Source of the DNA: Robiginitalea aurantiaca
GTDB taxonomy: Bacteria; Bacteroidota; Bacteroidia; Flavobacteriales; Flavobacteriaceae
DNA length: 64,000 nucleotides
Direction of reading: 5' to 3'
Assembly (NCBI RefSeq): GCF_030380815.1
Contig: NZ_JAUDUY010000002.1
Location: forward strand, 62,001-126,000
Part shown: positions 1 through 64,000 of the stretch, one piece after another
How positions within the stretch are numbered: the stretch's first letter is position 1
Layout of the letters: the number at the start of each line of letters is the position of its first letter
Program-made: the position numbers and the translations under genes
Notes under the pieces: model-generated
The model's input: only the letters and a program-made list of their open reading frames with translations
Database searches by the model: none
What the model was told of the DNA's origin: nothing

Positions 1-14
1 TCGTTTTTCTAATG

Positions 15-22
15 TAACTTTG
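15..22 (+). promoter_or_regulatory. -7 promoter element (TAACTTTG)
   Basis: This matches the Bacteroidota sigma-A -7 consensus TAnnTTTG exactly and lies 14 bases before the ATG of the phosphohexomutase gene. The matching -33 region would fall before the window start, so it cannot be judged. Confidence 0.5.
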
Positions 23-36
23 ATAAAATTCATTTG

Positions 37-1758
37 ATGTCCATTCAAAATTCCATCCTCGAAAGTGCTCAGAAGTGGCTTTCGGACTTTTTTGATCCGG
101 AAGTAAAAAAAGAAATCAGGGCCATGCTCGACAACCAGACCGAGGAGCTTCAGGATCGGTTCTACAAGACCCTGGAATTCGGAACCGGGGGGATGCGTGG
201 CATCATGGGTACCGGGACCAACCGGATCAATAAATACACCCTGGGCAGAAGCACCCAGGGCCTGAGCCTCTATTTGCAAAAACAATTTGGAAAAACGGGT
301 CTGAAGGTGGTAATCGCCTATGACTGCCGCCATAACAGCAAGTCCCTCGCCCGGACCGTTGCTGAAGTATTTTCTGCAAACGGGATTCAGGTATATCTTT
401 TTTCTGAGCTTCGAACCACGCCAGAGCTCTCCTTTGCGGTCAGATATCTCGGGTGCCATGCAGGGGTAGTACTTACGGCCTCACACAATCCTCCGGAATA
501 CAACGGTTACAAGGTTTACTGGCAGGATGGCGGGCAGATCGTCCCTCCTCAGGACGGGGAAATCATTGCTGAGATAAACAGTCTGGATTACCAGGACATA
601 AAGTTCGAAGCCCAGCCGGAACTGATCACGGAGATCGATACGGAAGTGGATGAAGCCTTTATGGAAGCCTCCGTAAAAAATGGCAGTTTTGGAGTGGAAG
701 GAAAGGAAGATCTTTCGATCGTCTTTACGGCCTTACACGGCACTTCCATCACAGCAATCCCCGAAGTTCTCAAACGGGCGGGCTACACAAACGTAAATCT
801 GATCTCAGAACAGTCCATTCCGGACGGGGACTTCCCAACGGTTGAATCTCCGAATCCGGAAGAACCAGAAGCCCTGAAAATGGCCCTTTCCAGAGGCAAG
901 GCGATCGATGCAGATATTGTGATCGGGACAGATCCGGATAGCGATCGACTGGGGATTGCGGTGAAAAACACAACGGGCACCCTGGAATTGCTGAACGGCA
1001 ACCAAACCATGGTACTGATGACGCGTTTCCTTTTGGATCAGCAAAGTAAAAAAGGGTTTCAGGGAAATGAATTTATCGCCACAACCATCGTTTCTACACC
1101 CATGATGCAGGCCATGGCTAAGGCCTATGGGGTGGAATGCAAAACCTCCCTGACCGGTTTTAAATGGATTGCCAAGATGATTCGGGACTACCCTGATCAG
1201 CACTTTATTGGAGGTGGGGAAGAGAGTTTTGGATACATGGTAGGGGATTTTGTCAGGGATAAAGATGCCGTGACGGCCGCTCTTCTGGCCTGTGAAATTG
1301 CCTCCTGGGCCAAAGCAAAAGGAAGCAGTTTTTACCAGGAATTACTCAATTGTTATGTGGCCTATGGGTGTTACAGGGAGCGTTTGGTATCCCTAACCAA
1401 AAAAGGAATGGACGGGGCCGTCCAGATCGCCGAAATGATGCGCAGGTTTCGCGAGAACCCTCCCCTTACCCTTGATGGGTCTGCGGTCATCCGGATTGAC
1501 GATTACCAGAATGCCACCTCAAAAGATACGCTGAGTAATGCGACACGGACAATTGACCTGCCGAAATCCAATGTGCTGATTTACACTACTGAAGATGGTA
1601 CCCGTCTGGCAGCCCGTCCGAGTGGCACAGAACCTAAAATCAAGTTTTACATCAGTGTATGCGGGGCGGTTTCATCCGTAAATCAGTATGACCGTACCAA
1701 GTCGGAACTCGAGTCAAAAATTGACCGTGTCCTCAAAGACCTCAAACTCGACGAATGA
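37..1758 (+). CDS. Phospho-sugar mutase (phosphoglucomutase/phosphomannomutase family)
   Basis: Cytoplasmic alpha-D-phosphohexomutase that interconverts sugar 1- and 6-phosphates, feeding nucleotide-sugar and glycogen-type metabolism. The four family motifs are visible: the phosphoserine loop TASHNP (Ser149), the Mg-binding loop DPDSDR (from Asp299), the sugar-binding GEES loop (residues 394-397) and the phosphate-binding RPSGTEP loop (527-533). At 573 residues it matches the long PGM2/PgcA-like group rather than the ~460-residue PMM/PGM group. A TTG lies directly before the ATG at 37; ATG is preferred. The stop overlaps the start of the ABC exporter gene by 4 bases (ATGA), suggesting translational coupling. 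Substrate preference (glucose or mannose) cannot be read from the sequence. Confidence 0.93.
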   Translation: MSIQNSILESAQKWLSDFFDPEVKKEIRAMLDNQTEELQDRFYKTLEFGTGGMRGIMGTGTNRINKYTLGRSTQGLSLYLQKQFGKTGLKVVIAYDCRHNSKSLARTVAEVFSANGIQVYLFSELRTTPELSFAVRYLGCHAGVVLTASHNPPEYNGYKVYWQDGGQIVPPQDGEIIAEINSLDYQDIKFEAQPELITEIDTEVDEAFMEASVKNGSFGVEGKEDLSIVFTALHGTSITAIPEVLKRAGYTNVNLISEQSIPDGDFPTVESPNPEEPEALKMALSRGKAIDADIVIGTDPDSDRLGIAVKNTTGTLELLNGNQTMVLMTRFLLDQQSKKGFQGNEFIATTIVSTPMMQAMAKAYGVECKTSLTGFKWIAKMIRDYPDQHFIGGGEESFGYMVGDFVRDKDAVTAALLACEIASWAKAKGSSFYQELLNCYVAYGCYRERLVSLTKKGMDGAVQIAEMMRRFRENPPLTLDGSAVIRIDDYQNATSKDTLSNATRTIDLPKSNVLIYTTEDGTRLAARPSGTEPKIKFYISVCGAVSSVNQYDRTKSELESKIDRVLKDLKLDE

Positions 1759-3578
1759 CCTACTTCCGGAAAATTCTCCGTTTCGCGCGCCCCTACCGAA
1801 AGTATGGGTTCCTCAATATATTCTTCAACATCCTCTACGCTTTGTTCAGTGCGCTTTCCTTTGCCGCGCTGATCCCTATGCTGGACGTCCTTTTCCAACA
1901 GACAAAACCGATTACACAAGAACCTGTATACCGGGGGATCGGGCAACTGGAAGCCTATATAAAAGAGTGGCTGTATTACGAAGTAAATTCGGTTGCCGGA
2001 GACGATAAAATGAAAGGCCTGATCCTTGTGATCGGATTGGTCTTGCTGCTGTTTTTACTCAAAAACGTCTTTAATTATCTCGCGATGTACTTCATCACCT
2101 TTCTCAGGAACGGGATCCTGAAGGACCTCCGCAATGCGATATACGACAAGGTAGTTACGCTTCCCATATCGTACTACTCCGAAAAGAAAAAAGGTGATGT
2201 AATCGCACGTATCACGGCCGATGTGCTGGAAATACAACATTCCTTCCTCTCCGTACTGGAGCTGATCGTGCGGGAACCCCTGACCATTCTCTTTACCATT
2301 GTGGTCATGTTTGTCATCAATGTAAAGCTCACACTTTTTGTCTTTATTTTTATCCCCCTGGCCGGAATGGTCATCTCGCGAATTGGAAAGTCCCTCAAAC
2401 GCAAGTCAGACCGGGTCCAGACCGAGCAGGGAGCCCTGCTGTCCATCGTGGAAGAAACTTTAGGCGGGCTGCGGGTCATCAAAGCCTTCAATGCCGAAAA
2501 TCGGTTCTTTGAGCGCTTCAAAGCCTCCACCGAACGCTTCTTTAATTTTTCGAACAGCCTGCTGAATCGACAGAACCTCGCATCGCCAACCGGGGAATTC
2601 CTGGGCATTATGGTCATTGGTGTGCTGCTTTGGTTCGGAGGTCGGATGGTACTGGTAGAGGAAACCCTGGATGCCTCCTCCTTTATCGCCTACATGGGAC
2701 TCGCATACAATATACTTACGCCTGCAAAAGCGATCAGCAAGGCTTCATACGGTGTTCGCAAAGGAAATGCGGCCGCAGAAAGGGTCCTGGAGATTCTGGA
2801 AACCGAAAACCCAATTAAGGATCCGCCCGATGGCAAATCAAAAACGGACTTCAATGAAAGTCTGAGCCTTGAAGATGTCAGTTTTAGTTATGAAGACGAT
2901 CTCGTGCTCAAATCCCTGAGCCTGGAAATCCCCAAGGGAAAAACCATAGCCCTGGTAGGGCAGTCGGGAAGCGGTAAAAGTACCATCGCCAATTTGGTTA
3001 CCCGTTTTTACGATGTAGACAAAGGAAGTATTCGCCTGGATGGCACAGATCTGCGTGAGATTACGAAGACTTCCCTCAGAGGCCTGATGGGACTGGTAAC
3101 CCAGGATTCTATTCTCTTCAACGATACCGTGCGCAACAATATCCTTATGGGAAAGGAAGGTGCAACACAGGAAGAAATTGAAGCCGCCGCCAAAGTTGCC
3201 AATGCCCATGAATTTATCATGCAGTTGCCTAAAGGATATGAAACGAACATTGGAGACAGTGGCAATAAATTGAGCGGTGGGCAGAAGCAGCGCCTCTCCA
3301 TCGCCCGGGCGGTCCTGAAGAACCCTCCGATTATGATACTCGATGAAGCCACTTCTGCACTGGATACCGAAAGCGAGCGCCTGGTACAGGATGCCCTTGA
3401 AAAAATGATGCGCAACCGAACCTCCCTGGTTATTGCCCATCGTTTGAGTACGATTAAAAATGCAGACCAGATTATTGTGATGAACCAGGGTGAAATCGCA
3501 GAGCAGGGCACGCATGATGAATTGATTGCGCAGAACGGCACCTATCGCAAACTGGTTGAAATGCAGCAGCTGGGCTAA
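1755..3578 (+). CDS. ABC transporter, fused permease and ATPase (MsbA/LptA-like exporter)
   Basis: Half-transporter of the type-I exporter fold, 607 residues. The N-terminal ~330 residues hold about six membrane segments; the C-terminal ATPase shows Walker A GQSGSGKST (402-410), the signature LSGGQ (506-510), Walker B ILDEATSALD with Asp530-Glu531, and an H-loop IAHRLST. It would work as a homodimer in the inner membrane. MsbA-like lipid A or lipid flipping is the usual role of such proteins in Bacteroidota, but the substrate is inference. It starts inside the stop of the upstream phosphohexomutase gene and is probably cotranscribed with it. Confidence 0.92.
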   Translation: MTYFRKILRFARPYRKYGFLNIFFNILYALFSALSFAALIPMLDVLFQQTKPITQEPVYRGIGQLEAYIKEWLYYEVNSVAGDDKMKGLILVIGLVLLLFLLKNVFNYLAMYFITFLRNGILKDLRNAIYDKVVTLPISYYSEKKKGDVIARITADVLEIQHSFLSVLELIVREPLTILFTIVVMFVINVKLTLFVFIFIPLAGMVISRIGKSLKRKSDRVQTEQGALLSIVEETLGGLRVIKAFNAENRFFERFKASTERFFNFSNSLLNRQNLASPTGEFLGIMVIGVLLWFGGRMVLVEETLDASSFIAYMGLAYNILTPAKAISKASYGVRKGNAAAERVLEILETENPIKDPPDGKSKTDFNESLSLEDVSFSYEDDLVLKSLSLEIPKGKTIALVGQSGSGKSTIANLVTRFYDVDKGSIRLDGTDLREITKTSLRGLMGLVTQDSILFNDTVRNNILMGKEGATQEEIEAAAKVANAHEFIMQLPKGYETNIGDSGNKLSGGQKQRLSIARAVLKNPPIMILDEATSALDTESERLVQDALEKMMRNRTSLVIAHRLSTIKNADQIIVMNQGEIAEQGTHDELIAQNGTYRKLVEMQQLG

Positions 3579-3666
3579 TAGGATTTCAGCGATGGACTCT
3601 TTGCCTTTTTAGGCATCAACTTTAAACCTTTCCCATATACGCGTGTCTAAGGAACAGCCAACTCAA

Positions 3667-4236
3667 ATGAATCAAGACGCCGTTTTAGTGACACGATTGA
3701 AGCATCCGGATACCCAGAACCAGGCCTTCCGGGAGCTGGTCAGTGTGTACCAGGAGCGGCTCTACTGGCATATTCGCCGCATTGTACTGACGCATCAGAA
3801 CGCAGACGACGTACTACAGGAAACCTTTATTAAGGTATTTCGGAATATCGATGGCTTTAAAGGTGAAAGCAAATTGTATTCCTGGATGTATCGTATTGCG
3901 ACCAACGAAGCCCTAAGCTTTCTGAAACGCAACTCGAAAATCCAAGGAATATCAGGAGAGGAAATACAACAAAACCAACTCGCAAACCTCAGGGCTGACC
4001 CCTATTTTGACGGGGATCAGGCTGAATATGAACTGCAACAGGCCATTGCAGAACTCCCTGAAAAACAACGGCTCGTTTTTAATATGAAGTATTTTCAGGA
4101 AATGAAGTACGAAGAGATATCCGAAATTCTGGAAACTTCTGTTGGCGGCTTAAAAGCTTCCTACCACCTTGCGGTAAAAAAAGTTGAAAGGCACCTGAAG
4201 CAAGAGGGAATTGAAACAACTAAAACAAAGGATTAA
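3667..4236 (+). CDS. RNA polymerase ECF sigma-70 factor
   Basis: Extracytoplasmic-function sigma factor. Region 2 is clear (the ADDVLQETFIKVFRN and YSWMYRIATNEA segments) and region 4 follows as a helix-turn-helix (LPEKQRLVFNMKYFQEMKYEEISEIL broken at the turn), joined by a variable linker rich in Gln and Asn. There is no membrane segment. An in-frame GTG at 3643 would add eight residues; the ATG at 3667 sits just before the conserved part and is preferred, without strong proof. It is followed 31 bases later by a membrane-anchored partner and then a Spy-like protein, a layout expected of an envelope-stress sigma operon. Target promoters are not visible. Confidence 0.9.
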   Translation: MNQDAVLVTRLKHPDTQNQAFRELVSVYQERLYWHIRRIVLTHQNADDVLQETFIKVFRNIDGFKGESKLYSWMYRIATNEALSFLKRNSKIQGISGEEIQQNQLANLRADPYFDGDQAEYELQQAIAELPEKQRLVFNMKYFQEMKYEEISEILETSVGGLKASYHLAVKKVERHLKQEGIETTKTKD

Positions 4237-4267
4237 ACCTTTTTTATAAATTGACATCTAACAAGTA

Positions 4268-4780
4268 ATGGAATCAAATTCAGGACGTAGCGGATTCAAA
4301 GTACCCAAAGGGTATTTTGAGCATTTGCCGGACCAGATAGCCCGGCGTGCAGGCGAGCGGCTAAACAGCCCTGGGCCCGCCAAAACCGGATTCCAAACAC
4401 CTGAGGATTATTTTGAAACCTTTGGGGATCGTCTTGAGAAACGCCTGCAGAAAAAGGAAACCCCTGTGCGGTCCCTGAAATGGGCAAAACATTTCTGGAT
4501 TCCTGCTGCAGCGGCAGCTATTTTGCTCTTGCTGTTGTGGTCGCCCTCCTCCCCTGCTGCTGCTCCAGAGTTCGGAGACATCAACGTTGAGGTTCTGGAA
4601 GCATATCTCCAGACAGAAGAGTTTGAACTTACGCCCAGTGAACTCGCTGAAAACATTTCCCTGAGTGATCTGGCCATGGAGGATGTGCTCGATAGTGCCC
4701 CCGCGGCACAACAAATTGAAGAGTATCTTGAAAACAATATTGAATCCGATGAAGAATTATATTGGGAACCTAATGAATAA
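4268..4780 (+). CDS. Membrane-anchored probable anti-sigma partner with duplicated N-terminal motif
   Basis: Unrecognised 170-residue protein. The cytoplasmic N-terminal part carries two copies of a short motif, GFKVPKGYFEHLPDQI (9-24) and GFQTPEDYFETFGDRL (41-56). A single membrane helix spans about residues 76-91 (Ala/Leu-rich after KHFWIP), followed by an acidic C-terminal region of about 75 residues ending in EELYWEPNE. There is no signal peptide, so the topology is probably N-in. Its place directly after an ECF sigma gene, and the overlap of its 3' end with the next gene, suggest that it binds the sigma factor. It has no classic zinc (ZAS) anti-sigma motif, so this role is inferred from context. 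Confidence 0.7.
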   Translation: MESNSGRSGFKVPKGYFEHLPDQIARRAGERLNSPGPAKTGFQTPEDYFETFGDRLEKRLQKKETPVRSLKWAKHFWIPAAAAAILLLLLWSPSSPAAAPEFGDINVEVLEAYLQTEEFELTPSELAENISLSDLAMEDVLDSAPAAQQIEEYLENNIESDEELYWEPNE

Positions 4781-5228
4781 AGGTTTTAAACCTTTTGCTC
4801 TAATACTTTTTTTCCTCTTTGCGGGGATTGCCCTCCAGGGTCAGGATCCGGATAAAAAGGAGCAGATCAAAACCCTGAAAATCGCATTTTTTACGGAGCG
4901 CTTACAGCTTACTTCTGAAGAGGCATCGGTTTTCTGGCCCATTTACAATGCGCACGAAAAAGAGCGAGAATCACTGAGGTCGGACCAGCGCAGGGAAATC
5001 ATGGACCGCTTCGATAGTCTGGACACCATGTCAGAAAAAGAAGCCCGGGAGGTACTCAAGCGCTACCTGGAGCTTGAAGAAAAAGAGGAAGAACTGGATA
5101 AAGCTTACTATCAGCGCATTGCCAAAGAATTCTCCGCAGTGCGTACCTTGAAGTTATTCCAGGCCGAACAGGATTTTCGGCGACGGCTATTGCGGGAATA
5201 CAGAAATCGCAGGGGCGGACATCCATAA
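4773..5228 (+). CDS. Spy/CpxP-like periplasmic protein
   Basis: Secreted protein of 151 residues with signal peptide MNKGFKPFALILFFLFAGIA and a likely cleavage near LQGQ. The mature part is almost entirely charged alpha helix, with a segment LTSEEASVFWPIYNAHEKER that resembles the LTxxQ-type helix of the Spy/CpxP/LTXXQ family, and a very basic C-terminus (RRRLLREYRNRRGG). An upstream in-frame start at 4665 would bury the signal peptide, so the ATG at 4773 is used; it overlaps the end of the previous gene by 8 bases. A chaperone or sensing role in the envelope is inferred from the fold and from the sigma/anti-sigma neighbours. Confidence 0.75.
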   Translation: MNKGFKPFALILFFLFAGIALQGQDPDKKEQIKTLKIAFFTERLQLTSEEASVFWPIYNAHEKERESLRSDQRREIMDRFDSLDTMSEKEAREVLKRYLELEEKEEELDKAYYQRIAKEFSAVRTLKLFQAEQDFRRRLLREYRNRRGGHP

Positions 5229-5275
5229 GCCTCCTCGCACTGGTTTCCTTCCCGGTAAACGAACACCCATTTTCT

Positions 5276-6304
5276 CTATTTGAATTCAAGTTTAGCGATT
5301 CTGCCGTTTCCCGAGGCTATGGCTGTGGAATCATCCGCAAACCTCAAACTAAAGAAACCTTCAGATGACAGGGTACCCCAGGAAGCCCCAAAATCGCTGG
5401 AGTAGAAAATCCCCTTATAACTAACCCCTACCAGGTCCCTTCCACCCCTTCCGGGTACGTATTGCACACAGCTCAGGTAGCCCGGAGGCTGCCCGGAGGC
5501 ACGGAGTACCCATGAGGTCCCACCATCCATGGTGCTGATTTTATTAGCGGTATTACCATCGGGGTCCGTATAGTCTCCTCCTGCGGCATAACCGGTTTCA
5601 GCATCGTAAAAATCCAGACTATAAAGCCCAAAGGTATCTGTGGAAGAAGTGACAGGGGTTTGCAGGACTTTCCAATGTTCCCCCAGATCGGGTGAAAAGT
5701 AGATCCGACCCTTATTCGAGACGACCCAACAGGAATCCCCTACCTGCGCGATATTCGTGTCACTTGCCGCAAAAGCCCCTTCTCCCGGAAGGGCTTCAGG
5801 CAACTGGTCACAGGGAGTTTTATTCCAGCTGTGGCCACCGTCCCGGGTAATTAGGATACTCAAACATCCGTCCATGGCATCTCCAATGGCAATTCCATTT
5901 AAGTCGTCCCAAAAGCCCATAGAATCGTAAAAGACATCCGGGCCGGATTCTGAATAGACCAATTCCATTTCTCCCGTGTCTCCTGTTTTGTAAAGCAGGG
6001 CCGGATCTCCCGCAGACAACATAAAAAAATTTGTTGCCGTATGGGCTACTGCCCTGAACTCGGGTTTCGAATCCAGGTGGGTAATTTTTTTTGAGCGTAC
6101 GGTGAAATCTGCAAGGTCGACCGTTCCGAAAATCCCGTCGCTCCCTGCAAAGGCAATACTCCCCGGCATCCGCTCCAGTGCACGTATCGAGACACTATCC
6201 TCATGGATGACTTCTATAGCTACCGTGGAGAAAGGCGTGGCTTCAGATCGACCCGAACACCCGATAATAAATAAAACAATGCATATACAAATCGCAAAAC
6301 GCAT
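5276..6304 (-). CDS. Propeller lipoprotein with BNR/YCF48-like repeats
   Basis: Exported lipoprotein of 342 residues. The start at 6304 gives MRFAICICIVLFIIGCSG, a textbook lipoprotein signal with the lipid Cys at 16; a start 12 codons upstream would spoil it. The body has repeated bladed motifs such as TRDGGHSWNKT, SPDLGEHWKVL, TMDGGTSWVLR and SSDFGASWGTL (Ser/Asp-box type), so it is a beta-propeller. Homologues are often labelled 'oxidoreductase' in databases, for which I see no evidence. It is transcribed away from the rRNA methyltransferase gene and ends near the 3' end of the Spy-like gene, which points towards it. The function is unknown. Confidence 0.75.
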   Translation of the reverse strand: MRFAICICIVLFIIGCSGRSEATPFSTVAIEVIHEDSVSIRALERMPGSIAFAGSDGIFGTVDLADFTVRSKKITHLDSKPEFRAVAHTATNFFMLSAGDPALLYKTGDTGEMELVYSESGPDVFYDSMGFWDDLNGIAIGDAMDGCLSILITRDGGHSWNKTPCDQLPEALPGEGAFAASDTNIAQVGDSCWVVSNKGRIYFSPDLGEHWKVLQTPVTSSTDTFGLYSLDFYDAETGYAAGGDYTDPDGNTANKISTMDGGTSWVLRASGQPPGYLSCVQYVPGRGGRDLVGVSYKGIFYSSDFGASWGTLSSEGFFSLRFADDSTAIASGNGRIAKLEFK

Positions 6305-6326
6305 ATAAATACGACTATGATTCGAA

Positions 6327-6363
6327 TAAAGATATTGCAAATCTCACCAAAACAATACCTTTG
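6327..6363. promoter_or_regulatory. Interlocked divergent promoters
   Basis: Plus strand: TTG at 6335-6337, an 18-base spacer, then TACCTTTG at 6356-6363, a perfect -33/-7 pair. The ATG of the methyltransferase follows only 8 bases later. Minus strand: TTG (plus-strand caa at 6353-6355), an 18-base spacer, then TATCTTTA (plus 6327-6334), one mismatch from consensus. The two promoters occupy the same 37 bases, each -33 lying beside the other's -7. Confidence 0.6.
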
Positions 6364-6371
6364 CGCGAGTT

Positions 6372-7586
6372 ATGAGGTTTCACAGAAATTTAGTGGAGGG
6401 TGTTGCAGAGGTGCTGGAGCGCATTTTTAATTCAGGTATCTATGCAGATAAGGCACTTGAACAACAGTTTCGTAAGAACAGACAGTGGGGAAGTCGCGAT
6501 CGCGGATTTGTAGCAGAGACCGTATATGAAATTGTACGATGGAAGCGCCTTTACGCTGAGGTTGGTGAAATAACCCCGCCTTTTAAGAAAAAGGATTACT
6601 ACCGGTACTTTGCCGTATGGGTCCTTCTCAATGACCAGGTGCTCCCCAATTGGCCCGAATTCAAAGGCCTCAAAAAGGAAGCCGTTCTGTCCCGGTATAA
6701 ACCCCTGAAGAAGGTTCGGAAATACCGGGAATCCGTACCGGACTGGTTAGACTCCCTTGGTGAAGCTGGCCTAGGATCTGAATTATGGACACGGGAACTC
6801 GCCGCATTAAACGAGCAGGCCCCGGTAATCCTAAGGGCGAATCGCCTGCTGATATCACCCGAAACGCTTCAGGAAAAATTGAAGGAGGAAGGAATCGGTA
6901 CGGATTTAGTGCCTGGATACCCCGATGCACTTCAGCTTCAGCAGCGCGGTAATGTCTTCCGGACGGATTCTTTTAAGGAGGGATTTTTTGAAGTTCAGGA
7001 TGCTGCATCCCAAACCGTAGCCCCCTTTCTTGAAGTAGTCCCCGGAATGCGGGTAATAGATGCCTGTGCAGGGGCCGGCGGTAAAACACTCCACCTGGCA
7101 GCCCTGATGAAAAACAAGGGGCAGCTTATCGCCCTGGATATCTATCCTCAAAAACTCCAGGAATTAAAAAAGCGGGCGAAAAGGGCAAAAGCCTTTAACA
7201 TAGAAACCCGATTGATTACAGACGCAAAAGTGGTCAAAAGACTCAAGGGTTCCGCAGACAGAGTACTGATCGATGCACCCTGTACGGGCTTGGGGGTATT
7301 GAGGAGAAACCCCGATGCCAAATGGAAGCTTGAATCGTCCTTCCTCGAGCGCGTATGTGAGACCCAACAGGAACTCCTGGCCAATTATTCAGCACTGGTA
7401 AAAAAGGGTGGGCTTTTGGTCTATGCCACCTGTTCCATTCTTCCCTCAGAAAACACCCGACAGGTGGAAGCGTTTTTAAAGAGTCCACAGGGCAAGTGTT
7501 TTCGCCTGGTTGAAGAGCGGTCCCTGTATGCCTCAGTAGACGGGTTTGACGGATTTTATACCGCGCGCCTGGAACGCGTTGATTAA
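6372..7586 (+). CDS. RsmB-like rRNA (cytosine-C5) methyltransferase, NOL1/NOP2/Sun family
   Basis: SAM-dependent RNA m5C methyltransferase of 404 residues. The SAM-binding motif VIDACAGAGGKTLHLA lies near residues 230-245. The two family cysteines are present: Cys304 in DAPCTGLGVLRRNPD and the motif-VI Cys354 in YATCSILPSEN, one forming the covalent adduct and the other releasing it. The N-terminal ~150 residues (including RDRGFVAETVYEIVRW) are the NusB-like part typical of RsmB-type enzymes. The target base is inferred to be in 16S rRNA. The start lies 8 bases after a strong -7 box, so the transcript would have almost no 5' leader. Confidence 0.9.
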   Translation: MRFHRNLVEGVAEVLERIFNSGIYADKALEQQFRKNRQWGSRDRGFVAETVYEIVRWKRLYAEVGEITPPFKKKDYYRYFAVWVLLNDQVLPNWPEFKGLKKEAVLSRYKPLKKVRKYRESVPDWLDSLGEAGLGSELWTRELAALNEQAPVILRANRLLISPETLQEKLKEEGIGTDLVPGYPDALQLQQRGNVFRTDSFKEGFFEVQDAASQTVAPFLEVVPGMRVIDACAGAGGKTLHLAALMKNKGQLIALDIYPQKLQELKKRAKRAKAFNIETRLITDAKVVKRLKGSADRVLIDAPCTGLGVLRRNPDAKWKLESSFLERVCETQQELLANYSALVKKGGLLVYATCSILPSENTRQVEAFLKSPQGKCFRLVEERSLYASVDGFDGFYTARLERVD

Positions 7587-7645
7587 CTGTTGAAAAAAAG
7601 CCGCATCCCTTGCGGATATCCCCTCCCCGATTTCCGTGAAAGTAA

Positions 7646-7653
7646 TACCTTTG
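7646..7653 (+). promoter_or_regulatory. -7 promoter element (TACCTTTG) for purL
   Basis: Exact match to TAnnTTTG, 32 bases before the purL ATG at 7686. No TTG at the usual -33 distance is seen. Its presence supports the ATG at 7686 over an in-frame TTG at 7590, which would place the promoter inside the coding region. Confidence 0.45.
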
Positions 7654-7685
7654 TAGCCTTAAAAACCCTTACAATCCGGTTTTCC

Positions 7686-10600
7686 ATGATTCACTTTTTC
7701 GGAGATTCCCAGTCCACTGTTTATGCACTCTCCTCCGCTACGGAGCTCGATGCCCCAACCATCGAGAAACTCAGCTGGCTATTTGGCAATCAGCCCAAAC
7801 TGAATTCGGCGTCTATTGACGCCTTTTTTATTGGTCCCCGGGCAGCAATGGTCACACCCTGGAGCACGAATGCCACGGAAATCACCCAGAATATGGGGAT
7901 ATCAGGAATCACGCGTATCGAGTCATACCGGAGCGTCCAAAGTGGAGATACCGATTTTGACCAGATGCTGTTTGAAAAATACGAACGTCTTGATCAGGAT
8001 TTATTTGACGTCGCCCACAAACCCGAGGGCGTTGAGGAAATTCACGATATAAGCGCTTACAACTTGCAGGAAGGTCTAGCCCTGAGTGATGAGGAAGTAG
8101 GTTATCTTCAGGAGCTCAGCGAGCGCCTTGGCAGGCCCCTTACCGATTCTGAAGTATTCGGGTTTAGCCAGGTGAATTCCGAACACTGCCGGCATAAAAT
8201 TTTTAATGGCACCTTTATTATTGACGGGGCTGAAAAGACCGATTCACTTTTTAAACTTATTCGAAAGACATCCCAGGCCCACCCCAATGAGATCGTTTCG
8301 GCCTATAAGGACAATGTCGCCTTTATCAAAGGTCCTGAAGCTGTCCAATTTGCCCCAACACGGGCAGATATCCCGGACTGGTACACCGAAAAACCCTTTA
8401 TTTCTGTACTTTCCCTCAAGGCGGAAACACACAATTTTCCCACTACGGTTGAACCCTTCAATGGAGCAGCCACCGGATCAGGTGGTGAAATCCGGGACAG
8501 GCTTGCGGGGGGAAAAGGTTCTATTCCCCTGGCGGGAACAGCCGTATACATGACGGCGTATTCCAGGTTGGAACACGGAAGGCCCTGGGAAAATAAGCTT
8601 GCGGAACGCAACTGGCTTTACCAGACACCTATGGACATCCTGATCAAAGCCTCTAATGGCGCTTCTGACTTCGGGAATAAATTTGGCCAGCCCCTTATCA
8701 GTGGATCCGTCCTGACCTTTGAACATCAGGAAGGAAAACAAGTTACGGGATACGACAAAGTCATCATGCTCGCCGGCGGGATTGGGTATGGTAAGGCAGA
8801 ACTCGCCCTCAAAGACACCCCCCTCAAAGGAGACCGAATCGTGGTCATGGGTGGGGACAACTACCGCATCGGAATGGGTGGGGCAGCTGTTTCCAGCACA
8901 GATACTGGAGCCTTCAGCTCCGCAATCGAACTCAATGCGGTACAACGCTCGAATCCTGAAATGCAAAAACGGGCCGCTAACGCCATACGCGGGCTCGTGG
9001 AAAGTGAGACAAACCCCATCATTTCAATTCACGATCACGGAGCGGGAGGGCATTTGAACTGCCTGTCCGAACTCGTGGAAGAAACCGGAGGTTATATTCA
9101 TCTGGAGAAACTCCCTGTTGGGGATCCCACCCTTTCTGCCAAGGAAATCATCGGAAATGAGTCCCAGGAACGCATGGGACTGGTTATAGGGGAAAAGGAT
9201 ATGGAACTGCTCCAACGTGTTGCAGACCGGGAGCGTTCCCCCATGTACGATGTTGGGGAAGTAACCGGAGACCACCGCTTTACTTTTGCCTCTGCTACTG
9301 AAAAGCCCATGGATCTGGAACTCTCGGACCTCTTTGGAAGCTCACCCAAGACAATTCTCAGGGATACCACGACAAACCGGGTTTTCGAAGAGATGGAGTA
9401 TCGCGTGGAGGATTTTCAATCTTACCTGGAGCAAGTGCTTCAGCTGGAAGCCGTGGCCTGCAAGGATTGGCTGACCAATAAAGTAGACCGCTGCGTCGGA
9501 GGGCGGGTGGCCAAACAACAGTGCGCAGGACCCCTGCAGCTCCCATTGAATAACTGTGGAGTTATGGCCCTTGACTTCAAGGGAAAGGAAGGTATAGCCA
9601 CTTCAATTGGTCATTCCCCTGTTTCAGCCTTAATAGACCCGGAAGCCGGAAGCCGAAACAGCATCGCAGAAGCCCTGACAAATCTGGTCTGGGCACCCCT
9701 GGAAAAGGGTCTAAAATCCGTGAGTCTCTCAGCCAACTGGATGTGGCCCTGTAATAATGAGGGAGAAGACGCCAGGTTGTACAAGGCCGTTGAGGCGGCA
9801 TCTGACTTTGCCATCGCCCTGGGGATCAACATTCCGACCGGAAAGGATTCCCTCTCGATGAAGCAGCGGTACCCGGAAGGAGATGTCCTGGCTCCGGGCA
9901 CGGTAATCATCTCGACAGGGGCGCAATGCAGTGACATCCAAAGTATCGTCGAGCCGGTATTTAAATTTGAAGGTGGACCCCTGTATTACCTGAACCTGTC
10001 ATCAGATGAGTTCAAGCTCGGGGGTTCGTCATTTGGGCAGATTCTCGGAAAGCTTGGGAATCAGGCGCCCACAGTAAAGGACGCAGATTACTTTGCGAAA
10101 GCTTTCGACCTCCTGCAGGCTTCCATAAAAGAAGGGAGTATCCTCGCCGGACACGATGTGGCTTCAGGCGGCCTGATCACTACTTTACTGGAAGGATGCT
10201 TTCCGACCCCGGATCTGGGTGCTGAAATTGACTTAAGCGCATTGGGCGAAGAGGACCTGGTGAAAGTCCTGTTCGCAGAAAACGCTGGGGTGGTATTCCA
10301 GGCTACCGGGACCGGGATAGAAACGAAATTTGCTGCTTCTGGGATCCAAATTCACCGGATTGGAAACGTACTCAGCGGTTCCGAGTTACGCCTGAAAAAT
10401 ATGGATACCCGTCTGACCCTGGATATTCCCAAACTTCGCGATACCTGGTATAAAACCTCCTATCTGTTGGATGCGAAACAGACTGCCGGGGATCTGGCCC
10501 TTACACGGTATCAAAATTACGGAAAGCAACCGCTTCACTATCAATTCCCTCAGGGTTTTACAGGTAAGCTCCCAGGTAATACCCCAAACCAAAAAGCGCG

Positions 10601-11348
10601 GCCGAAAGCAGCCATCCTGAGGGAAAAAGGCAGTAACTCAGAACGGGAAATGGCACACGCCATGTACCTTGCCGGTTTTGATGTGAAAGATGTTCATATG
10701 ACCGATCTGATCAGCGGGAGGGAAACACTTGAGGACATACGCTTTATCGGTGCCGTCGGCGGGTTTTCCAATTCCGACGTGCTCGGAAGTGCTAAAGGCT
10801 GGGCAGGTGCCTTTAAATACAACAAAAAAGCGAATCAGGCCCTTCGCAGATTCTTCGATCGTTCGGATACGCTTTCTGTAGGGATCTGTAATGGATGTCA
10901 GTTGTTTATGGAATTAGAACTCATCCACCCGGATCACGCGGATCATGGGAAGATGACCTATAACGACTCTCACAAACACGAAAGTGCCTTTACCTCGGTC
11001 CGCATCCAGGATAACAACTCCATCATGCTGAAGGGGTTATCGGGGGTAACCCTGGGTGTCTGGATCTCACATGGAGAAGGAAAATTCAAACTGCCTTACG
11101 CGGAGGAACGATATAATATTGTAGGTACATATGGGTACGGGGGGTACCCGTCCAATCCGAATGGCAGCGACTACAATACGGCCATGCTCTGTGACGACAG
11201 CGGCCGTCACCTGGTTACCATGCCCCATATCGAACGTTCCATATTTCCATGGAACTGGGCGCACTATCAGGACGGACGTCAGGATGAAGTCTCTCCCTGG
11301 CTGCAGGCCTTTGTCAATGCCCGGGAATGGATTGAATCCCACGGGTAG
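7686..11348 (+). CDS. purL: Phosphoribosylformylglycinamidine synthase, large single-chain form
   Basis: Fourth step of de novo purine synthesis: FGAR + Gln + ATP to FGAM. At 1220 residues this is the long single-chain (Gram-negative/eukaryotic) type, with synthetase and glutaminase in one polypeptide. Visible motifs include FGFSQVNSEHCRHK (residues about 158-172), LKAETHNFPTTVEPFNGAATGSGGEIRD, HDHGAGGHLNCLSELVEE, IPTGKDSLSMKQ, and the C-terminal class-I amidotransferase with GICNGCQ (nucleophile Cys1068 by the G-x-C-x-G-x-Q pattern) and the catalytic PHIE segment. The start follows a -7 box and lacks the unconserved 32-residue extension of the longest frame. It stands alone, not in a purine operon. 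Confidence 0.96.
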   Translation: MIHFFGDSQSTVYALSSATELDAPTIEKLSWLFGNQPKLNSASIDAFFIGPRAAMVTPWSTNATEITQNMGISGITRIESYRSVQSGDTDFDQMLFEKYERLDQDLFDVAHKPEGVEEIHDISAYNLQEGLALSDEEVGYLQELSERLGRPLTDSEVFGFSQVNSEHCRHKIFNGTFIIDGAEKTDSLFKLIRKTSQAHPNEIVSAYKDNVAFIKGPEAVQFAPTRADIPDWYTEKPFISVLSLKAETHNFPTTVEPFNGAATGSGGEIRDRLAGGKGSIPLAGTAVYMTAYSRLEHGRPWENKLAERNWLYQTPMDILIKASNGASDFGNKFGQPLISGSVLTFEHQEGKQVTGYDKVIMLAGGIGYGKAELALKDTPLKGDRIVVMGGDNYRIGMGGAAVSSTDTGAFSSAIELNAVQRSNPEMQKRAANAIRGLVESETNPIISIHDHGAGGHLNCLSELVEETGGYIHLEKLPVGDPTLSAKEIIGNESQERMGLVIGEKDMELLQRVADRERSPMYDVGEVTGDHRFTFASATEKPMDLELSDLFGSSPKTILRDTTTNRVFEEMEYRVEDFQSYLEQVLQLEAVACKDWLTNKVDRCVGGRVAKQQCAGPLQLPLNNCGVMALDFKGKEGIATSIGHSPVSALIDPEAGSRNSIAEALTNLVWAPLEKGLKSVSLSANWMWPCNNEGEDARLYKAVEAASDFAIALGINIPTGKDSLSMKQRYPEGDVLAPGTVIISTGAQCSDIQSIVEPVFKFEGGPLYYLNLSSDEFKLGGSSFGQILGKLGNQAPTVKDADYFAKAFDLLQASIKEGSILAGHDVASGGLITTLLEGCFPTPDLGAEIDLSALGEEDLVKVLFAENAGVVFQATGTGIETKFAASGIQIHRIGNVLSGSELRLKNMDTRLTLDIPKLRDTWYKTSYLLDAKQTAGDLALTRYQNYGKQPLHYQFPQGFTGKLPGNTPNQKARPKAAILREKGSNSEREMAHAMYLAGFDVKDVHMTDLISGRETLEDIRFIGAVGGFSNSDVLGSAKGWAGAFKYNKKANQALRRFFDRSDTLSVGICNGCQLFMELELIHPDHADHGKMTYNDSHKHESAFTSVRIQDNNSIMLKGLSGVTLGVWISHGEGKFKLPYAEERYNIVGTYGYGGYPSNPNGSDYNTAMLCDDSGRHLVTMPHIERSIFPWNWAHYQDGRQDEVSPWLQAFVNAREWIESHG

Positions 11349-11384
11349 GCAGCAGCCGTACTTCCAGAAAATAGGTCAAAATGA

Positions 11385-11392
11385 TATCTTTG
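11385..11392 (+). promoter_or_regulatory. -7 promoter element (TATCTTTG)
   Basis: Exact match to TAnnTTTG. It lies 3 bases before the first ATG and 6 before the second ATG of the small ORF at 11396, so a transcript starting from it would be leaderless. No TTG is seen at -33. Confidence 0.35.
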
Positions 11393-11395
11393 GGT

Positions 11396-11521
11396 ATGAT
11401 GCGGATTTTTGGCTTTCTTCTGTGCGGCCTCACCCTTTGGGGCACCTATGGGCAATCCAGGTACACAGTCTATGTGCCTGCAGGCTTGAGGCCACAAAAC
11501 ACGTCTTCCAGCACTATTTAA
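11396..11521 (+). CDS. Possible 41-residue secreted peptide
   Basis: Short ORF beginning ATG ATG with a clear signal-peptide shape: MMRIFGFLLCGLTLWGTYGQ, charged start, hydrophobic core and a G-x-G/Q type cleavage region, then a mature part of about 21 residues (SRYTVYVPAGLRPQNTSSST). The TAA at 11519 is followed, after skipping one base, by an open frame of about 43 codons (KVVLPKGSLWELPFSQYAGI and onward) that also looks protein-like. It may therefore be either a genuine tiny secreted peptide or the 5' part of a frameshifted gene. No family recognised. Confidence 0.35.
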   Translation: MMRIFGFLLCGLTLWGTYGQSRYTVYVPAGLRPQNTSSSTI

Positions 11522-11595
11522 AGTAGTTTTACCCAAGGGTAGCCTTTGGGAATTACCGTTTTCTCAATATGCCGGTATTCGTATTGCGGATCTTG

Positions 11596-11626
11596 TTGTA
11601 GAATACCCCCTGCTTTTCGTATTTTG
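11596..11626 (+). promoter_or_regulatory. Promoter of the acyl-CoA synthetase gene
   Basis: TTG at 11596-11598, a 21-base spacer, then TATTTTG at 11620-11626, which is the -7 consensus with one T missing. The ATG at 11649 lies 22 bases downstream. Confidence 0.4.
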
Positions 11627-11648
11627 CAATTCGATTAAAAGAACTCAT

Positions 11649-13421
11649 ATGCAAACCGTCACCAGAATTTTTGAATTCCCCTACTATCAACAAGAAAACC
11701 TTCACCTGGACAAGGCCTCAGTCACCAAGTATGACGGAGAATGGATTTCGGTGAGTTCAACAGAATACCTGCAGCGGGCAAATGCCATAAGCAGGGCCCT
11801 TTTGAAAATGGGAGTGGAAGCAAATTCCAAAATTGCCATGATCTCAATGAGCAATCGCACCGAATGGAGTATTGTGGATACCGGGGTCCTTCAGATTGGC
11901 GCGCAAAATGTCCCGATCTACCCTACGATTTCCGAAGAGGACTACGCCTACATCCTGAATCACTCCGAATCCGCTTACTGTTTTGTATCCTGCACCGAAG
12001 TCCTTGAAAAGGTTCGGGCAGTACAGAAGGAAGTTCCGACTTTAAAAGAGATTTTTAGTTTTGACCGTATTGAAGGATGCCGGCATTGGAGTGAACTGCT
12101 GGAAGAGGGAGCGGATGAATCAAATCAGGCTGATGTGGAAGCGCGCAAAGACGCCGTAAAGCCAGAAGACCTCGCAACCCTGATCTATACATCAGGGACT
12201 ACAGGCCGCCCTAAAGGGGTAATGCTTTCGCATAACAATATTGTTTCCAATGTTCTGGCGAGCAAGGAGCGGGTGCCTTTCGAATACGGGAGTGTCGCTT
12301 TGAGTTTCCTGCCGGTATGCCACATTTTCGAGCGGATGATCCTCTATCTGTATCAATACTGTGGAATCAGTGTTTACTACGCTGAAAGCCTGGAGACCAT
12401 CAGCGACAACCTGAAGGAAGTCAAACCCAATGTCATGACCGTGGTACCCCGGCTGCTGGAAAAGGTATACGACAAGATCATTGGACGGGGAGCCGACCTG
12501 ACGGGAATAAAAAAGGCCTTGTTTTTCTGGGCAGTAGAAGTCGGGCTCAAATACGAACCCTATGGAGCCAACGGATGGTGGTATGAGAAAAAACTCGGGT
12601 TGGCGCGTAAACTCATCTTTTCAAAATGGAAAGAAGGCCTTGGAGGAAATCTCGACACCATGGTTTCCGGAAGCGCCGCACTGCAGGCTCGTCTCGCAAG
12701 GGTATTCGGAGCTGCCGGTATCCCCGTTATGGAAGGATACGGCCTGACGGAAACCTCTCCTGTCATTTCCGTAAACGATCAGCGGAATGGAGGTTGGAAA
12801 ATCGGATCTGTCGGAAGGATCATAAAAGGGGTTGAAGTGAGAATCGCCTCAGATGGTGAAATACTCTGTAAAGGCCCCAATGTCATGATGGGATATTACA
12901 AGGATCCGGAACGGACAAAGGAGGTAATCAATCCCGAAGGCTTTTTCCATACAGGAGATATTGGAGAGATCGATTCAGACGGATTCCTCAGGATTACGGA
13001 TCGGAAAAAAGAAATGTTTAAGACCTCCGGAGGGAAATACGTTGCCCCTCAACTCCTGGAAAACCGAATGAAACAATCCAGGTTTATCGAACAGATAATG
13101 GTTGTTGGTGAAGGTGAAAAGATGCCGGCAGCTTTAATCCAGCCGAATTTTGAATTTCTCTTTGAATGGGCCAAACGACACGGTTTAGAGTTAAAAGACA
13201 CCTCAGAAGCTATTGAAAATCCGATAGTGAAGGATCGCTTTAAAAAAGAAGTCGAAGAAGCCAACGAACAGTTCGCAAAGTGGGAAAAAGTCAAATTATT
13301 CAAACTTACACCGGACATTTGGACGGTGGATGACGGACATCTGACTCCGACCATGAAATTGCGCAGGAAGATTATTAAGGAGAAGTATATCGACCTCTAC
13401 AACGATATTTATAACCATTGA
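11649..13421 (+). CDS. Long-chain fatty acid-CoA ligase (AMP-forming)
   Basis: Activates fatty acids to acyl-CoA via an acyl-adenylate, the entry step to beta-oxidation. The phosphate-binding motif TSGTTGRPKG begins at Thr181, the adenine-contacting EGYGLTETSP segment lies near residue 365, and HTGDIGEIDSDGFLRITDRKKE marks the hinge before the C-terminal subdomain. At 590 residues it belongs to the FAA1-like group with the long linker. The start has no in-frame ATG, GTG or TTG alternative upstream. It lies 145 bases before a MarR gene and the beta-oxidation operon, so FadD-like supply of substrate to that operon is a reasonable inference. Confidence 0.92.
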   Translation: MQTVTRIFEFPYYQQENLHLDKASVTKYDGEWISVSSTEYLQRANAISRALLKMGVEANSKIAMISMSNRTEWSIVDTGVLQIGAQNVPIYPTISEEDYAYILNHSESAYCFVSCTEVLEKVRAVQKEVPTLKEIFSFDRIEGCRHWSELLEEGADESNQADVEARKDAVKPEDLATLIYTSGTTGRPKGVMLSHNNIVSNVLASKERVPFEYGSVALSFLPVCHIFERMILYLYQYCGISVYYAESLETISDNLKEVKPNVMTVVPRLLEKVYDKIIGRGADLTGIKKALFFWAVEVGLKYEPYGANGWWYEKKLGLARKLIFSKWKEGLGGNLDTMVSGSAALQARLARVFGAAGIPVMEGYGLTETSPVISVNDQRNGGWKIGSVGRIIKGVEVRIASDGEILCKGPNVMMGYYKDPERTKEVINPEGFFHTGDIGEIDSDGFLRITDRKKEMFKTSGGKYVAPQLLENRMKQSRFIEQIMVVGEGEKMPAALIQPNFEFLFEWAKRHGLELKDTSEAIENPIVKDRFKKEVEEANEQFAKWEKVKLFKLTPDIWTVDDGHLTPTMKLRRKIIKEKYIDLYNDIYNH

Positions 13422-13508
13422 TTCTAAGCCTAATAAGCCTCGATCTGCTAAGGAGCTAACGGCTGGTTCATGGGCTAGCCGAACCCGAAGCGGCATCCTA
13501 CTTTTTTT

Positions 13509-13548
13509 AAAATTTATTATGCATGCATAATAAATTTTGCTATATTTG
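13509..13548 (+). promoter_or_regulatory. Perfect 30-bp palindromic operator plus -7 box before the MarR gene
   Basis: Bases 13509-13538 read identically on both strands: half-site aaaatttattatgca (13509-13523), mirrored at 13524-13538. Two bases later comes TATATTTG (13541-13548), an exact -7 element, so the palindrome covers the -33 region. The MarR ATG is at 13566. The position and symmetry fit an operator bound by the MarR dimer, giving autorepression and control of the operon downstream. Confidence 0.75.
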
Positions 13549-13565
13549 ATGTTCGTAACAATCTT

Positions 13566-14021
13566 ATGAAGGACATCACTATTGATTACGCCCTAAGGTC
13601 TACCTGGCAAGCCATTGCCCGTATGTACAACGAAGAGGCAAAACAGTTTGACAGTACGATGGCTGTTGGTTTTACCCTGTTGAGCATCGACCCAAAAACG
13701 GGTACGCCTTCCACAGCCCTCGGACCTAAGATGGGAATGGAGGCCACCAGCCTGTCCCGGATTCTCAAAAACATGGAAATCAAAGGTTTGATTGAGCGGC
13801 GTCCCAACCCGGATGATGGCCGTGGTGTTTTGATTCACCTTACCGATTTTGGCCTGGAGAAACGGGCCGATTCCAAGGATGTTGTGCTCCGCTTTAATGA
13901 GGCCGTTCGGAGCCAGGTCACCCAGGGACAACTCGATGGCTTTTTTTCCGTCATTGGTTGCATCAATCAATTAATTTCTGAGAAGAAAATCTACGATAAA
14001 GAAAAAGCGTCAAATACGTAA
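13566..14021 (+). CDS. MarR family transcriptional regulator of beta-oxidation operon
   Basis: 151-residue winged-helix repressor. The DNA-binding part is visible as the recognition segment MGMEATSLSRILKNMEIKGLIERR (broken at the helix junction) followed by the wing PNPDDGRGVLIHLTDFG, the canonical MarR DxRx-type wing. A dimerising helical N- and C-terminus flanks it. It is the first gene of an operon with fadN-, fadA- and fadE-like genes (13 bases to the next ATG), and its promoter carries a perfect palindrome. An acyl-CoA or fatty acid ligand is inferred from this context, not seen. Confidence 0.88.
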   Translation: MKDITIDYALRSTWQAIARMYNEEAKQFDSTMAVGFTLLSIDPKTGTPSTALGPKMGMEATSLSRILKNMEIKGLIERRPNPDDGRGVLIHLTDFGLEKRADSKDVVLRFNEAVRSQVTQGQLDGFFSVIGCINQLISEKKIYDKEKASNT

Positions 14022-14034
14022 TACCCATTTAAAC

Positions 14035-16440
14035 ATGAACAGACATATTAATAAGGTTGCGGTTGTTGGATCCGGAATCATGGGAAGTGGAATTGCCTGC
14101 CACTTTGCAAATATTGGTGTTGAAGTGCTCTTGCTTGACATCGTCCCCCGGGAACTCACCGATAAGGAAGCGGCCCGCGGTTTAACTTTAAAGGACAAAG
14201 GGGTCAGAAACCGGCTCGTGAATGATGCCCTGACCAAGGCCCTGAAATCCAAACCTTCTCCAATTTATCACAAAAGTTTTGCGAAACGCATTCAAACGGG
14301 TAACCTGGAGGATGATATAGCCCGGGTTTCAGAGGCAGACTGGATAATCGAAGTCGTCGTAGAACGCCTTGACATTAAAAAACAGGTCTTTGAGAAACTG
14401 GAGGCCCATCGCACTCCCGGAACCCTGATCACTTCTAATACCTCAGGGATTCCTATCGGGTTTATGAGCGAGGGACGCAGTGAAGACTTCCAGCAGCATT
14501 TCTGCGGGACGCATTTCTTCAATCCGCCCAGATACCTGAAGCTCTTCGAAGTCATCCCGGGGCCCAAGACCAAAAAGGATGTCCTCGATTTTCTGATTTC
14601 CTATGGTGAAAAATTCCTTGGAAAGACTTCCGTACTGGCAAAAGACACCCCTGCGTTCATCGGGAACCGGATTGGGATTTTCAGCATCATGAGCCTGTTC
14701 CACACCATCAAAGACCTGGGAATGACCATTGAAGAAGTGGACAAACTCACCGGCCCGGTAATCGGCCGGCCCAAATCCGCCACTTTCAGGACGGTAGATG
14801 TTGTCGGCCTGGATACGCTGGTGCACGTGGCCAACGGGATTGGGGCAAACTGTCCGAAAGACGAGCGGCACGAGTTATTTCAGCTGCCGGACTATATCGA
14901 CAAAATGGTGAAAGAATCCTGGCTCGGAAGTAAAACAGGACAGGGATTCTATAAGAAAGTTCGAAAAGAAGACGGCTCGAGCCAGATCTTGAGCCTGGAT
15001 CTCGAAAAGATGGAATATCGGTCGCAGCAGAAGGCGAAATTTGCCACCCTGGAACTGACAAAATCCATAGACAACGTGATTGACCGGTTTCCCGTGCTGA
15101 CCGGAGGGAAAGACAAGGCAGGCGAATTCTATCGGAAGAGTTTTGGCGCCCTCTTTGCCTATGTGAGCTTCCGAATCCCGGAGATTACCGATGCCCTGTT
15201 CAAAATTGACGATGCCATGAAGGCGGGATTCGGTTGGGAACACGGTCCATTTCAGATATGGGATGCCATAGGGCTTGACAAAGGCCTGGAACTCGTGGAA
15301 GCCAGCGGGCAAACAGTAGCCCCCTGGATACATGAAATGAAGGAAGCGGGAATTTCATCCTTTTATACTGTCAAAGACGGGGCCACCTATTATTACGACA
15401 TCCCTGAAAAAGGGTTCGTAAAAGTTCCCGGTCAGGATGGGTTTATCATCCTGGATAATATCCGAAAATCCAATGAGGTTTTCAAAAATAGCGGGGTCGT
15501 GGTCGAAGATCTGGGCGATGGAATCCTGAATGTGGAGTTCAGGTCCAAAATGAATACCATAGGAGGGGATGTTCTTGCCGGGTTGAACAAAGCAGTGGAC
15601 ATGGCCGAAAAAGATTTCCAGGGTCTTGTAGTTGGAAATCAGGGACCCAACTTTTCTGTAGGTGCCAATATCGGGATGATCTTTATGATGGCTGCCGAAC
15701 AAGAGTACGATGAGCTCGCGATGGCCACCAAGTACTTTCAGGATACGATGATGCGTATGCGATACTCTTCGATTCCGGTGATCTCTGCCCCACACGGGAT
15801 GACCCTTGGAGGGGGCTGTGAACTCAGCATGCACGCAGATAAGGTGGTTGCCGCATCGGAAACCTATATCGGACTCGTGGAATTCGGGGTCGGAGTCATC
15901 CCTGGAGGTGGCGGCTCGAAGGAGATGGCCTTAAGGGCTTCAGATCACTTCCGCAAAGACGATGTGGAACTCAATACCCTGAGGGAATACTTCCTGACGG
16001 TGGCAACGGCAAAAGTATCGACCTCGGCCTACGAAGCCTTTGACCTGGGCATTCTGCAAAAGGGGAAGGACGTAGTGGTTGTCAACAAAGACCGACAAAT
16101 TGCCACGGCCAAAGCCTACGCCAAACTGCTCGCAGAGTCAGGGTATACCAAGCCCGTACCCCGCGGGGACGTTAAAGTACTCGGAAAACAGGCCCTTGGA
16201 ATGTTCCTGGTCGGGACAGATTCCATGGAGGCAGGTCGCTATATTTCAGACCACGATAAGAAGATCGCCAACAAACTGGCCTATGTAATGGCAGGGGGAG
16301 ATCTTTCGGAAGCAAGCTATGTCAGCGAACAGTACCTCCTGGATTTGGAACGCGAAGCTTTCCTGTCTTTATGTACAGAACGCAAGACACTTGAGCGGAT
16401 TCAGCATATGCTGAAAACGGGAAAACCATTGAGAAATTAA
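14035..16440 (+). CDS. fadN: 3-hydroxyacyl-CoA dehydrogenase/enoyl-CoA hydratase (FadN type)
   Basis: Bifunctional beta-oxidation enzyme, 801 residues, dehydrogenase first and hydratase last, the order of Bacillus FadN and the reverse of Escherichia coli FadB. The NAD-binding motif GSGIMG is at 12-17; substrate-domain segments include GTHFFNPPRYLKLFEVIPG and KDTPAFIGNRIG. The crotonase part begins near residue 495, with an oxyanion-type segment GNQGPNFSVGANI and GMTLGGGCELSMHAD, and VEFGVGVIPGGGGSKEMALR. It would turn trans-enoyl-CoA into 3-ketoacyl-CoA for the thiolase encoded next. Spacing to that gene is 22 bases. Confidence 0.93.
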   Translation: MNRHINKVAVVGSGIMGSGIACHFANIGVEVLLLDIVPRELTDKEAARGLTLKDKGVRNRLVNDALTKALKSKPSPIYHKSFAKRIQTGNLEDDIARVSEADWIIEVVVERLDIKKQVFEKLEAHRTPGTLITSNTSGIPIGFMSEGRSEDFQQHFCGTHFFNPPRYLKLFEVIPGPKTKKDVLDFLISYGEKFLGKTSVLAKDTPAFIGNRIGIFSIMSLFHTIKDLGMTIEEVDKLTGPVIGRPKSATFRTVDVVGLDTLVHVANGIGANCPKDERHELFQLPDYIDKMVKESWLGSKTGQGFYKKVRKEDGSSQILSLDLEKMEYRSQQKAKFATLELTKSIDNVIDRFPVLTGGKDKAGEFYRKSFGALFAYVSFRIPEITDALFKIDDAMKAGFGWEHGPFQIWDAIGLDKGLELVEASGQTVAPWIHEMKEAGISSFYTVKDGATYYYDIPEKGFVKVPGQDGFIILDNIRKSNEVFKNSGVVVEDLGDGILNVEFRSKMNTIGGDVLAGLNKAVDMAEKDFQGLVVGNQGPNFSVGANIGMIFMMAAEQEYDELAMATKYFQDTMMRMRYSSIPVISAPHGMTLGGGCELSMHADKVVAASETYIGLVEFGVGVIPGGGGSKEMALRASDHFRKDDVELNTLREYFLTVATAKVSTSAYEAFDLGILQKGKDVVVVNKDRQIATAKAYAKLLAESGYTKPVPRGDVKVLGKQALGMFLVGTDSMEAGRYISDHDKKIANKLAYVMAGGDLSEASYVSEQYLLDLEREAFLSLCTERKTLERIQHMLKTGKPLRN

Positions 16441-16462
16441 CAGAATACAAAGAGTACAAACC

Positions 16463-17653
16463 ATGAAAGACGCCTATATCGTTAAAGCATACAGAACGGC
16501 CGTGGGTAAGGCACCCAGGGGAACCTTCCGGTTCAAGAGACCGGATGAAATGGCAGCGGAGACTATTGCCTTTATGATGAAAGAGTTACCCCAGCTGGAC
16601 AAAAAACGAATCGATGACGTGATTGTTGGGAATGCCATGCCAGAGGCCGAACAAGGCTTAAACATGGCTCGTTTGATTTCCCTGATGGGTCTGGAAATTG
16701 AAGATGTCCCGGGAGTAACCGTTAATCGCTATTGTGCTTCCGGTCTGGAAACGATTGCCATCGCCTCTGCAAAAATTCGGTCCGGAATGGCCGATTGCAT
16801 CATTGCTGGGGGAGCCGAAAGCATGAGTTTCATTCCTATGGGGGGCTATAAGCCCGTACCGGACTACAAGCTCGCCAAGAACGGACATGAAGATTACTAT
16901 TGGGGCATGGGTCTTACTGCAGAAGCTGTGGCCGATCAATTCAAGGTATCCAGGGAAGACCAGGATGCCTTTGCCTACCAGTCGCACCAGCGGGCCTTAA
17001 AAGCTCAGAAGGAAGGTAAATTTGACTCCCAGATCGTACCTATCGATATTGCCTACACCCACGTAAATAACAAGGGAAAGAAAGCCACCGAAAACTACAC
17101 TGTTAAGGCAGATGAAGGGCCCAGGGCAGACACCTCTGTGGAAGCGTTGGGCAGATTGCGGCCTGTATTTGCACAGGGCGGTAGCGTAACTGCCGGGAAT
17201 TCTTCCCAAATGAGTGATGGTGCGGCCTTTGCCATGGTGATGAGTGAGGCCATGGTCAAAGAGCTGAACCTGGAGCCGATCGCACGTCTGGTCAACTATG
17301 CTGCTGTTGGGGTTCCCCCGCGTATCATGGGCATCGGACCTGTTAAGGCCATACCCAAAGCCCTTGAACTTTCCGGTCTCAAGTTAAAGGACCTGGAGCT
17401 CATTGAACTCAATGAAGCATTTGCCTCTCAATCCCTTGCGGTGATACGGGAGGTCGGACTCGACCAGGAGATCGTCAATGTGAATGGAGGCGCCATTGCG
17501 TTAGGCCACCCGCTGGGGTGCACGGGTGCAAAACTATCTGTTCAGTTATTCGATGAAATGCGCCACCGCAACCTCCATGGTAAATATGGCATGGTTACCA
17601 TGTGCGTTGGAACCGGTCAGGGAGCTGCGGGGATCTATGAATTTCTGTCCTAA
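16463..17653 (+). CDS. fadA: Acetyl-CoA acyltransferase (3-ketoacyl-CoA thiolase)
   Basis: Thiolytic cleavage of 3-ketoacyl-CoA, the last step of beta-oxidation. The 396-residue length is typical. The acyl-accepting Cys91 sits in NRYCASGLE, the GHPLGCTGA motif carries His349, and the second catalytic cysteine, Cys381, is in [22 protein letters not shown] is the usual NEAFA motif. It is cotranscribed between fadN- and fadE-like genes (49 bases to the next), so long-chain degradation is more likely than biosynthetic acetoacetyl-CoA formation. Confidence 0.94.
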
Positions 17654-17702
17654 GGAAAAAACAAAAAGGCTAAATAAAAATTGAGAAGAAAAAATTGAAG
17701 AT

Positions 17703-19514
17703 ATGAGTAGCGAAATCAAAGAAATGGAAATTACGAGAGGCGGACAATTCCTGGTTAAGGAAACGGCCTGTGAAGATGTCTTCACCCTTGAAGACCTGAC
17801 CGAAGAACAACGGATGATGCGCGAGAGTACCATAGAATTTGTCGACCGGGAACTGTGGGCGAATTGGGAGCGCTTCGAAAAAAAGGATTACGCGTTTACC
17901 GAGGCCTGTATGAAAAAGGCCGGAGAACTGGGATTGCTTAGTATTGCTGTCCCGGAGAGTTACGGAGGTATGGGTATGGGATTTGTCTCCACCATGCTGG
18001 TCTGCGATTACATCTCGGGTGCTTCAGGTTCTTTTAGCACCGCTTTTGGAGCCCATACAGGAATTGGGACCATGCCGATTACACTCTATGGTACGGAAGA
18101 ACAAAAGGCGAAATATGTGCCGAAACTGGCTTCCGGAGAATGGATGGGAGCCTATTGCCTCACCGAACCGGGTGCCGGTTCCGACGCCAATTCGGGCAAG
18201 ACCAGGGCGGTACTTTCAGAAGATGGAAAATATTATAAGATAACCGGCCAAAAAATGTGGATTTCCAATGCCGGGTTCTGTAACCTTTTTATCGTTTTTG
18301 CCAGGATTGAAGACGATCAGTATATCACTGGATTTATTGTGGAAAACGACCCGGAGAACGGGATTACCCTTGGCGATGAAGAGAAAAAACTGGGTATTCA
18401 TTCCTCCTCCACCCGTCAGGTATTTTTCAATGAAACCAAAGTCCCTGTTGAGAACATGCTCTCTGAGCGCCAGGCTGGATTCAAAATTGCCATGAATGCC
18501 CTGAATGTAGGCCGGATAAAACTGGCCGCGGCCTGTCTTGAAGCCCAGCGAAGGGTTACAGATGAAGCCGTACGATATGCCAAGGAGCGGATGCAGTTTA
18601 AGACTCCTATTATCGAATTCGGCGCCATCAAGGCAAAAATTGCCACCATGGCGACCAATGCTTATGTAGGGGAAGCAGCTTCTTACCGGGCAGCCCGGAA
18701 TATTGAGGATCGGATAGCCATGCGCGTAGCCGAGGGAAATACGCACCAGGAGGCCGAGCTTAAAGGTGTGGAGGAATACGCCATCGAATGCTCCATCCTC
18801 AAAGTTGCTGTTTCAGAAGACGTACAGCAGACCACAGATGAAGGGATTCAGGTTTTTGGGGGAATGGGCTTCAGTGCAGATACCCCAATGGAATCTGCAT
18901 GGAGGGATGCACGGATTGCACGGATCTATGAAGGAACCAACGAAATCAACCGGATGCTTTCGGTGGGCATGCTCATCAAAAAAGCGATGAAAGGTCACGT
19001 AGACCTGCTCGGACCCGCAACAGCCGTGGGAGAGGAACTTATGGGAATTCCCAGTTTCGATACCCCGGATTACTCCGAATTATTTGCTGAGGAAAAGGAT
19101 TTGATCAAACGCCTGAAGAAAGTATTTCTGATGGTGGCTGGAAAGGCCGTACAGCAGTTTGGGCCGGACCTTGAGCAGCATCAGCAACTCTTGATGGCAG
19201 CGGCGGATATCCTCATTGAAATTTATATGGCTGAATCCGCCGTACTCAGAGCTGAAAAGAATGCGAAGCGATCTGGGGAAGACAGTCAGAAAACGCAGAT
19301 CGCCATGGCCAGGCTCTATCTGTACGAAGCAGTTGATATCATTATCAAAAAAGGCAAGGAAGCGATTGTTTCATTCGCAGAAGGGGATGAACAACGCATG
19401 ATGCTGATGGGACTTAAGCGGTTTACCAAATATCAGAATCAGCCAAACATCGTACAGTTGCGGGAGATGGTTGCAGATGCCGTCGCTGAGCAGAATGGAT
19501 ATACTTTTGACTAA
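17703..19514 (+). CDS. fadE: Acyl-CoA dehydrogenase (FadE type, with C-terminal extension)
   Basis: FAD-dependent first oxidation of beta-oxidation, 603 residues. The core has the FAD-contacting YCLTEPGAGSDA and MWISNAGF segments, the R-x-x-FG-x region, and the catalytic base Glu410 in IYEGTNEINRM. About 170 residues follow the core, an extension seen in the larger FadE-like dehydrogenases such as Bacillus FadE. The electron acceptor would be ETF; no etf genes are in the window. It is the last gene of the operon and is followed by a strong terminator. Confidence 0.93.
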   Translation: MSSEIKEMEITRGGQFLVKETACEDVFTLEDLTEEQRMMRESTIEFVDRELWANWERFEKKDYAFTEACMKKAGELGLLSIAVPESYGGMGMGFVSTMLVCDYISGASGSFSTAFGAHTGIGTMPITLYGTEEQKAKYVPKLASGEWMGAYCLTEPGAGSDANSGKTRAVLSEDGKYYKITGQKMWISNAGFCNLFIVFARIEDDQYITGFIVENDPENGITLGDEEKKLGIHSSSTRQVFFNETKVPVENMLSERQAGFKIAMNALNVGRIKLAAACLEAQRRVTDEAVRYAKERMQFKTPIIEFGAIKAKIATMATNAYVGEAASYRAARNIEDRIAMRVAEGNTHQEAELKGVEEYAIECSILKVAVSEDVQQTTDEGIQVFGGMGFSADTPMESAWRDARIARIYEGTNEINRMLSVGMLIKKAMKGHVDLLGPATAVGEELMGIPSFDTPDYSELFAEEKDLIKRLKKVFLMVAGKAVQQFGPDLEQHQQLLMAAADILIEIYMAESAVLRAEKNAKRSGEDSQKTQIAMARLYLYEAVDIIIKKGKEAIVSFAEGDEQRMMLMGLKRFTKYQNQPNIVQLREMVADAVAEQNGYTFD

Positions 19515-19536
19515 ACTACCCGCTAATCCATAGCTT

Positions 19537-19575
19537 AAAAAGGCTGTCTCCATATGAGACAGCCTTTTTTTTATT
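19537..19575 (+). terminator. Rho-independent terminator after fadE
   Basis: Perfect 10-bp stem aggctgtctc (19541-19550) / gagacagcct (19556-19565), loop catat, followed by a run of T. A-tracts on the other side extend the stem. Confidence 0.9.
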
Positions 19576-19629
19576 TTGTTCAGGCAGGATGCCCGGGAAT
19601 TCATAAATTAGAATTAGAAAAAAATCGAT

Positions 19630-20385
19630 ATGACTATGGGAATATTAAAAACGGTAGGGTGCAGCATGTTGCTTTTTACCGCCGTCATGGGTGTGAATGC
19701 GCAGGGTGCAAATACTTCGAACCCCGGGCCTGAAAAGGTTATTTACCTGACTTTTGACGATGGGCCTTTGGACGGAAGCGAAAAAATAAATGACGCCATT
19801 GTTTATGAAAAAGTACCCATTACGGTATTATTGGTTGGCAAGCACGCTGAAGCAATGCCCGATTATGTCGACTTATATAAGAAGAACGCTTACATTGAAG
19901 TGGGGAACCACAGTTATTCCCATGCGCGTAACCACTACTCTAAGTTCTATTTCGATCCTGCAGGGGTTCTGGAAGATTTTCTGAAAAGTGACACCATCAT
20001 AAATTCAGCAGACAGGGTCGCGCGTCTTCCCGGAAGGAATATGTGGCGCATTGGAGACCGGAAAAAGGACGATATAGCGAGTGGGTCGGAAGCGGCCGAT
20101 CTGCTGGCTGAAAATAGCTTTGAGATTTATGGATGGGATATGGAGTGGTTCCACGATCCGAAAACCGCTGAACCCGTAGGCACTGCGGAAGAATTATTCC
20201 ATGAGATTGAAAAGCATCTGGACCGGGGAAGGACTTTCACCAAAGGACACCTGGTACTGCTATGCCATGATGAAATGTTCAGTAAGGATTACGAGGAAAC
20301 AGAATTAAAAAAGTTAATCGAATTACTCAAAACCCGCAAGGATGTGCAGTTTGGACGTCTTAAGGATTACCCCAAAGGCTCCTAG
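19630..20385 (+). CDS. Exported polysaccharide deacetylase family protein (CE4)
   Basis: Secreted protein of 251 residues with signal peptide ending near VNAQG. The NodB/CE4 motifs are visible: motif 1 YLTFDDGP (catalytic and metal Asp), motif 2 NHSYSHA with the H-S-x-x-H metal ligands, and motif 3 as ARLPGRNMWR. Metal-dependent N- or O-deacetylation of a glycan is the family reaction; peptidoglycan, chitin and xylan are all possible substrates. It stands alone between a terminator and an unlinked PLP decarboxylase gene. Confidence 0.82.
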   Translation: MTMGILKTVGCSMLLFTAVMGVNAQGANTSNPGPEKVIYLTFDDGPLDGSEKINDAIVYEKVPITVLLVGKHAEAMPDYVDLYKKNAYIEVGNHSYSHARNHYSKFYFDPAGVLEDFLKSDTIINSADRVARLPGRNMWRIGDRKKDDIASGSEAADLLAENSFEIYGWDMEWFHDPKTAEPVGTAEELFHEIEKHLDRGRTFTKGHLVLLCHDEMFSKDYEETELKKLIELLKTRKDVQFGRLKDYPKGS

Positions 20386-20496
20386 ATCCTTCGAGGTACT
20401 TGTCGGGTACCCCTAAAAGTGACTGTTGCAGATGGGAATATCAGAAACTCGTCTTGGAATACGTGAACTTCTATCGAGATCTAACTACTTTCTCAT

Positions 20497-21930
20497 ATGG
20501 CAAAAGACCGAGTGCAACAGCTCTATGACCCCGGGGCCTTCCATGAAATGGGTCACAAACTGATAGATCAGTTATCCCGATATCTGACAGAGGCCCAAAA
20601 AGGGGAAGCGCGCGTACTCCCCTTTATCAGCCCTGTAAAAATGCTGGAATTCTGGAAAGGCTTTCCACATTCGGATTCGGTGGAAGAACTTGTTGCGGAA
20701 ATGCTTAAGCACACTACAAACGTCCACCATCCCCTTTATATGGGCCATCAGGTGGCCCCTCCCCTTCCATTGGCCTCCCTGATGGCCCTTTTGGGAGGTT
20801 TTCTCAACAACGGAATGGCCGTCTACGAAATGGGTATGGCACCAACGGCCATGGAACGGATCGTCACAGACTGGCTGTGCGCGCAAATCGGTTACAAAAC
20901 CTCTTCCCGGGGTATTTTGACTTCGGGCGGTACCCTGGCCAATCTCACTGCCCTGCTCTCAGCCCGTCGGAATGCTGTTGCGGACGACATATGGAACCAG
21001 GGATATAACGGAGGGCTCGCAATCCTCGTAAGTGAAGCCGCTCATTACTGCGTGGACAGGGCTGCCCGCATTATGGGGCTGGGAGAAGCCGGGGTTTTGA
21101 AGGTTCCCGTCCTTGAAGATTTTAGCATGGACACATCCAAACTACCTGAGATTTATGAGGCCGCCCGCCAAAAAGGCCTTACACCCTTCGCTATTGTTGG
21201 AAGTGCACCTTGCACAGCCACAGGAAGTTACGACGATCTTGAAGCCCTGGCGGAATTTGCAGCTGCCCGGAAGCTCTGGTTTCATGTCGATGGGGCTCAC
21301 GGGGGTCCGGCTGTTCTCTCGGAAAAATACCGCTTCCTTGTACGCGGGATGGAAGGGGCGGACTCCGTCGTAATTGACGGTCATAAAATGATGGGGATGC
21401 CTGTTATCACAACAGCGCTATTGTTCGCTGACGGTGCCACCTCCTATAACACCTTTAGCCAGGAAGCGGAATATCTGTTAGCCGATACCCTTGAAGAAGA
21501 CTGGTTCAACGGGGCAAAACGCACTTTTGAATGCACCAAGCTAACCAGTGCACTCAGTTGGTATGCAGTATTAAATACCTACGGGGAAGGTATTTTTGAA
21601 GCTTACCTGAACAGGCAGTACGACCTGGCGCAAACTTTTGCGAAACGCATCCGAAACAGACCGGACTGGGAACTCGCCTGTAAGCCACAATCAAACATCT
21701 TGTGCTTCCGATGGGCTCCCTCAGGTATCCCACCCGAAACCCTGGATGATCTGAATGCACGCCTTCGGGCCCAGGTCCTGGAGGAGGGGCGTTTCTATAT
21801 CGTACAAACACGTTTGAAAGGAAAGCTATACCTGCGCACGAGCCTGATGAATCCATTTACTGAGATAGCAAACCTGGAGGAACTCCTCGACTATCTGGAA
21901 GACAAGGGAATAAAACTCCTCAACCCATAA
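20497..21930 (+). CDS. PLP-dependent group II amino acid decarboxylase
   Basis: Cytoplasmic decarboxylase of 477 residues in the glutamate/aromatic amino acid/2,4-diaminobutyrate decarboxylase family. The PLP-binding Lys297 is in DGHKMMGMP, preceded by the stacking His in SEAAHYCVDRAA and the WFHVDGAHGG segment with the PLP-nitrogen Asp. TSGGTLANLTALLSAR is the usual phosphate-cup region. Substrate specificity cannot be assigned; the N-terminal part (HHPLYMGHQVAPPLPLA) is typical of diaminobutyrate- or tyrosine-type members. No transporter or siderophore genes flank it. Confidence 0.85.
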   Translation: MAKDRVQQLYDPGAFHEMGHKLIDQLSRYLTEAQKGEARVLPFISPVKMLEFWKGFPHSDSVEELVAEMLKHTTNVHHPLYMGHQVAPPLPLASLMALLGGFLNNGMAVYEMGMAPTAMERIVTDWLCAQIGYKTSSRGILTSGGTLANLTALLSARRNAVADDIWNQGYNGGLAILVSEAAHYCVDRAARIMGLGEAGVLKVPVLEDFSMDTSKLPEIYEAARQKGLTPFAIVGSAPCTATGSYDDLEALAEFAAARKLWFHVDGAHGGPAVLSEKYRFLVRGMEGADSVVIDGHKMMGMPVITTALLFADGATSYNTFSQEAEYLLADTLEEDWFNGAKRTFECTKLTSALSWYAVLNTYGEGIFEAYLNRQYDLAQTFAKRIRNRPDWELACKPQSNILCFRWAPSGIPPETLDDLNARLRAQVLEEGRFYIVQTRLKGKLYLRTSLMNPFTEIANLEELLDYLEDKGIKLLNP

Positions 21931-22038
21931 AGTGCTTTGAGAGAACCGCAGAAGGACCCATTGGGAATACTGTTGGGAAACAAAACCTATATGCCTTTCC
22001 CAAAAGACCGGGATTCGGGTGGGTTTGGCTTTTAAAGT

Positions 22039-23841
22039 CTATTCCTGAAGGCTCGTCAAAACCTGTTGATCGCTCGCCTGACGTGAAAAATTCAGGGCGC
22101 ATTCGATCAAAGCCAAATGGGAATAGGCCTGGGGGAAATTCCCGAGCAGGCGCTTGGTTTTAAAATCGATATCCTCGCTAAAAAGCCCCAGGTGGTTGCT
22201 GTATCCCAGGACACGATCAAACCACTCCCTGGAACGCTCCACCTCCCCGATGCGGAATAAACTATTTATAAACCAGAAGGTGCAGATCGTAAAGGAGGAC
22301 GTGGGCAGGCCAAAATCATCCTCATTCTTATACCTGAACAACAGTCCATCCTGACTCAACTCCCGTTCAATGGCCTTTACGGTATTCACATAGCGGGGGT
22401 CAAGAGCTTCGATAAAACCATAGGTTTCCATCAACAGGACTGAGGCATCCAGATATGGACTGCCATAGGATTGTGTAAAGGCTTTAACTTCCCCGTTCCA
22501 GGCCTTTTCAAGGATTTCCTCCCGAATTTCGCTTTCCAACGGAAGCCATTTGTCGATTTTGCGTTGTTTGCGGAAAATGCGCGCAATTTTGATGGCGCGG
22601 TCGATGGCCACCCAACAGAGAACCTTTGAAAAAGTAAAATGCCGGTCTTCCGTCCGGAACTCCCAGATTCCTTTATCGGGCTCTTTCCAGTGTTTTTCAA
22701 CGATCCAGACAATCCCTTTAGTCAGGGACCATAGCTCCTCCCCGTTTTCAATATCATTGGGAAAACGAAGGAGCTGGGTATGAATCATGTCCATCAGGAT
22801 GCCGTAAATGTCATTCTGGCGTTGTTCAAAGGCTGCATTTCCAACCCGTACGGGTCCACTGCCCTTATAGCCACTGAGATGGTCCAGTATCTTTTCCGTC
22901 AGTTGTTTTTCCTTATTGATGCCGTACATGATCTGCAGCTTCTCATCCTTATCCGGTATGAGATCTACAATAAACCGGAGGTAGCGCTGGGCTACTTCCT
23001 TATGCCCGAGATCGGATACTACCTTAACGGCCATTGAAGCATCCCGGATCCAGCAAAATCTATAGTCCCAATTGCGGACCTCCCCCAGGGTTTCCGGCAG
23101 GGAGGTGGTGGCCGCGGCGAGTATTGCCCCTGATTTCTGATAACTGAGCAATTTCAGGGTAATGGCCGAGCGCTTAATGACTCCGTTGTATTTGCGATAG
23201 TCCGGGGTTCTGCTGCTCCAGTTCAGCCAATAGACTTTTGTACGTTCCATTTCAACGTACATTTTCTTTACCGTGGGCTTAAAGAGCTTTTCATTATACC
23301 CGATCAGGAAATACCCATCTTCCTCGAGCGTGATGGTCCGCCCCTCAACTATGGCATTCTTGTTGAATGAGGTATAGAGGAAGATCGTATCGAATTTATC
23401 CCCATAGGTAAGACTGACGATAAAGGGGTGCTTGACGTAGGTTTGGGTTTCACCTTTGGCGTATTCCAAACGGGGGTCGTAACGCACCTTAAATTCAGGG
23501 CTACCTCCAAGGAGGCTGATATATCGAATAATTTCCGGAGGGGTGTGAAAACTGCCGTCCCTTTTCTGGTATCGGGGCATAAAATCACGAACCTCGAATA
23601 CATGTGGGCCTTTGCGGTATCTGGTAATCAGGAGTGCCGTGTCCTTTTTGTAACGCTGTGTAATCTCGTAGTCGGCGTCGACCACGATTTCAAAGCGTCC
23701 CCCTTTTTCCTCATCCAAAAGCCTGGCGAATACAGAGGAAGAGTCGAATTCCGGTAAACAACACCAGTCCAGGGATCCGGTTTTTGATATAAGTGCAGCG
23801 GAACGGCAATTCCCAATGATTCCATAATCCAGATTATCCAT
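22039..23841 (-). CDS. Glycoside hydrolase family 15 protein (glucoamylase/trehalase-like)
   Basis: 600-residue cytoplasmic enzyme without signal peptide. It begins DNLDYGIIGNCRSAALI and SLDWCCLPEFDS, a start typical of the GH15 group that includes archaeal glucoamylases and actinobacterial trehalases. The substrate-binding motif RNWDYRFCWIRD is at 256-267 and the probable catalytic base Glu556 is in LFSEDIDF near the C-terminus. Its start is about 100 bases from the divergent trehalose-6-phosphate synthase/phosphatase gene, which argues for trehalose hydrolysis or a linked glucan substrate. This is an inference from context; starch-type oligosaccharides remain possible. Confidence 0.87.
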   Translation of the reverse strand: MDNLDYGIIGNCRSAALISKTGSLDWCCLPEFDSSSVFARLLDEEKGGRFEIVVDADYEITQRYKKDTALLITRYRKGPHVFEVRDFMPRYQKRDGSFHTPPEIIRYISLLGGSPEFKVRYDPRLEYAKGETQTYVKHPFIVSLTYGDKFDTIFLYTSFNKNAIVEGRTITLEEDGYFLIGYNEKLFKPTVKKMYVEMERTKVYWLNWSSRTPDYRKYNGVIKRSAITLKLLSYQKSGAILAAATTSLPETLGEVRNWDYRFCWIRDASMAVKVVSDLGHKEVAQRYLRFIVDLIPDKDEKLQIMYGINKEKQLTEKILDHLSGYKGSGPVRVGNAAFEQRQNDIYGILMDMIHTQLLRFPNDIENGEELWSLTKGIVWIVEKHWKEPDKGIWEFRTEDRHFTFSKVLCWVAIDRAIKIARIFRKQRKIDKWLPLESEIREEILEKAWNGEVKAFTQSYGSPYLDASVLLMETYGFIEALDPRYVNTVKAIERELSQDGLLFRYKNEDDFGLPTSSFTICTFWFINSLFRIGEVERSREWFDRVLGYSNHLGLFSEDIDFKTKRLLGNFPQAYSHLALIECALNFSRQASDQQVLTSLQE

Positions 23842-23942
23842 AGGCTGTAAATGTGCTAATTCTTAAACATTAATTGGCTATACCCCTTAATTTGACGAAA
23901 TTTAGGCAAAACCAAAGCTTAAAAGATACAAAAGCCCGAATA

Positions 23943-26153
23943 ATGCGCAAAACCATAATCCTTTCCAACAGACTACCGGTTCAATTACAGATAAATGAAG
24001 GAAAAATGCAGGCCAAACCCAGCGTTGGGGGGCTTGCCACCGGAATGAAATCTGTTCATCAGGAGGGTGAAAGCCTATGGATCGGATGGAGCGGGCTTAC
24101 CCAGGAGGAAATCCCGGAAGATCTTGAAAGCGAAATTGACCTGGCCCTTGAGGAACACGGTTGCAGTAAGGTGCGCTTGACGGAGGCGGAGGTAGAAGGA
24201 TTTTACTATGGTTTCAGCAATCGGACCATCTGGCCCCTTTATCACTATTTCCTGGAGTATGCCGAATTTGAACTTTCCAATTGGAAAATATACGAAGCAG
24301 TCAACCGGAAATTTGCAAATGCGGTCCTGGAACAGGCATCGGGAGACGATATCCTCTGGGTTCACGACTACCAGCTTATGCTGGTCCCACAAATGGTTCG
24401 GGAAGAACGCCCGGATCTGTCAATCGGCTTCTTCCTGCACATTCCATTTCCCTCATATGAGATATTCCGGACCCTTCCATGGAGGGAGGAAATACTAAAA
24501 GGCTTATTGGGAGCTGATCTGATCGGATTCCACACTTATGATTATGAACGTCACTTTCTGAGTTCGGTCCGCAGGGTGCTTGGGCTCGAGGTGAATTTCA
24601 ATGAGATCAATCTGGAAGACCGTATGGCTAAAGTGGACTCCTTTCCCATGGGAATTGATTACGCTAAATTTCATGAAGCGGCCAAAAAAAATGCGGACCA
24701 GAAAGATGGAGAACAATCCGATCTTCAAAGGCGACTCTACGCACATAAAGCTTCGACCCCCGATGCCAAGTTCTTTCTCTCCATCGACCGTCTGGATTAC
24801 TCCAAGGGTATCGCAAAGCGGCTCAAGGCCTTTGAATACTTTTTAGGTAAATACCCGGAGTACAAGGAGAAGGTGAGGCTTATCATCCTGGCCGTACCCT
24901 CCCGCTCTAAAGTCCCCCAGTATCAATTGCTTAAAAAGGAGATTGACGAACTTGTGGGCCGGATCAATGGGGAACTCTCTACCGTGAGCTGGACACCAAT
25001 ATGGTACTTTTACCGCTCTCTGGGGTTTGAAAATCTGGTAGACCTGTACACCAGCTGTGATATCGCATGGCTCACCCCGATACGGGATGGGATGAACCTG
25101 GTCGCCAAGGAATACATTGCCACCCGCACGGATAAAACAGGCGTCCTTATCTTAAGTGAGATGGCCGGCTCGGCCAATGAAATGCACGAAGCGCTGTTGA
25201 TCAATCCCAACAATTTCGAACAGATAGCCGATTCCCTGCATCGGGCAATCAACATGCCGGAAGCGGAGCAAAAGGCACGGAATACACCCATGCAAAAGCG
25301 CCTGGCCCGCTATAATGTGGAAAAATGGGCCGGTGATTTCATGGAATCCCTCCTGACGCATAAACAATCGGATCCGCCCTACGTCGCCCGCAGACTTACG
25401 GTAGATCTTACCAATACCATGATGACACAGTATCGCAAGGCGCGTAATCGCATCCTGTTCCTGGATTATGATGGCACCCTTGCCGGATTTAAAAACGATC
25501 CGCAAAAGGCAAGTCCGGATGCGGAGCTGCTCAAAATGCTTGACGCCCTCTACGAGCAAAAGGACACCGATATTTTCATCATCAGCGGAAGGGACAAAGA
25601 CACCCTGGGTAAATGGTTTGACGGAAGGGGGTATTCTATGATCGTTGAACACGGGGTATGGATATCGGAAGGAGGCAGTGCGTTCCAGCTCCTGGAGAAT
25701 GTAAAGAATGACTGGATGCCAAAAATCCGGCCCGTCCTCGAATCCTTTGTGGACCGCACTCCGGGGTCGTTTATTGAAGACAAGAATTACTCCATGGCCT
25801 GGCATTACCGAAATACGGACCCGGATTTTGGACAAAAACGCGCTACCGAACTGAATACCGTCCTCACCTCCCTGATTGCCAATGACGACCTGAGTGTCTT
25901 AAACGGCAACAAGGTCGTGGAAATTAAAAGCAGTAACGTCAACAAAGGACGGGCAGCCATGCGGATGATCGCACGGAAAGATTACGACTTCATCTTTGCC
26001 ATTGGAGATGACTGGACTGATGAGTTTATGTTCCAGGAATTACCTGAGGACGCGATTACCGTTAAAGTCGGACGCATGAAAACCCAGGCGAAATTTTACC
26101 TGGAGGGAATCCCGGCAGCCCGTGCCCTTATCCATCGTTTTACCGAAATGTAG
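23943..26153 (+). CDS. Fused trehalose-6-phosphate synthase/phosphatase
   Basis: Bifunctional enzyme of 736 residues: an N-terminal GT20 synthase (UDP-glucose + glucose-6-P to trehalose-6-P) and a C-terminal HAD phosphatase. Synthase landmarks include SNRLPV at the start, WVHDYQLMLVP, FFLHIPFPSYEIFRTLP, RLDYSKGIAKRL and DGMNLVAKEY. The phosphatase has FLDYDGTLAGF with nucleophile Asp508 and Asp510, IISGRDK, and GDDWTDEFMF. The longest frame begins 23 codons earlier, but the conserved MRKTIILSNRLP start at 23943 is chosen. It makes trehalose as an osmolyte or reserve and is divergent from the GH15 gene. Confidence 0.95.
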   Translation: MRKTIILSNRLPVQLQINEGKMQAKPSVGGLATGMKSVHQEGESLWIGWSGLTQEEIPEDLESEIDLALEEHGCSKVRLTEAEVEGFYYGFSNRTIWPLYHYFLEYAEFELSNWKIYEAVNRKFANAVLEQASGDDILWVHDYQLMLVPQMVREERPDLSIGFFLHIPFPSYEIFRTLPWREEILKGLLGADLIGFHTYDYERHFLSSVRRVLGLEVNFNEINLEDRMAKVDSFPMGIDYAKFHEAAKKNADQKDGEQSDLQRRLYAHKASTPDAKFFLSIDRLDYSKGIAKRLKAFEYFLGKYPEYKEKVRLIILAVPSRSKVPQYQLLKKEIDELVGRINGELSTVSWTPIWYFYRSLGFENLVDLYTSCDIAWLTPIRDGMNLVAKEYIATRTDKTGVLILSEMAGSANEMHEALLINPNNFEQIADSLHRAINMPEAEQKARNTPMQKRLARYNVEKWAGDFMESLLTHKQSDPPYVARRLTVDLTNTMMTQYRKARNRILFLDYDGTLAGFKNDPQKASPDAELLKMLDALYEQKDTDIFIISGRDKDTLGKWFDGRGYSMIVEHGVWISEGGSAFQLLENVKNDWMPKIRPVLESFVDRTPGSFIEDKNYSMAWHYRNTDPDFGQKRATELNTVLTSLIANDDLSVLNGNKVVEIKSSNVNKGRAAMRMIARKDYDFIFAIGDDWTDEFMFQELPEDAITVKVGRMKTQAKFYLEGIPAARALIHRFTEM

Positions 26154-26273
26154 GCGTACAATTAGACCGGTTTGTTGTCAGAATCCCGTGAAATGGTTAC
26201 TTTACCCCTTTAGAGCCCAAATGCAAGGAACACTCAAGAAATACCATTCGAAATACTTAACAACCAATGCTTT

Positions 26274-27158
26274 ATGATTTATCGTAACTCGGTTGAATCT
26301 ATTGTCTTAACGCTATTGCTGACCCTTGGAGGTGCTTGTGTTTTCGCTCAGCCCGAAACAGATGTATACCTGGCCACCTTAGAGCATAAAAAGGATGGCT
26401 TTGAGGTTTCTACCCCCGAGAATATTTCCAGGAACCCCGGATATGATAATCAGCCCTACTTTCTCAATGAAGATGCCCTTCTGTATTCCAGAACACGGAA
26501 CGGCCAAACGGATATCGCAAAGTATTCCCTGTCCAAAGCGGAAATCACCTGGATTTCAGATACCCCCGGAGGCAGTGAATACTCCCCGGTAAAAATACCA
26601 GCCCAGGAGGCAGTTTCTTCAATCCGACTGGATACAACTGGGCTTCAGCGCCTTTATAGCTATCCCCTTGACGGCGGTGCGAACACCCTCTTAATTGCAG
26701 ATCTTAAAATAGGGTATCACCTCTGGTACACCCCGGAAGTATTGGTCTGCACCGTTCTTATCGATAACCGCATGGACCTCGTGGTTGTGAATTTAAAAGA
26801 TGGCAGTAGGTATACGTATCAGAAAAATGTCGGCAGGTCCTTAGAGCGAATTCCGGATTCGGACCGGATCAGTTATACGGCCCTCGAGGAGGGAAAGCTC
26901 ATGGTTAAATCCATGAATCCCATATCAGGAGCCACTGAAACCATCGCTGAACTCCCCAAAGGCGTTCAGGATATTTGCTGGCTGGACCCCGTCCAAATCA
27001 TCTGTGGTGTGGGGGCAGCATTACATGTATTTAAAGTAAAAGAGAAAGGCCCCTGGAAACCGTTTTATTCGCTTCAAAATTCAAAATCCAGCATTAGCCG
27101 TATAGCCTATGATATCCCATCGAATAATCTGGCATTGGTGGTCGAAGTCCTGGAATAA
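26274..27158 (+). CDS. Exported TolB-like propeller protein
   Basis: 294-residue secreted protein, signal peptide about 25 residues (ending ACVFAQPE). The body has WD40/TolB-like blades, e.g. NPGYDNQPYFLNEDALLYSR and TRNGQTDIAKYSLSKAEITW, typical of PD40 repeats. It is the first gene of a tight operon followed 3 bases later by a TMEM175-like gene and then exported peptidases. Function unknown; a ligand- or peptide-binding role in the periplasm is possible but unproven. Confidence 0.65.
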   Translation: MIYRNSVESIVLTLLLTLGGACVFAQPETDVYLATLEHKKDGFEVSTPENISRNPGYDNQPYFLNEDALLYSRTRNGQTDIAKYSLSKAEITWISDTPGGSEYSPVKIPAQEAVSSIRLDTTGLQRLYSYPLDGGANTLLIADLKIGYHLWYTPEVLVCTVLIDNRMDLVVVNLKDGSRYTYQKNVGRSLERIPDSDRISYTALEEGKLMVKSMNPISGATETIAELPKGVQDICWLDPVQIICGVGAALHVFKVKEKGPWKPFYSLQNSKSSISRIAYDIPSNNLALVVEVLE

Positions 27159-27161
27159 ATT

Positions 27162-27794
27162 ATGAAATTACCTCACAACATTGGACGTCTGGAAGCCCTC
27201 AGTGATGGGGTCTTCGCATTTGCAGCCACGCTTATGGTCGTATCCCTGGACCTCAATGAGAGTTGGCTGGATCTTCCGGACAAGGGATTGAACCTGATCT
27301 CCTTTGCGGTGAGCTTCTTTGTTTTAATCGGGCTGTGGGTCGTGCACTACAATTATTTCCGAAGGTCCGGAGGGTATGTGGATTACGTCATAATCGCCTA
27401 TAATACCCTGCTGCTCTTTGTCGTCCTCTATTATGTATTCCCGCTTAAATCACTGATTAATTCCTGGCTGGGAAAGGAGCGGATCACCATGGAAGGTCTG
27501 GCAGATTTATTTCAATGGTACAGTTTGGGCTTCTTATTGATATTCCTGTGCATCTCCCTGATGTACAGACGGGCTTCAAAAAAGACAAAAAACATTTCCC
27601 GTGCTCTGAATCTGTTGTTTTATTCCCGCCATTTTGCCATTTACGCCCTGCTATCCGCAGTTTCCATCCTGATCGCCTTCCTGGGCATTGGGATTCAGTA
27701 TGGGCTTCCGGGTTTTATATACATATTGCTCGGGCCGCTCTGCTACTACCATGCGCTGCATTTTAACAAGAAATATCCAAATACGCAACAATGA
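27162..27794 (+). CDS. TMEM175 family potassium channel-like protein (DUF1211)
   Basis: 210-residue integral membrane protein with about six helices. The family signature RxxALSDGVFAFAATLM lies at residues 9-25, the first pore-lining helix of TMEM175 channels. A bacterial member forms a tetramer from such six-helix subunits, conducting K+ weakly selectively. It sits 3 bases after the propeller gene and its stop overlaps the start of the M28 peptidase gene (ATGA), so it is firmly in this operon. What an ion channel does among exported peptidases is unclear. Confidence 0.82.
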   Translation: MKLPHNIGRLEALSDGVFAFAATLMVVSLDLNESWLDLPDKGLNLISFAVSFFVLIGLWVVHYNYFRRSGGYVDYVIIAYNTLLLFVVLYYVFPLKSLINSWLGKERITMEGLADLFQWYSLGFLLIFLCISLMYRRASKKTKNISRALNLLFYSRHFAIYALLSAVSILIAFLGIGIQYGLPGFIYILLGPLCYYHALHFNKKYPNTQQ

Positions 27795-29128
27795 AGAAAT
27801 ACTATCTACCCCTCGCCTTATTGTGCTTTAGCACTTTGTTAGAAGCACAAACCGATCCCCGTATTTACGAAATCGTCAATTCGGTTTCCACCCAGCGGAT
27901 TCAAAATGACATCACAACCCTTGTAGGCTTTGGAACCCGTCATACACTGAGTGACACCCTTTCAGAAACCCGGGGTATTGGGGCTGCACGTCGGTGGATC
28001 AAAAAGGAACTCGAAGCGATATCCAAAGATTGCGGAGGATGTCTGGAGGTTTTTTATCAGCGAAATTTGGTTAAGGCATCCGAAAATGACCGAATTACAG
28101 AAGACGTCTGGGTAGTGAATGTTATCGCCGTCCAGAGGGGTAAAAAACACCCGAACCGGTATATTATGATGAGCGGGGATATCGATTCCCGGGTAAGCGA
28201 CCCCAATAATGCAACCTCCGATTCTCCCGGGGCCAACGATAACGCTAGTGGCATGGCGGGTACCATAGAAGCAGCCCGCGTGCTTTCTAAATACTCCTTT
28301 GACAACAGCGTGGTCTATGCCGGGCTCTCAGGTGAAGAACAGGGGCTCTTTGGAGGCAGAGGTTTGGCAGCATATGCCAAGGAAAACAACTGGAATCTTA
28401 TCGGAGTCATGAATAATGACATGATTGGGAATACCACAGGTGTAGATGGTGTGGTAAGCAATCGCGATTTTCGAATCTTCTCGGAACCCGTACCCCCAAC
28501 GGAAACAGAAAGAGAACGCCGTTCCCGCCGGTTTTATGGGGGCGAGGTCGACGGGATCTCCCGCCAGCTTGCGCGATATGTCCATCGCACCACTCAGACG
28601 TATATGCCCGAGATGAATCCGATGCTTATTTATCGCCTGGATCGTTTTGGGAGGGGCGGACATCACCGACCCTTTAACGATGCCGGCTATGCGGGAATCC
28701 GCATTATGGAAGCACATGAAAACTACACCCAGCAACATCAGGACATACGAATGGAGGACGGCATACAGTATGGCGACCTGCTCGAATATGTCGATTTCGG
28801 GTATGCGGCGAAACTCACCGCAGTCAACGCTATTTCACTGGCTTCACTGGGCTGGTCCCCCCCCACCCCTGAAAGTGTCGAAATAGGGGGTATTGTAGAA
28901 CCCTCCGCGCGACTGAGGTGGAAGCCCGTTGCGGGAGCTAAAGGCTATAAGGTCTACTGGCGGGATACCACTTCCCCCACCTGGGACCACTTTCGATATA
29001 TTGAAAATGTCACCGAGGTTACCCTGGAAGGTATCGTGATCGACAATTACTTTTTTGGTGTAGCTGCGGTTGGGCAGGATGGACATGAGAGCCCGGTTGC
29101 TTTTCCATCTGGTGTTTTTAGAAATTAA
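27791..29128 (+). CDS. M28 family zinc peptidase with C-terminal fibronectin-like domain
   Basis: Exported aminopeptidase-type enzyme, 445 residues, signal peptide MKKYYLPLALLCFSTLLEAQ. Metal-site residues of M28 can be followed: Asp150 in GANDNASG, Glu182-Glu183 in SGEEQGLFGG, an Asp in NNDMIGN and the final His in MEAHENY. The usual first metal ligand His (H-x-D) is Asp130 here, in SGDIDS. The last ~90 residues resemble a fibronectin type III fold (ARLRWKPVAGAKGYKVYWRD). It overlaps the TMEM175-like gene by 4 bases. Cleavage of N-terminal residues from peptides outside the cytoplasm is inferred from family. Confidence 0.86.
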   Translation: MKKYYLPLALLCFSTLLEAQTDPRIYEIVNSVSTQRIQNDITTLVGFGTRHTLSDTLSETRGIGAARRWIKKELEAISKDCGGCLEVFYQRNLVKASENDRITEDVWVVNVIAVQRGKKHPNRYIMMSGDIDSRVSDPNNATSDSPGANDNASGMAGTIEAARVLSKYSFDNSVVYAGLSGEEQGLFGGRGLAAYAKENNWNLIGVMNNDMIGNTTGVDGVVSNRDFRIFSEPVPPTETERERRSRRFYGGEVDGISRQLARYVHRTTQTYMPEMNPMLIYRLDRFGRGGHHRPFNDAGYAGIRIMEAHENYTQQHQDIRMEDGIQYGDLLEYVDFGYAAKLTAVNAISLASLGWSPPTPESVEIGGIVEPSARLRWKPVAGAKGYKVYWRDTTSPTWDHFRYIENVTEVTLEGIVIDNYFFGVAAVGQDGHESPVAFPSGVFRN

Positions 29129-29134
29129 GGTCCT

Positions 29135-30472
29135 ATGAGAATTAAACGCACCTGTCTTTTAACCTGTATCTGCCTGCTGGCACTAGGCAGCTCCTGCGAT
29201 GCCCCGGAGCGCAAGGTTTCTGAAATGAAATTGCCTGACATTGAAGGACTCTTTGAATTCTACGGTGAAAAACAAGCCGCAGGTGCCTATAAAATCCTGG
29301 CCGATAGTCTGGTGAGGGCGAATGAAGATTTAAAATCTTCAGAGCTCTACATTCAGGCGGCATTCGCGTACTGGGAAGGTGGGGTAACCGACTCGGCTGT
29401 CGCCATGATGCACAGGGCCATTGACCAGGGGATGTCCAATCCCAGAATCCTGGAAAAGTTCCCGAAAGGGGATCGCGAAATGGAAGGGCCTCAGTGGTCT
29501 GCACTCAACGAGCGCCTTGACTCCATCCAGACAGAGTTGGAAGCCCTGTCTCATTTTGAATTTAAAACAGAGGCCATGGATGCCTTTTGGCCATACTTCA
29601 ACGCGGCCCTTAAGGATACTTCTCAGGCGAGGATACAATTAAAAACATTTGTTTTTAAGGGGCCGCAGGAAGTCCGGGACTTCTATGTGGTCCGGTATGG
29701 CAGTGTCGACCAGATGTACGGGCAGATGATCAATGCAGCTCCAAACTACTATACGTACTTGCAGCAGCAGTTTAGTCAGGATAGTATTAAATCCGTCAAA
29801 GAGACCATTGTGCGTTCCATGCGTACCTTCAGGGATCTCTATCCAATGGCCGTTTTCCCAAAGGTATACATCGTTCCGGGTATTTTGAATTCCGGGGGGA
29901 CGGCTACTGAAATGGGGATGTTTCTAGGGGGGGACATGTACGGAAAATCTTCGCGTATGCCAACGGAAGAACTCACGGACTGGCAGCGCGGAGCCATTAT
30001 GGATTTCAGGGATTTACCGCGAATCACGATTCATGAACTAATGCATTTTCAACAAAATTACAGGGATGAACAAAACAGGGATAACCTCCTTGCGGCCGTA
30101 CTGCATGAGGGAATATGCGATTTGATGGCAGAATTGTGTTCAGGAGAACCCCTGGAGAATGAAAATCTGGTGTTTCTCTCAGACCCGGAAAACGAAAAAT
30201 GGATTTTTGAAGAATTATCAACGGAGCTGTTGGGTGACGAATTCTCGAAATGGCTGTACAATGGCGGTAGTATCGAAGACCGCCCCCACGATCTGGGTTA
30301 CACAGTTGGCTACCTGATTTCAAAATCCTATTACGAACAACACCCGGATAAACAGGAAGCGGTTTTTGAGCTTCTGAACTCAGATGACCTGACCAGAATC
30401 GTCAGAAATAGCAAGTACGCATACCTCCTTGACCGCTCCGACGCTGTAACGGAACAAATTATCACTGAATGA
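29135..30472 (+). CDS. HExxH metallopeptidase-like lipoprotein (DUF2268-like)
   Basis: 445-residue lipoprotein (signal MRIKRTCLLTCICLLALGSS, lipid Cys in the GSSC box). A TPR-like helical stretch occupies about 40-100. The C-terminal half has the zinc motif HELMH (His300, Glu301, His304) followed by LHEGICDLMAELCSG (His324-Glu325), which would supply the third ligand as in gluzincins. It resembles the DUF2268 putative zinc protease group. It lies 6 bases after the M28 gene and overlaps the M1 gene by 4 bases. Proteolytic activity is inferred. Confidence 0.65.
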   Translation: MRIKRTCLLTCICLLALGSSCDAPERKVSEMKLPDIEGLFEFYGEKQAAGAYKILADSLVRANEDLKSSELYIQAAFAYWEGGVTDSAVAMMHRAIDQGMSNPRILEKFPKGDREMEGPQWSALNERLDSIQTELEALSHFEFKTEAMDAFWPYFNAALKDTSQARIQLKTFVFKGPQEVRDFYVVRYGSVDQMYGQMINAAPNYYTYLQQQFSQDSIKSVKETIVRSMRTFRDLYPMAVFPKVYIVPGILNSGGTATEMGMFLGGDMYGKSSRMPTEELTDWQRGAIMDFRDLPRITIHELMHFQQNYRDEQNRDNLLAAVLHEGICDLMAELCSGEPLENENLVFLSDPENEKWIFEELSTELLGDEFSKWLYNGGSIEDRPHDLGYTVGYLISKSYYEQHPDKQEAVFELLNSDDLTRIVRNSKYAYLLDRSDAVTEQIITE

Positions 30473-32091
30473 AAAAGCTCTTATTACCCATTTTTGCATT
30501 GTCTTGTTTGTTTTCCGGGATCGGCCAGGAGGCCTTCACACGACAGGATACCCTAAGGGGAAGTATTACTCCGGAGCGGGCCTGGTGGGATCTGACGTAT
30601 TATGACTTACGTGTGGCTGTGACTCCTGAAACCCGAAAAATCTCAGGAAGCAATACGATCCACTATACCGTTCTGGAGCCTTATTCCAGGATGCAAATCG
30701 ACCTGCAGACCCCTCTTGAGATTGAAGGGATAACCCAGGATGGTGAGAAGCTGGATTTTACACGGGAAGGGAATGCCTATATGGTTACCCTGGTCAAGCC
30801 ACAGGTAGTCGGGAACAGGGAAGTGATTCGTATCGCCTATTCCGGGGTGCCCAGGGTGGCGGAAAATGCCCCATGGGACGGCGGATTCTCATGGAAACAG
30901 GATAGTAAAGGACAACCCTTTATCGCGACGTCATGCCAGGGCCTGGGAGCCAGCGTCTGGTGGCCCAATAAGGATCATATGTACGATGAACCGGATTCCA
31001 TGGCAATTGCCTTAACGGTTCCTGAACCCCTGACTGCGGTTGCGAACGGGCGACTGCGAAACATCGACCAGGCGGGAGATCTGCGCACCTTCCACTGGTT
31101 TGTCGCCAACCCGATCAACAACTACGGGGTAAATGCAAATATTGCCGAGTACGCCCATTTCTCAGAAACCTTTTCAGGGGAAAAAGGAACACTCGACCTC
31201 GATTATTACGTGCTTCCGGAAAACCTGAAAAAGGCCGAGAAGCAGTTCAAACAAGTTCCTATGATGATGAAGGCCTTTGAGCACTGGTTCGGACCCTATC
31301 CCTTTTATGAGGATAGTTTTAAACTCGTGGAGGTACCCTATCTGGGCATGGAACATCAGAGCTCCGTGACCTATGGAAATGGATATAAAAATGGATATTT
31401 GGGGAGGGACCTCTCGGGCAGCGGCTGGGGACTGGAGTTTGACTTTATCATCATTCACGAGGCTGGGCACGAATGGTTTGCAAACAACATTACCTACAGG
31501 GACATTGCCGATATGTGGATTCACGAAAGTTTTACCGCCTATTCCGAATGCCTCTACCTGGACTATCATTTCGGTGAGGAAGCCGCCTCTGCTTATGTGA
31601 CTGGCACGCGCAAAAACATCCGGAATGACAAGCCGGTCATTGGCCCTTACGGGGTCAACCAAAGGGGGTCCGGGGATATGTATTACAAAGGTTCCAACAT
31701 GCTGCACACCCTGAGGCAACTCCTCGAGGATGATCAGCTGTGGCGGAACATACTCAGGGGGCTCAACGAAACCTTCTACCACCAAACAGTAACCACGGAA
31801 CAAATTGAGGCGTACCTGAGTGAAAAAAGCGGCAAAGACCTCACGGCCTTTTTTAATCAATACCTCCGCTCGACACTGGTGCCAAATCTCGAATACCGAT
31901 GGAAGGGCAACCTCCTCGAGTATCGATATGTGGATATCGTGCCTGGATTTGACATGCCAGTCCGGATTATGGCAGACGGGGCGAGCCAATGGATTTACCC
32001 TTCGGATCAGTGGAAGCAAACCCCATTCAAAAGGAAGCCGGAACACTTTGAAGTCGATTTCAATTTCTACATTACATCAACTGCCTTATGA
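30469..32091 (+). CDS. M1 family aminopeptidase (short form)
   Basis: Exported zinc aminopeptidase, 540 residues, signal peptide about 20 residues (ending SGIGQ). HExxH is at His330-Glu331-His334 and the third ligand at Glu353 in MWIHESF, the exact M1 spacing. The substrate-binding GxMEN motif reads LGMEHQSS, with His in place of Asn. It lacks the ~300-residue C-terminal helical domain of long M1 enzymes, as in other short Bacteroidota members. It overlaps both neighbours by 4 bases, so it is translated together with the HExxH lipoprotein and the amidohydrolase. Confidence 0.9.
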   Translation: MKKLLLPIFALSCLFSGIGQEAFTRQDTLRGSITPERAWWDLTYYDLRVAVTPETRKISGSNTIHYTVLEPYSRMQIDLQTPLEIEGITQDGEKLDFTREGNAYMVTLVKPQVVGNREVIRIAYSGVPRVAENAPWDGGFSWKQDSKGQPFIATSCQGLGASVWWPNKDHMYDEPDSMAIALTVPEPLTAVANGRLRNIDQAGDLRTFHWFVANPINNYGVNANIAEYAHFSETFSGEKGTLDLDYYVLPENLKKAEKQFKQVPMMMKAFEHWFGPYPFYEDSFKLVEVPYLGMEHQSSVTYGNGYKNGYLGRDLSGSGWGLEFDFIIIHEAGHEWFANNITYRDIADMWIHESFTAYSECLYLDYHFGEEAASAYVTGTRKNIRNDKPVIGPYGVNQRGSGDMYYKGSNMLHTLRQLLEDDQLWRNILRGLNETFYHQTVTTEQIEAYLSEKSGKDLTAFFNQYLRSTLVPNLEYRWKGNLLEYRYVDIVPGFDMPVRIMADGASQWIYPSDQWKQTPFKRKPEHFEVDFNFYITSTAL

Positions 32092-33467
32092 TAAAAGTAT
32101 ACCTTTCCATAGTCCTGGTCCTTTCATTATCGGCCTGCGGGCAGACACAAGAAAAGGATATCCCCAAGCGAACCCTTGTAAAGAATGTCCATGTCGTGGA
32201 TGTCCTTAACGGAACCATACTGGAGAACCAAAATATAGTCGTTGGAGCCAAACAAATCCTCGAAGTAACCGAGGTACTGCCTTCTGGTGAATTCCAGGCT
32301 GTTATCGATGGGGATGGTGCCTATGTGGTACCCGGACTGACAGAGATGCACGCCCATATCCCATCCCCTCCGACTTCGCAGGAACGCATTGAAGAAATCT
32401 TATTCCTCTATCTCTCCGGGGGTATTACCACCATAAGGGGGATGCTTGGACATCCCGATCATTTAAAATTGCGGGAGGAAGTCAGCAAAGGAACCGTCCT
32501 TGGCCCCCGCATTTACACCTCCAGCCCGTCTCTGAATGGCAACACGGTCAGGACGGGGGTGGAAGCTGTTGAAAAAGTAACCCAATACGCATCTGAGGGC
32601 TATGATTTTCTTAAAATCCATCCGGGGATCCGCCTTTCGGTTTTCGATTCTCTGGTATCGGCTGCGCGCTTATCAGCTATTCCGTTTGCAGGTCATGTGC
32701 CGGTGGAGGTTGGTGTTAGGCACGCCCTTGAAAGCGGCTACGCAACAATAGACCATGTTGACGGGTACCTGGAAGGACTTGTTCCCGCGGACAGGTCGGT
32801 GGATCCGGCCAGCAATGGCTTTTTCGGATTTAATTTCACAAAATACGCAGATACAAACAAAATTGACGATCTGGTACGACTTACCCGTAAGCAAAAGGTA
32901 TGGGTGGTCCCGACCCAAACGCTTTTTGAGCGTTGGTTTGCCCCAACAGATGCGGACAGCCTCCTGGCCCAGCCCGAAATGAAGTACATGACCCCGGCCA
33001 CACTAAAGAACTGGAAGCGGGTTAAGGAAGAGCAGATGAATGATCCTTCATGGGATCCAAAACTATGGGTGACATTTGATGCCATCCGACAGGAGCTTAT
33101 CCGTGAATTAGCGCGGAATGGCCAGGGATTACTACTGGGGTCGGATGCGCCACAGCTGTTCAATGTCCCCGGGTTTTCACTCCATCGTGAAATGGCCTCA
33201 ATGCACCAGGCCGGGCTTACCCCCCTGGAAATACTCAGGATGGGCACGTATGCGCCGGCGCAGTTTTTTGGAGCCGAAGCCGACTGGGGAACTGTGGAAG
33301 CCGGCAAGGCCGCTGATTTTTTCCTGGTTCGCGAGAATCCCCTCGAGGATGTAGGTGCACTCAAGGGCATGACCGGTCTTATGCTGCAGGGAAAATGGCT
33401 GACGCGTAATCTGATCGATCAGAAACTTGAAGAAATAGCATCAAATTCGAAGGCGAAGAACGAATAG
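32088..33467 (+). CDS. Amidohydrolase family lipoprotein
   Basis: 459-residue metal-dependent hydrolase with lipoprotein signal MIKVYLSIVLVLSLSACGQ. The amidohydrolase metal site is recognisable: HAH in TEMHAHIP, the bridging Lys in YDFLKIHPG, His in FAGHVP and TIDHVDGY, and the Asp in LLLGSDAP. Imidazolonepropionase-like and Xaa-Pro dipeptidase-like members of this group act on cyclic amides or dipeptides; here peptide or proline-dipeptide hydrolysis is suggested by the operon. It overlaps the M1 gene by 4 bases and is the last tightly linked gene. Confidence 0.84.
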   Translation: MIKVYLSIVLVLSLSACGQTQEKDIPKRTLVKNVHVVDVLNGTILENQNIVVGAKQILEVTEVLPSGEFQAVIDGDGAYVVPGLTEMHAHIPSPPTSQERIEEILFLYLSGGITTIRGMLGHPDHLKLREEVSKGTVLGPRIYTSSPSLNGNTVRTGVEAVEKVTQYASEGYDFLKIHPGIRLSVFDSLVSAARLSAIPFAGHVPVEVGVRHALESGYATIDHVDGYLEGLVPADRSVDPASNGFFGFNFTKYADTNKIDDLVRLTRKQKVWVVPTQTLFERWFAPTDADSLLAQPEMKYMTPATLKNWKRVKEEQMNDPSWDPKLWVTFDAIRQELIRELARNGQGLLLGSDAPQLFNVPGFSLHREMASMHQAGLTPLEILRMGTYAPAQFFGAEADWGTVEAGKAADFFLVRENPLEDVGALKGMTGLMLQGKWLTRNLIDQKLEEIASNSKAKNE

Positions 33468-33596
33468 GGTCTTACAGAAAGGGTTTTCTCTGTACGAACC
33501 ACCCTATATCAGTCGAAAAAAACGTGACCCGTTGGTTAGGGCCGTTTTGGTATAGCCCCAGTTATCGGCCAGTAACAACCCAAAAAAAAGTACATT

Positions 33597-34859
33597 ATGA
33601 AAATGAGTTCTATCCGCCTCCTCTACCTCCTTATAATCAGCTCTATCGGAGTACAGGCGACATCACAAACGCTGTTAAAACCTGCACAGGTATTTGACGG
33701 GGAACGCATGCAACAGAATTGGGTCGTCCTTATCGAGGAAAACCATATCGCGTACGCCGGACCGGAAAGGGGTTTGAAGAGGTCCAAAAACACCGATGTC
33801 ATTATCCTTGAAGGCATGACCTTGCTCCCGGGTCTGATCGAGGGGCATTCCCACCTTTTACTCCATCCCTATAACGAAACCCCCTGGAATGATCAGGTGC
33901 TAAAGGAATCACCCGCTGAACGGGCGATACGAGGGGCCGTACATGCTGAGAAATCACTGATGGCGGGAATCACAACAATGCGGGATCTCGGGTCAGAGGG
34001 AGCAGGATATACAGATGTCGCTTTAAAAAAAACCATTGAATCCGGTATTATTCCGGGGCCCCGACTACTGGTAGCCGGGCCGGCTATAGTTGCCACCGGG
34101 GCTTATGGCCCAAAAGGCTTTCATGAAGGTGTAACGGTCCCTCTGGGCGCCGAGCCCGCAAGTGGGGTACCCGATGTTATATCGGCAGTTCGCAAACAGC
34201 TGGGGGGCGGGGCTGATTTTATTAAAATTTACGCCGATTATCGCTGGACTCCCGGAGCCCCCTCCGAACCTACTTTCCTGTCTGAAGAACTCGAGGCGAT
34301 GGTGCGTGCAGCGCGATCTGCCGGAAAATATGCGGTGGCCCATGCAAGTACACCCGAGGGAATGAAACGATCGATCCTGGCCGGGGTTGAGACCATTGAA
34401 CACGGGGACGGGGCTACAGCCGAAACCTATACACTGATGAAGGAAAATAATACGGTCCTCTACCCTACCCTGGCCGCCGGGGACGCCATTGAACGTTATA
34501 GCGGTTGGGACGGCAAATTGGATACAGACCGAATTGTCCGGAAAAAAGAGAGTTTTCGCCTCGCCCTCTCCAGTGGCGTTACCATTGGTTTTGGAGGAGA
34601 TGTGGGGGTGTATCCCCACGGTGAGAATTTCAGGGAACTCGAGCTGATGGTCGAATATGGAATGTCTCCTTTAGCGGTCCTGCAGGCGGCGACAAAGATC
34701 AATGCGCAGACCTTCCACCTGGAGTTTTTGGGTCAGGTCCGGGAAGGCTACCTCGCGGACCTCATCGCCGTTCCCGGCGACCCCACTACCGATATCCGGG
34801 CAATGCGTAATGTCCCCTTTGTGATGCTCAACGGAGAAGTCGTTAAGAAGGAATTCTAA
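33597..34859 (+). CDS. Exported amidohydrolase family protein
   Basis: 420-residue secreted hydrolase (signal peptide ending near VQATSQ). Metal ligands: HSH in IEGHSHLLLHP, Lys in DFIKIYADYR, His in AVAHASTPEG and TIEHGDGA, Asp in FGGDVGVYPHG. It resembles the preceding amidohydrolase in layout but is diverged, so the two are paralogues in the same superfamily rather than a recent duplication. A 129-base gap separates them, so it may have its own promoter. Likely acts on dipeptides or related amides outside the cytoplasm. Confidence 0.85.
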   Translation: MKMSSIRLLYLLIISSIGVQATSQTLLKPAQVFDGERMQQNWVVLIEENHIAYAGPERGLKRSKNTDVIILEGMTLLPGLIEGHSHLLLHPYNETPWNDQVLKESPAERAIRGAVHAEKSLMAGITTMRDLGSEGAGYTDVALKKTIESGIIPGPRLLVAGPAIVATGAYGPKGFHEGVTVPLGAEPASGVPDVISAVRKQLGGGADFIKIYADYRWTPGAPSEPTFLSEELEAMVRAARSAGKYAVAHASTPEGMKRSILAGVETIEHGDGATAETYTLMKENNTVLYPTLAAGDAIERYSGWDGKLDTDRIVRKKESFRLALSSGVTIGFGGDVGVYPHGENFRELELMVEYGMSPLAVLQAATKINAQTFHLEFLGQVREGYLADLIAVPGDPTTDIRAMRNVPFVMLNGEVVKKEF

Positions 34860-34947
34860 CCCCCTTGTGCCGAGGGCTCCTTTAACTTAAAGTTCAGGTG
34901 TGCTACAACGATCCGCAACGGAAGCTTCCGGAGGCGGGTCATCCCTA

Positions 34948-37900
34948 CTATTCTTTTAGTACTGCTTGCGATTTCAGTCCCTCCAATTGACCTGTCAATT
35001 CTGTGAATCTCTGGCGCGCATCCCTTCCAGGCACCTGATCGGCCTGATTCATCATATAGTAGAGATAGCGCCATTGGTCCGCCAGCATGGGCTGCATATA
35101 TATGCCCTCTTCCGTCTTCACTTTGGCCAATACTTCCTCCAGTGCGGTTAACCTTGATTGCTCCGATGGTGACTGTCCCTTTTTACTTTCCAATTCTTCG
35201 ATTTCCTTTTCCAGGGCATCCTGAAACTGATAGGTTTCGCTTAGTTTATCGCGAACCACCATTTGAAATTCTACCTGTTCTTTTACCTGGGCAACATCAA
35301 TACCCGCCGCCATGACACGAGGATCCAACACTAACTCGAAATCCTGACTGCTCGTACCAGAGCCATGCGTTAAAACTGCGGTATACTGTCCTGGTGCTGC
35401 CATAGGGCCGTTGCGATAGCTTCGGTTTTCATTGCTGCTCCAGGGGCCGGCAACAGTCATATCCCATCGAAAGCGGTTGAGCCCCTTATTTTTTGTCAGG
35501 GATTCCGAGACCAGGAATTCCGTGAAATTTGTCCCCATATCCCTGCGAGGTCCCGAGGCGGATGCAGGGATCGAATCGCTTGAAAACGCCACCAGTACCC
35601 TTCCTGCTGTATCCCGAATTTCAAGTTTCACAGGAACCTCCGATTTCTCCGGCAGGAAGTAATCCAGAACGACTCCAGGGTCCGGATAGGAGGGCCTGCT
35701 CGAATTCCAGGCACCGGAAGGTGTTCGATACCTTATTGTCTTGGCTGGTTTAAAGAGATGTAATTCATTCAGTGCGTTTAGATCCTTTTGTCGCAGCGGA
35801 TTCAGCTTATCCAGGATCCAAAAGCCCCGTCCCATAGTGGAAAGTACCATATCACCCCTGTGTATTTTTAGGTCTGTAACCGGGGTAACGGGCAGGTTCT
35901 GCTGAAAAGAATTCCAGGAATTCCCGTCATCTGCAGAGATATACATACCGTACTCAGTCCCAGCGTAGAGCAGGCCTTCACGCTCGGGATCCTCCCGAAT
36001 CACCCGCGTCGGGGCGTCCTTAGGTATTCCGTTGTTACCATTGGTAATTAGCGTCCAGTTTTTTCCGTAATTCTCCGTTTTATAAATATAGGGTTGTGTA
36101 TCCCCAAGCTGGTAGCGAAGCACAGCCACATAGGCCTTTGCAGGATCGTGGGGAGAGGGCTCTACCGCATCCACACGTCCCCCCGGAGGAAGGTTTTTGG
36201 GCGTTACTTCATCCCAGTTCTGGCCACCATCCCTGGTTACGTGAACAGGACCATCATTAGCCCCTACCCAGATTACGCCTTCCTGTACGGGCGATTCCCG
36301 GATCGCATATATCGTGCTGTAAAACTCTTCCCCAGTTACATCCCTTGTAATCGGAGCTCCGGAAATGACCTGTTTATCCGCCTCGAAAGCGGTAAGGTCC
36401 GGGGAAATGATTTCCCAGGTCTTTCCTTCATCGATAGTTTTATGCACGTATTGGGAGGTATGGTAAATAACCCCGGGGTTATGGGGTGATACATGAATCG
36501 GTGACACTCTCTGAAACCTGAATTTCAAGTCTTTGGGGTTATGTCCGTACATATTGGAAGCCCCTACATAATAGGATTGCTCCGTGCCGGTTCTTTTGTT
36601 GTAGACGGTAAACCTGCCCTTGCAATTTGAATACACGATATCCGGATTGGTCGGATGGGGTACCGCCGGTCCCGTTTCGCACCCCCCTGTATTCTGGATA
36701 TAACCGATTCCCGACGCCTGTACTCCGTAGGGTGGCATGCTCGGGACGGCCACTGTGGAATAGTTATCCTGCTGCCCTCCATAGAGCCAGTACGGATACT
36801 GGTTATCCACCTCGACCTGATAAATTTCGGACGTTGGCTGATTAAACTGTGTTGACCAGGTCTTGCCCCCATTATGGGTAACATTCGCCCCACCGTCGTT
36901 GCTTTGAATAAAAAGATCGGGGTTCTCAGGGTTTACCCACATATCGTGGTTATCGCCATGAGGTGGATTTAAGCGATTCCACGTTTTACCTCCGTCTTCG
37001 GATTTATAATACCCGGTAGCCATGGCATAAAGGATGTCCGAATTTGTCGGATCTATCTTGATATTTGTATAGTAAAACGGCCGGGTTCGAATCCCGCTAT
37101 GGGAAGAGACCTGTTTAAAGGACTCACCCTGATCGACAGACTTGTACAACCCGCCTTCCTCACCGGGTGCTTCGACAAGGGCGTAGACAATTCGGGAATC
37201 AGAGGGAGAAACCTCAATATCAATTTTACCGATCAAGTCTTTGGGCAAGCCCTTTTCTATACGATTCCAGCTCAGTCCGCCGTCAAGACTCTTATAAATC
37301 CCGCCTTCCTTGGGTGTACCCCCGCTGATGATGGTCCAGGGCTTGCGGACTCCCCTCCAGGCGGCCGCAAAAATCACATTGGGGTTTGTCGGCAGGAGCT
37401 CCACATCCGACACCCCTGTTTCTTCCGATATAAATAGTATTCTGGACCAGCTTTTACCCCCGTCGGTAGTTTTATAAACCCCGCGCTCCGGATTGGCTTT
37501 AAAGGCCTTTCCAATTGCGGCGACATATACCGTATTGAAATCCTGTGGATGCAGGCGCACCGCCCCGATCTGGCCGGCCTCCTCAAGGCCGATTTCCTCC
37601 CAGTTTGTTCCGGCATCTATGGATTTGTACATCCCTTTCCCTTCGATAACATTACTCCTGAGGCCATCGGACCCCGTACCCACGTAAATTACGTTTGGAT
37701 CATTCTGTGCAACCGCCAGGGCTCCAATACTCGGAGTCTTAAAAAATCCGTCTGAAATATTAAACCAACTGGCTCCATAGTCCTCTGTTTTCCAGAGGCC
37801 TCCCCCGGTGGCTCCAAAATAAAATGTTGCCGGTTCTGCGACTACCCCGCTCACTGCGGTAACGCGCCCCCCCCTGTAAGGTCCGACTTCCCGGTATTGG

Positions 37901-37980
37901 AGGGCGGATAAGTCCTGGGCAGACAGCAAGCCCGGAAACAGGGCTGTGAGAAGAAAAATCAATAGGAATCTAATGTTCAT
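34948..37980 (-). CDS. VPS10/sortilin-like propeller exported protein (BNR repeats), paralogue A
   Basis: 1010-residue secreted protein, signal peptide ending LLSAQD. About 700 residues form a large propeller with many Ser/Asp boxes (KTEDYGASW, KSIDAGTNWEE, KTTDGGKSWSR, KSLDGGLSWNR, KSEDGGKTWNR), followed by a beta-rich segment and a helical C-terminus (EKEIEELESKKGQSPSEQ region). Often labelled 'glycosyl hydrolase' or sialidase, but no sialidase catalytic residues can be pointed out. It converges on the amidohydrolase gene. A close architectural paralogue lies at 47572. Confidence 0.8.
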   Translation of the reverse strand: MNIRFLLIFLLTALFPGLLSAQDLSALQYREVGPYRGGRVTAVSGVVAEPATFYFGATGGGLWKTEDYGASWFNISDGFFKTPSIGALAVAQNDPNVIYVGTGSDGLRSNVIEGKGMYKSIDAGTNWEEIGLEEAGQIGAVRLHPQDFNTVYVAAIGKAFKANPERGVYKTTDGGKSWSRILFISEETGVSDVELLPTNPNVIFAAAWRGVRKPWTIISGGTPKEGGIYKSLDGGLSWNRIEKGLPKDLIGKIDIEVSPSDSRIVYALVEAPGEEGGLYKSVDQGESFKQVSSHSGIRTRPFYYTNIKIDPTNSDILYAMATGYYKSEDGGKTWNRLNPPHGDNHDMWVNPENPDLFIQSNDGGANVTHNGGKTWSTQFNQPTSEIYQVEVDNQYPYWLYGGQQDNYSTVAVPSMPPYGVQASGIGYIQNTGGCETGPAVPHPTNPDIVYSNCKGRFTVYNKRTGTEQSYYVGASNMYGHNPKDLKFRFQRVSPIHVSPHNPGVIYHTSQYVHKTIDEGKTWEIISPDLTAFEADKQVISGAPITRDVTGEEFYSTIYAIRESPVQEGVIWVGANDGPVHVTRDGGQNWDEVTPKNLPPGGRVDAVEPSPHDPAKAYVAVLRYQLGDTQPYIYKTENYGKNWTLITNGNNGIPKDAPTRVIREDPEREGLLYAGTEYGMYISADDGNSWNSFQQNLPVTPVTDLKIHRGDMVLSTMGRGFWILDKLNPLRQKDLNALNELHLFKPAKTIRYRTPSGAWNSSRPSYPDPGVVLDYFLPEKSEVPVKLEIRDTAGRVLVAFSSDSIPASASGPRRDMGTNFTEFLVSESLTKNKGLNRFRWDMTVAGPWSSNENRSYRNGPMAAPGQYTAVLTHGSGTSSQDFELVLDPRVMAAGIDVAQVKEQVEFQMVVRDKLSETYQFQDALEKEIEELESKKGQSPSEQSRLTALEEVLAKVKTEEGIYMQPMLADQWRYLYYMMNQADQVPGRDARQRFTELTGQLEGLKSQAVLKE

Positions 37981-38185
37981 CGAATAAAAGGTTTATCGTT
38001 TCTGAAATGGTCCCGGGAAGATACGGATTGTTGTTCAAAAGCACATAAACCAAAGGCATTGGCATTCCCGAAATTCAAAAAAGGGCAAGTCAAAAGGTTG
38101 AATACCGGAACAGATTTGAGTTGTTTTTACATTTTTTTTATATCTTGACTGCTGAATTTAATGAACACTTCAAACTCAGATTAAA

Positions 38186-38632
38186 ATGAAAAACATTTTT
38201 ACACTATTATTTGCAGCAGGCCTCTTTCTAGCCCTGTCCGGAACTGCTCAGGCACAGGAGAATTACGGGGGAGCCCTTAACGCTTTCGTGAAATTCGGGG
38301 ATAATTCCAGTATTTCTGCGAACTATGAATTTCAGGTTGCAAACAGTCTGACAGTCTCTCCGGAAGCCCGGGTATGGTTCAGCGGAGACAACAACCTTGC
38401 ACTTGGTGGTAGGGCAGACTATTATTTTGACAGTCTTTTTGGCCTTAATGAGCCATGGGATATCTGGGCCGGTGTCGATGCAGGCTTTATCACTGGAGAC
38501 GGAGACGACGATTTCAGTATAAATGCTCATATTGGTGTAGAATATAAAATATCTGATTTTATCGGTATTATTGCAGAATTTGGTGGGGGTACGACCACTG
38601 CCGGAGGTATTGGTGTAGGTTTCCACTTCTAA
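38186..38632 (+). CDS. Small outer membrane beta-barrel protein
   Basis: 148 residues, signal peptide ending SGTAQAQ. The mature part alternates hydrophobic and polar residues (SISANYEFQVANSLTVSPEA; DYYFDSLFGL) and ends in Phe (GIGVGFHF), as outer membrane barrels do. About eight strands are plausible. It stands alone, with an AT-rich upstream region containing TATCTTGA near the expected -7 position and a strong terminator after it. Function unknown. Confidence 0.7.
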   Translation: MKNIFTLLFAAGLFLALSGTAQAQENYGGALNAFVKFGDNSSISANYEFQVANSLTVSPEARVWFSGDNNLALGGRADYYFDSLFGLNEPWDIWAGVDAGFITGDGDDDFSINAHIGVEYKISDFIGIIAEFGGGTTTAGGIGVGFHF

Positions 38633-38650
38633 ACTCATCCTCAAACATTT

Positions 38651-38686
38651 AAAAAGCCCGGTCAATATTGACCGGGCTTTTTTTTG
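38651..38686 (+). terminator. Rho-independent terminator
   Basis: Stem agcccggtca (38655-38664) / tgaccgggct (38669-38678) with a very short loop, flanked by A5 and T8, so it may work in both directions for the barrel gene and the convergent S10 peptidase gene. Confidence 0.9.
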
Positions 38687-38731
38687 AAACGGACCGTTTA
38701 TAAGTTACTACTAGTGGCCTGCCGCTGGTGA

Positions 38732-40237
38732 TTAGTTCGATGTTTCATCGATAAAAGCATCCACGTCTGCTTTAAATTTTACCATGGAGGGCTCGTGGGT
38801 ATACATCATATGCCCAGCCTCATAGTATTTCATGATGATGTTTTTCTTGAGCTCAGGCTTCAGACCCATATGATTGATCGAATGTTCCACCCCATAGAAG
38901 ACGGTTGCAAGATCATAGTATCCGTTTAAGATAAGAATCTTGAGGTTGGGGTTCCGGTTCATAGCAGTAGTCATATCCGGCAGGGTACTTACCGCCACCT
39001 GGGCGTTCCACTGAATATTGCCCCGGTGCTTCCAATCCCACTTAAAGCCTTCACGGGATCCGGCAGTAGTTGTATAGGTCCAATCCTTGCGCACCCCCAG
39101 GTCATCGTACAGATACTTCTTAAAGGCCGCGATATAAGGTGGTGAAATGGCATCGCTCTGGGGGTCCGTTTGCGCATACTGCCCGAGCATATCTTCGTTG
39201 ATCCCGGTAAATCGGGAATCCAGTCTGCCTACGGTTTCACCCTGATCCCTCAGTAATTCCTGAAAATACTCCTGATTGGTTACCCTTAAATCTGCCTTCA
39301 TCCAGAAATCGGCAGTTAAGCCCGAATACATGGCGAGTTGCCCTGCAATCGCTTGTTTCTCAGCAGTAGTTAGCTGATCTCCCTTAAGGAGGGCTGGAGC
39401 GTACTGCTCCTCTGTAAATGTCCTGACTTCGGTCAGGAAGGCCTCGAGATTCGGGTTTTTAGATGGGATTTTATTGTGATACCAGGCCGTTGCTGCATAG
39501 GTAGGGAAATGGATGAGATAGGCCGTATCGTCCCCCGGGCCAAATAGAAGATGTTGCAGTTCGAAGACGGCGGATACCATGATCACACCATTCATGGCGA
39601 TACCTTTATCCTGAAGGTACTTCACCAGGCCCGCATTCCTAAAGGTACCGTAACTCTCTCCAAGCAGGTATTTTGGAGCGTTCATCTTCTCGCTGCCAAT
39701 CAGGAATTGTTCAATAAACAGGCCAATACTCCGGATATCCTGATCCACACCCCAAAAATCTTCCCATTTCGCTTTCCCTACAGGGCGGCTGAACCCCACT
39801 CCAACAGGGTCGATCATGACCAGGTCTGCTTTATCGAGTACGGAGTATTCATTTTTCACAACCTCATAGGGAGCCGGGCCGGTATATCCGGGATCATTAA
39901 CCACAATCCGTTTAGGCCCCAGTATTCCAAAGTGGAGCCAAAAGGAAGCCGAAAGGGGACCGCCGTTGAAAGCAAATATTATAGGGCGTTTTTTTGCGCT
40001 CGGCAAAAAATAATGTGTAAATCCAAACTGGGCAATAGGCTCATCGTTTTCATCCCGAAGCAAATGTGTTCCCGTTACAGCTTTTATGCCATAGGTCTTC
40101 CCATTCATGGTGAGGGATTGACTGGATTCAAAGGTCTCCGCTTTGGGTGTTTCTCCATTTGACTCAGGTTCTTTTTCCTGGGCCGTGAGACATAGATTCA
40201 CAAATAAAATGATTACTAAAATGGATAGTTTCTTCAT
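38732..40237 (-). CDS. Exported S10 family serine carboxypeptidase
   Basis: 501 residues from the start at 40237 (MKKLSILVIILFVNLCLTAQ, a signal peptide; a start 12 codons upstream would disrupt it). Alpha/beta-hydrolase fold with the S10 oxyanion segment FNGGPLSASFWLHFG, nucleophile Ser195 in LGESYGTFR, Asp in LILNGYYDLA and His in YEAGHMMYTH. It would remove C-terminal residues from peptides in the periplasm, complementing the aminopeptidases encoded at 27-32 kb. Monocistronic. Confidence 0.9.
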   Translation of the reverse strand: MKKLSILVIILFVNLCLTAQEKEPESNGETPKAETFESSQSLTMNGKTYGIKAVTGTHLLRDENDEPIAQFGFTHYFLPSAKKRPIIFAFNGGPLSASFWLHFGILGPKRIVVNDPGYTGPAPYEVVKNEYSVLDKADLVMIDPVGVGFSRPVGKAKWEDFWGVDQDIRSIGLFIEQFLIGSEKMNAPKYLLGESYGTFRNAGLVKYLQDKGIAMNGVIMVSAVFELQHLLFGPGDDTAYLIHFPTYAATAWYHNKIPSKNPNLEAFLTEVRTFTEEQYAPALLKGDQLTTAEKQAIAGQLAMYSGLTADFWMKADLRVTNQEYFQELLRDQGETVGRLDSRFTGINEDMLGQYAQTDPQSDAISPPYIAAFKKYLYDDLGVRKDWTYTTTAGSREGFKWDWKHRGNIQWNAQVAVSTLPDMTTAMNRNPNLKILILNGYYDLATVFYGVEHSINHMGLKPELKKNIIMKYYEAGHMMYTHEPSMVKFKADVDAFIDETSN

Positions 40238-40538
40238 GCAGCTTGATTTTAGAATTTCCTCTGAAAGATACACAATTCACAACTTGGAAGGGCTACTCAG
40301 GTTGGCTACAGGCACTTTGTATGCCCTGGGAACGCCCAATAGAAACCAGCGATCACAAAATTGATGTTTCCTGTCACATCGGTTGTTTTCCACTGCCTTT
40401 TAGGAAGGCGACGGACCGCACTTAAGGGTCGCAATTTTTGACAGAAGAGCCACAGACAGGAAGGCGTAAAGCTATGGCAGGATGGCAGCATGACCGAAAT
40501 CCTAACGATGTTTAAAGGTATAAAAAGTGAGATGAGGC
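40238..40538. other. Gene-free stretch
   Basis: About 300 bases upstream of the S10 gene. Open frames on either strand are short and lack signal peptides, recognisable motifs or promoters. A weak inverted repeat (gccttttaggaaggc near 40398) is the only structure seen. Nothing supportable. Confidence 0.4.
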
Positions 40539-40787
40539 TTATCTGAGGTACAACTCCGTAAAATGCTTCATATGCATCCCCGGAAGCATCATTTTCCAGC
40601 GATCCTTTTTAGAAATAATTCCTTTGGAAGCCAGTCGCGAGCCATCTACCCAGGTGCGGTAAATCAGTAAATAGGCAATTATCAGGATCAGAAATACCGT
40701 AAATCCAATTTGGGCTTCAACATAAAGGTAAATCGTAATTCCCAGAGGTAAGAGGATGGCAATATAGTAGAGAAATAAATTGCGCAT
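40539..40787 (-). CDS. Small membrane protein, two helices
   Basis: 82 residues from the ATG at 40787 (MRNLFLYYIAILLPLGITIY). Two adjacent membrane helices (about 3-20 and 27-43) are followed by a basic cytoplasmic tail with YRTWVDGSRLASKGIISKKD. A start ten codons upstream is possible. Not recognised; no linked gene suggests a role. Confidence 0.6.
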   Translation of the reverse strand: MRNLFLYYIAILLPLGITIYLYVEAQIGFTVFLILIIAYLLIYRTWVDGSRLASKGIISKKDRWKMMLPGMHMKHFTELYLR

Positions 40788-40969
40788 AAGACGCCGTTTA
40801 GATACATAAAAATACAAAATAAGGGCAGGATACCCTCTATTGACCGCAGTGTTTTTTACCGGGTAATCCTATTTTGATTAGCGGATGAGTGGGTGGAATC
40901 CAGCCTTTAAAACACATTTGTTAATTCGTATACTCAACCCATGTAGCATATCGCTATCATCAGGGCAGA

Positions 40970-41236
40970 CTACTCGCAAACACATTCCGGATCTTCACAA
41001 TCTGTCAGGCCGTCCCCATCATTGTCCAAACCATCATCGCAGATTTCAGCAATACACTCCGGGCTGGTTTCGCAATCCAAGTCCTCACAGTCAATAAGTC
41101 CGTCACCGTCATTGTCAATCCCATCTGCACATAGTTCTACCGGGACTTCCTTGTCGTCCTGGTCTGTACAGGCGTTAATTCCAAAGAAGCTCAAACTACT
41201 CAGCAGGAATATGTAAGCAACTACCCCTTTCTTCAT
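40970..41236 (-). CDS. Small lipoprotein with two MopE-like Asp/Cys repeats
   Basis: 88 residues, signal peptide with lipid Cys in FFGINAC. The mature part has two copies of an 18-residue unit, [18 protein letters not shown] and [18 protein letters not shown], matching the Asp/Asn/Gly-rich 'putative metal-binding' repeat (MopE-type) common in secreted bacterial proteins. The DNDGDG core resembles a calcium-binding loop, and the cysteines are evenly paired. Metal binding is inferred. It is monocistronic. Confidence 0.7.
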
Positions 41237-41482
41237 TTCTTATGTTAGTCATTTGATTTATAGCTATCTGGAAAACGAAAAAATCAGATGGTTTCGTATA
41301 GGGTGCATTTGTTTTCTGATTATTACGGAATACTAAAATGGCTATATGATTCGAAATTGCAGTATCTGTAACTACCTTACAGACAGGGAGGGGTTGGGAG
41401 GCCCCAAAAGCAGTCTGTCCAAACGAATAACGGAAAGAACTGCTTCTCTTTATTGCCATAAGGGATTTGCGAAAGCCTCCTG

Positions 41483-42037
41483 TTATTTACCGATCAAACG
41501 GATCAAAGCGCGTATCCCACCCCGAATTCCTTTAAAAACTATAAAACTGAGCAGGAGAAGTACCAGCCCGATCATTATCGGCAGTACCCCCCCGAAAGTA
41601 TAGGCCATACCCAATACAAACCCCAACAAGCCCTCAAGCCTGTATGTCGGTATCCACAGTGCCAAAACCAGTGGCAATAGCAGCAAATAAGGCATAAATT
41701 CTTCCATGTTATACTCCCATAAGGCTGCCATGGTTAATCCGAATATAAGACCCCCGATAAAAAAACCTCGTGCAGATTTAAAAACAGGCGTGGAGGCACT
41801 ATTAGCCTTCTTTGCGCGAACTTCTATAGCGTTAAGCGTAATCCAGGTAAGAATCGGGAGGCTTACGACCCCCCACCAGTTAGAAATCGCAGGCAGATCT
41901 TCTCTTGCAAGGAGGTTATGGCTGGTCACCCCTCCGTGGTAAGATTCCCAGAGGACATGCAATAGTATGAGAGCCCCGGATAAGAGAGATATCAGGAATT
42001 TATTGTTTAGCATCTTCCCGGTCATACCCGTGCGCAT
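41483..42037 (-). CDS. Multi-pass membrane protein of unknown function
   Basis: 184 residues with five or six predicted helices (e.g. LISLLSGALILLHVLW, GFFIGGLIFGLTMAALW, YLLLLPLVLALWIP, VLPIMIGLVLLLLSFIVF) and a basic C-terminal tail. It begins 6 bases after the stop of the creatininase-family gene and is probably cotranscribed. Internal ATGs at codons 5 and 9 are also possible starts. No family recognised. Confidence 0.65.
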   Translation of the reverse strand: MRTGMTGKMLNNKFLISLLSGALILLHVLWESYHGGVTSHNLLAREDLPAISNWWGVVSLPILTWITLNAIEVRAKKANSASTPVFKSARGFFIGGLIFGLTMAALWEYNMEEFMPYLLLLPLVLALWIPTYRLEGLLGFVLGMAYTFGGVLPIMIGLVLLLLSFIVFKGIRGGIRALIRLIGK

Positions 42038-42043
42038 CTTTGG

Positions 42044-42808
42044 CTATTTATAGAGTTCATCTGTATTCGCGGTTGCGATTTCAAGGAATAGATTTCCAAT
42101 TTTTTCACAAATAGCATGGAAAAATACCTCTCCTTTTTCCCGGCCAGCTTCAGAGGGGTTTCCCACTCCTGTATCTTCACTAATTTTGGACCAGGGTCTT
42201 TCGGACCACGCCCAGCCTTCGCGAAAAGCCTTTATTTGGATCTTTTTCTCACTACCCTTCCCCCACTCCGACTTCGGGAGTACCAGATGGGGCGCCAGAT
42301 AAAGAATGAGGCTTGTTTCCATTTCTCCCGCGTGGTCTCCAGGGTGCTCGAAAAAATCCTCCGCAGCCACAGCAGTCCACCACTCGCAAACACCTAAAAA
42401 CATGTCGGGAAAAAGAAGACCCAATTCCCGAAGTATCGACTTCCAATTGTTCCCCCCATGACTGTTAAGGATCATAAACTTACGGATTCCCTGCCGCTGC
42501 AGGACGGTCAACAGATCCTTAAGAATGGCGAACTGGGTACTGGGATTCAGGTTCATATCCAATAAGATATCGGCTTGCCCGGAATTGACGCCAAACGGGA
42601 TGGTTGGCAGTACGATAATTTGTCCCCCTCCCTCCCAGGCGATCCGGCCTGCTTCTTCAGCAATTGCGGTTCCCTCGATCACATCGGTTGCATACGGCAA
42701 ATGGTAATTGTGGGCTTCGGTAGCTCCCCAGGGCAAAATGGCCAGGTCAATTGTAGCTTCTTTGAGGTGCTTCCAGTTTGTCTCGGCTAGAACATATGGC
42801 CTTATCAT
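42044..42808 (-). CDS. Creatininase family protein
   Basis: 254-residue metal-dependent amidohydrolase of the creatininase/MftE type. Metal ligands are seen in LPWGATEAHNYHLPYATD (Glu, His and Asp), with NSHGGNN and PGDHAGEMETS completing the site. Family members open cyclic amides (creatinine) or cut peptide-like amides (mycofactocin maturation); Bacteroidota members of this kind are usually uncharacterised. It is cytoplasmic and paired with a membrane protein gene, with no creatine pathway nearby, so true creatininase activity is doubtful. Confidence 0.86.
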   Translation of the reverse strand: MIRPYVLAETNWKHLKEATIDLAILPWGATEAHNYHLPYATDVIEGTAIAEEAGRIAWEGGGQIIVLPTIPFGVNSGQADILLDMNLNPSTQFAILKDLLTVLQRQGIRKFMILNSHGGNNWKSILRELGLLFPDMFLGVCEWWTAVAAEDFFEHPGDHAGEMETSLILYLAPHLVLPKSEWGKGSEKKIQIKAFREGWAWSERPWSKISEDTGVGNPSEAGREKGEVFFHAICEKIGNLFLEIATANTDELYK

Positions 42809-42907
42809 GTCGGATTGTATTGGTGTTTTTATGGTCTGTCGACCTTGAAGTTAGGTAATTATCCTTGTTTCTGCTATATTTAAATGCCAACTACCACTGC
42901 AAGTCAT

Positions 42908-43999
42908 ATGTTCCCTTTTCTGATTGGATTTTTCCGAAGGTTGTATTCCCGGAGTTTTAGGATAAGATTTTGCCTGCTTGCCGCGCTAGGTGTATTACTG
43001 ATCGCCTCCTGTAAGTCTATGGGACCGAAGACGATCCCTCCGGATGGCTTTAACTACAATCAGCGAATTGCAGATCAGGAAAATGAACAGATGCTTCTCA
43101 ACCTGGTCAGGTTAAGATACCTGGAAATGCCGCGTTTTCTCAACGTGGCTTCTGTAATCAATACGTATAGCAGGGGCGGGGGAGCTGGAGTCAATGGAAA
43201 TTTGAATCCGGTAAACAGCCCAATAGGTGCAAATATTAATGGGAACTGGTCAGACCGCCCGACCATTACCTATACCCCCATGAGCGGACAGGCTTTTGCC
43301 CAAAGCCTGCTTACCCCTCTACCTCCTTCTGTAATCTTTTTTCTGATTCAGTCGGGTTGGTCGTCACATCGCCTGATGCGGCTTTCCAACTCCATGATAA
43401 ATGGGCTTCATAACGAAATTGGAACTCCAGGCGAACGCAGACAGGGAGACGCGGAATTTCATGAATTACTGGACATTTTACATCAGTTACAGCTGGATGG
43501 AGCTTTGGGCATGCACTTCAAAGGGGATTGGCCTAAGGTAGATGTGGAGCTTGTTTTACCGAAACAAGGAAGAACTGATTCTATTGAGAAGTCCATAAGG
43601 AGGTTCAAAGAAATTCTGAAACTCGATCAGGATGCCCATATTTTCGAAATTGAATATGGCGTAATTCTTGAAAAGGAAAATCAAATCCTGGTTCAGACGC
43701 ATTCCATTATGGAAATGCTCGCCAATCTCTCATGGTATATCGATGTGCCTGAGGCCCATGTCATTGAGGGCCGCACAGAATCGAGTTTTAAGCCAGATGA
43801 TGCGGATCTGATACACGTCAGGGTATCCAAAGAGAAGCCAAAAGACGCTTTCAAGTCCATACAGTTCAGAGACCATTGGTTTTACATAGACGACAGGGAC
43901 GTCGCCTCCAAAAATACCTTCACTGTGATTCAAATACTCTTTAGTATGGCCAATAACGGGAGTGGATCCGTGGGGCCACTGATATCCATAGGGAATTAA
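42908..43999 (+). CDS. Lipoprotein of unknown function
   Basis: About 363 residues from the ATG at 42908 (an ATG at 42884 is also in frame, but TATATTTA at 42875-42882, one mismatch from the -7 consensus, lies right before it). A basic N-terminus precedes the lipoprotein signal FCLLAALGVLLIASCKS. The most striking segments are NQRIADQENEQMLLNLVRLR and YLEMPRFLNVASV, then a Gly/Asn-rich stretch (GGGAGVNGNLNPVNSPIGAN). The rest is mixed alpha/beta. I recognise no family, although the NLVRLRY segment looks conserved-type. Monocistronic. Confidence 0.65.
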   Translation: MFPFLIGFFRRLYSRSFRIRFCLLAALGVLLIASCKSMGPKTIPPDGFNYNQRIADQENEQMLLNLVRLRYLEMPRFLNVASVINTYSRGGGAGVNGNLNPVNSPIGANINGNWSDRPTITYTPMSGQAFAQSLLTPLPPSVIFFLIQSGWSSHRLMRLSNSMINGLHNEIGTPGERRQGDAEFHELLDILHQLQLDGALGMHFKGDWPKVDVELVLPKQGRTDSIEKSIRRFKEILKLDQDAHIFEIEYGVILEKENQILVQTHSIMEMLANLSWYIDVPEAHVIEGRTESSFKPDDADLIHVRVSKEKPKDAFKSIQFRDHWFYIDDRDVASKNTFTVIQILFSMANNGSGSVGPLISIGN

Positions 44000-44094
44000 G
44001 TCACACCCCTCCCGCTGATGCATTTCAAGGGGAAAGGACCCTTTTTAATCTGCATGTATTCGGGTGGTAAAACGAAGGATTAAAAGGAATAGCC

Positions 44095-45369
44095 TTAGCG
44101 CCTGTTTCGCCTGTTTGGCCGGTTCGAATCCCGGTTTCCTTTATTTTTCCTTCTCGCATCAAAGAACTCCTGCCGCTTGCGGGCCTTCTCCTTGTCAAAA
44201 GCTTTTTTCTCATTTGCGGTCATCGGGCGATCCGTTTGAGGAAACGGGTGATCCTCAACGCGCTGAATTTTCTGGTCGATCAGTTTCTCAATCGATTTGA
44301 TATACGCATTCTCTTCTGGCTCGCAAAGGGAAATGGAAACGCCTTCTTCCCCTGCTCTTCCCGATCGTCCAATCCGATGCACATAGGTCTCGGGTTCATT
44401 GGGGATATCGAAGTTGACTACATAGCGCAACTGATCGATATCAATACCCCGGGAAGCAATGTCGGTAGCCACCAAAACCCGAATTTTGCCCTGCTTAAAG
44501 TCTTTTAACGCCTTCTGCCTTTGGTTTTGGGATTTGTTCCCATGTATGGCAGCCGCTCCAATATGTTTTTTGTTCAGATTCTTACAAATGCGATCCGCCC
44601 CGTGTTTGGTCCTGGAAAAAAGAAGCACCTGATCCATTTCTGGATCCCTGAGGATGTGTAAAAGTAATTCCGGCTTACTCGACTTGTTGGTTAAATAGAG
44701 ATACTGCTGAATGGTTTCAGCCGTCGAAGAGACTGGGCTAACGGCAACCTTTATGGGGTTGGTTAGGATATTCCGGGACAAGGATACAATGGTGTCGGGC
44801 ATGGTGGCCGAGAAAAACAGGGACTGCCTTTTTTCAGGGAGTTTGGCCAGTACTTTTCGAATGTCGTGAATAAAGCCCATATCCAACATCCTGTCCGCTT
44901 CGTCAAGTACGAAATAATCGATACTGCTCAGTCGAATAAACCCCTGATTCATCAGGTCCAGAAGCCGTCCCGGGGTCGCTACAAGTATGTCTACCCCACG
45001 GCGCAGGGCGTCAGTCTGCTTATTTTGGTTGACCCCGCCAAAGATGACCGTATTCCTTATTCTGGTGTGCCGGCCGTACGCATCCAGGCTTTCACCAATC
45101 TGTATGGCAAGCTCACGTGTGGGGGTCAGTATTAAGGCCCGAATCTGTCGGGCCCCTTGTTTTGATTCGTATTCCTCAACCAGTTGTTGCAAAATTGGGA
45201 TGGCAAAAGCTGCGGTTTTCCCGGTACCCGTCTGGGCACTCGCCAAAATATCCCTTCCTTTAAGTAGTTCTGGTATCGCCTGTACCTGTATGGGTGTTGG
45301 CGATACGTAATTTTCTTCTTTAAGCGCCCGCTGTATCGGGGCTATCAATTCCAAATCTTCAAATGTCAT
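44095..45369 (-). CDS. DEAD-box ATP-dependent RNA helicase (RhlE-like)
   Basis: 424-residue RNA helicase: Q motif ([16 protein letters not shown]), motif [11 protein letters not shown], Ia [31 protein letters not shown] and [10 protein letters not shown] all present, then a basic C-terminal tail ([20 protein letters not shown]). The compact core plus basic tail is the RhlE-type layout; a role in ribosome assembly or RNA decay is inferred. An adjoining TTG at 45372 is less likely than the ATG at 45369. Confidence 0.93.
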
Positions 45370-45586
45370 CAAGTTCTTGTTGTGATTCCAAATGAATTCA
45401 ATCCTGGAACCTTATTAATTAAAATCAAGCGGCAAAAGTAGTTGATTCCCCGGCAGTAACGGGCATAAAGGTGATTTATCTTCCTGAAGGGGGCAATTAT
45501 GCTACCGAATCGGAATGTATGCAGGGGTCATTCAGGAGTTCGGCAATCCCTGTCGCATAAAACGGTTCGCGGTAAAACACCCGGGG

Positions 45587-46006
45587 CTACTCTTTCGAAA
45601 CGACTTCCAGACGTACCTCTACAATACCGCTATCCATAAAATCCAGGGTTGTAGCGGCAGCCTGAGACAGGTCGATTATGCGGCCTGCTATAAACGGACC
45701 GCGATCCGTGATCGTTACCATAACGGATTTTCCGTTCTCGAGGTTGGTCACCTTTACCTGAGTACCAAAGGGCAGGGTACGATGGGCCGCAGTGAATTTT
45801 GAATTGCTGAATTTTGTGCCGCTGGATGTAATCCGGCCTTCAAAGGAGGTGCTGTAGAAGGAGGCAAGCCCTGTTTCAGCAGGCCTTTGGGCCTTTTGCT
45901 GGCATGCTGAGACTGTACTTAGCAGTAAGGCCAATGCCAAAACCACCGGGGGCCTGAACACAAATCTCTTAATTACCTTACCAAATATGTTCATTGTGTG
46001 AGACAT
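45587..46006 (-). CDS. rlpA: RlpA-like septal ring lipoprotein
   Basis: About 139 residues, lipoprotein signal with Cys in LLLSTVSACQQ. The double-psi beta-barrel domain is complete: GLASFYSTSFEGRITSSGTKF, TAAHRTLPFGTQVKVTN and VTITDRGPFIAGRIIDLSQAA, keeping the His and Asp residues needed for lytic transglycosylase activity on denuded glycan. There is no SPOR domain, so it is a short form. A GTG at 46018 and an ATG at 45994 are alternative starts. It is followed by an unlinked region and preceded by a cyclophilin gene on the same strand. Confidence 0.85.
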   Translation of the reverse strand: MSHTMNIFGKVIKRFVFRPPVVLALALLLSTVSACQQKAQRPAETGLASFYSTSFEGRITSSGTKFSNSKFTAAHRTLPFGTQVKVTNLENGKSVMVTITDRGPFIAGRIIDLSQAAATTLDFMDSGIVEVRLEVVSKE

Positions 46007-46078
46007 TGGTTTGATCACTTATACTTATTGGAACCGGCCCAAAGACTGCTGCCGGAATCCAATTATCCAAATTACTGC

Positions 46079-46927
46079 CTACTCCAGAACCTCAGCCTTT
46101 AGGATCCTGACATCCCGTAATGGCCTGTCCCTGGAGTCTGTATCCACTCCGGCGATAGCATCAACAACAGAAAGCCCTGAAATGACTTCTCCGAAAACCG
46201 TATAATTCTGATCCAGGTGCGGTGTCCCTCCCAGGGTCCTGTAGACCTCCCGATGCGCTTCCGGTATCCTGTAGATTTCAAAGCCCTCATAGTCCTTTGC
46301 CAGGGCCTCGAATTCCGCATTAAGTTTGGCAAACGTATCCATATCCTCCTCGTCTATGGCTGTCTTCAGGGAGTCCAGCTTCGCCTGATGTTCCGGCTCA
46401 CGCTTGACGTAATACTCGGCGAGCCAACCATTAATTCGCGTTTCGGCCCGGTCTAATAAACTGTCGTTTAGAATTTTCCCCTGAACAATATAAAACTGGG
46501 TGCTACTCGACACCCGGTCAGGCGTATTTCCCCTGGCGGCGGCAAGAACCCCTTTCTTGTGAAAGAGATCAGGTCGGATCTCGGCAGCCACAGTGTAGGG
46601 CAGGTCTGCATTTCCCAGAGTATCCCCGGGTTGTGCATTTTTACTATCCGTATCGCCACCCTGAATCATAAATTCTTCAATTACCCGGTGAAACAAGACC
46701 CCATCAAGTACGCTATCGCGGACAATCCTGACAAAATTATCCCGATGCAACGGGGTTTCGTCGTAGAGTTTTAGGATTATTTCCCCATGAGTAGTTACAA
46801 ATTTCACCTTCGTCGGGGCTTCCTGGCCTAAAGGGTCCGTGAATGATTTAAAGCCCAAAATGCATATAAAACAAAGGAGCACCCCAGAATAGGCTAAGCC
46901 TTTTACCAAATTAAATCTTTGTCGCAT
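46079..46927 (-). CDS. Exported cyclophilin-type peptidylprolyl isomerase with helical insert
   Basis: 282 residues, N-terminal membrane/signal segment (LAYSGVLLCFICILGF). Cyclophilin fold with GVLFHRVIEEFMIQGGD (77-92), SSTQFYIVQG (140-150) and HLDQNYTVFGEVISGL (237-252). Residues about 158-230 are a charged helical insert between two core strands, absent from the minimal ~165-residue cyclophilin. It would catalyse prolyl isomerisation of exported proteins in the periplasm. Its start is separate from both neighbours. Confidence 0.88.
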   Translation of the reverse strand: MRQRFNLVKGLAYSGVLLCFICILGFKSFTDPLGQEAPTKVKFVTTHGEIILKLYDETPLHRDNFVRIVRDSVLDGVLFHRVIEEFMIQGGDTDSKNAQPGDTLGNADLPYTVAAEIRPDLFHKKGVLAAARGNTPDRVSSSTQFYIVQGKILNDSLLDRAETRINGWLAEYYVKREPEHQAKLDSLKTAIDEEDMDTFAKLNAEFEALAKDYEGFEIYRIPEAHREVYRTLGGTPHLDQNYTVFGEVISGLSVVDAIAGVDTDSRDRPLRDVRILKAEVLE

Positions 46928-47009
46928 GTAAACTATTGTTTCCTAGGTGGTTATTTAGTGTTATTGAAATTAAGGGACTTGGTTTTCCGGGCCATCGATA
47001 CGGTTACAT

Positions 47010-47333
47010 TTAATTTTCATGGTGCAAGTCGATGTCACTGTTCCAGAACCATCTCCCGAAAAGGTTAAAACACAGCGCTTCCAGGATACCGGTCAAAAAA
47101 CCAAAAACAGCGAAAATAACCGGCATTCCAATTAATGCCCCAAATGCCAGTACGGTGCCGTAACTCAGGCCCGGGGTTTCATCAGAATTCATCCAGCCTA
47201 AACTAACCAAGGCATCCAGGATCAAACCGCCAAAAGCGTATACGATCCCGGCCACCAAACCCAATGGGATGAGCAACAAAGCCTGGTACCTGGCAAAGGG
47301 AAGCACCTTCATTTTACGCCGTCTTTCAGCCAT
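47010..47333 (-). CDS. Small two- or three-helix membrane protein (DUF3566-like)
   Basis: About 107 residues from ATG 47333 (MAERRRKMKVLPFARYQALL); ATG at 47312 is equally possible and a longer frame runs to 47393. In that extension TATCTTTA, one mismatch from the -7 box, occurs at its very start, which argues for one of the inner starts. Helices LLLIPLGLVAGIVYAFGGLI and AFGALIGMPVIFAVFGFLTG flank an external loop, then FNLFGRWF. The layout is like DUF3566-type two-TM proteins, a weak resemblance. Confidence 0.55.
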   Translation of the reverse strand: MAERRRKMKVLPFARYQALLLIPLGLVAGIVYAFGGLILDALVSLGWMNSDETPGLSYGTVLAFGALIGMPVIFAVFGFLTGILEALCFNLFGRWFWNSDIDLHHEN

Positions 47334-47538
47334 TCGCCCACTTTTCTTTATAGTTGAACCCACAGGACGGATCATCCTATTTAAAGATACCATAAATCCG
47401 CTTACCAGACGCCTCCCTGGTCTTTCGCGCTATAAATTTCTGCCCGTAACATTTGATCAAATAACTTAATTCGATAAAATACACTCGATTACACAACTCC
47501 CTTAACATCCTTTTAAGAATGTCAATATTCGATTTTGC

Positions 47539-47546
47539 TACCTTTA
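47539..47546 (+). promoter_or_regulatory. Likely -7 element (TACCTTTA) for the VPS10-like/S9 operon
   Basis: One mismatch from TAnnTTTG, 25 bases before the ATG at 47572. No clear -33 TTG at the usual distance. Confidence 0.35.
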
Positions 47547-47571
47547 GGCACTAACTAATTCAAACGATTTT

Positions 47572-50500
47572 ATGAAGCATTTTTTCCTCCTTTTGATGGT
47601 TGCCGTTTCCTTTTCGATTACCGGACAGGAATTTTCAATGAAACTGGCGGGTGATCTTAAACCCCGCAATATCGGACCTGGCGGAATGAGCGGTCGTGTT
47701 ACAGCCATTGACGTGGTTTCCAGCGAGCCTGATATCATGTATGCGGGAACCGCTTCCGGAGGCCTTTGGAAATCGACTTCCGGGGGAATAAAATGGGAGC
47801 CCATATTCGACGATCAGGCTACGGCCTCCATCGGGGCCATTGCCATCCATCAATCGAATCCCTCTGTTGTATGGGTTGGAACCGGAGAGGGAAATCCACG
47901 AAACTCCTTAAATGGGGGTTACGGGGTGTATCGCTCTCTGGATGCAGGGCGCAGCTGGCAACTCATGGGCCTGGAAGAGACCCGGCATATTCATAGAATC
48001 ATCATCGATCCTACCGACCCGAATACGGTATATGTGGGAGCCATAGGTTCTCCCTGGGGCGAACACCCGCAGCGCGGCGTTTTTAAAACAACGGATGGAG
48101 GAGAATCCTGGGAAAAGATCCTATTTGCCAACAATAAAACCGGGGTTGCGGATATGGTAATGGACCCTACAAATCCCAATAAACTCCTGGTAGCTATGTG
48201 GGAGCACAAGCGCGATCCTTGGTTCTTCAATTCCGGGGGTCCGGGATCGGGACTTCATATGACCCATGATGGCGGTAAAACATGGAAAGCGCTCAGTGAA
48301 AAAGACGGGCTGCCCAAAGGAGATCTCGGGCGGATTGGCCTGGCCATTGCCCCGGGGAACCCTGACATTGTCTATGCGCTCATTGAAGCCAAGAAGAATG
48401 CCCTCTACAAATCTGAAGATGGTGGATTCACCTGGAAAAAAATTAACGATAAAAGTGATATCGGAGATCGTCCCTTTTACTATTCGGACATCTTTGTAGA
48501 TCCGCAGAATGAGAATCGGGTGTATTCCGTTTTTACCTACGTCAATGTCTCGGAAGATGGCGGAAAGAATTTTAAGCAACTTATGCCGGCATACGGCACC
48601 GACAATGGGGTCCACCCGGATCACCATGCCTGGTGGATTCACCCGCAGGACGGAAAATTCATGATCGACGGAAACGATGGTGGGCTTAACATTACCCGTG
48701 ATGGCGGGCGCTCCTGGCGCTTTATCGGCAACCTTCCTGTGGGGCAGTTTTACCATATAAGTGTGGATCAAGAATATCCCTACAACGTCTATGGCGGGAT
48801 GCAGGATAATGGATCCTGGCGCGGGCCGGCATATGTTTGGAGGTCCCAGGGCATCCGAAATTCCTACTGGCAGGAAATAGCCTTTGGCGATGGTTTCGAC
48901 GTCGTTCCCGATGTTGAGGATTCGCGCTACGGTTATGCCATGAGTCAGCAGGGGTTTGTGCGCAGATACGACTGGATGACCGGAAACGCCTACAGCGTTC
49001 GTCCCACCCCACCTGATGCCACCACCAAGATCCGGTTTAATTGGAACGCCGGGATCGGACAGGACCCGTTTGATCCTCAGACGGTCTATTTTGGAAGCCA
49101 GTTTGTTCATAAGAGCACGGATAAGGGACTTACCTGGAAGGTAATCTCCCCCGACCTGACCACGAATGACCCCGAAAAACAAAAGCAAAGCGACAGCGGT
49201 GGCCTTACCATGGATGCCACCGGAGCCGAAAATCATTGTACCATACTGGTTATCGAGCCATCACCCGTGGAAAGAGACATGTTGTGGGTTGGGTCGGATG
49301 ATGGCCGGGTACACTACACTCAAAACGGAGGAGATTCCTGGACGGAAGTGACCGCAAATATCAAGGGGCTTCCCAGGGGCAGCTGGATTCCACAAATCCG
49401 CGCCTCAAAAACAAACAAAGGAGAGGCGCTACTTGTGGCAAATGATTATCGCCGTTACAATTACACCCCTTATGCTTATAGAACCCGCAACTACGGAAAA
49501 ACTTGGGAACGGATTGTGGACGAAGGAGACGTAAAGAGCTTTGTACTCTCGATCCTCGAAGATCCTGAAAACCCGAATCTGATGTTTATGGGTACAGATG
49601 ACGGCCTGTATATCTCTATGGATGCCGGGGCTAAGTGGCAGAAATGGACGCATGGGTTCCCCACGGTTTCCACAAAAGATCTGGTTATCCACCCCAGGGA
49701 GCAGGATTTAGTCATTGGTACTTTTGGACGGGCTGCATGGGTGCTTGACGACATTCGTCCCTTGCGCGAAATAGCTGCGGATGGGGATATCCTATCCAGA
49801 GAAATAAGTGTCTTCAACCCGCCTACGGCATATCTGGCGGCGAACCAGCAGCCGAGTGGCACCCGTTTTGGTGCCGATGCCATCTTTAATGGGGCAAATC
49901 GGCAAAGGGGTGGGATGATCACCTATTACCTCAAAGAAGGAGCGGCCGCAAAATCAAAGAAGGAGGAAAGCGATGAAAATAAAGAAGAAACACCTGAGAA
50001 ATCCACAGAGACTGAGGCCGATTCAAAAAAGAAAACGGATAGTGTTTTTGTCAGGATTTACAGCCAGGACAGGCTCATCCGCACGCTGAAGTATAAAACC
50101 CCGGATTCGGCAGGTCTTCACAGGGTGTACTGGCGACTGGATGAAGCCGGGCCGGACCGCCCTTCGCGCAAACTCGAGGAACGCAAACGCGAACCGGGAG
50201 GCGCTACGGTAAAACCCGGGACCTATCGGGTCGTTGTGGCACTTGGAGATGCCCGGGATGAGACTCAGATCCGGGTAGAATCGGATCCCCGTCTGGAAGT
50301 ATCCACCTCTGGGATTGAGGCCCGCTACACAAGTACTAAAAAACTCGACGGCTACCTGCAGACAACGGCAGATGCGGTAAAACAACTCGCTCAAAGCAAG
50401 AAAGTGGCTGATTCTTATGCCGCTGATTTAAAGAAGCTTGATAAAGAAAAATACAAGTCTCAAATCGAAGCTTCCAAAGAAATCAGTAAGAAAGTGGACA

Positions 50501-50793
50501 CGCTTCTGGCCACCTATGTTGGAAAAGTAGACAAACGGCAGGGCATCACCCGGAACCCCGAAATGACCGTAACACGAAGGATCTACAATGCCTATGGTTA
50601 TGTGCAAAGCCGACCGGATGGCATGACGGCAACCGAACAGAATTTGATTGCGTTTGCTGAGGCGGATTTGAAGAAAGCCCTTTCTGAAACCAATGCCTTC
50701 TTCTCAAACGACTGGAAGGCATACAAGGAGGAGATGGAAGGACTGGATCTCTCCCCGTTCAAGGAAACCAAAACATTTACCTTAACGAATTAG
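47572..50793 (+). CDS. VPS10/sortilin-like propeller exported protein (BNR repeats), paralogue B
   Basis: 1073-residue secreted protein, signal peptide MKHFFLLLMVAVSFSITGQ. As in paralogue A, an N-terminal ~700-residue propeller with Ser/Asp boxes (RSLDAGRSWQL, KTTDGGESWEK, MTHDGGKTWKA, KSEDGGFTWKK, TRDGGRSWRF) shares landmarks such as GRVTAIDVV and SIGAIAI. A Lys/Glu-rich linker lies near residues 795-825, then a beta segment and a helical end. It is followed after 16 bases by an S9 peptidase gene and is probably cotranscribed. Function unknown; binding of peptides or glycans for degradation is a guess. Confidence 0.8.
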   Translation: MKHFFLLLMVAVSFSITGQEFSMKLAGDLKPRNIGPGGMSGRVTAIDVVSSEPDIMYAGTASGGLWKSTSGGIKWEPIFDDQATASIGAIAIHQSNPSVVWVGTGEGNPRNSLNGGYGVYRSLDAGRSWQLMGLEETRHIHRIIIDPTDPNTVYVGAIGSPWGEHPQRGVFKTTDGGESWEKILFANNKTGVADMVMDPTNPNKLLVAMWEHKRDPWFFNSGGPGSGLHMTHDGGKTWKALSEKDGLPKGDLGRIGLAIAPGNPDIVYALIEAKKNALYKSEDGGFTWKKINDKSDIGDRPFYYSDIFVDPQNENRVYSVFTYVNVSEDGGKNFKQLMPAYGTDNGVHPDHHAWWIHPQDGKFMIDGNDGGLNITRDGGRSWRFIGNLPVGQFYHISVDQEYPYNVYGGMQDNGSWRGPAYVWRSQGIRNSYWQEIAFGDGFDVVPDVEDSRYGYAMSQQGFVRRYDWMTGNAYSVRPTPPDATTKIRFNWNAGIGQDPFDPQTVYFGSQFVHKSTDKGLTWKVISPDLTTNDPEKQKQSDSGGLTMDATGAENHCTILVIEPSPVERDMLWVGSDDGRVHYTQNGGDSWTEVTANIKGLPRGSWIPQIRASKTNKGEALLVANDYRRYNYTPYAYRTRNYGKTWERIVDEGDVKSFVLSILEDPENPNLMFMGTDDGLYISMDAGAKWQKWTHGFPTVSTKDLVIHPREQDLVIGTFGRAAWVLDDIRPLREIAADGDILSREISVFNPPTAYLAANQQPSGTRFGADAIFNGANRQRGGMITYYLKEGAAAKSKKEESDENKEETPEKSTETEADSKKKTDSVFVRIYSQDRLIRTLKYKTPDSAGLHRVYWRLDEAGPDRPSRKLEERKREPGGATVKPGTYRVVVALGDARDETQIRVESDPRLEVSTSGIEARYTSTKKLDGYLQTTADAVKQLAQSKKVADSYAADLKKLDKEKYKSQIEASKEISKKVDTLLATYVGKVDKRQGITRNPEMTVTRRIYNAYGYVQSRPDGMTATEQNLIAFAEADLKKALSETNAFFSNDWKAYKEEMEGLDLSPFKETKTFTLTN

Positions 50794-50809
50794 TACTCAT
50801 TTAAAAATT

Positions 50810-52756
50810 ATGAAAAATCTACTTTGGTCACTTAGCGCCGCCCTGCTGATTATGGGTTGTAAGCAGGAAACGGATAAATCCCAGGTCGCTATACCCCTGC
50901 CGACATATACCATCGAACAAATGATGGATAATGAAAACGTTGGGGGCGGGAGTTTTTCCCCGGATAAATCAGAGATTCTGGTTTCCAGCAATCGGTCCGG
51001 AATCTATAATATGTATACGATTCCCACCGGGGGTGGAGACTTCAGGCCCGTAACGCAATCAGATAGCTCCTCGGTTTTTGCCATTTCGTTTTTCCCCGAA
51101 GATAGCAGGAAGCTCTTCAGGATGGATGACAATGGAAATGAGGTCTATCATATTTATTTGATGGGAGAAGACGGCAGCATAAGGGATTTAACCCCCTGGG
51201 ATGGGGCGCGCTCTCTGTTTTATGGTTGGTCAGACGATAAGAAGTCCTTCTTTTTTGCATCCAATCGCCGGGACAAAAAGTACAACGACCTTTATGAAAT
51301 GGATTTAGAGTCCCTCACTCCCGAAATGGTCTTTAAAAATGAAGAAGGATATACGCTTCAGGCCATTTCCAGAGATAAAAAGCACATTGCTATGGGCAAA
51401 TCCATAAACACCAATGACAGCGATCTGTATCTCTATGAACGCTCCTCAGGGACACTGACGAAAATAAATGAGAACCAGTCCGCAAATTCAGCGGAGGACT
51501 TCACCCCTGATGACAGTGCCTTGCTCTACACGACAGATTATGGCGCGGAATTCGCCTATCTCATGAAGTACGATATCGCTACTGGTAGCAGGGAGAAAGT
51601 AGCGGAAAAACAATGGGACATTACCGGAAGCTATTTCACCGACAAGGGAACCTATCAGGTGACCTATACCAATGAGGATGCTAAGAATGCCATAGAGATT
51701 ACGGAAGTGGCCACAGGATACCCGCTTGAAATGCCGATTATGGAAGGCATGGATATCAACAATGTGGGATTTTCCTCAGATGAATCGGTACTCCGTTTTT
51801 ATGCAGGGGGTTCAAACACGCCCTCCAACCTCTTCGTGTACGACCTGGAAACAAAGCGAATAACACAGCTTACAAACGTCCTGAACCCGGAAATTGACCC
51901 AGGGCATTTGGTAAAGGCAGAAGTAATCCGGTATGCCTCCTTTGACGGCCTTGAAATTCCAGCGATATACTACCGTCCCCAGCAGGCTACCGATACCCAG
52001 CCCGTACCCGCCTTGGTTTGGGTACACGGCGGACCCGGAGGACAATCCCGACAGGGATTCAGCCCGCTGATTCAGTACCTGGTGAATCACGGATATGCCG
52101 TGCTGGCCGTAAACAACCGGGGAAGTTCGGGATATGGGAAATCGTTTTACCAGATGGATGATTTGAATCACGGCGACAAAGACCTCAAAGACTGTATTGC
52201 CGGAAAGGACTGGTTGGCTGAACAACCTGGAATAGACGGAGAAAAGATCGGGATCATCGGCGGATCGTACGGCGGTTATATGACCATGGCAGCCCTTACT
52301 TTTGCGCCTGAGGAATTCGATGTAGGCGTAAATATTTTCGGGGTTACAAACTGGATTCGCACCTTGCGGTCCATTCCGGCGTGGTGGGAAGCCTCCAGAA
52401 TTGCACTTTACAAAGAATTGGGAGACCCTTACAGCGCTGATTCGGTAAGACTAAGGGAAATTTCCCCCCTCTTCCACACCGAACAGGTCACCAAACCGCT
52501 TATGGTGCTTCAGGGAGCCAAGGACCCCAGGGTCCTGCAGGTGGAATCTGATGAAATTGTAGCCGGAGTACGGAAAAATGGCGTACCTGTAGAATATGTA
52601 CTGTTTGAAGATGAGGGCCACGGCTTTTTGAAAAAAGAGAATCAAATAGAGGGGTATAGTCAAATTCTCGAATTCCTCAACGTCCATTTAAAGAAGGACC
52701 CGGGTGTTCCAATAAAGGACGATGCCCTGGAAGGGACTGAAATTCAATCGGAATAA
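50810..52756 (+). CDS. S9 family prolyl oligopeptidase-type lipoprotein
   Basis: 648-residue lipoprotein (MKNLLWSLSAALLIMGCKQ). N-terminal PD40-type propeller (NVGGGSFSPDKSEILVSSNR) followed by an alpha/beta-hydrolase domain from about residue 385. Catalytic triad: Ser486 in GGSYGGYM, Asp in GAKDPRVL and His in DEGHGFLKKEN; oxyanion region WVHGGPGGQSRQ. Such enzymes remove dipeptides or acylated residues from oligopeptides. Cotranscribed with the propeller protein upstream (16-base gap) and the DUF2490 gene downstream (12 bases). Confidence 0.92.
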   Translation: MKNLLWSLSAALLIMGCKQETDKSQVAIPLPTYTIEQMMDNENVGGGSFSPDKSEILVSSNRSGIYNMYTIPTGGGDFRPVTQSDSSSVFAISFFPEDSRKLFRMDDNGNEVYHIYLMGEDGSIRDLTPWDGARSLFYGWSDDKKSFFFASNRRDKKYNDLYEMDLESLTPEMVFKNEEGYTLQAISRDKKHIAMGKSINTNDSDLYLYERSSGTLTKINENQSANSAEDFTPDDSALLYTTDYGAEFAYLMKYDIATGSREKVAEKQWDITGSYFTDKGTYQVTYTNEDAKNAIEITEVATGYPLEMPIMEGMDINNVGFSSDESVLRFYAGGSNTPSNLFVYDLETKRITQLTNVLNPEIDPGHLVKAEVIRYASFDGLEIPAIYYRPQQATDTQPVPALVWVHGGPGGQSRQGFSPLIQYLVNHGYAVLAVNNRGSSGYGKSFYQMDDLNHGDKDLKDCIAGKDWLAEQPGIDGEKIGIIGGSYGGYMTMAALTFAPEEFDVGVNIFGVTNWIRTLRSIPAWWEASRIALYKELGDPYSADSVRLREISPLFHTEQVTKPLMVLQGAKDPRVLQVESDEIVAGVRKNGVPVEYVLFEDEGHGFLKKENQIEGYSQILEFLNVHLKKDPGVPIKDDALEGTEIQSE

Positions 52757-52768
52757 TCTCCAATAGGT

Positions 52769-53524
52769 ATGGGAAGATATCCCTTTAAGAAAAACCTAGC
52801 GAATTCCGCAGGCCTGGTTTTAACCCTTCTGACCCTTGTCTTAAGTGGGCCGGACAGTCTCAATGCTCAGGAAACTGGCGAAGAAGAGCTCGGTGCATGG
52901 TATATGTATTTTGGAATGAACCGGTTTGCGGAACGCTGGAGCCTTCATACGGAAGCTCAGTGGCGATATTATCAGTGGAACAGGAATTTTAATCAGCTAC
53001 TGCTTCGTACGGGTATCAACTACCACATTAGCGAGAAGGCAATAGCTACCCTTGGATATGCCTATATCGATACGGATCCGACCTTTGAGGATGCTCCATC
53101 ACCGGATACCCCTTTTGCAGGCAACCTGATTTCCGAAAACAGGATATTTGAACAGTTCATCCTGATGAATCGGGTATCGGAACTGCGATTCGAACACCGA
53201 TACCGTTTGGAACAACGCTTTATAAATTATCAGGGCGAAAATCAAACACGCCACAGGGCGCGATATCGCCTGCAGTTGACCTTACCCCTTACGGATACCT
53301 TTTTTATCAATGTGTACGATGAGGTATTTTTAAACCTTCAGGGGGAGGTTTTTGACCAAAACCGCCTGTATGCAGCCTTTGGTGTTCGGATTACTGAAAA
53401 TAGCAGTATTCAGATCGGCTATCTGAAGAACCATTTTAGGAATACCAATTTTGATCGGCTGCAATTCGCGCTCTTTTTCAATCCTGACCTTCGCAATATT
53501 TTCGGGAAGCAACCCTTAAACTAG
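52769..53524 (+). CDS. DUF2490 domain outer membrane protein
   Basis: 251 residues, signal peptide ending SLNAQE. Repeated amphipathic strands with aromatic girdles (HTEAQWRYYQWNRNFNQLLL, GINYHISEKAIATLGYAYI, RFEHRYRLEQRF) match the DUF2490 family of beta-barrel-like proteins in Bacteroidota. It begins 12 bases after the S9 gene, so it may be the third gene of that operon. Role unknown. Confidence 0.8.
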   Translation: MGRYPFKKNLANSAGLVLTLLTLVLSGPDSLNAQETGEEELGAWYMYFGMNRFAERWSLHTEAQWRYYQWNRNFNQLLLRTGINYHISEKAIATLGYAYIDTDPTFEDAPSPDTPFAGNLISENRIFEQFILMNRVSELRFEHRYRLEQRFINYQGENQTRHRARYRLQLTLPLTDTFFINVYDEVFLNLQGEVFDQNRLYAAFGVRITENSSIQIGYLKNHFRNTNFDRLQFALFFNPDLRNIFGKQPLN

Positions 53525-53584
53525 CAGGGGTTCAGGCAGGTTTTCGCGTGCTTTTGACGATATTAGTGGGAAACCCACCGACTC

Positions 53585-54805
53585 ATGAGCACGCAGAAAG
53601 TATATTTCGAAAATGAAAACGGGGATCAGTTAACGGGTCGCTTGTCCTTTCCACCCGACAGACACCCGCACAACTTTGCACTATTTGCCCATTGTTTTAC
53701 CTGTACCAAAAACCTCGTTGCGGTCCGCAACATTAGTAAGGCCCTTGCAAAGGAAGGTTTTGGCGTATTGCAATTTGACTTTACGGGCCTGGGTGAAAGT
53801 GATGGGGATTTTGAGGAAACCAACTTTTCCGCGAATATTTCAGACCTCAAAGCTGCATCAGATTTTCTGGCGCACACCTATAAGGCACCTACCCTGATCA
53901 TCGGGCATTCCCTGGGGGGGGCTGCGGTGATCTTTGCTGCAGCACAGATCCCGGCCATACGCGCTGTGGCTACATTGGGAGCCCCCTCAGATCCGGAGCA
54001 CGTAACCAAACTGCTGCGCAACAGCCTGGAAGAAATCCGTCTTCAGGGAAAGGCAGAGGTACAGATTGGCGGTCGGGGATTCACCATTCAGGAACAGTTT
54101 CTCAAGGACCTTCAGTCCCATAGGCTTCCTGATGTGGCCCGAAAACTCGACCGTGCCCTGCTCATCCTTCATTCTCCCCAGGACAAGATTGTCGGGATAA
54201 AAAATGCCGAGGAAATCTACCAAGCTGCCAGGCACCCAAAAAGCTTTATCAGCCTGGATGGAGCGGACCACTTGCTGAGTTCAGGAGAAGATTCAAGATA
54301 CGTGGGAAATGTCATTGGCGCATGGGCCAAACGCTATGTTCACCGGCCGGAAGCTACCCCCCTGATGACGGATCACCAGGTGGTTGCCAGCCTCGATATC
54401 GATGATGGGTTTACCACAGAAATGAAGGTTGGGAATCACTATCTGACCGCCGATGAGCCCGAAGATTTCGGAGGGAAGGACTTCGGACCTTCTCCATATG
54501 AATTGCTCTCAGCGAGTCTCTCAGCCTGTACTTCCATGACGTTACAGATGTATGCGCGTCGCAAAGGTTGGGCCCTTGAGTCCGTAGAGACCCATACTTC
54601 GTACAGCAAACAGCACGCTCTGGACTGTGAAGCATGTGAAGACAGTCCGGGCGCCAAAATAGACACCTTCCACCGGGAGGTAGCCCTGTCCGGGCCCCTG
54701 GAAGAGAATCAGAGGAAGCGTTTACTCGAAATAGCAGACCGGTGTCCGGTACACCGTACGCTACATTCAACCACCCAGATCAAGACACAACTCAGGCAAC
54801 AATGA
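53585..54805 (+). CDS. Alpha/beta hydrolase fused to OsmC-type peroxiredoxin domain
   Basis: 406-residue cytoplasmic fusion. Residues 1-260 are an alpha/beta hydrolase with nucleophile Ser109 in GHSLGG, Asp in HSPQDKIVG and His in DGADHLLS. From about 275 an OsmC domain follows with the two redox cysteines, Cys315 in LSACTSM and Cys387 in DRCPVHRT, used to reduce organic hydroperoxides. The fusion suggests the hydrolase frees an acyl or ester substrate whose peroxide form the OsmC part reduces, an inference. Next to SodC, it fits an oxidative stress neighbourhood. Confidence 0.9.
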   Translation: MSTQKVYFENENGDQLTGRLSFPPDRHPHNFALFAHCFTCTKNLVAVRNISKALAKEGFGVLQFDFTGLGESDGDFEETNFSANISDLKAASDFLAHTYKAPTLIIGHSLGGAAVIFAAAQIPAIRAVATLGAPSDPEHVTKLLRNSLEEIRLQGKAEVQIGGRGFTIQEQFLKDLQSHRLPDVARKLDRALLILHSPQDKIVGIKNAEEIYQAARHPKSFISLDGADHLLSSGEDSRYVGNVIGAWAKRYVHRPEATPLMTDHQVVASLDIDDGFTTEMKVGNHYLTADEPEDFGGKDFGPSPYELLSASLSACTSMTLQMYARRKGWALESVETHTSYSKQHALDCEACEDSPGAKIDTFHREVALSGPLEENQRKRLLEIADRCPVHRTLHSTTQIKTQLRQQ

Positions 54806-54835
54806 GCTGTCCCCGCTACCAGGAAGCGCTCCTAA

Positions 54836-54867
54836 TTGACAACCATCGGTTTATTGCGTATCTTTTG
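54836..54867 (+). promoter_or_regulatory. Promoter of sodC
   Basis: TTG at 54836-54838, a 20-base spacer, then TATCTTTTG at 54859-54867, the -7 consensus with one extra base. The ATG at 54888 follows 20 bases later. Confidence 0.45.
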
Positions 54868-54887
54868 AGCTCATTAAACTAAAATCA

Positions 54888-55463
54888 ATGAAAAAATCGA
54901 GTATAATTTTTATGGCACTGGCGTTAAGCCTGGGGCTCAGTTGTAAAGAGGACAAAAAAGAAACCAAAGAAGTAGAGGAGACCGTGGAGGAGATTACGGA
55001 AACGGTGGAGGAAACGATCATAAGTTTCCGGATGGAACCCAAGAGCGATAGCAACGTACAGGGAATGGTTAATTTTGTGGAAAAAGATGGCATGGTTGCC
55101 ATGAGCGCCACATTTTCTGGCCTTAGCCCGGGAGAACACGCAATCCACATTCACGAGAAAGCAGATTGCTCTGCCGCCGATGGCACATCCACCGGTGGAC
55201 ATTGGAACCCCACTGCACAGCCTCACGGTAAATGGGGTGATGCCGCCGGATTCCACAAAGGAGATATCGGGAATTTTCTGGCCAACGAAGACGGCAGCGC
55301 TGAAGTTAGTTTTGAAACGGACGCCTGGTGTATAGGTTGTGGAGATCCCAACAAAGATATTCTCGGAAAGGCAGTAATCGTCCACCAGGGATCAGATGAT
55401 TTCACTTCTCAGCCCAGTGGGGCTGCAGGACCCAGGATTAGTTGTACGGGAATTATAGAATAA
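54888..55463 (+). CDS. sodC: Cu/Zn superoxide dismutase lipoprotein
   Basis: 191 residues, lipid Cys19 in SLGLSC, then a highly acidic repeat-like linker (residues about 24-43, EEtvEEit pattern) before the SOD fold. Metal ligands follow the family: His87, His89, His105 and His166 for copper; His105, His113, His123 and Asp126 for zinc. The disulphide pair is Cys94 and Cys186 and the active-site Arg is in GPRISC. It disproportionates superoxide at the envelope surface or periplasm. Own promoter and terminator, so monocistronic. Confidence 0.93.
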   Translation: MKKSSIIFMALALSLGLSCKEDKKETKEVEETVEEITETVEETIISFRMEPKSDSNVQGMVNFVEKDGMVAMSATFSGLSPGEHAIHIHEKADCSAADGTSTGGHWNPTAQPHGKWGDAAGFHKGDIGNFLANEDGSAEVSFETDAWCIGCGDPNKDILGKAVIVHQGSDDFTSQPSGAAGPRISCTGIIE

Positions 55464-55481
55464 ACAGCCGGCACCTAGCAT

Positions 55482-55512
55482 AACCGACTCTTTAAGGAGT
55501 CGGTTTTTTTTT
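55482..55512 (+). terminator. Rho-independent terminator after sodC
   Basis: Stem accgactc (55483-55490) / gagtcggt (55497-55504), loop of 6, followed by a run of T. It overlaps the 3' end of the small minus-strand ORF beginning at 55602. Confidence 0.85.
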
Positions 55513-55602
55513 GGCCCGTTTGAGCGATTGATGCGCGAGGTACAACTTTACGCCCAGGAAACCCATAAATGCAATCCAGAGAAAAAATAAAAATAGTTCC
55601 AT
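55492..55602 (-). CDS. Possible 36-residue single-helix membrane peptide
   Basis: MELFLFFLWIAFMGFLGVKL then a hydrophilic basic tail ending LKRAKKKPTP. One membrane helix with a basic C-terminus, a common shape for tiny bacterial membrane proteins. The last codons fall inside the sodC terminator, so KKKPTP may only reflect the T-run read backwards. A longer 63-codon frame upstream lacks such features. No neighbour suggests a role. Confidence 0.3.
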   Translation of the reverse strand: MELFLFFLWIAFMGFLGVKLYLAHQSLKRAKKKPTP

Positions 55603-55896
55603 ACCACAGTATTTAGTGTTCTTAATCCAGATGCCTGTCCTTGCCTGAAGAAATGCATACATCCAACCCTCCAGGTAATCCATGCGCCTGATGGGGTAAA
55701 AATAAGTTATCGCGCTCCCCTATCAACTGATAAAAAATACTAGAAAACCGATTAAAGGGTCATTTTTTGCCATGAAAAGTGCATTTTTGACAGAAATATC
55801 CCACCTCCGGGATGGATTCGCCCCCCTTGCCTTTATCGAAAAAGGAGAATCCGTATACTTTTTTCATCTATTTTTGGAAGTCTAACTCAGTAAAGC
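55603..55896. other. Intergenic region with -7 element
   Basis: No supportable gene. TATTTTTG at 55869-55876, an exact TAnnTTTG, lies 20 bases before the ATG of the LETM1-like gene and probably serves it. The rest is AT-rich without obvious repeats. Confidence 0.4.
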
Positions 55897-57081
55897 ATGA
55901 ATCCTTCAGCTCCCGGCTGGATAGATAAATTTGGAGCGCTCCGGGCGGCAGAGCCCATCCCATACCGGGATATGCGTGCCCTTGATGCCGACTTGCGCGC
56001 TTGCGGGTTTATGTACGGGATTAATGTCGGTATCCCCGGGTTTATCAAACCTTCCTATCGCCTGTCCCAGGACGAAAAAGCGAAGATCAATCTTCTTGCC
56101 GGATTGTATTGCAGCCATCGGCTGATACGTCCACAGTCTTCCTACGCTGATTTTATTGGGAGTGTTCGGGACTTCTACAAATCCCTGGAACTCGGGCAGC
56201 CCAATTTGCTTCAAAAAATCCTCAGGAGTGGTAAAACCTCGGTACAACTCGAAAAAATCCTGGATTCAAGAGTATACCTTGGCGAATCGGTTTTAAGCCG
56301 GACCTTCAATTCACTGATCACAAATGTGCTGCTTCCCATAGATGTTCTGGCGTATAGAGCTTTTCTTAATGGAGAAACGTCTTTGAAAAAACGCGCCGGA
56401 GAACTTGAATCCCTGGTAATCAATATTATATACCATTCGCTGGACTCGGAATCCCCTTCTGAAAGCAGAAAAAAATTGCGGGAGGCTTTTGAAAATTCCC
56501 GCACCTATCTCACCATCCAACAACCGGAGCAATTCAGTGATTTCAAAGGGCGCCTGGAAAAATACGCTGGAACAGATGCCGCACACTACTTCCTGGACAT
56601 TGCAACACTTACAGCCCTGGAACAAAACTCAAAAGATACACGGCAGCAGCGGTATGTTCTAACCCTGGGGGGCGCTTTGGGCTATCGGAAAAAAGAAATT
56701 GCGGGAGCCCTGAGGGATATCAACGCCTTTTTTAAGCTGCACAGCAAACAAATCTATTTTTTGAGGGAAGCCCTTCCGGGTTCTCAGTATTATGAAAGTA
56801 TGGCCCGTGTGGTGGATCGGCTCATCAGTAGAAACAGCAAACGCCTCAGAAAGGAATTGTCCCAGAGCAAAGAACTCATGATATTACTCTCTAAATCCAC
56901 GGTCCGGGAATTGAGTCCAACAGAGAAGAAAAAGGTGCAACAACAACTGTTGGATATTTTTAAAAGCATTCCGTCCCTGGCCATATTCCTGCTGCCCGGA
57001 GGGGTGGTTTTATTGCCGATTTTCATAAGCCTGATTCCAAAGCTACTTCCTTCATCTTTTGATGAAAATCGCGTCGATTAA
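55897..57081 (+). CDS. LETM1-related protein
   Basis: 394 residues, mostly helical and without signal peptide. The C-terminal part (about 345-390) matches the LETM1-like signature: QQLLDIFKSIPSLAIFLLPG, then VVLLPIFISLIPKLLPSSF, with the proline/glycine-punctuated hydrophobic stretch of mitochondrial LETM1 cation exchangers. Flavobacterial relatives have been described as LETM1-related and biofilm-associated; I recall this from annotation naming and cannot verify it here. The N-terminal 300 residues are unrecognised. Monocistronic; role in ion balance is only a possibility. Confidence 0.75.
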   Translation: MNPSAPGWIDKFGALRAAEPIPYRDMRALDADLRACGFMYGINVGIPGFIKPSYRLSQDEKAKINLLAGLYCSHRLIRPQSSYADFIGSVRDFYKSLELGQPNLLQKILRSGKTSVQLEKILDSRVYLGESVLSRTFNSLITNVLLPIDVLAYRAFLNGETSLKKRAGELESLVINIIYHSLDSESPSESRKKLREAFENSRTYLTIQQPEQFSDFKGRLEKYAGTDAAHYFLDIATLTALEQNSKDTRQQRYVLTLGGALGYRKKEIAGALRDINAFFKLHSKQIYFLREALPGSQYYESMARVVDRLISRNSKRLRKELSQSKELMILLSKSTVRELSPTEKKKVQQQLLDIFKSIPSLAIFLLPGGVVLLPIFISLIPKLLPSSFDENRVD

Positions 57082-57152
57082 GCTCAAAAATCAGCTATAA
57101 GTTTTTTCTATACTAAGTGCTAATAATTTATTTATCAGTATTTTAGTATTTA

Positions 57153-57908
57153 TCACTCCAACCAAAGCTTAAAGTCCTTTACGCGTTCCCTGCTCACGAT
57201 GATTTCCTGCTCACTGAACCGGTTCATCTTTACTTTCAGGCGCGAATTTGAGTAGGAAATGATATCTGCGATGTGATTTATTTGCACATAAAACTTCCTG
57301 CTTACCCGGAAAAAAGTCTCGGGTGAAAGTTCTGCTTCCAGTTGTTCCAGCGTCGTGTCGAGCAGGTAGGAACGCCCCTCGGTTGTCGCGGCATACGTCC
57401 CTTTGTTTTCGCTGTAAAAACACTCCACCTCATCGGTGGGAATGATTTTTATATGCTGCCCCACCCTTGCGGTAAATCTACTTTTGTATTCCCGTTCCAG
57501 GGGATTAACCAGGAGTTTTCGGATATCTTCAAAATCGACGCGTACCTCAGACCTTCCTGAACCGAGGTTTTTGTATTTGGTAATTGCAGCCTGGAGTTCC
57601 TCCTCGTCGATGGGTTTTAGCAGATAATCAATGCTATTGAGTTTAAAAGCCTGAAGGGCGTATTCATCATAAGCGGTCGTAAAGACGATCGGGCTGCGGA
57701 CGGTCACCTGGTCGAAGATCTCGAAAGAGAGTCCATCCGATAATTGAATATCGAGGAAAATAAGGTCCGGGTGCGGCTCGGTCTCGAACCACGCAATAGA
57801 TTCGGCAACGGAATGAAGCATTTGTGAAACTTCAATATTCATAGACTCCAAAAGCCGCGAAAGTCTCCTGGCGGATGGTTTTTCGTCCTCGATAATCAGT
57901 GCTTTCAT
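57153..57908 (-). CDS. LytTR-type response regulator
   Basis: 251 residues: receiver domain 1-120 (acidic IIEDE, phospho-acceptor Asp53 in FLDIQL, Lys in DYLLKPI) and LytTR DNA-binding domain from about 145 (SRFTARVGQHIKIIPTDEVE; FFRVSRKFYVQINHIADI). Partner of the histidine kinase at the other end of the operon. Its start overlaps the stop of the preceding 2TM protein gene by 4 bases, showing tight coupling. Target promoters unknown. Confidence 0.92.
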   Translation of the reverse strand: MKALIIEDEKPSARRLSRLLESMNIEVSQMLHSVAESIAWFETEPHPDLIFLDIQLSDGLSFEIFDQVTVRSPIVFTTAYDEYALQAFKLNSIDYLLKPIDEEELQAAITKYKNLGSGRSEVRVDFEDIRKLLVNPLEREYKSRFTARVGQHIKIIPTDEVECFYSENKGTYAATTEGRSYLLDTTLEQLEAELSPETFFRVSRKFYVQINHIADIISYSNSRLKVKMNRFSEQEIIVSRERVKDFKLWLE

Positions 57909-58267
57909 CCTTGTGTCGTATTTGATTTTGTGCCCGATTCGGATGGCTTCTCAAATCGTTTTGATTCCTCCCTGTCTTCATCCATATACTTCTGAATCAT
58001 GCGGTCTTCCCATGATTTACCGAAAAACGGATTCAGTCTGAATGTGATCATGGCGTGAATCAACAGTCCAATACCCCAAAATATGGCCGTTGTGAAGTTA
58101 TAATAGTGCAGACTAAAGTCTTCCTTACGCGACTGTGAAATCACCATGACAGCAATGATGAAAATATTGATGACGATATAAACCATCAGGTGAATATAGA
58201 ACCCTTTGAGCTCTTCGACACGCTTTTTGGCGCGTTTGCGTTTTTCAATAATGGTGTGATCTTCCAT
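57905..58267 (-). CDS. 2TM domain protein C
   Basis: 120 residues: KRAKKRVEELKGFYIHLMVY, helix, connecting loop, helix, then the domain end LNPFFGKSWEDRMIQKYMDE and a charged tail. The start at 58267 gives the same short lead before RAKKRV as in the two paralogues; a start at 58300 would overlap the previous gene by 10 bases. Most diverged of the three free 2TM proteins. Its stop overlaps the response regulator gene. Confidence 0.78.
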   Translation of the reverse strand: MEDHTIIEKRKRAKKRVEELKGFYIHLMVYIVINIFIIAVMVISQSRKEDFSLHYYNFTTAIFWGIGLLIHAMITFRLNPFFGKSWEDRMIQKYMDEDREESKRFEKPSESGTKSNTTQG

Positions 58268-58290
58268 TTCAGTAGACTGTTTATAAGGTT

Positions 58291-58590
58291 CTATTCCCAT
58301 CGGGATTTACTCTTGTCGTCTTGTTCCATGAATTCCTGGATTTTCCGGTCTTCCCAGTCCCTTGAGAAAAACGGATTCCAGCCAAAAGTCCTGAAGGCGT
58401 GGAAAAACAAACCTATTCCCCAGCCGAATGCCGCCCAGAGGAACCACATGTAGCGCCATTCATTGGTCAGGTAGTTAATCACTGCCAGAAGGGAGATCAC
58501 AAAGATGTAAGAGGTCAGGTTGCCATAAAACTTCTTGAGTTCATTTACCCGCTCTTTGGCCCTTAAATATTTTGATTCCCGATTTTCCAT
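58291..58590 (-). CDS. 2TM domain protein B
   Basis: 99 residues: KYLRAKERVNELKKFYGNL, two membrane helices, then GWNPFFSRDWEDRKIQEFME. The start at 58590 is chosen over 58650, which would run back into protein A. The domain closely parallels the kinase C-terminus. Role unknown; it sits between kinase and regulator genes. Confidence 0.78.
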   Translation of the reverse strand: MENRESKYLRAKERVNELKKFYGNLTSYIFVISLLAVINYLTNEWRYMWFLWAAFGWGIGLFFHAFRTFGWNPFFSRDWEDRKIQEFMEQDDKSKSRWE

Positions 58591-58618
58591 AATCTGTTTG
58601 TTTATCTGTGTGTTTGAT

Positions 58619-58921
58619 TTATTTAAAGGTGGATCCCTTTTGTTCGGCATCCATCAGCTCTTCTATCTTACGGGCCTCCCAGTGTTTTCCCAAAAATGGG
58701 TTATATCCATAGGCTTCCATTCCCTGCATCAGAAGCCCAAAGCCCCATCCTATTGCGGGAAAGAAGGCCCAGGGAATACTGAAGCCAATTGTTGTCCAGT
58801 TGATCCAGAACAAAAATGGAATTACAATACAATAGGCCAACAGGGATCCGTAAAAATCCTTAATCGCCTTAACGCGTTCTTTGGCCCGCAGGTAGCTGTC
58901 GTATTTATCTTGTGTATTCAT
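58619..58921 (-). CDS. 2TM domain protein A
   Basis: 100 residues: YLRAKERVKAIKDFYGSLLA, two membrane helices around FFPAIGWGFGLLMQGMEAYG, then YNPFLGKHWEARKIEELMD. It is the closest relative of the 2TM domain at the end of the kinase encoded just upstream, and the DNA of the two stretches is also visibly alike, indicating duplication within the operon. Confidence 0.8.
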   Translation of the reverse strand: MNTQDKYDSYLRAKERVKAIKDFYGSLLAYCIVIPFLFWINWTTIGFSIPWAFFPAIGWGFGLLMQGMEAYGYNPFLGKHWEARKIEELMDAEQKGSTFK

Positions 58922-59024
58922 GAGGTCTGTGTTTTAGTTACCCCAAAAATGCCGCATCCGTCAGGGTTTTCAAAAAAGAGGATTCCGAGTCGTTGGATTC
59001 CCTGACTGAATTGTCATAAAAGGC

Positions 59025-60362
59025 TTAAAATTCGTCTTTTTCCATGAGTTCCCGAATCTTGCGTTCCTCCCACCGCTTGCCCCAAAGCGGGTTGTAACCG
59101 TAGGCTTCCATGCCGTGCATCAATACCCCAAAACCCCATCCCATGGCTGGAAATATCACCCATGGAAAGTCGTAACTGGTGGTTTGCCAGTTCAGCCAGG
59201 CCAAAAAGGGTATCACAACCAGATAAGCCCCTAAATTCCCATAAAAACTTTTAATTGCTTCCACTTTTTCCCTGGCCTTTACGTAGCGTTTGTCTTCAAT
59301 ATACTCTTCTTGTGACGAGTATTTGGATACCTTTCGGCTGAGCATGGGTACCGCTACGCGAAACTGATTCCCGTCTTTTTCGATTTTCAATTGACGTTCC
59401 GAAAGGAGGGAATATCGCTGGAGGATGTTCTGTAGACCCACCCCACTCGATTTAGAAATTACCTGTTTTTCCTGTAAATTGTTGGTTACCACTACGTAAC
59501 CGTCTTCCTCAGTCACTTTTATATATAAGGGACGATCTGGGGTAACCACATTGTGCTTGACCGCATTTTCAAGCAATAATTGGAGCGAAAGCGGAACAAT
59601 TTTAGCGTTTGGATCGGCACTGTGCTCCGGAATTTCAAAATGAATCCCCTCCTCAAAACGCATTTTCAGTAAACGCACGTAGGTACGGGCAAAGGCGAAT
59701 TCTTCATCCACGGGCACGAGTTCCTTATTCTTTTGTTCAAGTACATAGCGGTACACCTTTGAGAGGGCAGTTGTAAAGCGCTGGGCCTGATGAGGGTCTT
59801 CTTCGATCAAGCTCGTAAGCACATTCAGGCTGTTAAACAGGAAATGCGGATCCAATTGATTTTTAAGGGCATCGAATTGAGCAGAAGCCGTACCGGCAAT
59901 GATTTTCTGTTGTTTTACCTTATGCTCCTGTCGGTGCTTGTAATAAAATACTGCGTAAAAAACTCCGGCAATAAAAGCGGCGAGGATTGAGGTACCGAGG
60001 TAATAGTCTATGGATTCTCCCATTAGAAATCCCGACAGGTCATTTCCTCTTAGGCCAACACTTATGATGCTTCGGGCAAAAAAGATAGCAATCATGGAAA
60101 CCCCGATATTTCCAAGAATACTCAAGATCAGGTTCCTGCCCCTGAATAAATCAAGCCCGTAACGCTTTAACAAATAGGAAATCAGGATGTAATTGGCCAG
60201 ATAAATCAGCCATGAAAATATCATGTGATCCAGGAGATTCGACCAAAAGGTCCTGTTGATCACAAGGCTTTGCCCATTGAAGAAGTATATCGCCTGAAAT
60301 ACGATAAATAATAGTACGCCGATTAGCGTTGCATTAATAAAGTGCCTGAATATGGATTTCAT
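59025..60362 (-). CDS. LytS-like histidine kinase with fused C-terminal 2TM domain
   Basis: 445 residues. N-terminal four membrane helices (to about 142), a His_kinase domain with phospho-accepting His173 in LDPHFLFNSLNVL, an HATPase_c domain with the N box LLLENAVKHN (Asn266) and G box GVGLQN (307-312), then an added domain at 358-441: KREK-type helix, two membrane helices and GYNPLWGKRWEERKIRELM, which is a full 2TM domain. So the catalytic part is tethered to the membrane at both ends. First gene of an operon with three free 2TM proteins and the LytTR regulator. Confidence 0.9.
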   Translation of the reverse strand: MKSIFRHFINATLIGVLLFIVFQAIYFFNGQSLVINRTFWSNLLDHMIFSWLIYLANYILISYLLKRYGLDLFRGRNLILSILGNIGVSMIAIFFARSIISVGLRGNDLSGFLMGESIDYYLGTSILAAFIAGVFYAVFYYKHRQEHKVKQQKIIAGTASAQFDALKNQLDPHFLFNSLNVLTSLIEEDPHQAQRFTTALSKVYRYVLEQKNKELVPVDEEFAFARTYVRLLKMRFEEGIHFEIPEHSADPNAKIVPLSLQLLLENAVKHNVVTPDRPLYIKVTEEDGYVVVTNNLQEKQVISKSSGVGLQNILQRYSLLSERQLKIEKDGNQFRVAVPMLSRKVSKYSSQEEYIEDKRYVKAREKVEAIKSFYGNLGAYLVVIPFLAWLNWQTTSYDFPWVIFPAMGWGFGVLMHGMEAYGYNPLWGKRWEERKIRELMEKDEF

Positions 60363-60550
60363 GGGAAAAAACTTCTCGCCTTTAATTTAGTAAAAAACGC
60401 TTCAGGTGCTATGCCCAAAAAAGAGCTTCCTGATACGCGTGTGTTGAATTTACAAATCTAGATGACTACATAACGCAACCTTAAAATAATGTCCTGAAAT
60501 GGTAGAATTCCGTTCCGAATTGTACTTTTAGCAGGTCGATCCCACACCCT

Positions 60551-61162
60551 ATGTATATTCCGGAATCCTATCGCAATGAGAATCCAGAGGAAATTCATGA
60601 ATTCCTAAAGGAAAATGCTTTTGGCATACTGGTCTGTAATGGTCCCGAGGGGCCTATGGCTACACACTTGCCCCTGGAACTCGTTGAAAAAGATGATCAG
60701 ACCCTTTTGCTAAGGGGCCATTTCGCAAAGGCCAATCCGCAGTGGCGCCATCTTGAAGAAGGGGACGAAGTGTTGTGTATTTTCAACGGTCCGCATGCTT
60801 ATATCTCTTCCTCCTGGTACGAAGAAGAGGAAGTCCCCACCTGGAATTACAAGGCCGTGCACCTTAAAGGGCGCTACCGCAGGCAAAATGAGGCAGAGTT
60901 ATGGGAAGCACTTCACGCAATGGTCGATAAATACGAAGCTGATTCCGCCGAGCCCGTTTCCCTGAAAAATATGTCCAGGGCCACCCTGGCGCAGATTCGC
61001 GGCATTGTCGGTTTTGAAATCCAGGTGACCCGTTTGGATGCTGCATTCAAACTCTCCCAGGGACGCGAGCACGATCATCTGAGGATCATTAATGAGCTCG
61101 AGAAACGCGGCGGATCATCAAAAGATGTTGCCGAGGCGATGAAAAGGAATTCAAAGACTTGA
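60551..61162 (+). CDS. FMN-binding negative transcriptional regulator (PaiB family)
   Basis: 203 residues, cytoplasmic, of the FMN-binding split-barrel fold: GILVCNGPEGPMATHLPLEL, FAKANPQWRHLE and SSSWYEEEEVPTWNYKAVHL are the PaiB landmarks. In Bacillus PaiB acts with an acetyltransferase (PaiA) on protease and sporulation genes; no paiA is adjacent here, so the role is uncertain. It is divergent from the two-component operon. Confidence 0.88.
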   Translation: MYIPESYRNENPEEIHEFLKENAFGILVCNGPEGPMATHLPLELVEKDDQTLLLRGHFAKANPQWRHLEEGDEVLCIFNGPHAYISSSWYEEEEVPTWNYKAVHLKGRYRRQNEAELWEALHAMVDKYEADSAEPVSLKNMSRATLAQIRGIVGFEIQVTRLDAAFKLSQGREHDHLRIINELEKRGGSSKDVAEAMKRNSKT

Positions 61163-61205
61163 TTTAGGTTTTCCTATTGCTTAGTTTTATGTAAATGATC
61201 TGTCC

Positions 61206-61577
61206 GTGCTCAAAAGTAAATTTTGGCAGGCTTTTTTTGCCCTTGCCCCGTTTATTTCCCTTATCCTGATTTTTATCGGGTATGGTTTTTTCCTTTTTGC
61301 ATTGTTATCCACAATGCATCAGGGCGGAGACAAACCTGACCCCATTGCACTATTCGGGGGGGTGGGTGTTTTAGCCACTACCATATTTATAGTCTTCCTG
61401 ATTTCTATGGGAAGTCTGGTGTTTTATATTGTGCATGCGGCCTACAATCCGAATCTGAGAGAGAACAACCTGCTGATACTTTGGATATTGCTTTTCCTTT
61501 TTACCTCTGGACTCGGACAATTTATCTACTGGATTGTGGAAATTGTTACCAAACCAGAACAGGCAGCCGTGAATTAA
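61206..61577 (+). CDS. Small integral membrane protein
   Basis: 123 residues starting from GTG at 61206. Three helices: FFALAPFISLILIFIGYGFF, VLATTIFIVFLISMGSLVFY and LLILWILLFLFTSGLGQFIY. TTG, a 20-base spacer and TAGTTTTA upstream look like a promoter. No family recognised; the last part superficially resembles the PLDc_N helix pair. Confidence 0.6.
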   Translation: MLKSKFWQAFFALAPFISLILIFIGYGFFLFALLSTMHQGGDKPDPIALFGGVGVLATTIFIVFLISMGSLVFYIVHAAYNPNLRENNLLILWILLFLFTSGLGQFIYWIVEIVTKPEQAAVN

Positions 61578-61745
61578 CCTTTCCTATAGCTTCCTGAAGG
61601 CGGAGTATAGGTGCGCCCTCCGATTCTGGATTATCCTTCTGCACCCGCCTCAATTCGTCCCCAAATTTCTACAATTCAGAATTTCCTTATTGCCCTTGCC
61701 GGGGGTCAGGCGCATATTTGCCCTGATAACTAAAAGCACAATATC

Positions 61746-62165
61746 ATGAAATCATTATTTTATTTCCTTTTCCTGACCACCGCCCTGAGCTGGGCACAGG
61801 AGCACAAATCAAAAGGGGTAACCCTGAAGATAACCCTGGAGAACGTCCTCAGCGATCAGGGCGACGTTCTGGCCGCACTACACACAGCGGAGACCTTTAT
61901 GAAGGGACGTGGGGTAGCCGATTACAAAGCCGAAGCCCAAAAGGGTGTCATGACCTTTACCTTTGACAACATTGCCCCGGGAACCTATGGGGTAATGGTG
62001 CTCCACGATCTCAACAGCAACCAGCAAATGGATTACCAGCCCAGCGGCATGCCCGATGAACCTTATGGGATGAGCGGGAACGATATGAGTATGGGGCCGC
62101 CCAGCTTTGAGGCTGTCAGTTTTATAGTCAAATCTGAAGATCAGGATATTTCCATCCGCTTCTAA
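61746..62165 (+). CDS. DUF2141 domain exported protein
   Basis: 139 residues, signal peptide MKSLFYFLFLTTALSWAQ. Immunoglobulin-like DUF2141 fold with VTFDNIAPGTYGVMVLHDLN (spelled MTFTFDNIAPG here) and a loop NQQMDYQPSGMPDEPYGMS that resembles a calcium-type Asp-rich turn. Secreted, function unknown. Followed by a terminator. Confidence 0.82.
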   Translation: MKSLFYFLFLTTALSWAQEHKSKGVTLKITLENVLSDQGDVLAALHTAETFMKGRGVADYKAEAQKGVMTFTFDNIAPGTYGVMVLHDLNSNQQMDYQPSGMPDEPYGMSGNDMSMGPPSFEAVSFIVKSEDQDISIRF

Positions 62166-62181
62166 GGTCCCAATAAATCAA

Positions 62182-62212
62182 AAAATACCACCTCCAGGGG
62201 TGGTATTTTTTA
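62182..62212 (+). terminator. Rho-independent terminator after the DUF2141 gene
   Basis: Stem aataccacc (62184-62192) / ggtggtatt (62199-62207), flanked by A and T runs that extend it and let it act in both directions. Confidence 0.85.
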
Positions 62213-62225
62213 TTTTAAACCTGCC

Positions 62226-62357
62226 TTACCCCCACTTAGAAGGCCAGGTTTTCATCATCCAAACCGTTTTACCTACTCCGGCAACTACAAATCCATTCTG
62301 TTTTGATGCTCCGAATCCCACCAAAACTTGAGGGAGGATCAGGTCACCACCATAGTT
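62226..62357 (-). pseudogene. Possible degraded 3' end of a dps-like gene
   Basis: Between an in-frame stop pair at 62358-62363 and a stop at 62226-62228 there are 43 codons with no good start. They encode GFVVAGVGKTVWMMKTWPSK near the end. The Dps protein encoded at 63016 ends EQEKTVWMMKAWLAEQV, so KTVWMMK-x-W is shared at the same distance from the C-terminus, and the DNA over about 29 bases also matches at most positions. This may be a relic of a second dps copy; the match is short and could be chance. Confidence 0.3.
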
Positions 62358-62438
62358 CTATCAAGAAATTTCAAAATTAAAGAGGATTTTCATCGTTTGA
62401 GTTGTTATATACCTACAAATCTTAAATAAATCCATGTT

Positions 62439-62930
62439 ATGAAACCTATGAATTTCTCTAACACCAATGTCCTAAAGATCCTAAAAACAGGAATGTTGAT
62501 ACCTGTTTTGGTAATGTTTGTGGCTTGCAGTAAGGACGACGATTCCTTTGCAAGGGTAAGCGTTAACGGAACTTTGCTGCAAGCGAATGACTCGGATTTT
62601 ACCGTCGGTGACCGTTCTGATTTTAACGGGGATATCGATGCCAGTTTTAACGGGAATGGTGGAACCGCCGTTCGTTCCTTTACCTGGAACAATAACCTGA
62701 ACACGGCGGATTACAACGCAGATATTACTGCATCCGCAGTAGGTAACTTTCAAATGATAGTGGAAGATGCTGAAGGAATGGTTGTACTGGATAGAATGAT
62801 TCAGGGAAGTGAAGATCCAGACTCCATTAGTGGGGTTACCCAGAGCGGAGCCCCTGGAATATGGACCGTGACCATCCGTGTAACCGACTTTAATGGAGAC
62901 GGAAGTTTTTCCCTGAGCGAGGGGAATTAA
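62439..62930 (+). CDS. Small lipoprotein of unknown function
   Basis: 163 residues, signal segment LKTGMLIPVLVMFVACSKDD with lipid Cys. Mature part is beta-rich and Asn/Asp-rich (TWNNNLNTADYNADITASAV; VTDFNGDGSFSLSEGN), like an immunoglobulin-type domain with an Asp-rich turn near the end. Not recognised. Monocistronic with a terminator after it. Confidence 0.65.
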   Translation: MKPMNFSNTNVLKILKTGMLIPVLVMFVACSKDDDSFARVSVNGTLLQANDSDFTVGDRSDFNGDIDASFNGNGGTAVRSFTWNNNLNTADYNADITASAVGNFQMIVEDAEGMVVLDRMIQGSEDPDSISGVTQSGAPGIWTVTIRVTDFNGDGSFSLSEGN

Positions 62931-62948
62931 GCACCCGGCAATTAAAGC

Positions 62949-62983
62949 ACAAGGCGCTGTTGGAAACCAACAGCGCCTTTTCT
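62949..62983. terminator. Terminator between the lipoprotein gene and dps
   Basis: Perfect 13-bp stem aaggcgctgttgg (62951-62963) / ccaacagcgcctt (62967-62979), loop aaa, followed by tttct. It can serve both converging genes. Confidence 0.85.
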
Positions 62984-63015
62984 ATTCTCACTGAGTCGGA
63001 ATGGCCCCTTCGGGG

Positions 63016-63495
63016 TTAAACCTGTTCCGCCAGCCAGGCTTTCATCATCCAGACGGTTTTCTCCTGTTCGGTGATAAAATCGCTCATCATGGCGTTCGTG
63101 CCTTCATCTCCCACAGTATCCGAAGTACTTAAGATTTTGCGTTCGATAAGGAGCAACTCTTTGAGGGAATCTACAATCAACCGGATTGCCTCTTCGTCCT
63201 TACTTACGTCCTGCCCCACCGGCACCTTAGAAACTCTGGTATAATCAGCAAAGGTATGAAGGGGGGTCTCTCCCAGGGTCAGTACCCGCTCTGCAATCAT
63301 GTCGACCTTGAGATTCGCATCGTCGTAGAGCTCTTCGAATTTGGCGTGGAGGTCAAAAAAACTCCGCCCCCGGATATTCCAATGAATTCCCCTGAGGTTC
63401 TGGTAATAGGTCTGGAAATTCGCCAGGAGAAAATTGAGGTCTTCAGCCAACTCTTTGGATTGGGCAGCTGGCAGCCCAATAGCGTTTAATTTCAT
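63016..63495 (-). CDS. dps: Dps family DNA-binding ferritin-like protein
   Basis: 159 residues from the ATG at 63495 (MKLNAIGLPAAQSKELAEDL). Dps ferroxidase ligands are in NLRGIHWNIRGRSFFDLHAK and EELYDDANLKVDMIAERVLTLG (two His, Asp and Glu). It forms a dodecamer that oxidises and stores iron with peroxide and may coat DNA. TACCTTTA (minus strand, plus 63513-63520), near the -7 consensus, lies 17 bases before the start. It is divergent from the LysR/OxyR gene, a typical regulator-target pair. Confidence 0.93.
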   Translation of the reverse strand: MKLNAIGLPAAQSKELAEDLNFLLANFQTYYQNLRGIHWNIRGRSFFDLHAKFEELYDDANLKVDMIAERVLTLGETPLHTFADYTRVSKVPVGQDVSKDEEAIRLIVDSLKELLLIERKILSTSDTVGDEGTNAMMSDFITEQEKTVWMMKAWLAEQV

Positions 63496-63594
63496 AATTC
63501 TTCTGATTTCCATAAAGGTATTGCACATCAGGCCCATTTACGATGAGCTATGTCGATACATTTTTTAATTTAGGGATCTCAAAAGTCCTGACTG

Positions 63595-64000
63595 ATGACC
63601 ATAACCCAACTTCAATATGTCCTGGCGGTGGCCGAATACCGTAATTTTACCCTTGCGGCAGAAAAGTGTTTTGTCACACAGCCCACCCTGAGCATGCAGG
63701 TACAGAAATTGGAGGATGAGCTGGACGTTCGCATTTTTGACAGGACCAAGAAACCGATTAGCATTACGGAAGCCGGTGAAAAAATTGTACAACAGGCTAA
63801 GAATATCGTCAATGAGGCGGCCCGCATCAAAGATATTGTAGATCAGGAAAAGGGGTTTATCGGCGGGACTTTCAGACTGGGGATTATCCCCACGGTGATG
63901 CCCACGCTGCTCCCCATGTTCTTAAAGACCTTTATCGACAGATATCCCAAAGTTCAGTTGATCATCAAGGAGCAAAATACGGAAGCAATTATAAAAAATT
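63595..64000 (+). CDS. LysR family regulator, OxyR-like (truncated by window end)
   Basis: The first 135 residues are present. Winged HTH MTITQLQYVLAVAEYRNFTL and AAEKCFVTQPTLSMQVQKLE, then VRIFDRTKKPISITEAGEKI, and the beginning of the effector domain (GTFRLGIIPTVMPTLLPMFL). The HTH matches OxyR-type sequences closely (QLQYVLAVAEYRNF, CFVTQPTLSMQ). The redox cysteines lie beyond the window, so OxyR is supported by the N-terminus and the divergent dps gene only. Confidence 0.85.
   Translation, partial: MTITQLQYVLAVAEYRNFTLAAEKCFVTQPTLSMQVQKLEDELDVRIFDRTKKPISITEAGEKIVQQAKNIVNEAARIKDIVDQEKGFIGGTFRLGIIPTVMPTLLPMFLKTFIDRYPKVQLIIKEQNTEAIIKN

Follow-up and report, generated by a model that had tools for sequence, protein, structure and literature searches.

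A LytS-type kinase operon with fused and free 2TM domains and a putative envelope regulon in Robiginitalea aurantiaca and other Flavobacteriales

Genes and proteins of the operon

In the window of the genome of the marine bacterium Robiginitalea aurantiaca studied here, that is, the whole 64-kb stretch of DNA that was analysed, the minus strand from position 60362 to 57153 carries a gene for a kinase ending in a 2TM domain, followed by three free 2TM genes and a REC-LytTR gene. The kinase (59025..60362, minus strand, 445 aa) is of the LytS type and comprises four N-terminal helices, a PF06580 domain (residues 161-238, E 4e-25, 88 bits), an ATPase region and a C-terminal PF13239 domain (residues 362-441, E 1e-26; 59040..59279, minus strand, 93.3 bits against a curated cut-off of 24.8). 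The original prediction of a LytS-like kinase with an extra 2TM domain behind its ATPase was thus borne out by Pfam, with the qualification that the likeness to LytS holds by PF06580 only, as no match to the LytS 5TM sensor domain was found in the kinase in the same search. The phospho-acceptor histidine, the N-box asparagine and one G-box glycine (His173, N266 and G309 in the numbering of the R. aurantiaca kinase) are invariant among 58 aligned kinases, and identity with the kinases of same-genus Robiginitalea contigs is 64-66%. A structure model of a relative's kinase, from the locus L034, has a four-helix N-terminus, and a fold search with it gave matches restricted to known kinase cores, with GanS at the top. 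The response regulator (57153..57908, minus strand, 251 aa) has both the receiver aspartate and the LytTR DNA-binding domain (REC E 6e-15, LytTR E 7e-22), and its Asp53, Thr78 and Lys98 are invariant in 13 relatives. Kinase and regulator are ordinary members of known families.

Between them, and on the same strand as had been proposed, lie three separate 2TM proteins, each recognised by PF13239: T1 (58619..58921, minus strand, 100 aa, E 3e-28), T2 (58291..58590, minus strand, 99 aa from its likely start, E 4e-30) and T3 (57905..58267, minus strand, 120 aa from its likely start, E 2e-27). For T2 and T3 the listed open reading frames begin upstream, at 58650 and 58300, and the starts at 58590 and 58267 are more plausible than these in-frame ATGs. 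The genes had been described as separated by short gaps or small overlaps, which is correct for the regulator, whose ATG overlaps the T3 stop, and not for the kinase-T1 gap, which measures 103 bp and contains a regulatory site and promoter elements. All four PF13239 domains of the operon score 93-104 bits and cover nearly the full model. Genome-wide, four of the five PF13239 domains sit in this operon, together with one of the two PF06580 kinases and one of the four LytTR proteins.

In the alignment, the free 2TM proteins have in common rAk.rV, FY, Y, WG and WEerK, and the 2TM domain of the kinase additionally has VIPFL..N and W..FP..GWG. From the shared pattern originally read in these proteins, the conserved A of rAk.rV stands, and the NP is not a feature of the family. 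T1 is the free protein most similar to the kinase 2TM (56% identity in R. aurantiaca, 53-70% across the genus); gene conversion between the two was not supported, the T1 sequences of the genus forming a group apart from the kinase domains in a tree with moderate support (0.64). In the model of T2, a long helix (2-43) is followed by two more, one at 50-69 and one at the C-terminus, at 79-97. The 2TM hairpin gave no significant match to solved structures by sequence or fold search, and the library searched lists no function for PF13239. A histidine at the start of TM1 is common in free 2TM proteins (68%) and in other 2TM proteins (85%), the position being mostly Asn in kinases, and a histidine in TM2 is found in 69-79% across all 2TM groups; it is conceivable that these histidines act on a ligand or on protons. 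A second type of 2TM gene, of about 310 aa, has an N-terminal 2TM followed by dihydrofolate reductase; the DHFR match was seen in L054, and L052, L055, L058 and L060-L063 were assigned to the same type by length. A 129-aa 2TM protein elsewhere in the R. aurantiaca genome (C11:809577, L065) was put with the L054 type.

Conservation of the gene linkage and fused and unfused forms

PF13239 was found in 53 of the 60 Flavobacteriaceae genera sampled, but of 198 genomes searched across the phylum only 45 had it, and in the phylum-wide search the matches of kinase length (about 440-480 aa) were confined to the same family or order. Searching the gene neighbourhoods for 2TM genes beside LytS/LytTR pairs, the check that the original prediction had named, gave a near-universal linkage: in all 60 mapped loci of the Flavobacteriales the kinase-2TM gene is followed by between one and five free 2TM genes, and in 58 of them the REC-LytTR gene lies downstream; further loci from another collection gave 74/74 and 71/74, respectively. 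This linkage, together with the genome-wide PF13239 counts, rules out a clustering of 2TM genes by chance. Six loci (L033, L045, L091, L066, L067 and L035) have an extra gene among the 2TM genes or ahead of the regulator, encoding an amidohydrolase, a mannosyltransferase-like protein, a phospholipid/isoprenylcysteine methyltransferase (ICMT/PEMT-like) or DUF2306.

The neighbourhood upstream of the kinase is also recurrent. In 44 of the 60 loci the gene immediately upstream belongs to a merged cluster that includes a secreted TPR protein of about 206 aa together with DUF2141, of about 140 aa, and a 710-aa CarboxypepD_reg/TonB-plug protein is often found farther upstream; in many relatives DUF2141 lies within the operon itself. 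This upstream part is rearranged in R. aurantiaca, where the DUF2141 gene is on the opposite strand (61746-62165), and one protein query did not find a TPR homologue in this genome, which is weak evidence of absence. On the other side, convergent to the regulator, lies a LETM1-related biofilm-associated protein (NF040639; 55897-57081, plus strand), for which 27 loci have a homologue, in most cases at the corresponding position.

In the mapped loci, fusions of the 2TM domain involve the kinase and never the regulator. The fusion is doubled in L034, whose 514-aa kinase has two tandem 2TM domains, and is missing in two genomes of another family of the same class, where the module is unfused: the order in L068 is 2TM, a 343-aa kinase without 2TM, and regulator, and in L330 it is TPR, 2TM, a 360-aa kinase without 2TM, and regulator, all overlapping. 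A domain that occurs on its own in one lineage and as part of a fusion in another usually points to proteins that work together, and is no proof of contact. The fused, doubly fused and unfused forms support a working partnership of kinase and 2TM, and the original idea, that free 2TM proteins may oligomerise with the 2TM domain of the kinase and act as its sensors, inhibitors or membrane scaffold, is supported in part. On the other hand, outside the genus the kinase 2TM and the free 2TM proteins are 39% identical within a locus and 37% between loci, and since the first value barely exceeds the second, the sequences give no indication of co-evolution between them.

A direct-repeat operator and its putative target genes

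Upstream of the kinase we found a LytTR-type operator, a 9-12-9 direct repeat (60494..60523, minus strand, 2 mismatches), and the same repeat recurs in the kinase-T1 gap (58985..59014, minus strand, 1 mismatch), where it is the genome's best match to the first pattern. It is followed, before T1, by putative -33 (TTTTTTG) and -7 (CATTTTTG) promoter elements (58944..58977, minus strand), with a conserved A..TTTG in the genus alignment and a geometry like that of the family. An alignment of nine Robiginitalea loci has this arrangement, with the repeat before the kinase and in the kinase-T1 gap and then Bacteroidota-like promoter elements, and both sites reach at least 16/18 in eight of the nine. 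A plain spacer between kinase and T1 is ruled out by this conservation of the operator in 8/9 genus genomes, and these sequence elements make it likely that the free 2TM genes have an internal promoter of their own.

Over 60 family loci, there are 77 pairs of ACRRTTCRG half-sites that are 12 bp apart and score 16/18 or better, against 0-10 for every other spacer from 6 to 21 at the same score; the spacer-12 operator is present in 54 of the loci, the remaining six being without a site at the threshold used. Nearly all of these sites precede an operon gene, typically 60-90 bp from the start codon, and the refined operator, ACARTTCRK-N12-ACARTTSRG, is placed about 8 bp upstream of a TTTTTAAA box (the -33 box) and at a distance of 33 bp from the -7 box. 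Further loci gave the spacer-12 operator in 57/66 and any other spacer in 0-4/66. The operator also stands ahead of the operons of L068 and L330, with their unfused kinases, and it is absent from four paralogous LytS/LytTR pairs without 2TM (L331, L332, L334 and L335); another such pair, L333, has a single match of 16/18, which lies some 1.5 kb downstream within a reading frame. Among 41 genomes the operator tracks the kinase-2TM operon, being found in 32/33 with it versus 2/8 without it (p 4e-5). The 9-12-9 layout is that of the site at which LytTR proteins of Streptococcus mutans were experimentally found to autoactivate (PMC6193735).

In the R. aurantiaca genome, a search with the operator pattern that allowed up to two mismatches gave eleven matches, four of which are intergenic and lie before the kinase, T1, the DUF2141 gene and a gene for a 240-aa DUF2807 (Toastrack) lipoprotein; the others are inside coding frames and were taken as noise. 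The DUF2141 gene (61746..62165, plus strand), which encodes a secreted protein of 139 aa and is a likely target, has its operator at 61650..61679 (plus strand, 2 mismatches), and the DUF2807 gene is about 20 kb away and has a site with two mismatches. With no more than one mismatch allowed, 41 family genomes gave 100 matches, and the reversed pattern gave 11. The recurrent targets beyond the main operon were DUF2807 (11 genomes, a count that includes R. aurantiaca with its two-mismatch site), the TonB-plug protein (10) and DUF2141 (8), and a few smaller families were also preceded by the operator outside the main operon; these operator-preceded families partly occur inside the operon elsewhere. 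Since the pattern was derived from operon promoters, finding it repeatedly ahead of the same three families at unlinked sites adds independent support, and the system appears to control genes of cell-envelope proteins. One genome, G006 (L217, L218), has the operator before a Toastrack gene and no orthologue of the regulator (best identity 31%); another regulator may share the site there, or the regulator gene may be missing from the assembly.

Role of the free 2TM proteins and comparison with known systems

Taken together, the operon probably encodes an autoregulated envelope two-component system, with the free 2TM proteins serving the kinase as subunits or as feedback modulators. Most of this functional argument comes from three features that the original prediction did not include, namely the operator, the likely promoter inside the operon and the regulon of envelope genes. 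The kinase would be held in the inner membrane by the helices at its N-terminus together with the 2TM hairpin at its C-terminus and, on a signal that we infer to come probably from the envelope, would phosphorylate the LytTR regulator by the predicted phosphotransfer. The regulator would then bind the 9-12-9 direct repeat and activate, rather than repress, its own operon, in Robiginitalea also through the second operator and promoter directly ahead of the free 2TM and regulator genes. It would likewise activate the DUF2141 and DUF2807/Toastrack lipoprotein genes and, in relatives, those of the TonB-plug outer-membrane protein and of the secreted TPR protein. Being paralogues of the kinase's 2TM domain, the free 2TM proteins would most likely associate with it and modulate the kinase, and for the sign of this effect the simplest candidates are a feedback brake or exchangeable sensor units whose dose would go up when the system is on. 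Counted against this reading are the 39 versus 37% identity, the genome G006 with its missing regulator orthologue, the six of 60 loci without a site at the threshold used and the two mismatches in the site before the DUF2807 gene of R. aurantiaca.

The main rival takes the free 2TM proteins as outputs, that is, as small membrane-protecting proteins induced alongside other envelope proteins, the 2TM of the kinase being only an anchor or a stress-sensing copy. Other systems have membrane-protecting proteins of this kind in PspB/PspC and LiaI; in the genus the free 2TM genes have an operator and a promoter immediately upstream and would hence be induced as targets, the other targets are envelope proteins, and the free copies vary in number from 1 to 5. 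Against it speak the fusion of a 2TM to the kinase in almost every locus, double in L034, and the position of the free genes, which almost always lie between kinase and regulator, and we regard it as rather doubtful. A weaker rival is that the free 2TM proteins act as inhibitors holding the LytTR regulator at the membrane, as is thought for the membrane proteins of the LytTR regulatory systems (LRS), the kinase having only a modulating role; in the LRS, too, a LytTR operon with a 9-12-9 autoregulatory repeat encodes small membrane proteins (PMC6193735), but by this analogy one would not expect a receiver with its phospho-Asp and a kinase that are both intact, nor a 2TM domain fused only to the kinase, and this role seems unlikely. 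That the free genes are neutral tandem duplicates of the kinase 2TM with no function of their own would fit tandem paralogues of variable number and low mutual identity, but is very improbable given at least one free 2TM gene in all 134 loci, conserved sequence positions in the proteins throughout, and a mean identity of 74% for T2 across the genus.

If the free 2TM proteins are indeed subunits or modulators of the kinase, a wider reading, which we put forward tentatively and with less assurance, is that the Flavobacteriales and some relatives have an envelope-stress regulon of their own, in which the membrane part of the kinase may be assembled from exchangeable 2TM subunits, a single fused one plus one to five free ones, the composition of the sensor thereby coming under feedback from its own regulator. 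The system described here gives the 2TM domain a first functional setting and ties uncharacterised envelope families (DUF2141, DUF2807 and the TPR protein) to one regulator through a common operator. With the operator, the promoter geometry, the target list and the minimal unfused module specified, envelope regulation in the Flavobacteriaceae becomes directly testable.

Among known systems, the LytS/LytR-type two-component systems agree in the families of kinase and regulator, in the pairing of their genes and in having the catalytic residues intact; the operon described here differs from them in the C-terminal 2TM of the kinase, in the one to five free 2TM genes between kinase and regulator, and in that no LytS sensor domain was found. 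The LRS of Streptococcus mutans (HdrRM and BrsRM) likewise encode a LytTR protein with small membrane proteins, and their operator layout matches the sites found here (PMC6193735). However, their regulators stand outside two-component systems and have no kinase, and their membrane proteins are DUF3021 or DUF2154 (PMC6193735), whereas here only PF13239 scores above the cut-off, and the intact receiver and kinase rule out a pure LRS. Psp/Lia systems with Toastrack contexts also combine a two-component system with a Toastrack-type protein (here DUF2807) and small membrane proteins, and LytTR is found with Toastrack operons in Firmicutes (PMC11237479). In contrast to these, the Toastrack gene is linked here by the operator and not by the operon, and the operon and neighbour proteins scanned gave no Pfam match to PspA, PspC or LiaI/LiaF. 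In the literature searched, which lacked most subscription journals and all preprints, we found no description of 2TM/PF13239, DUF2141 or DUF2807 with LytTR or in Flavobacteria, and relative to that literature what is new here is the combination of a kinase and regulator of known families with 2TM subunits, a conserved operator and an envelope regulon.
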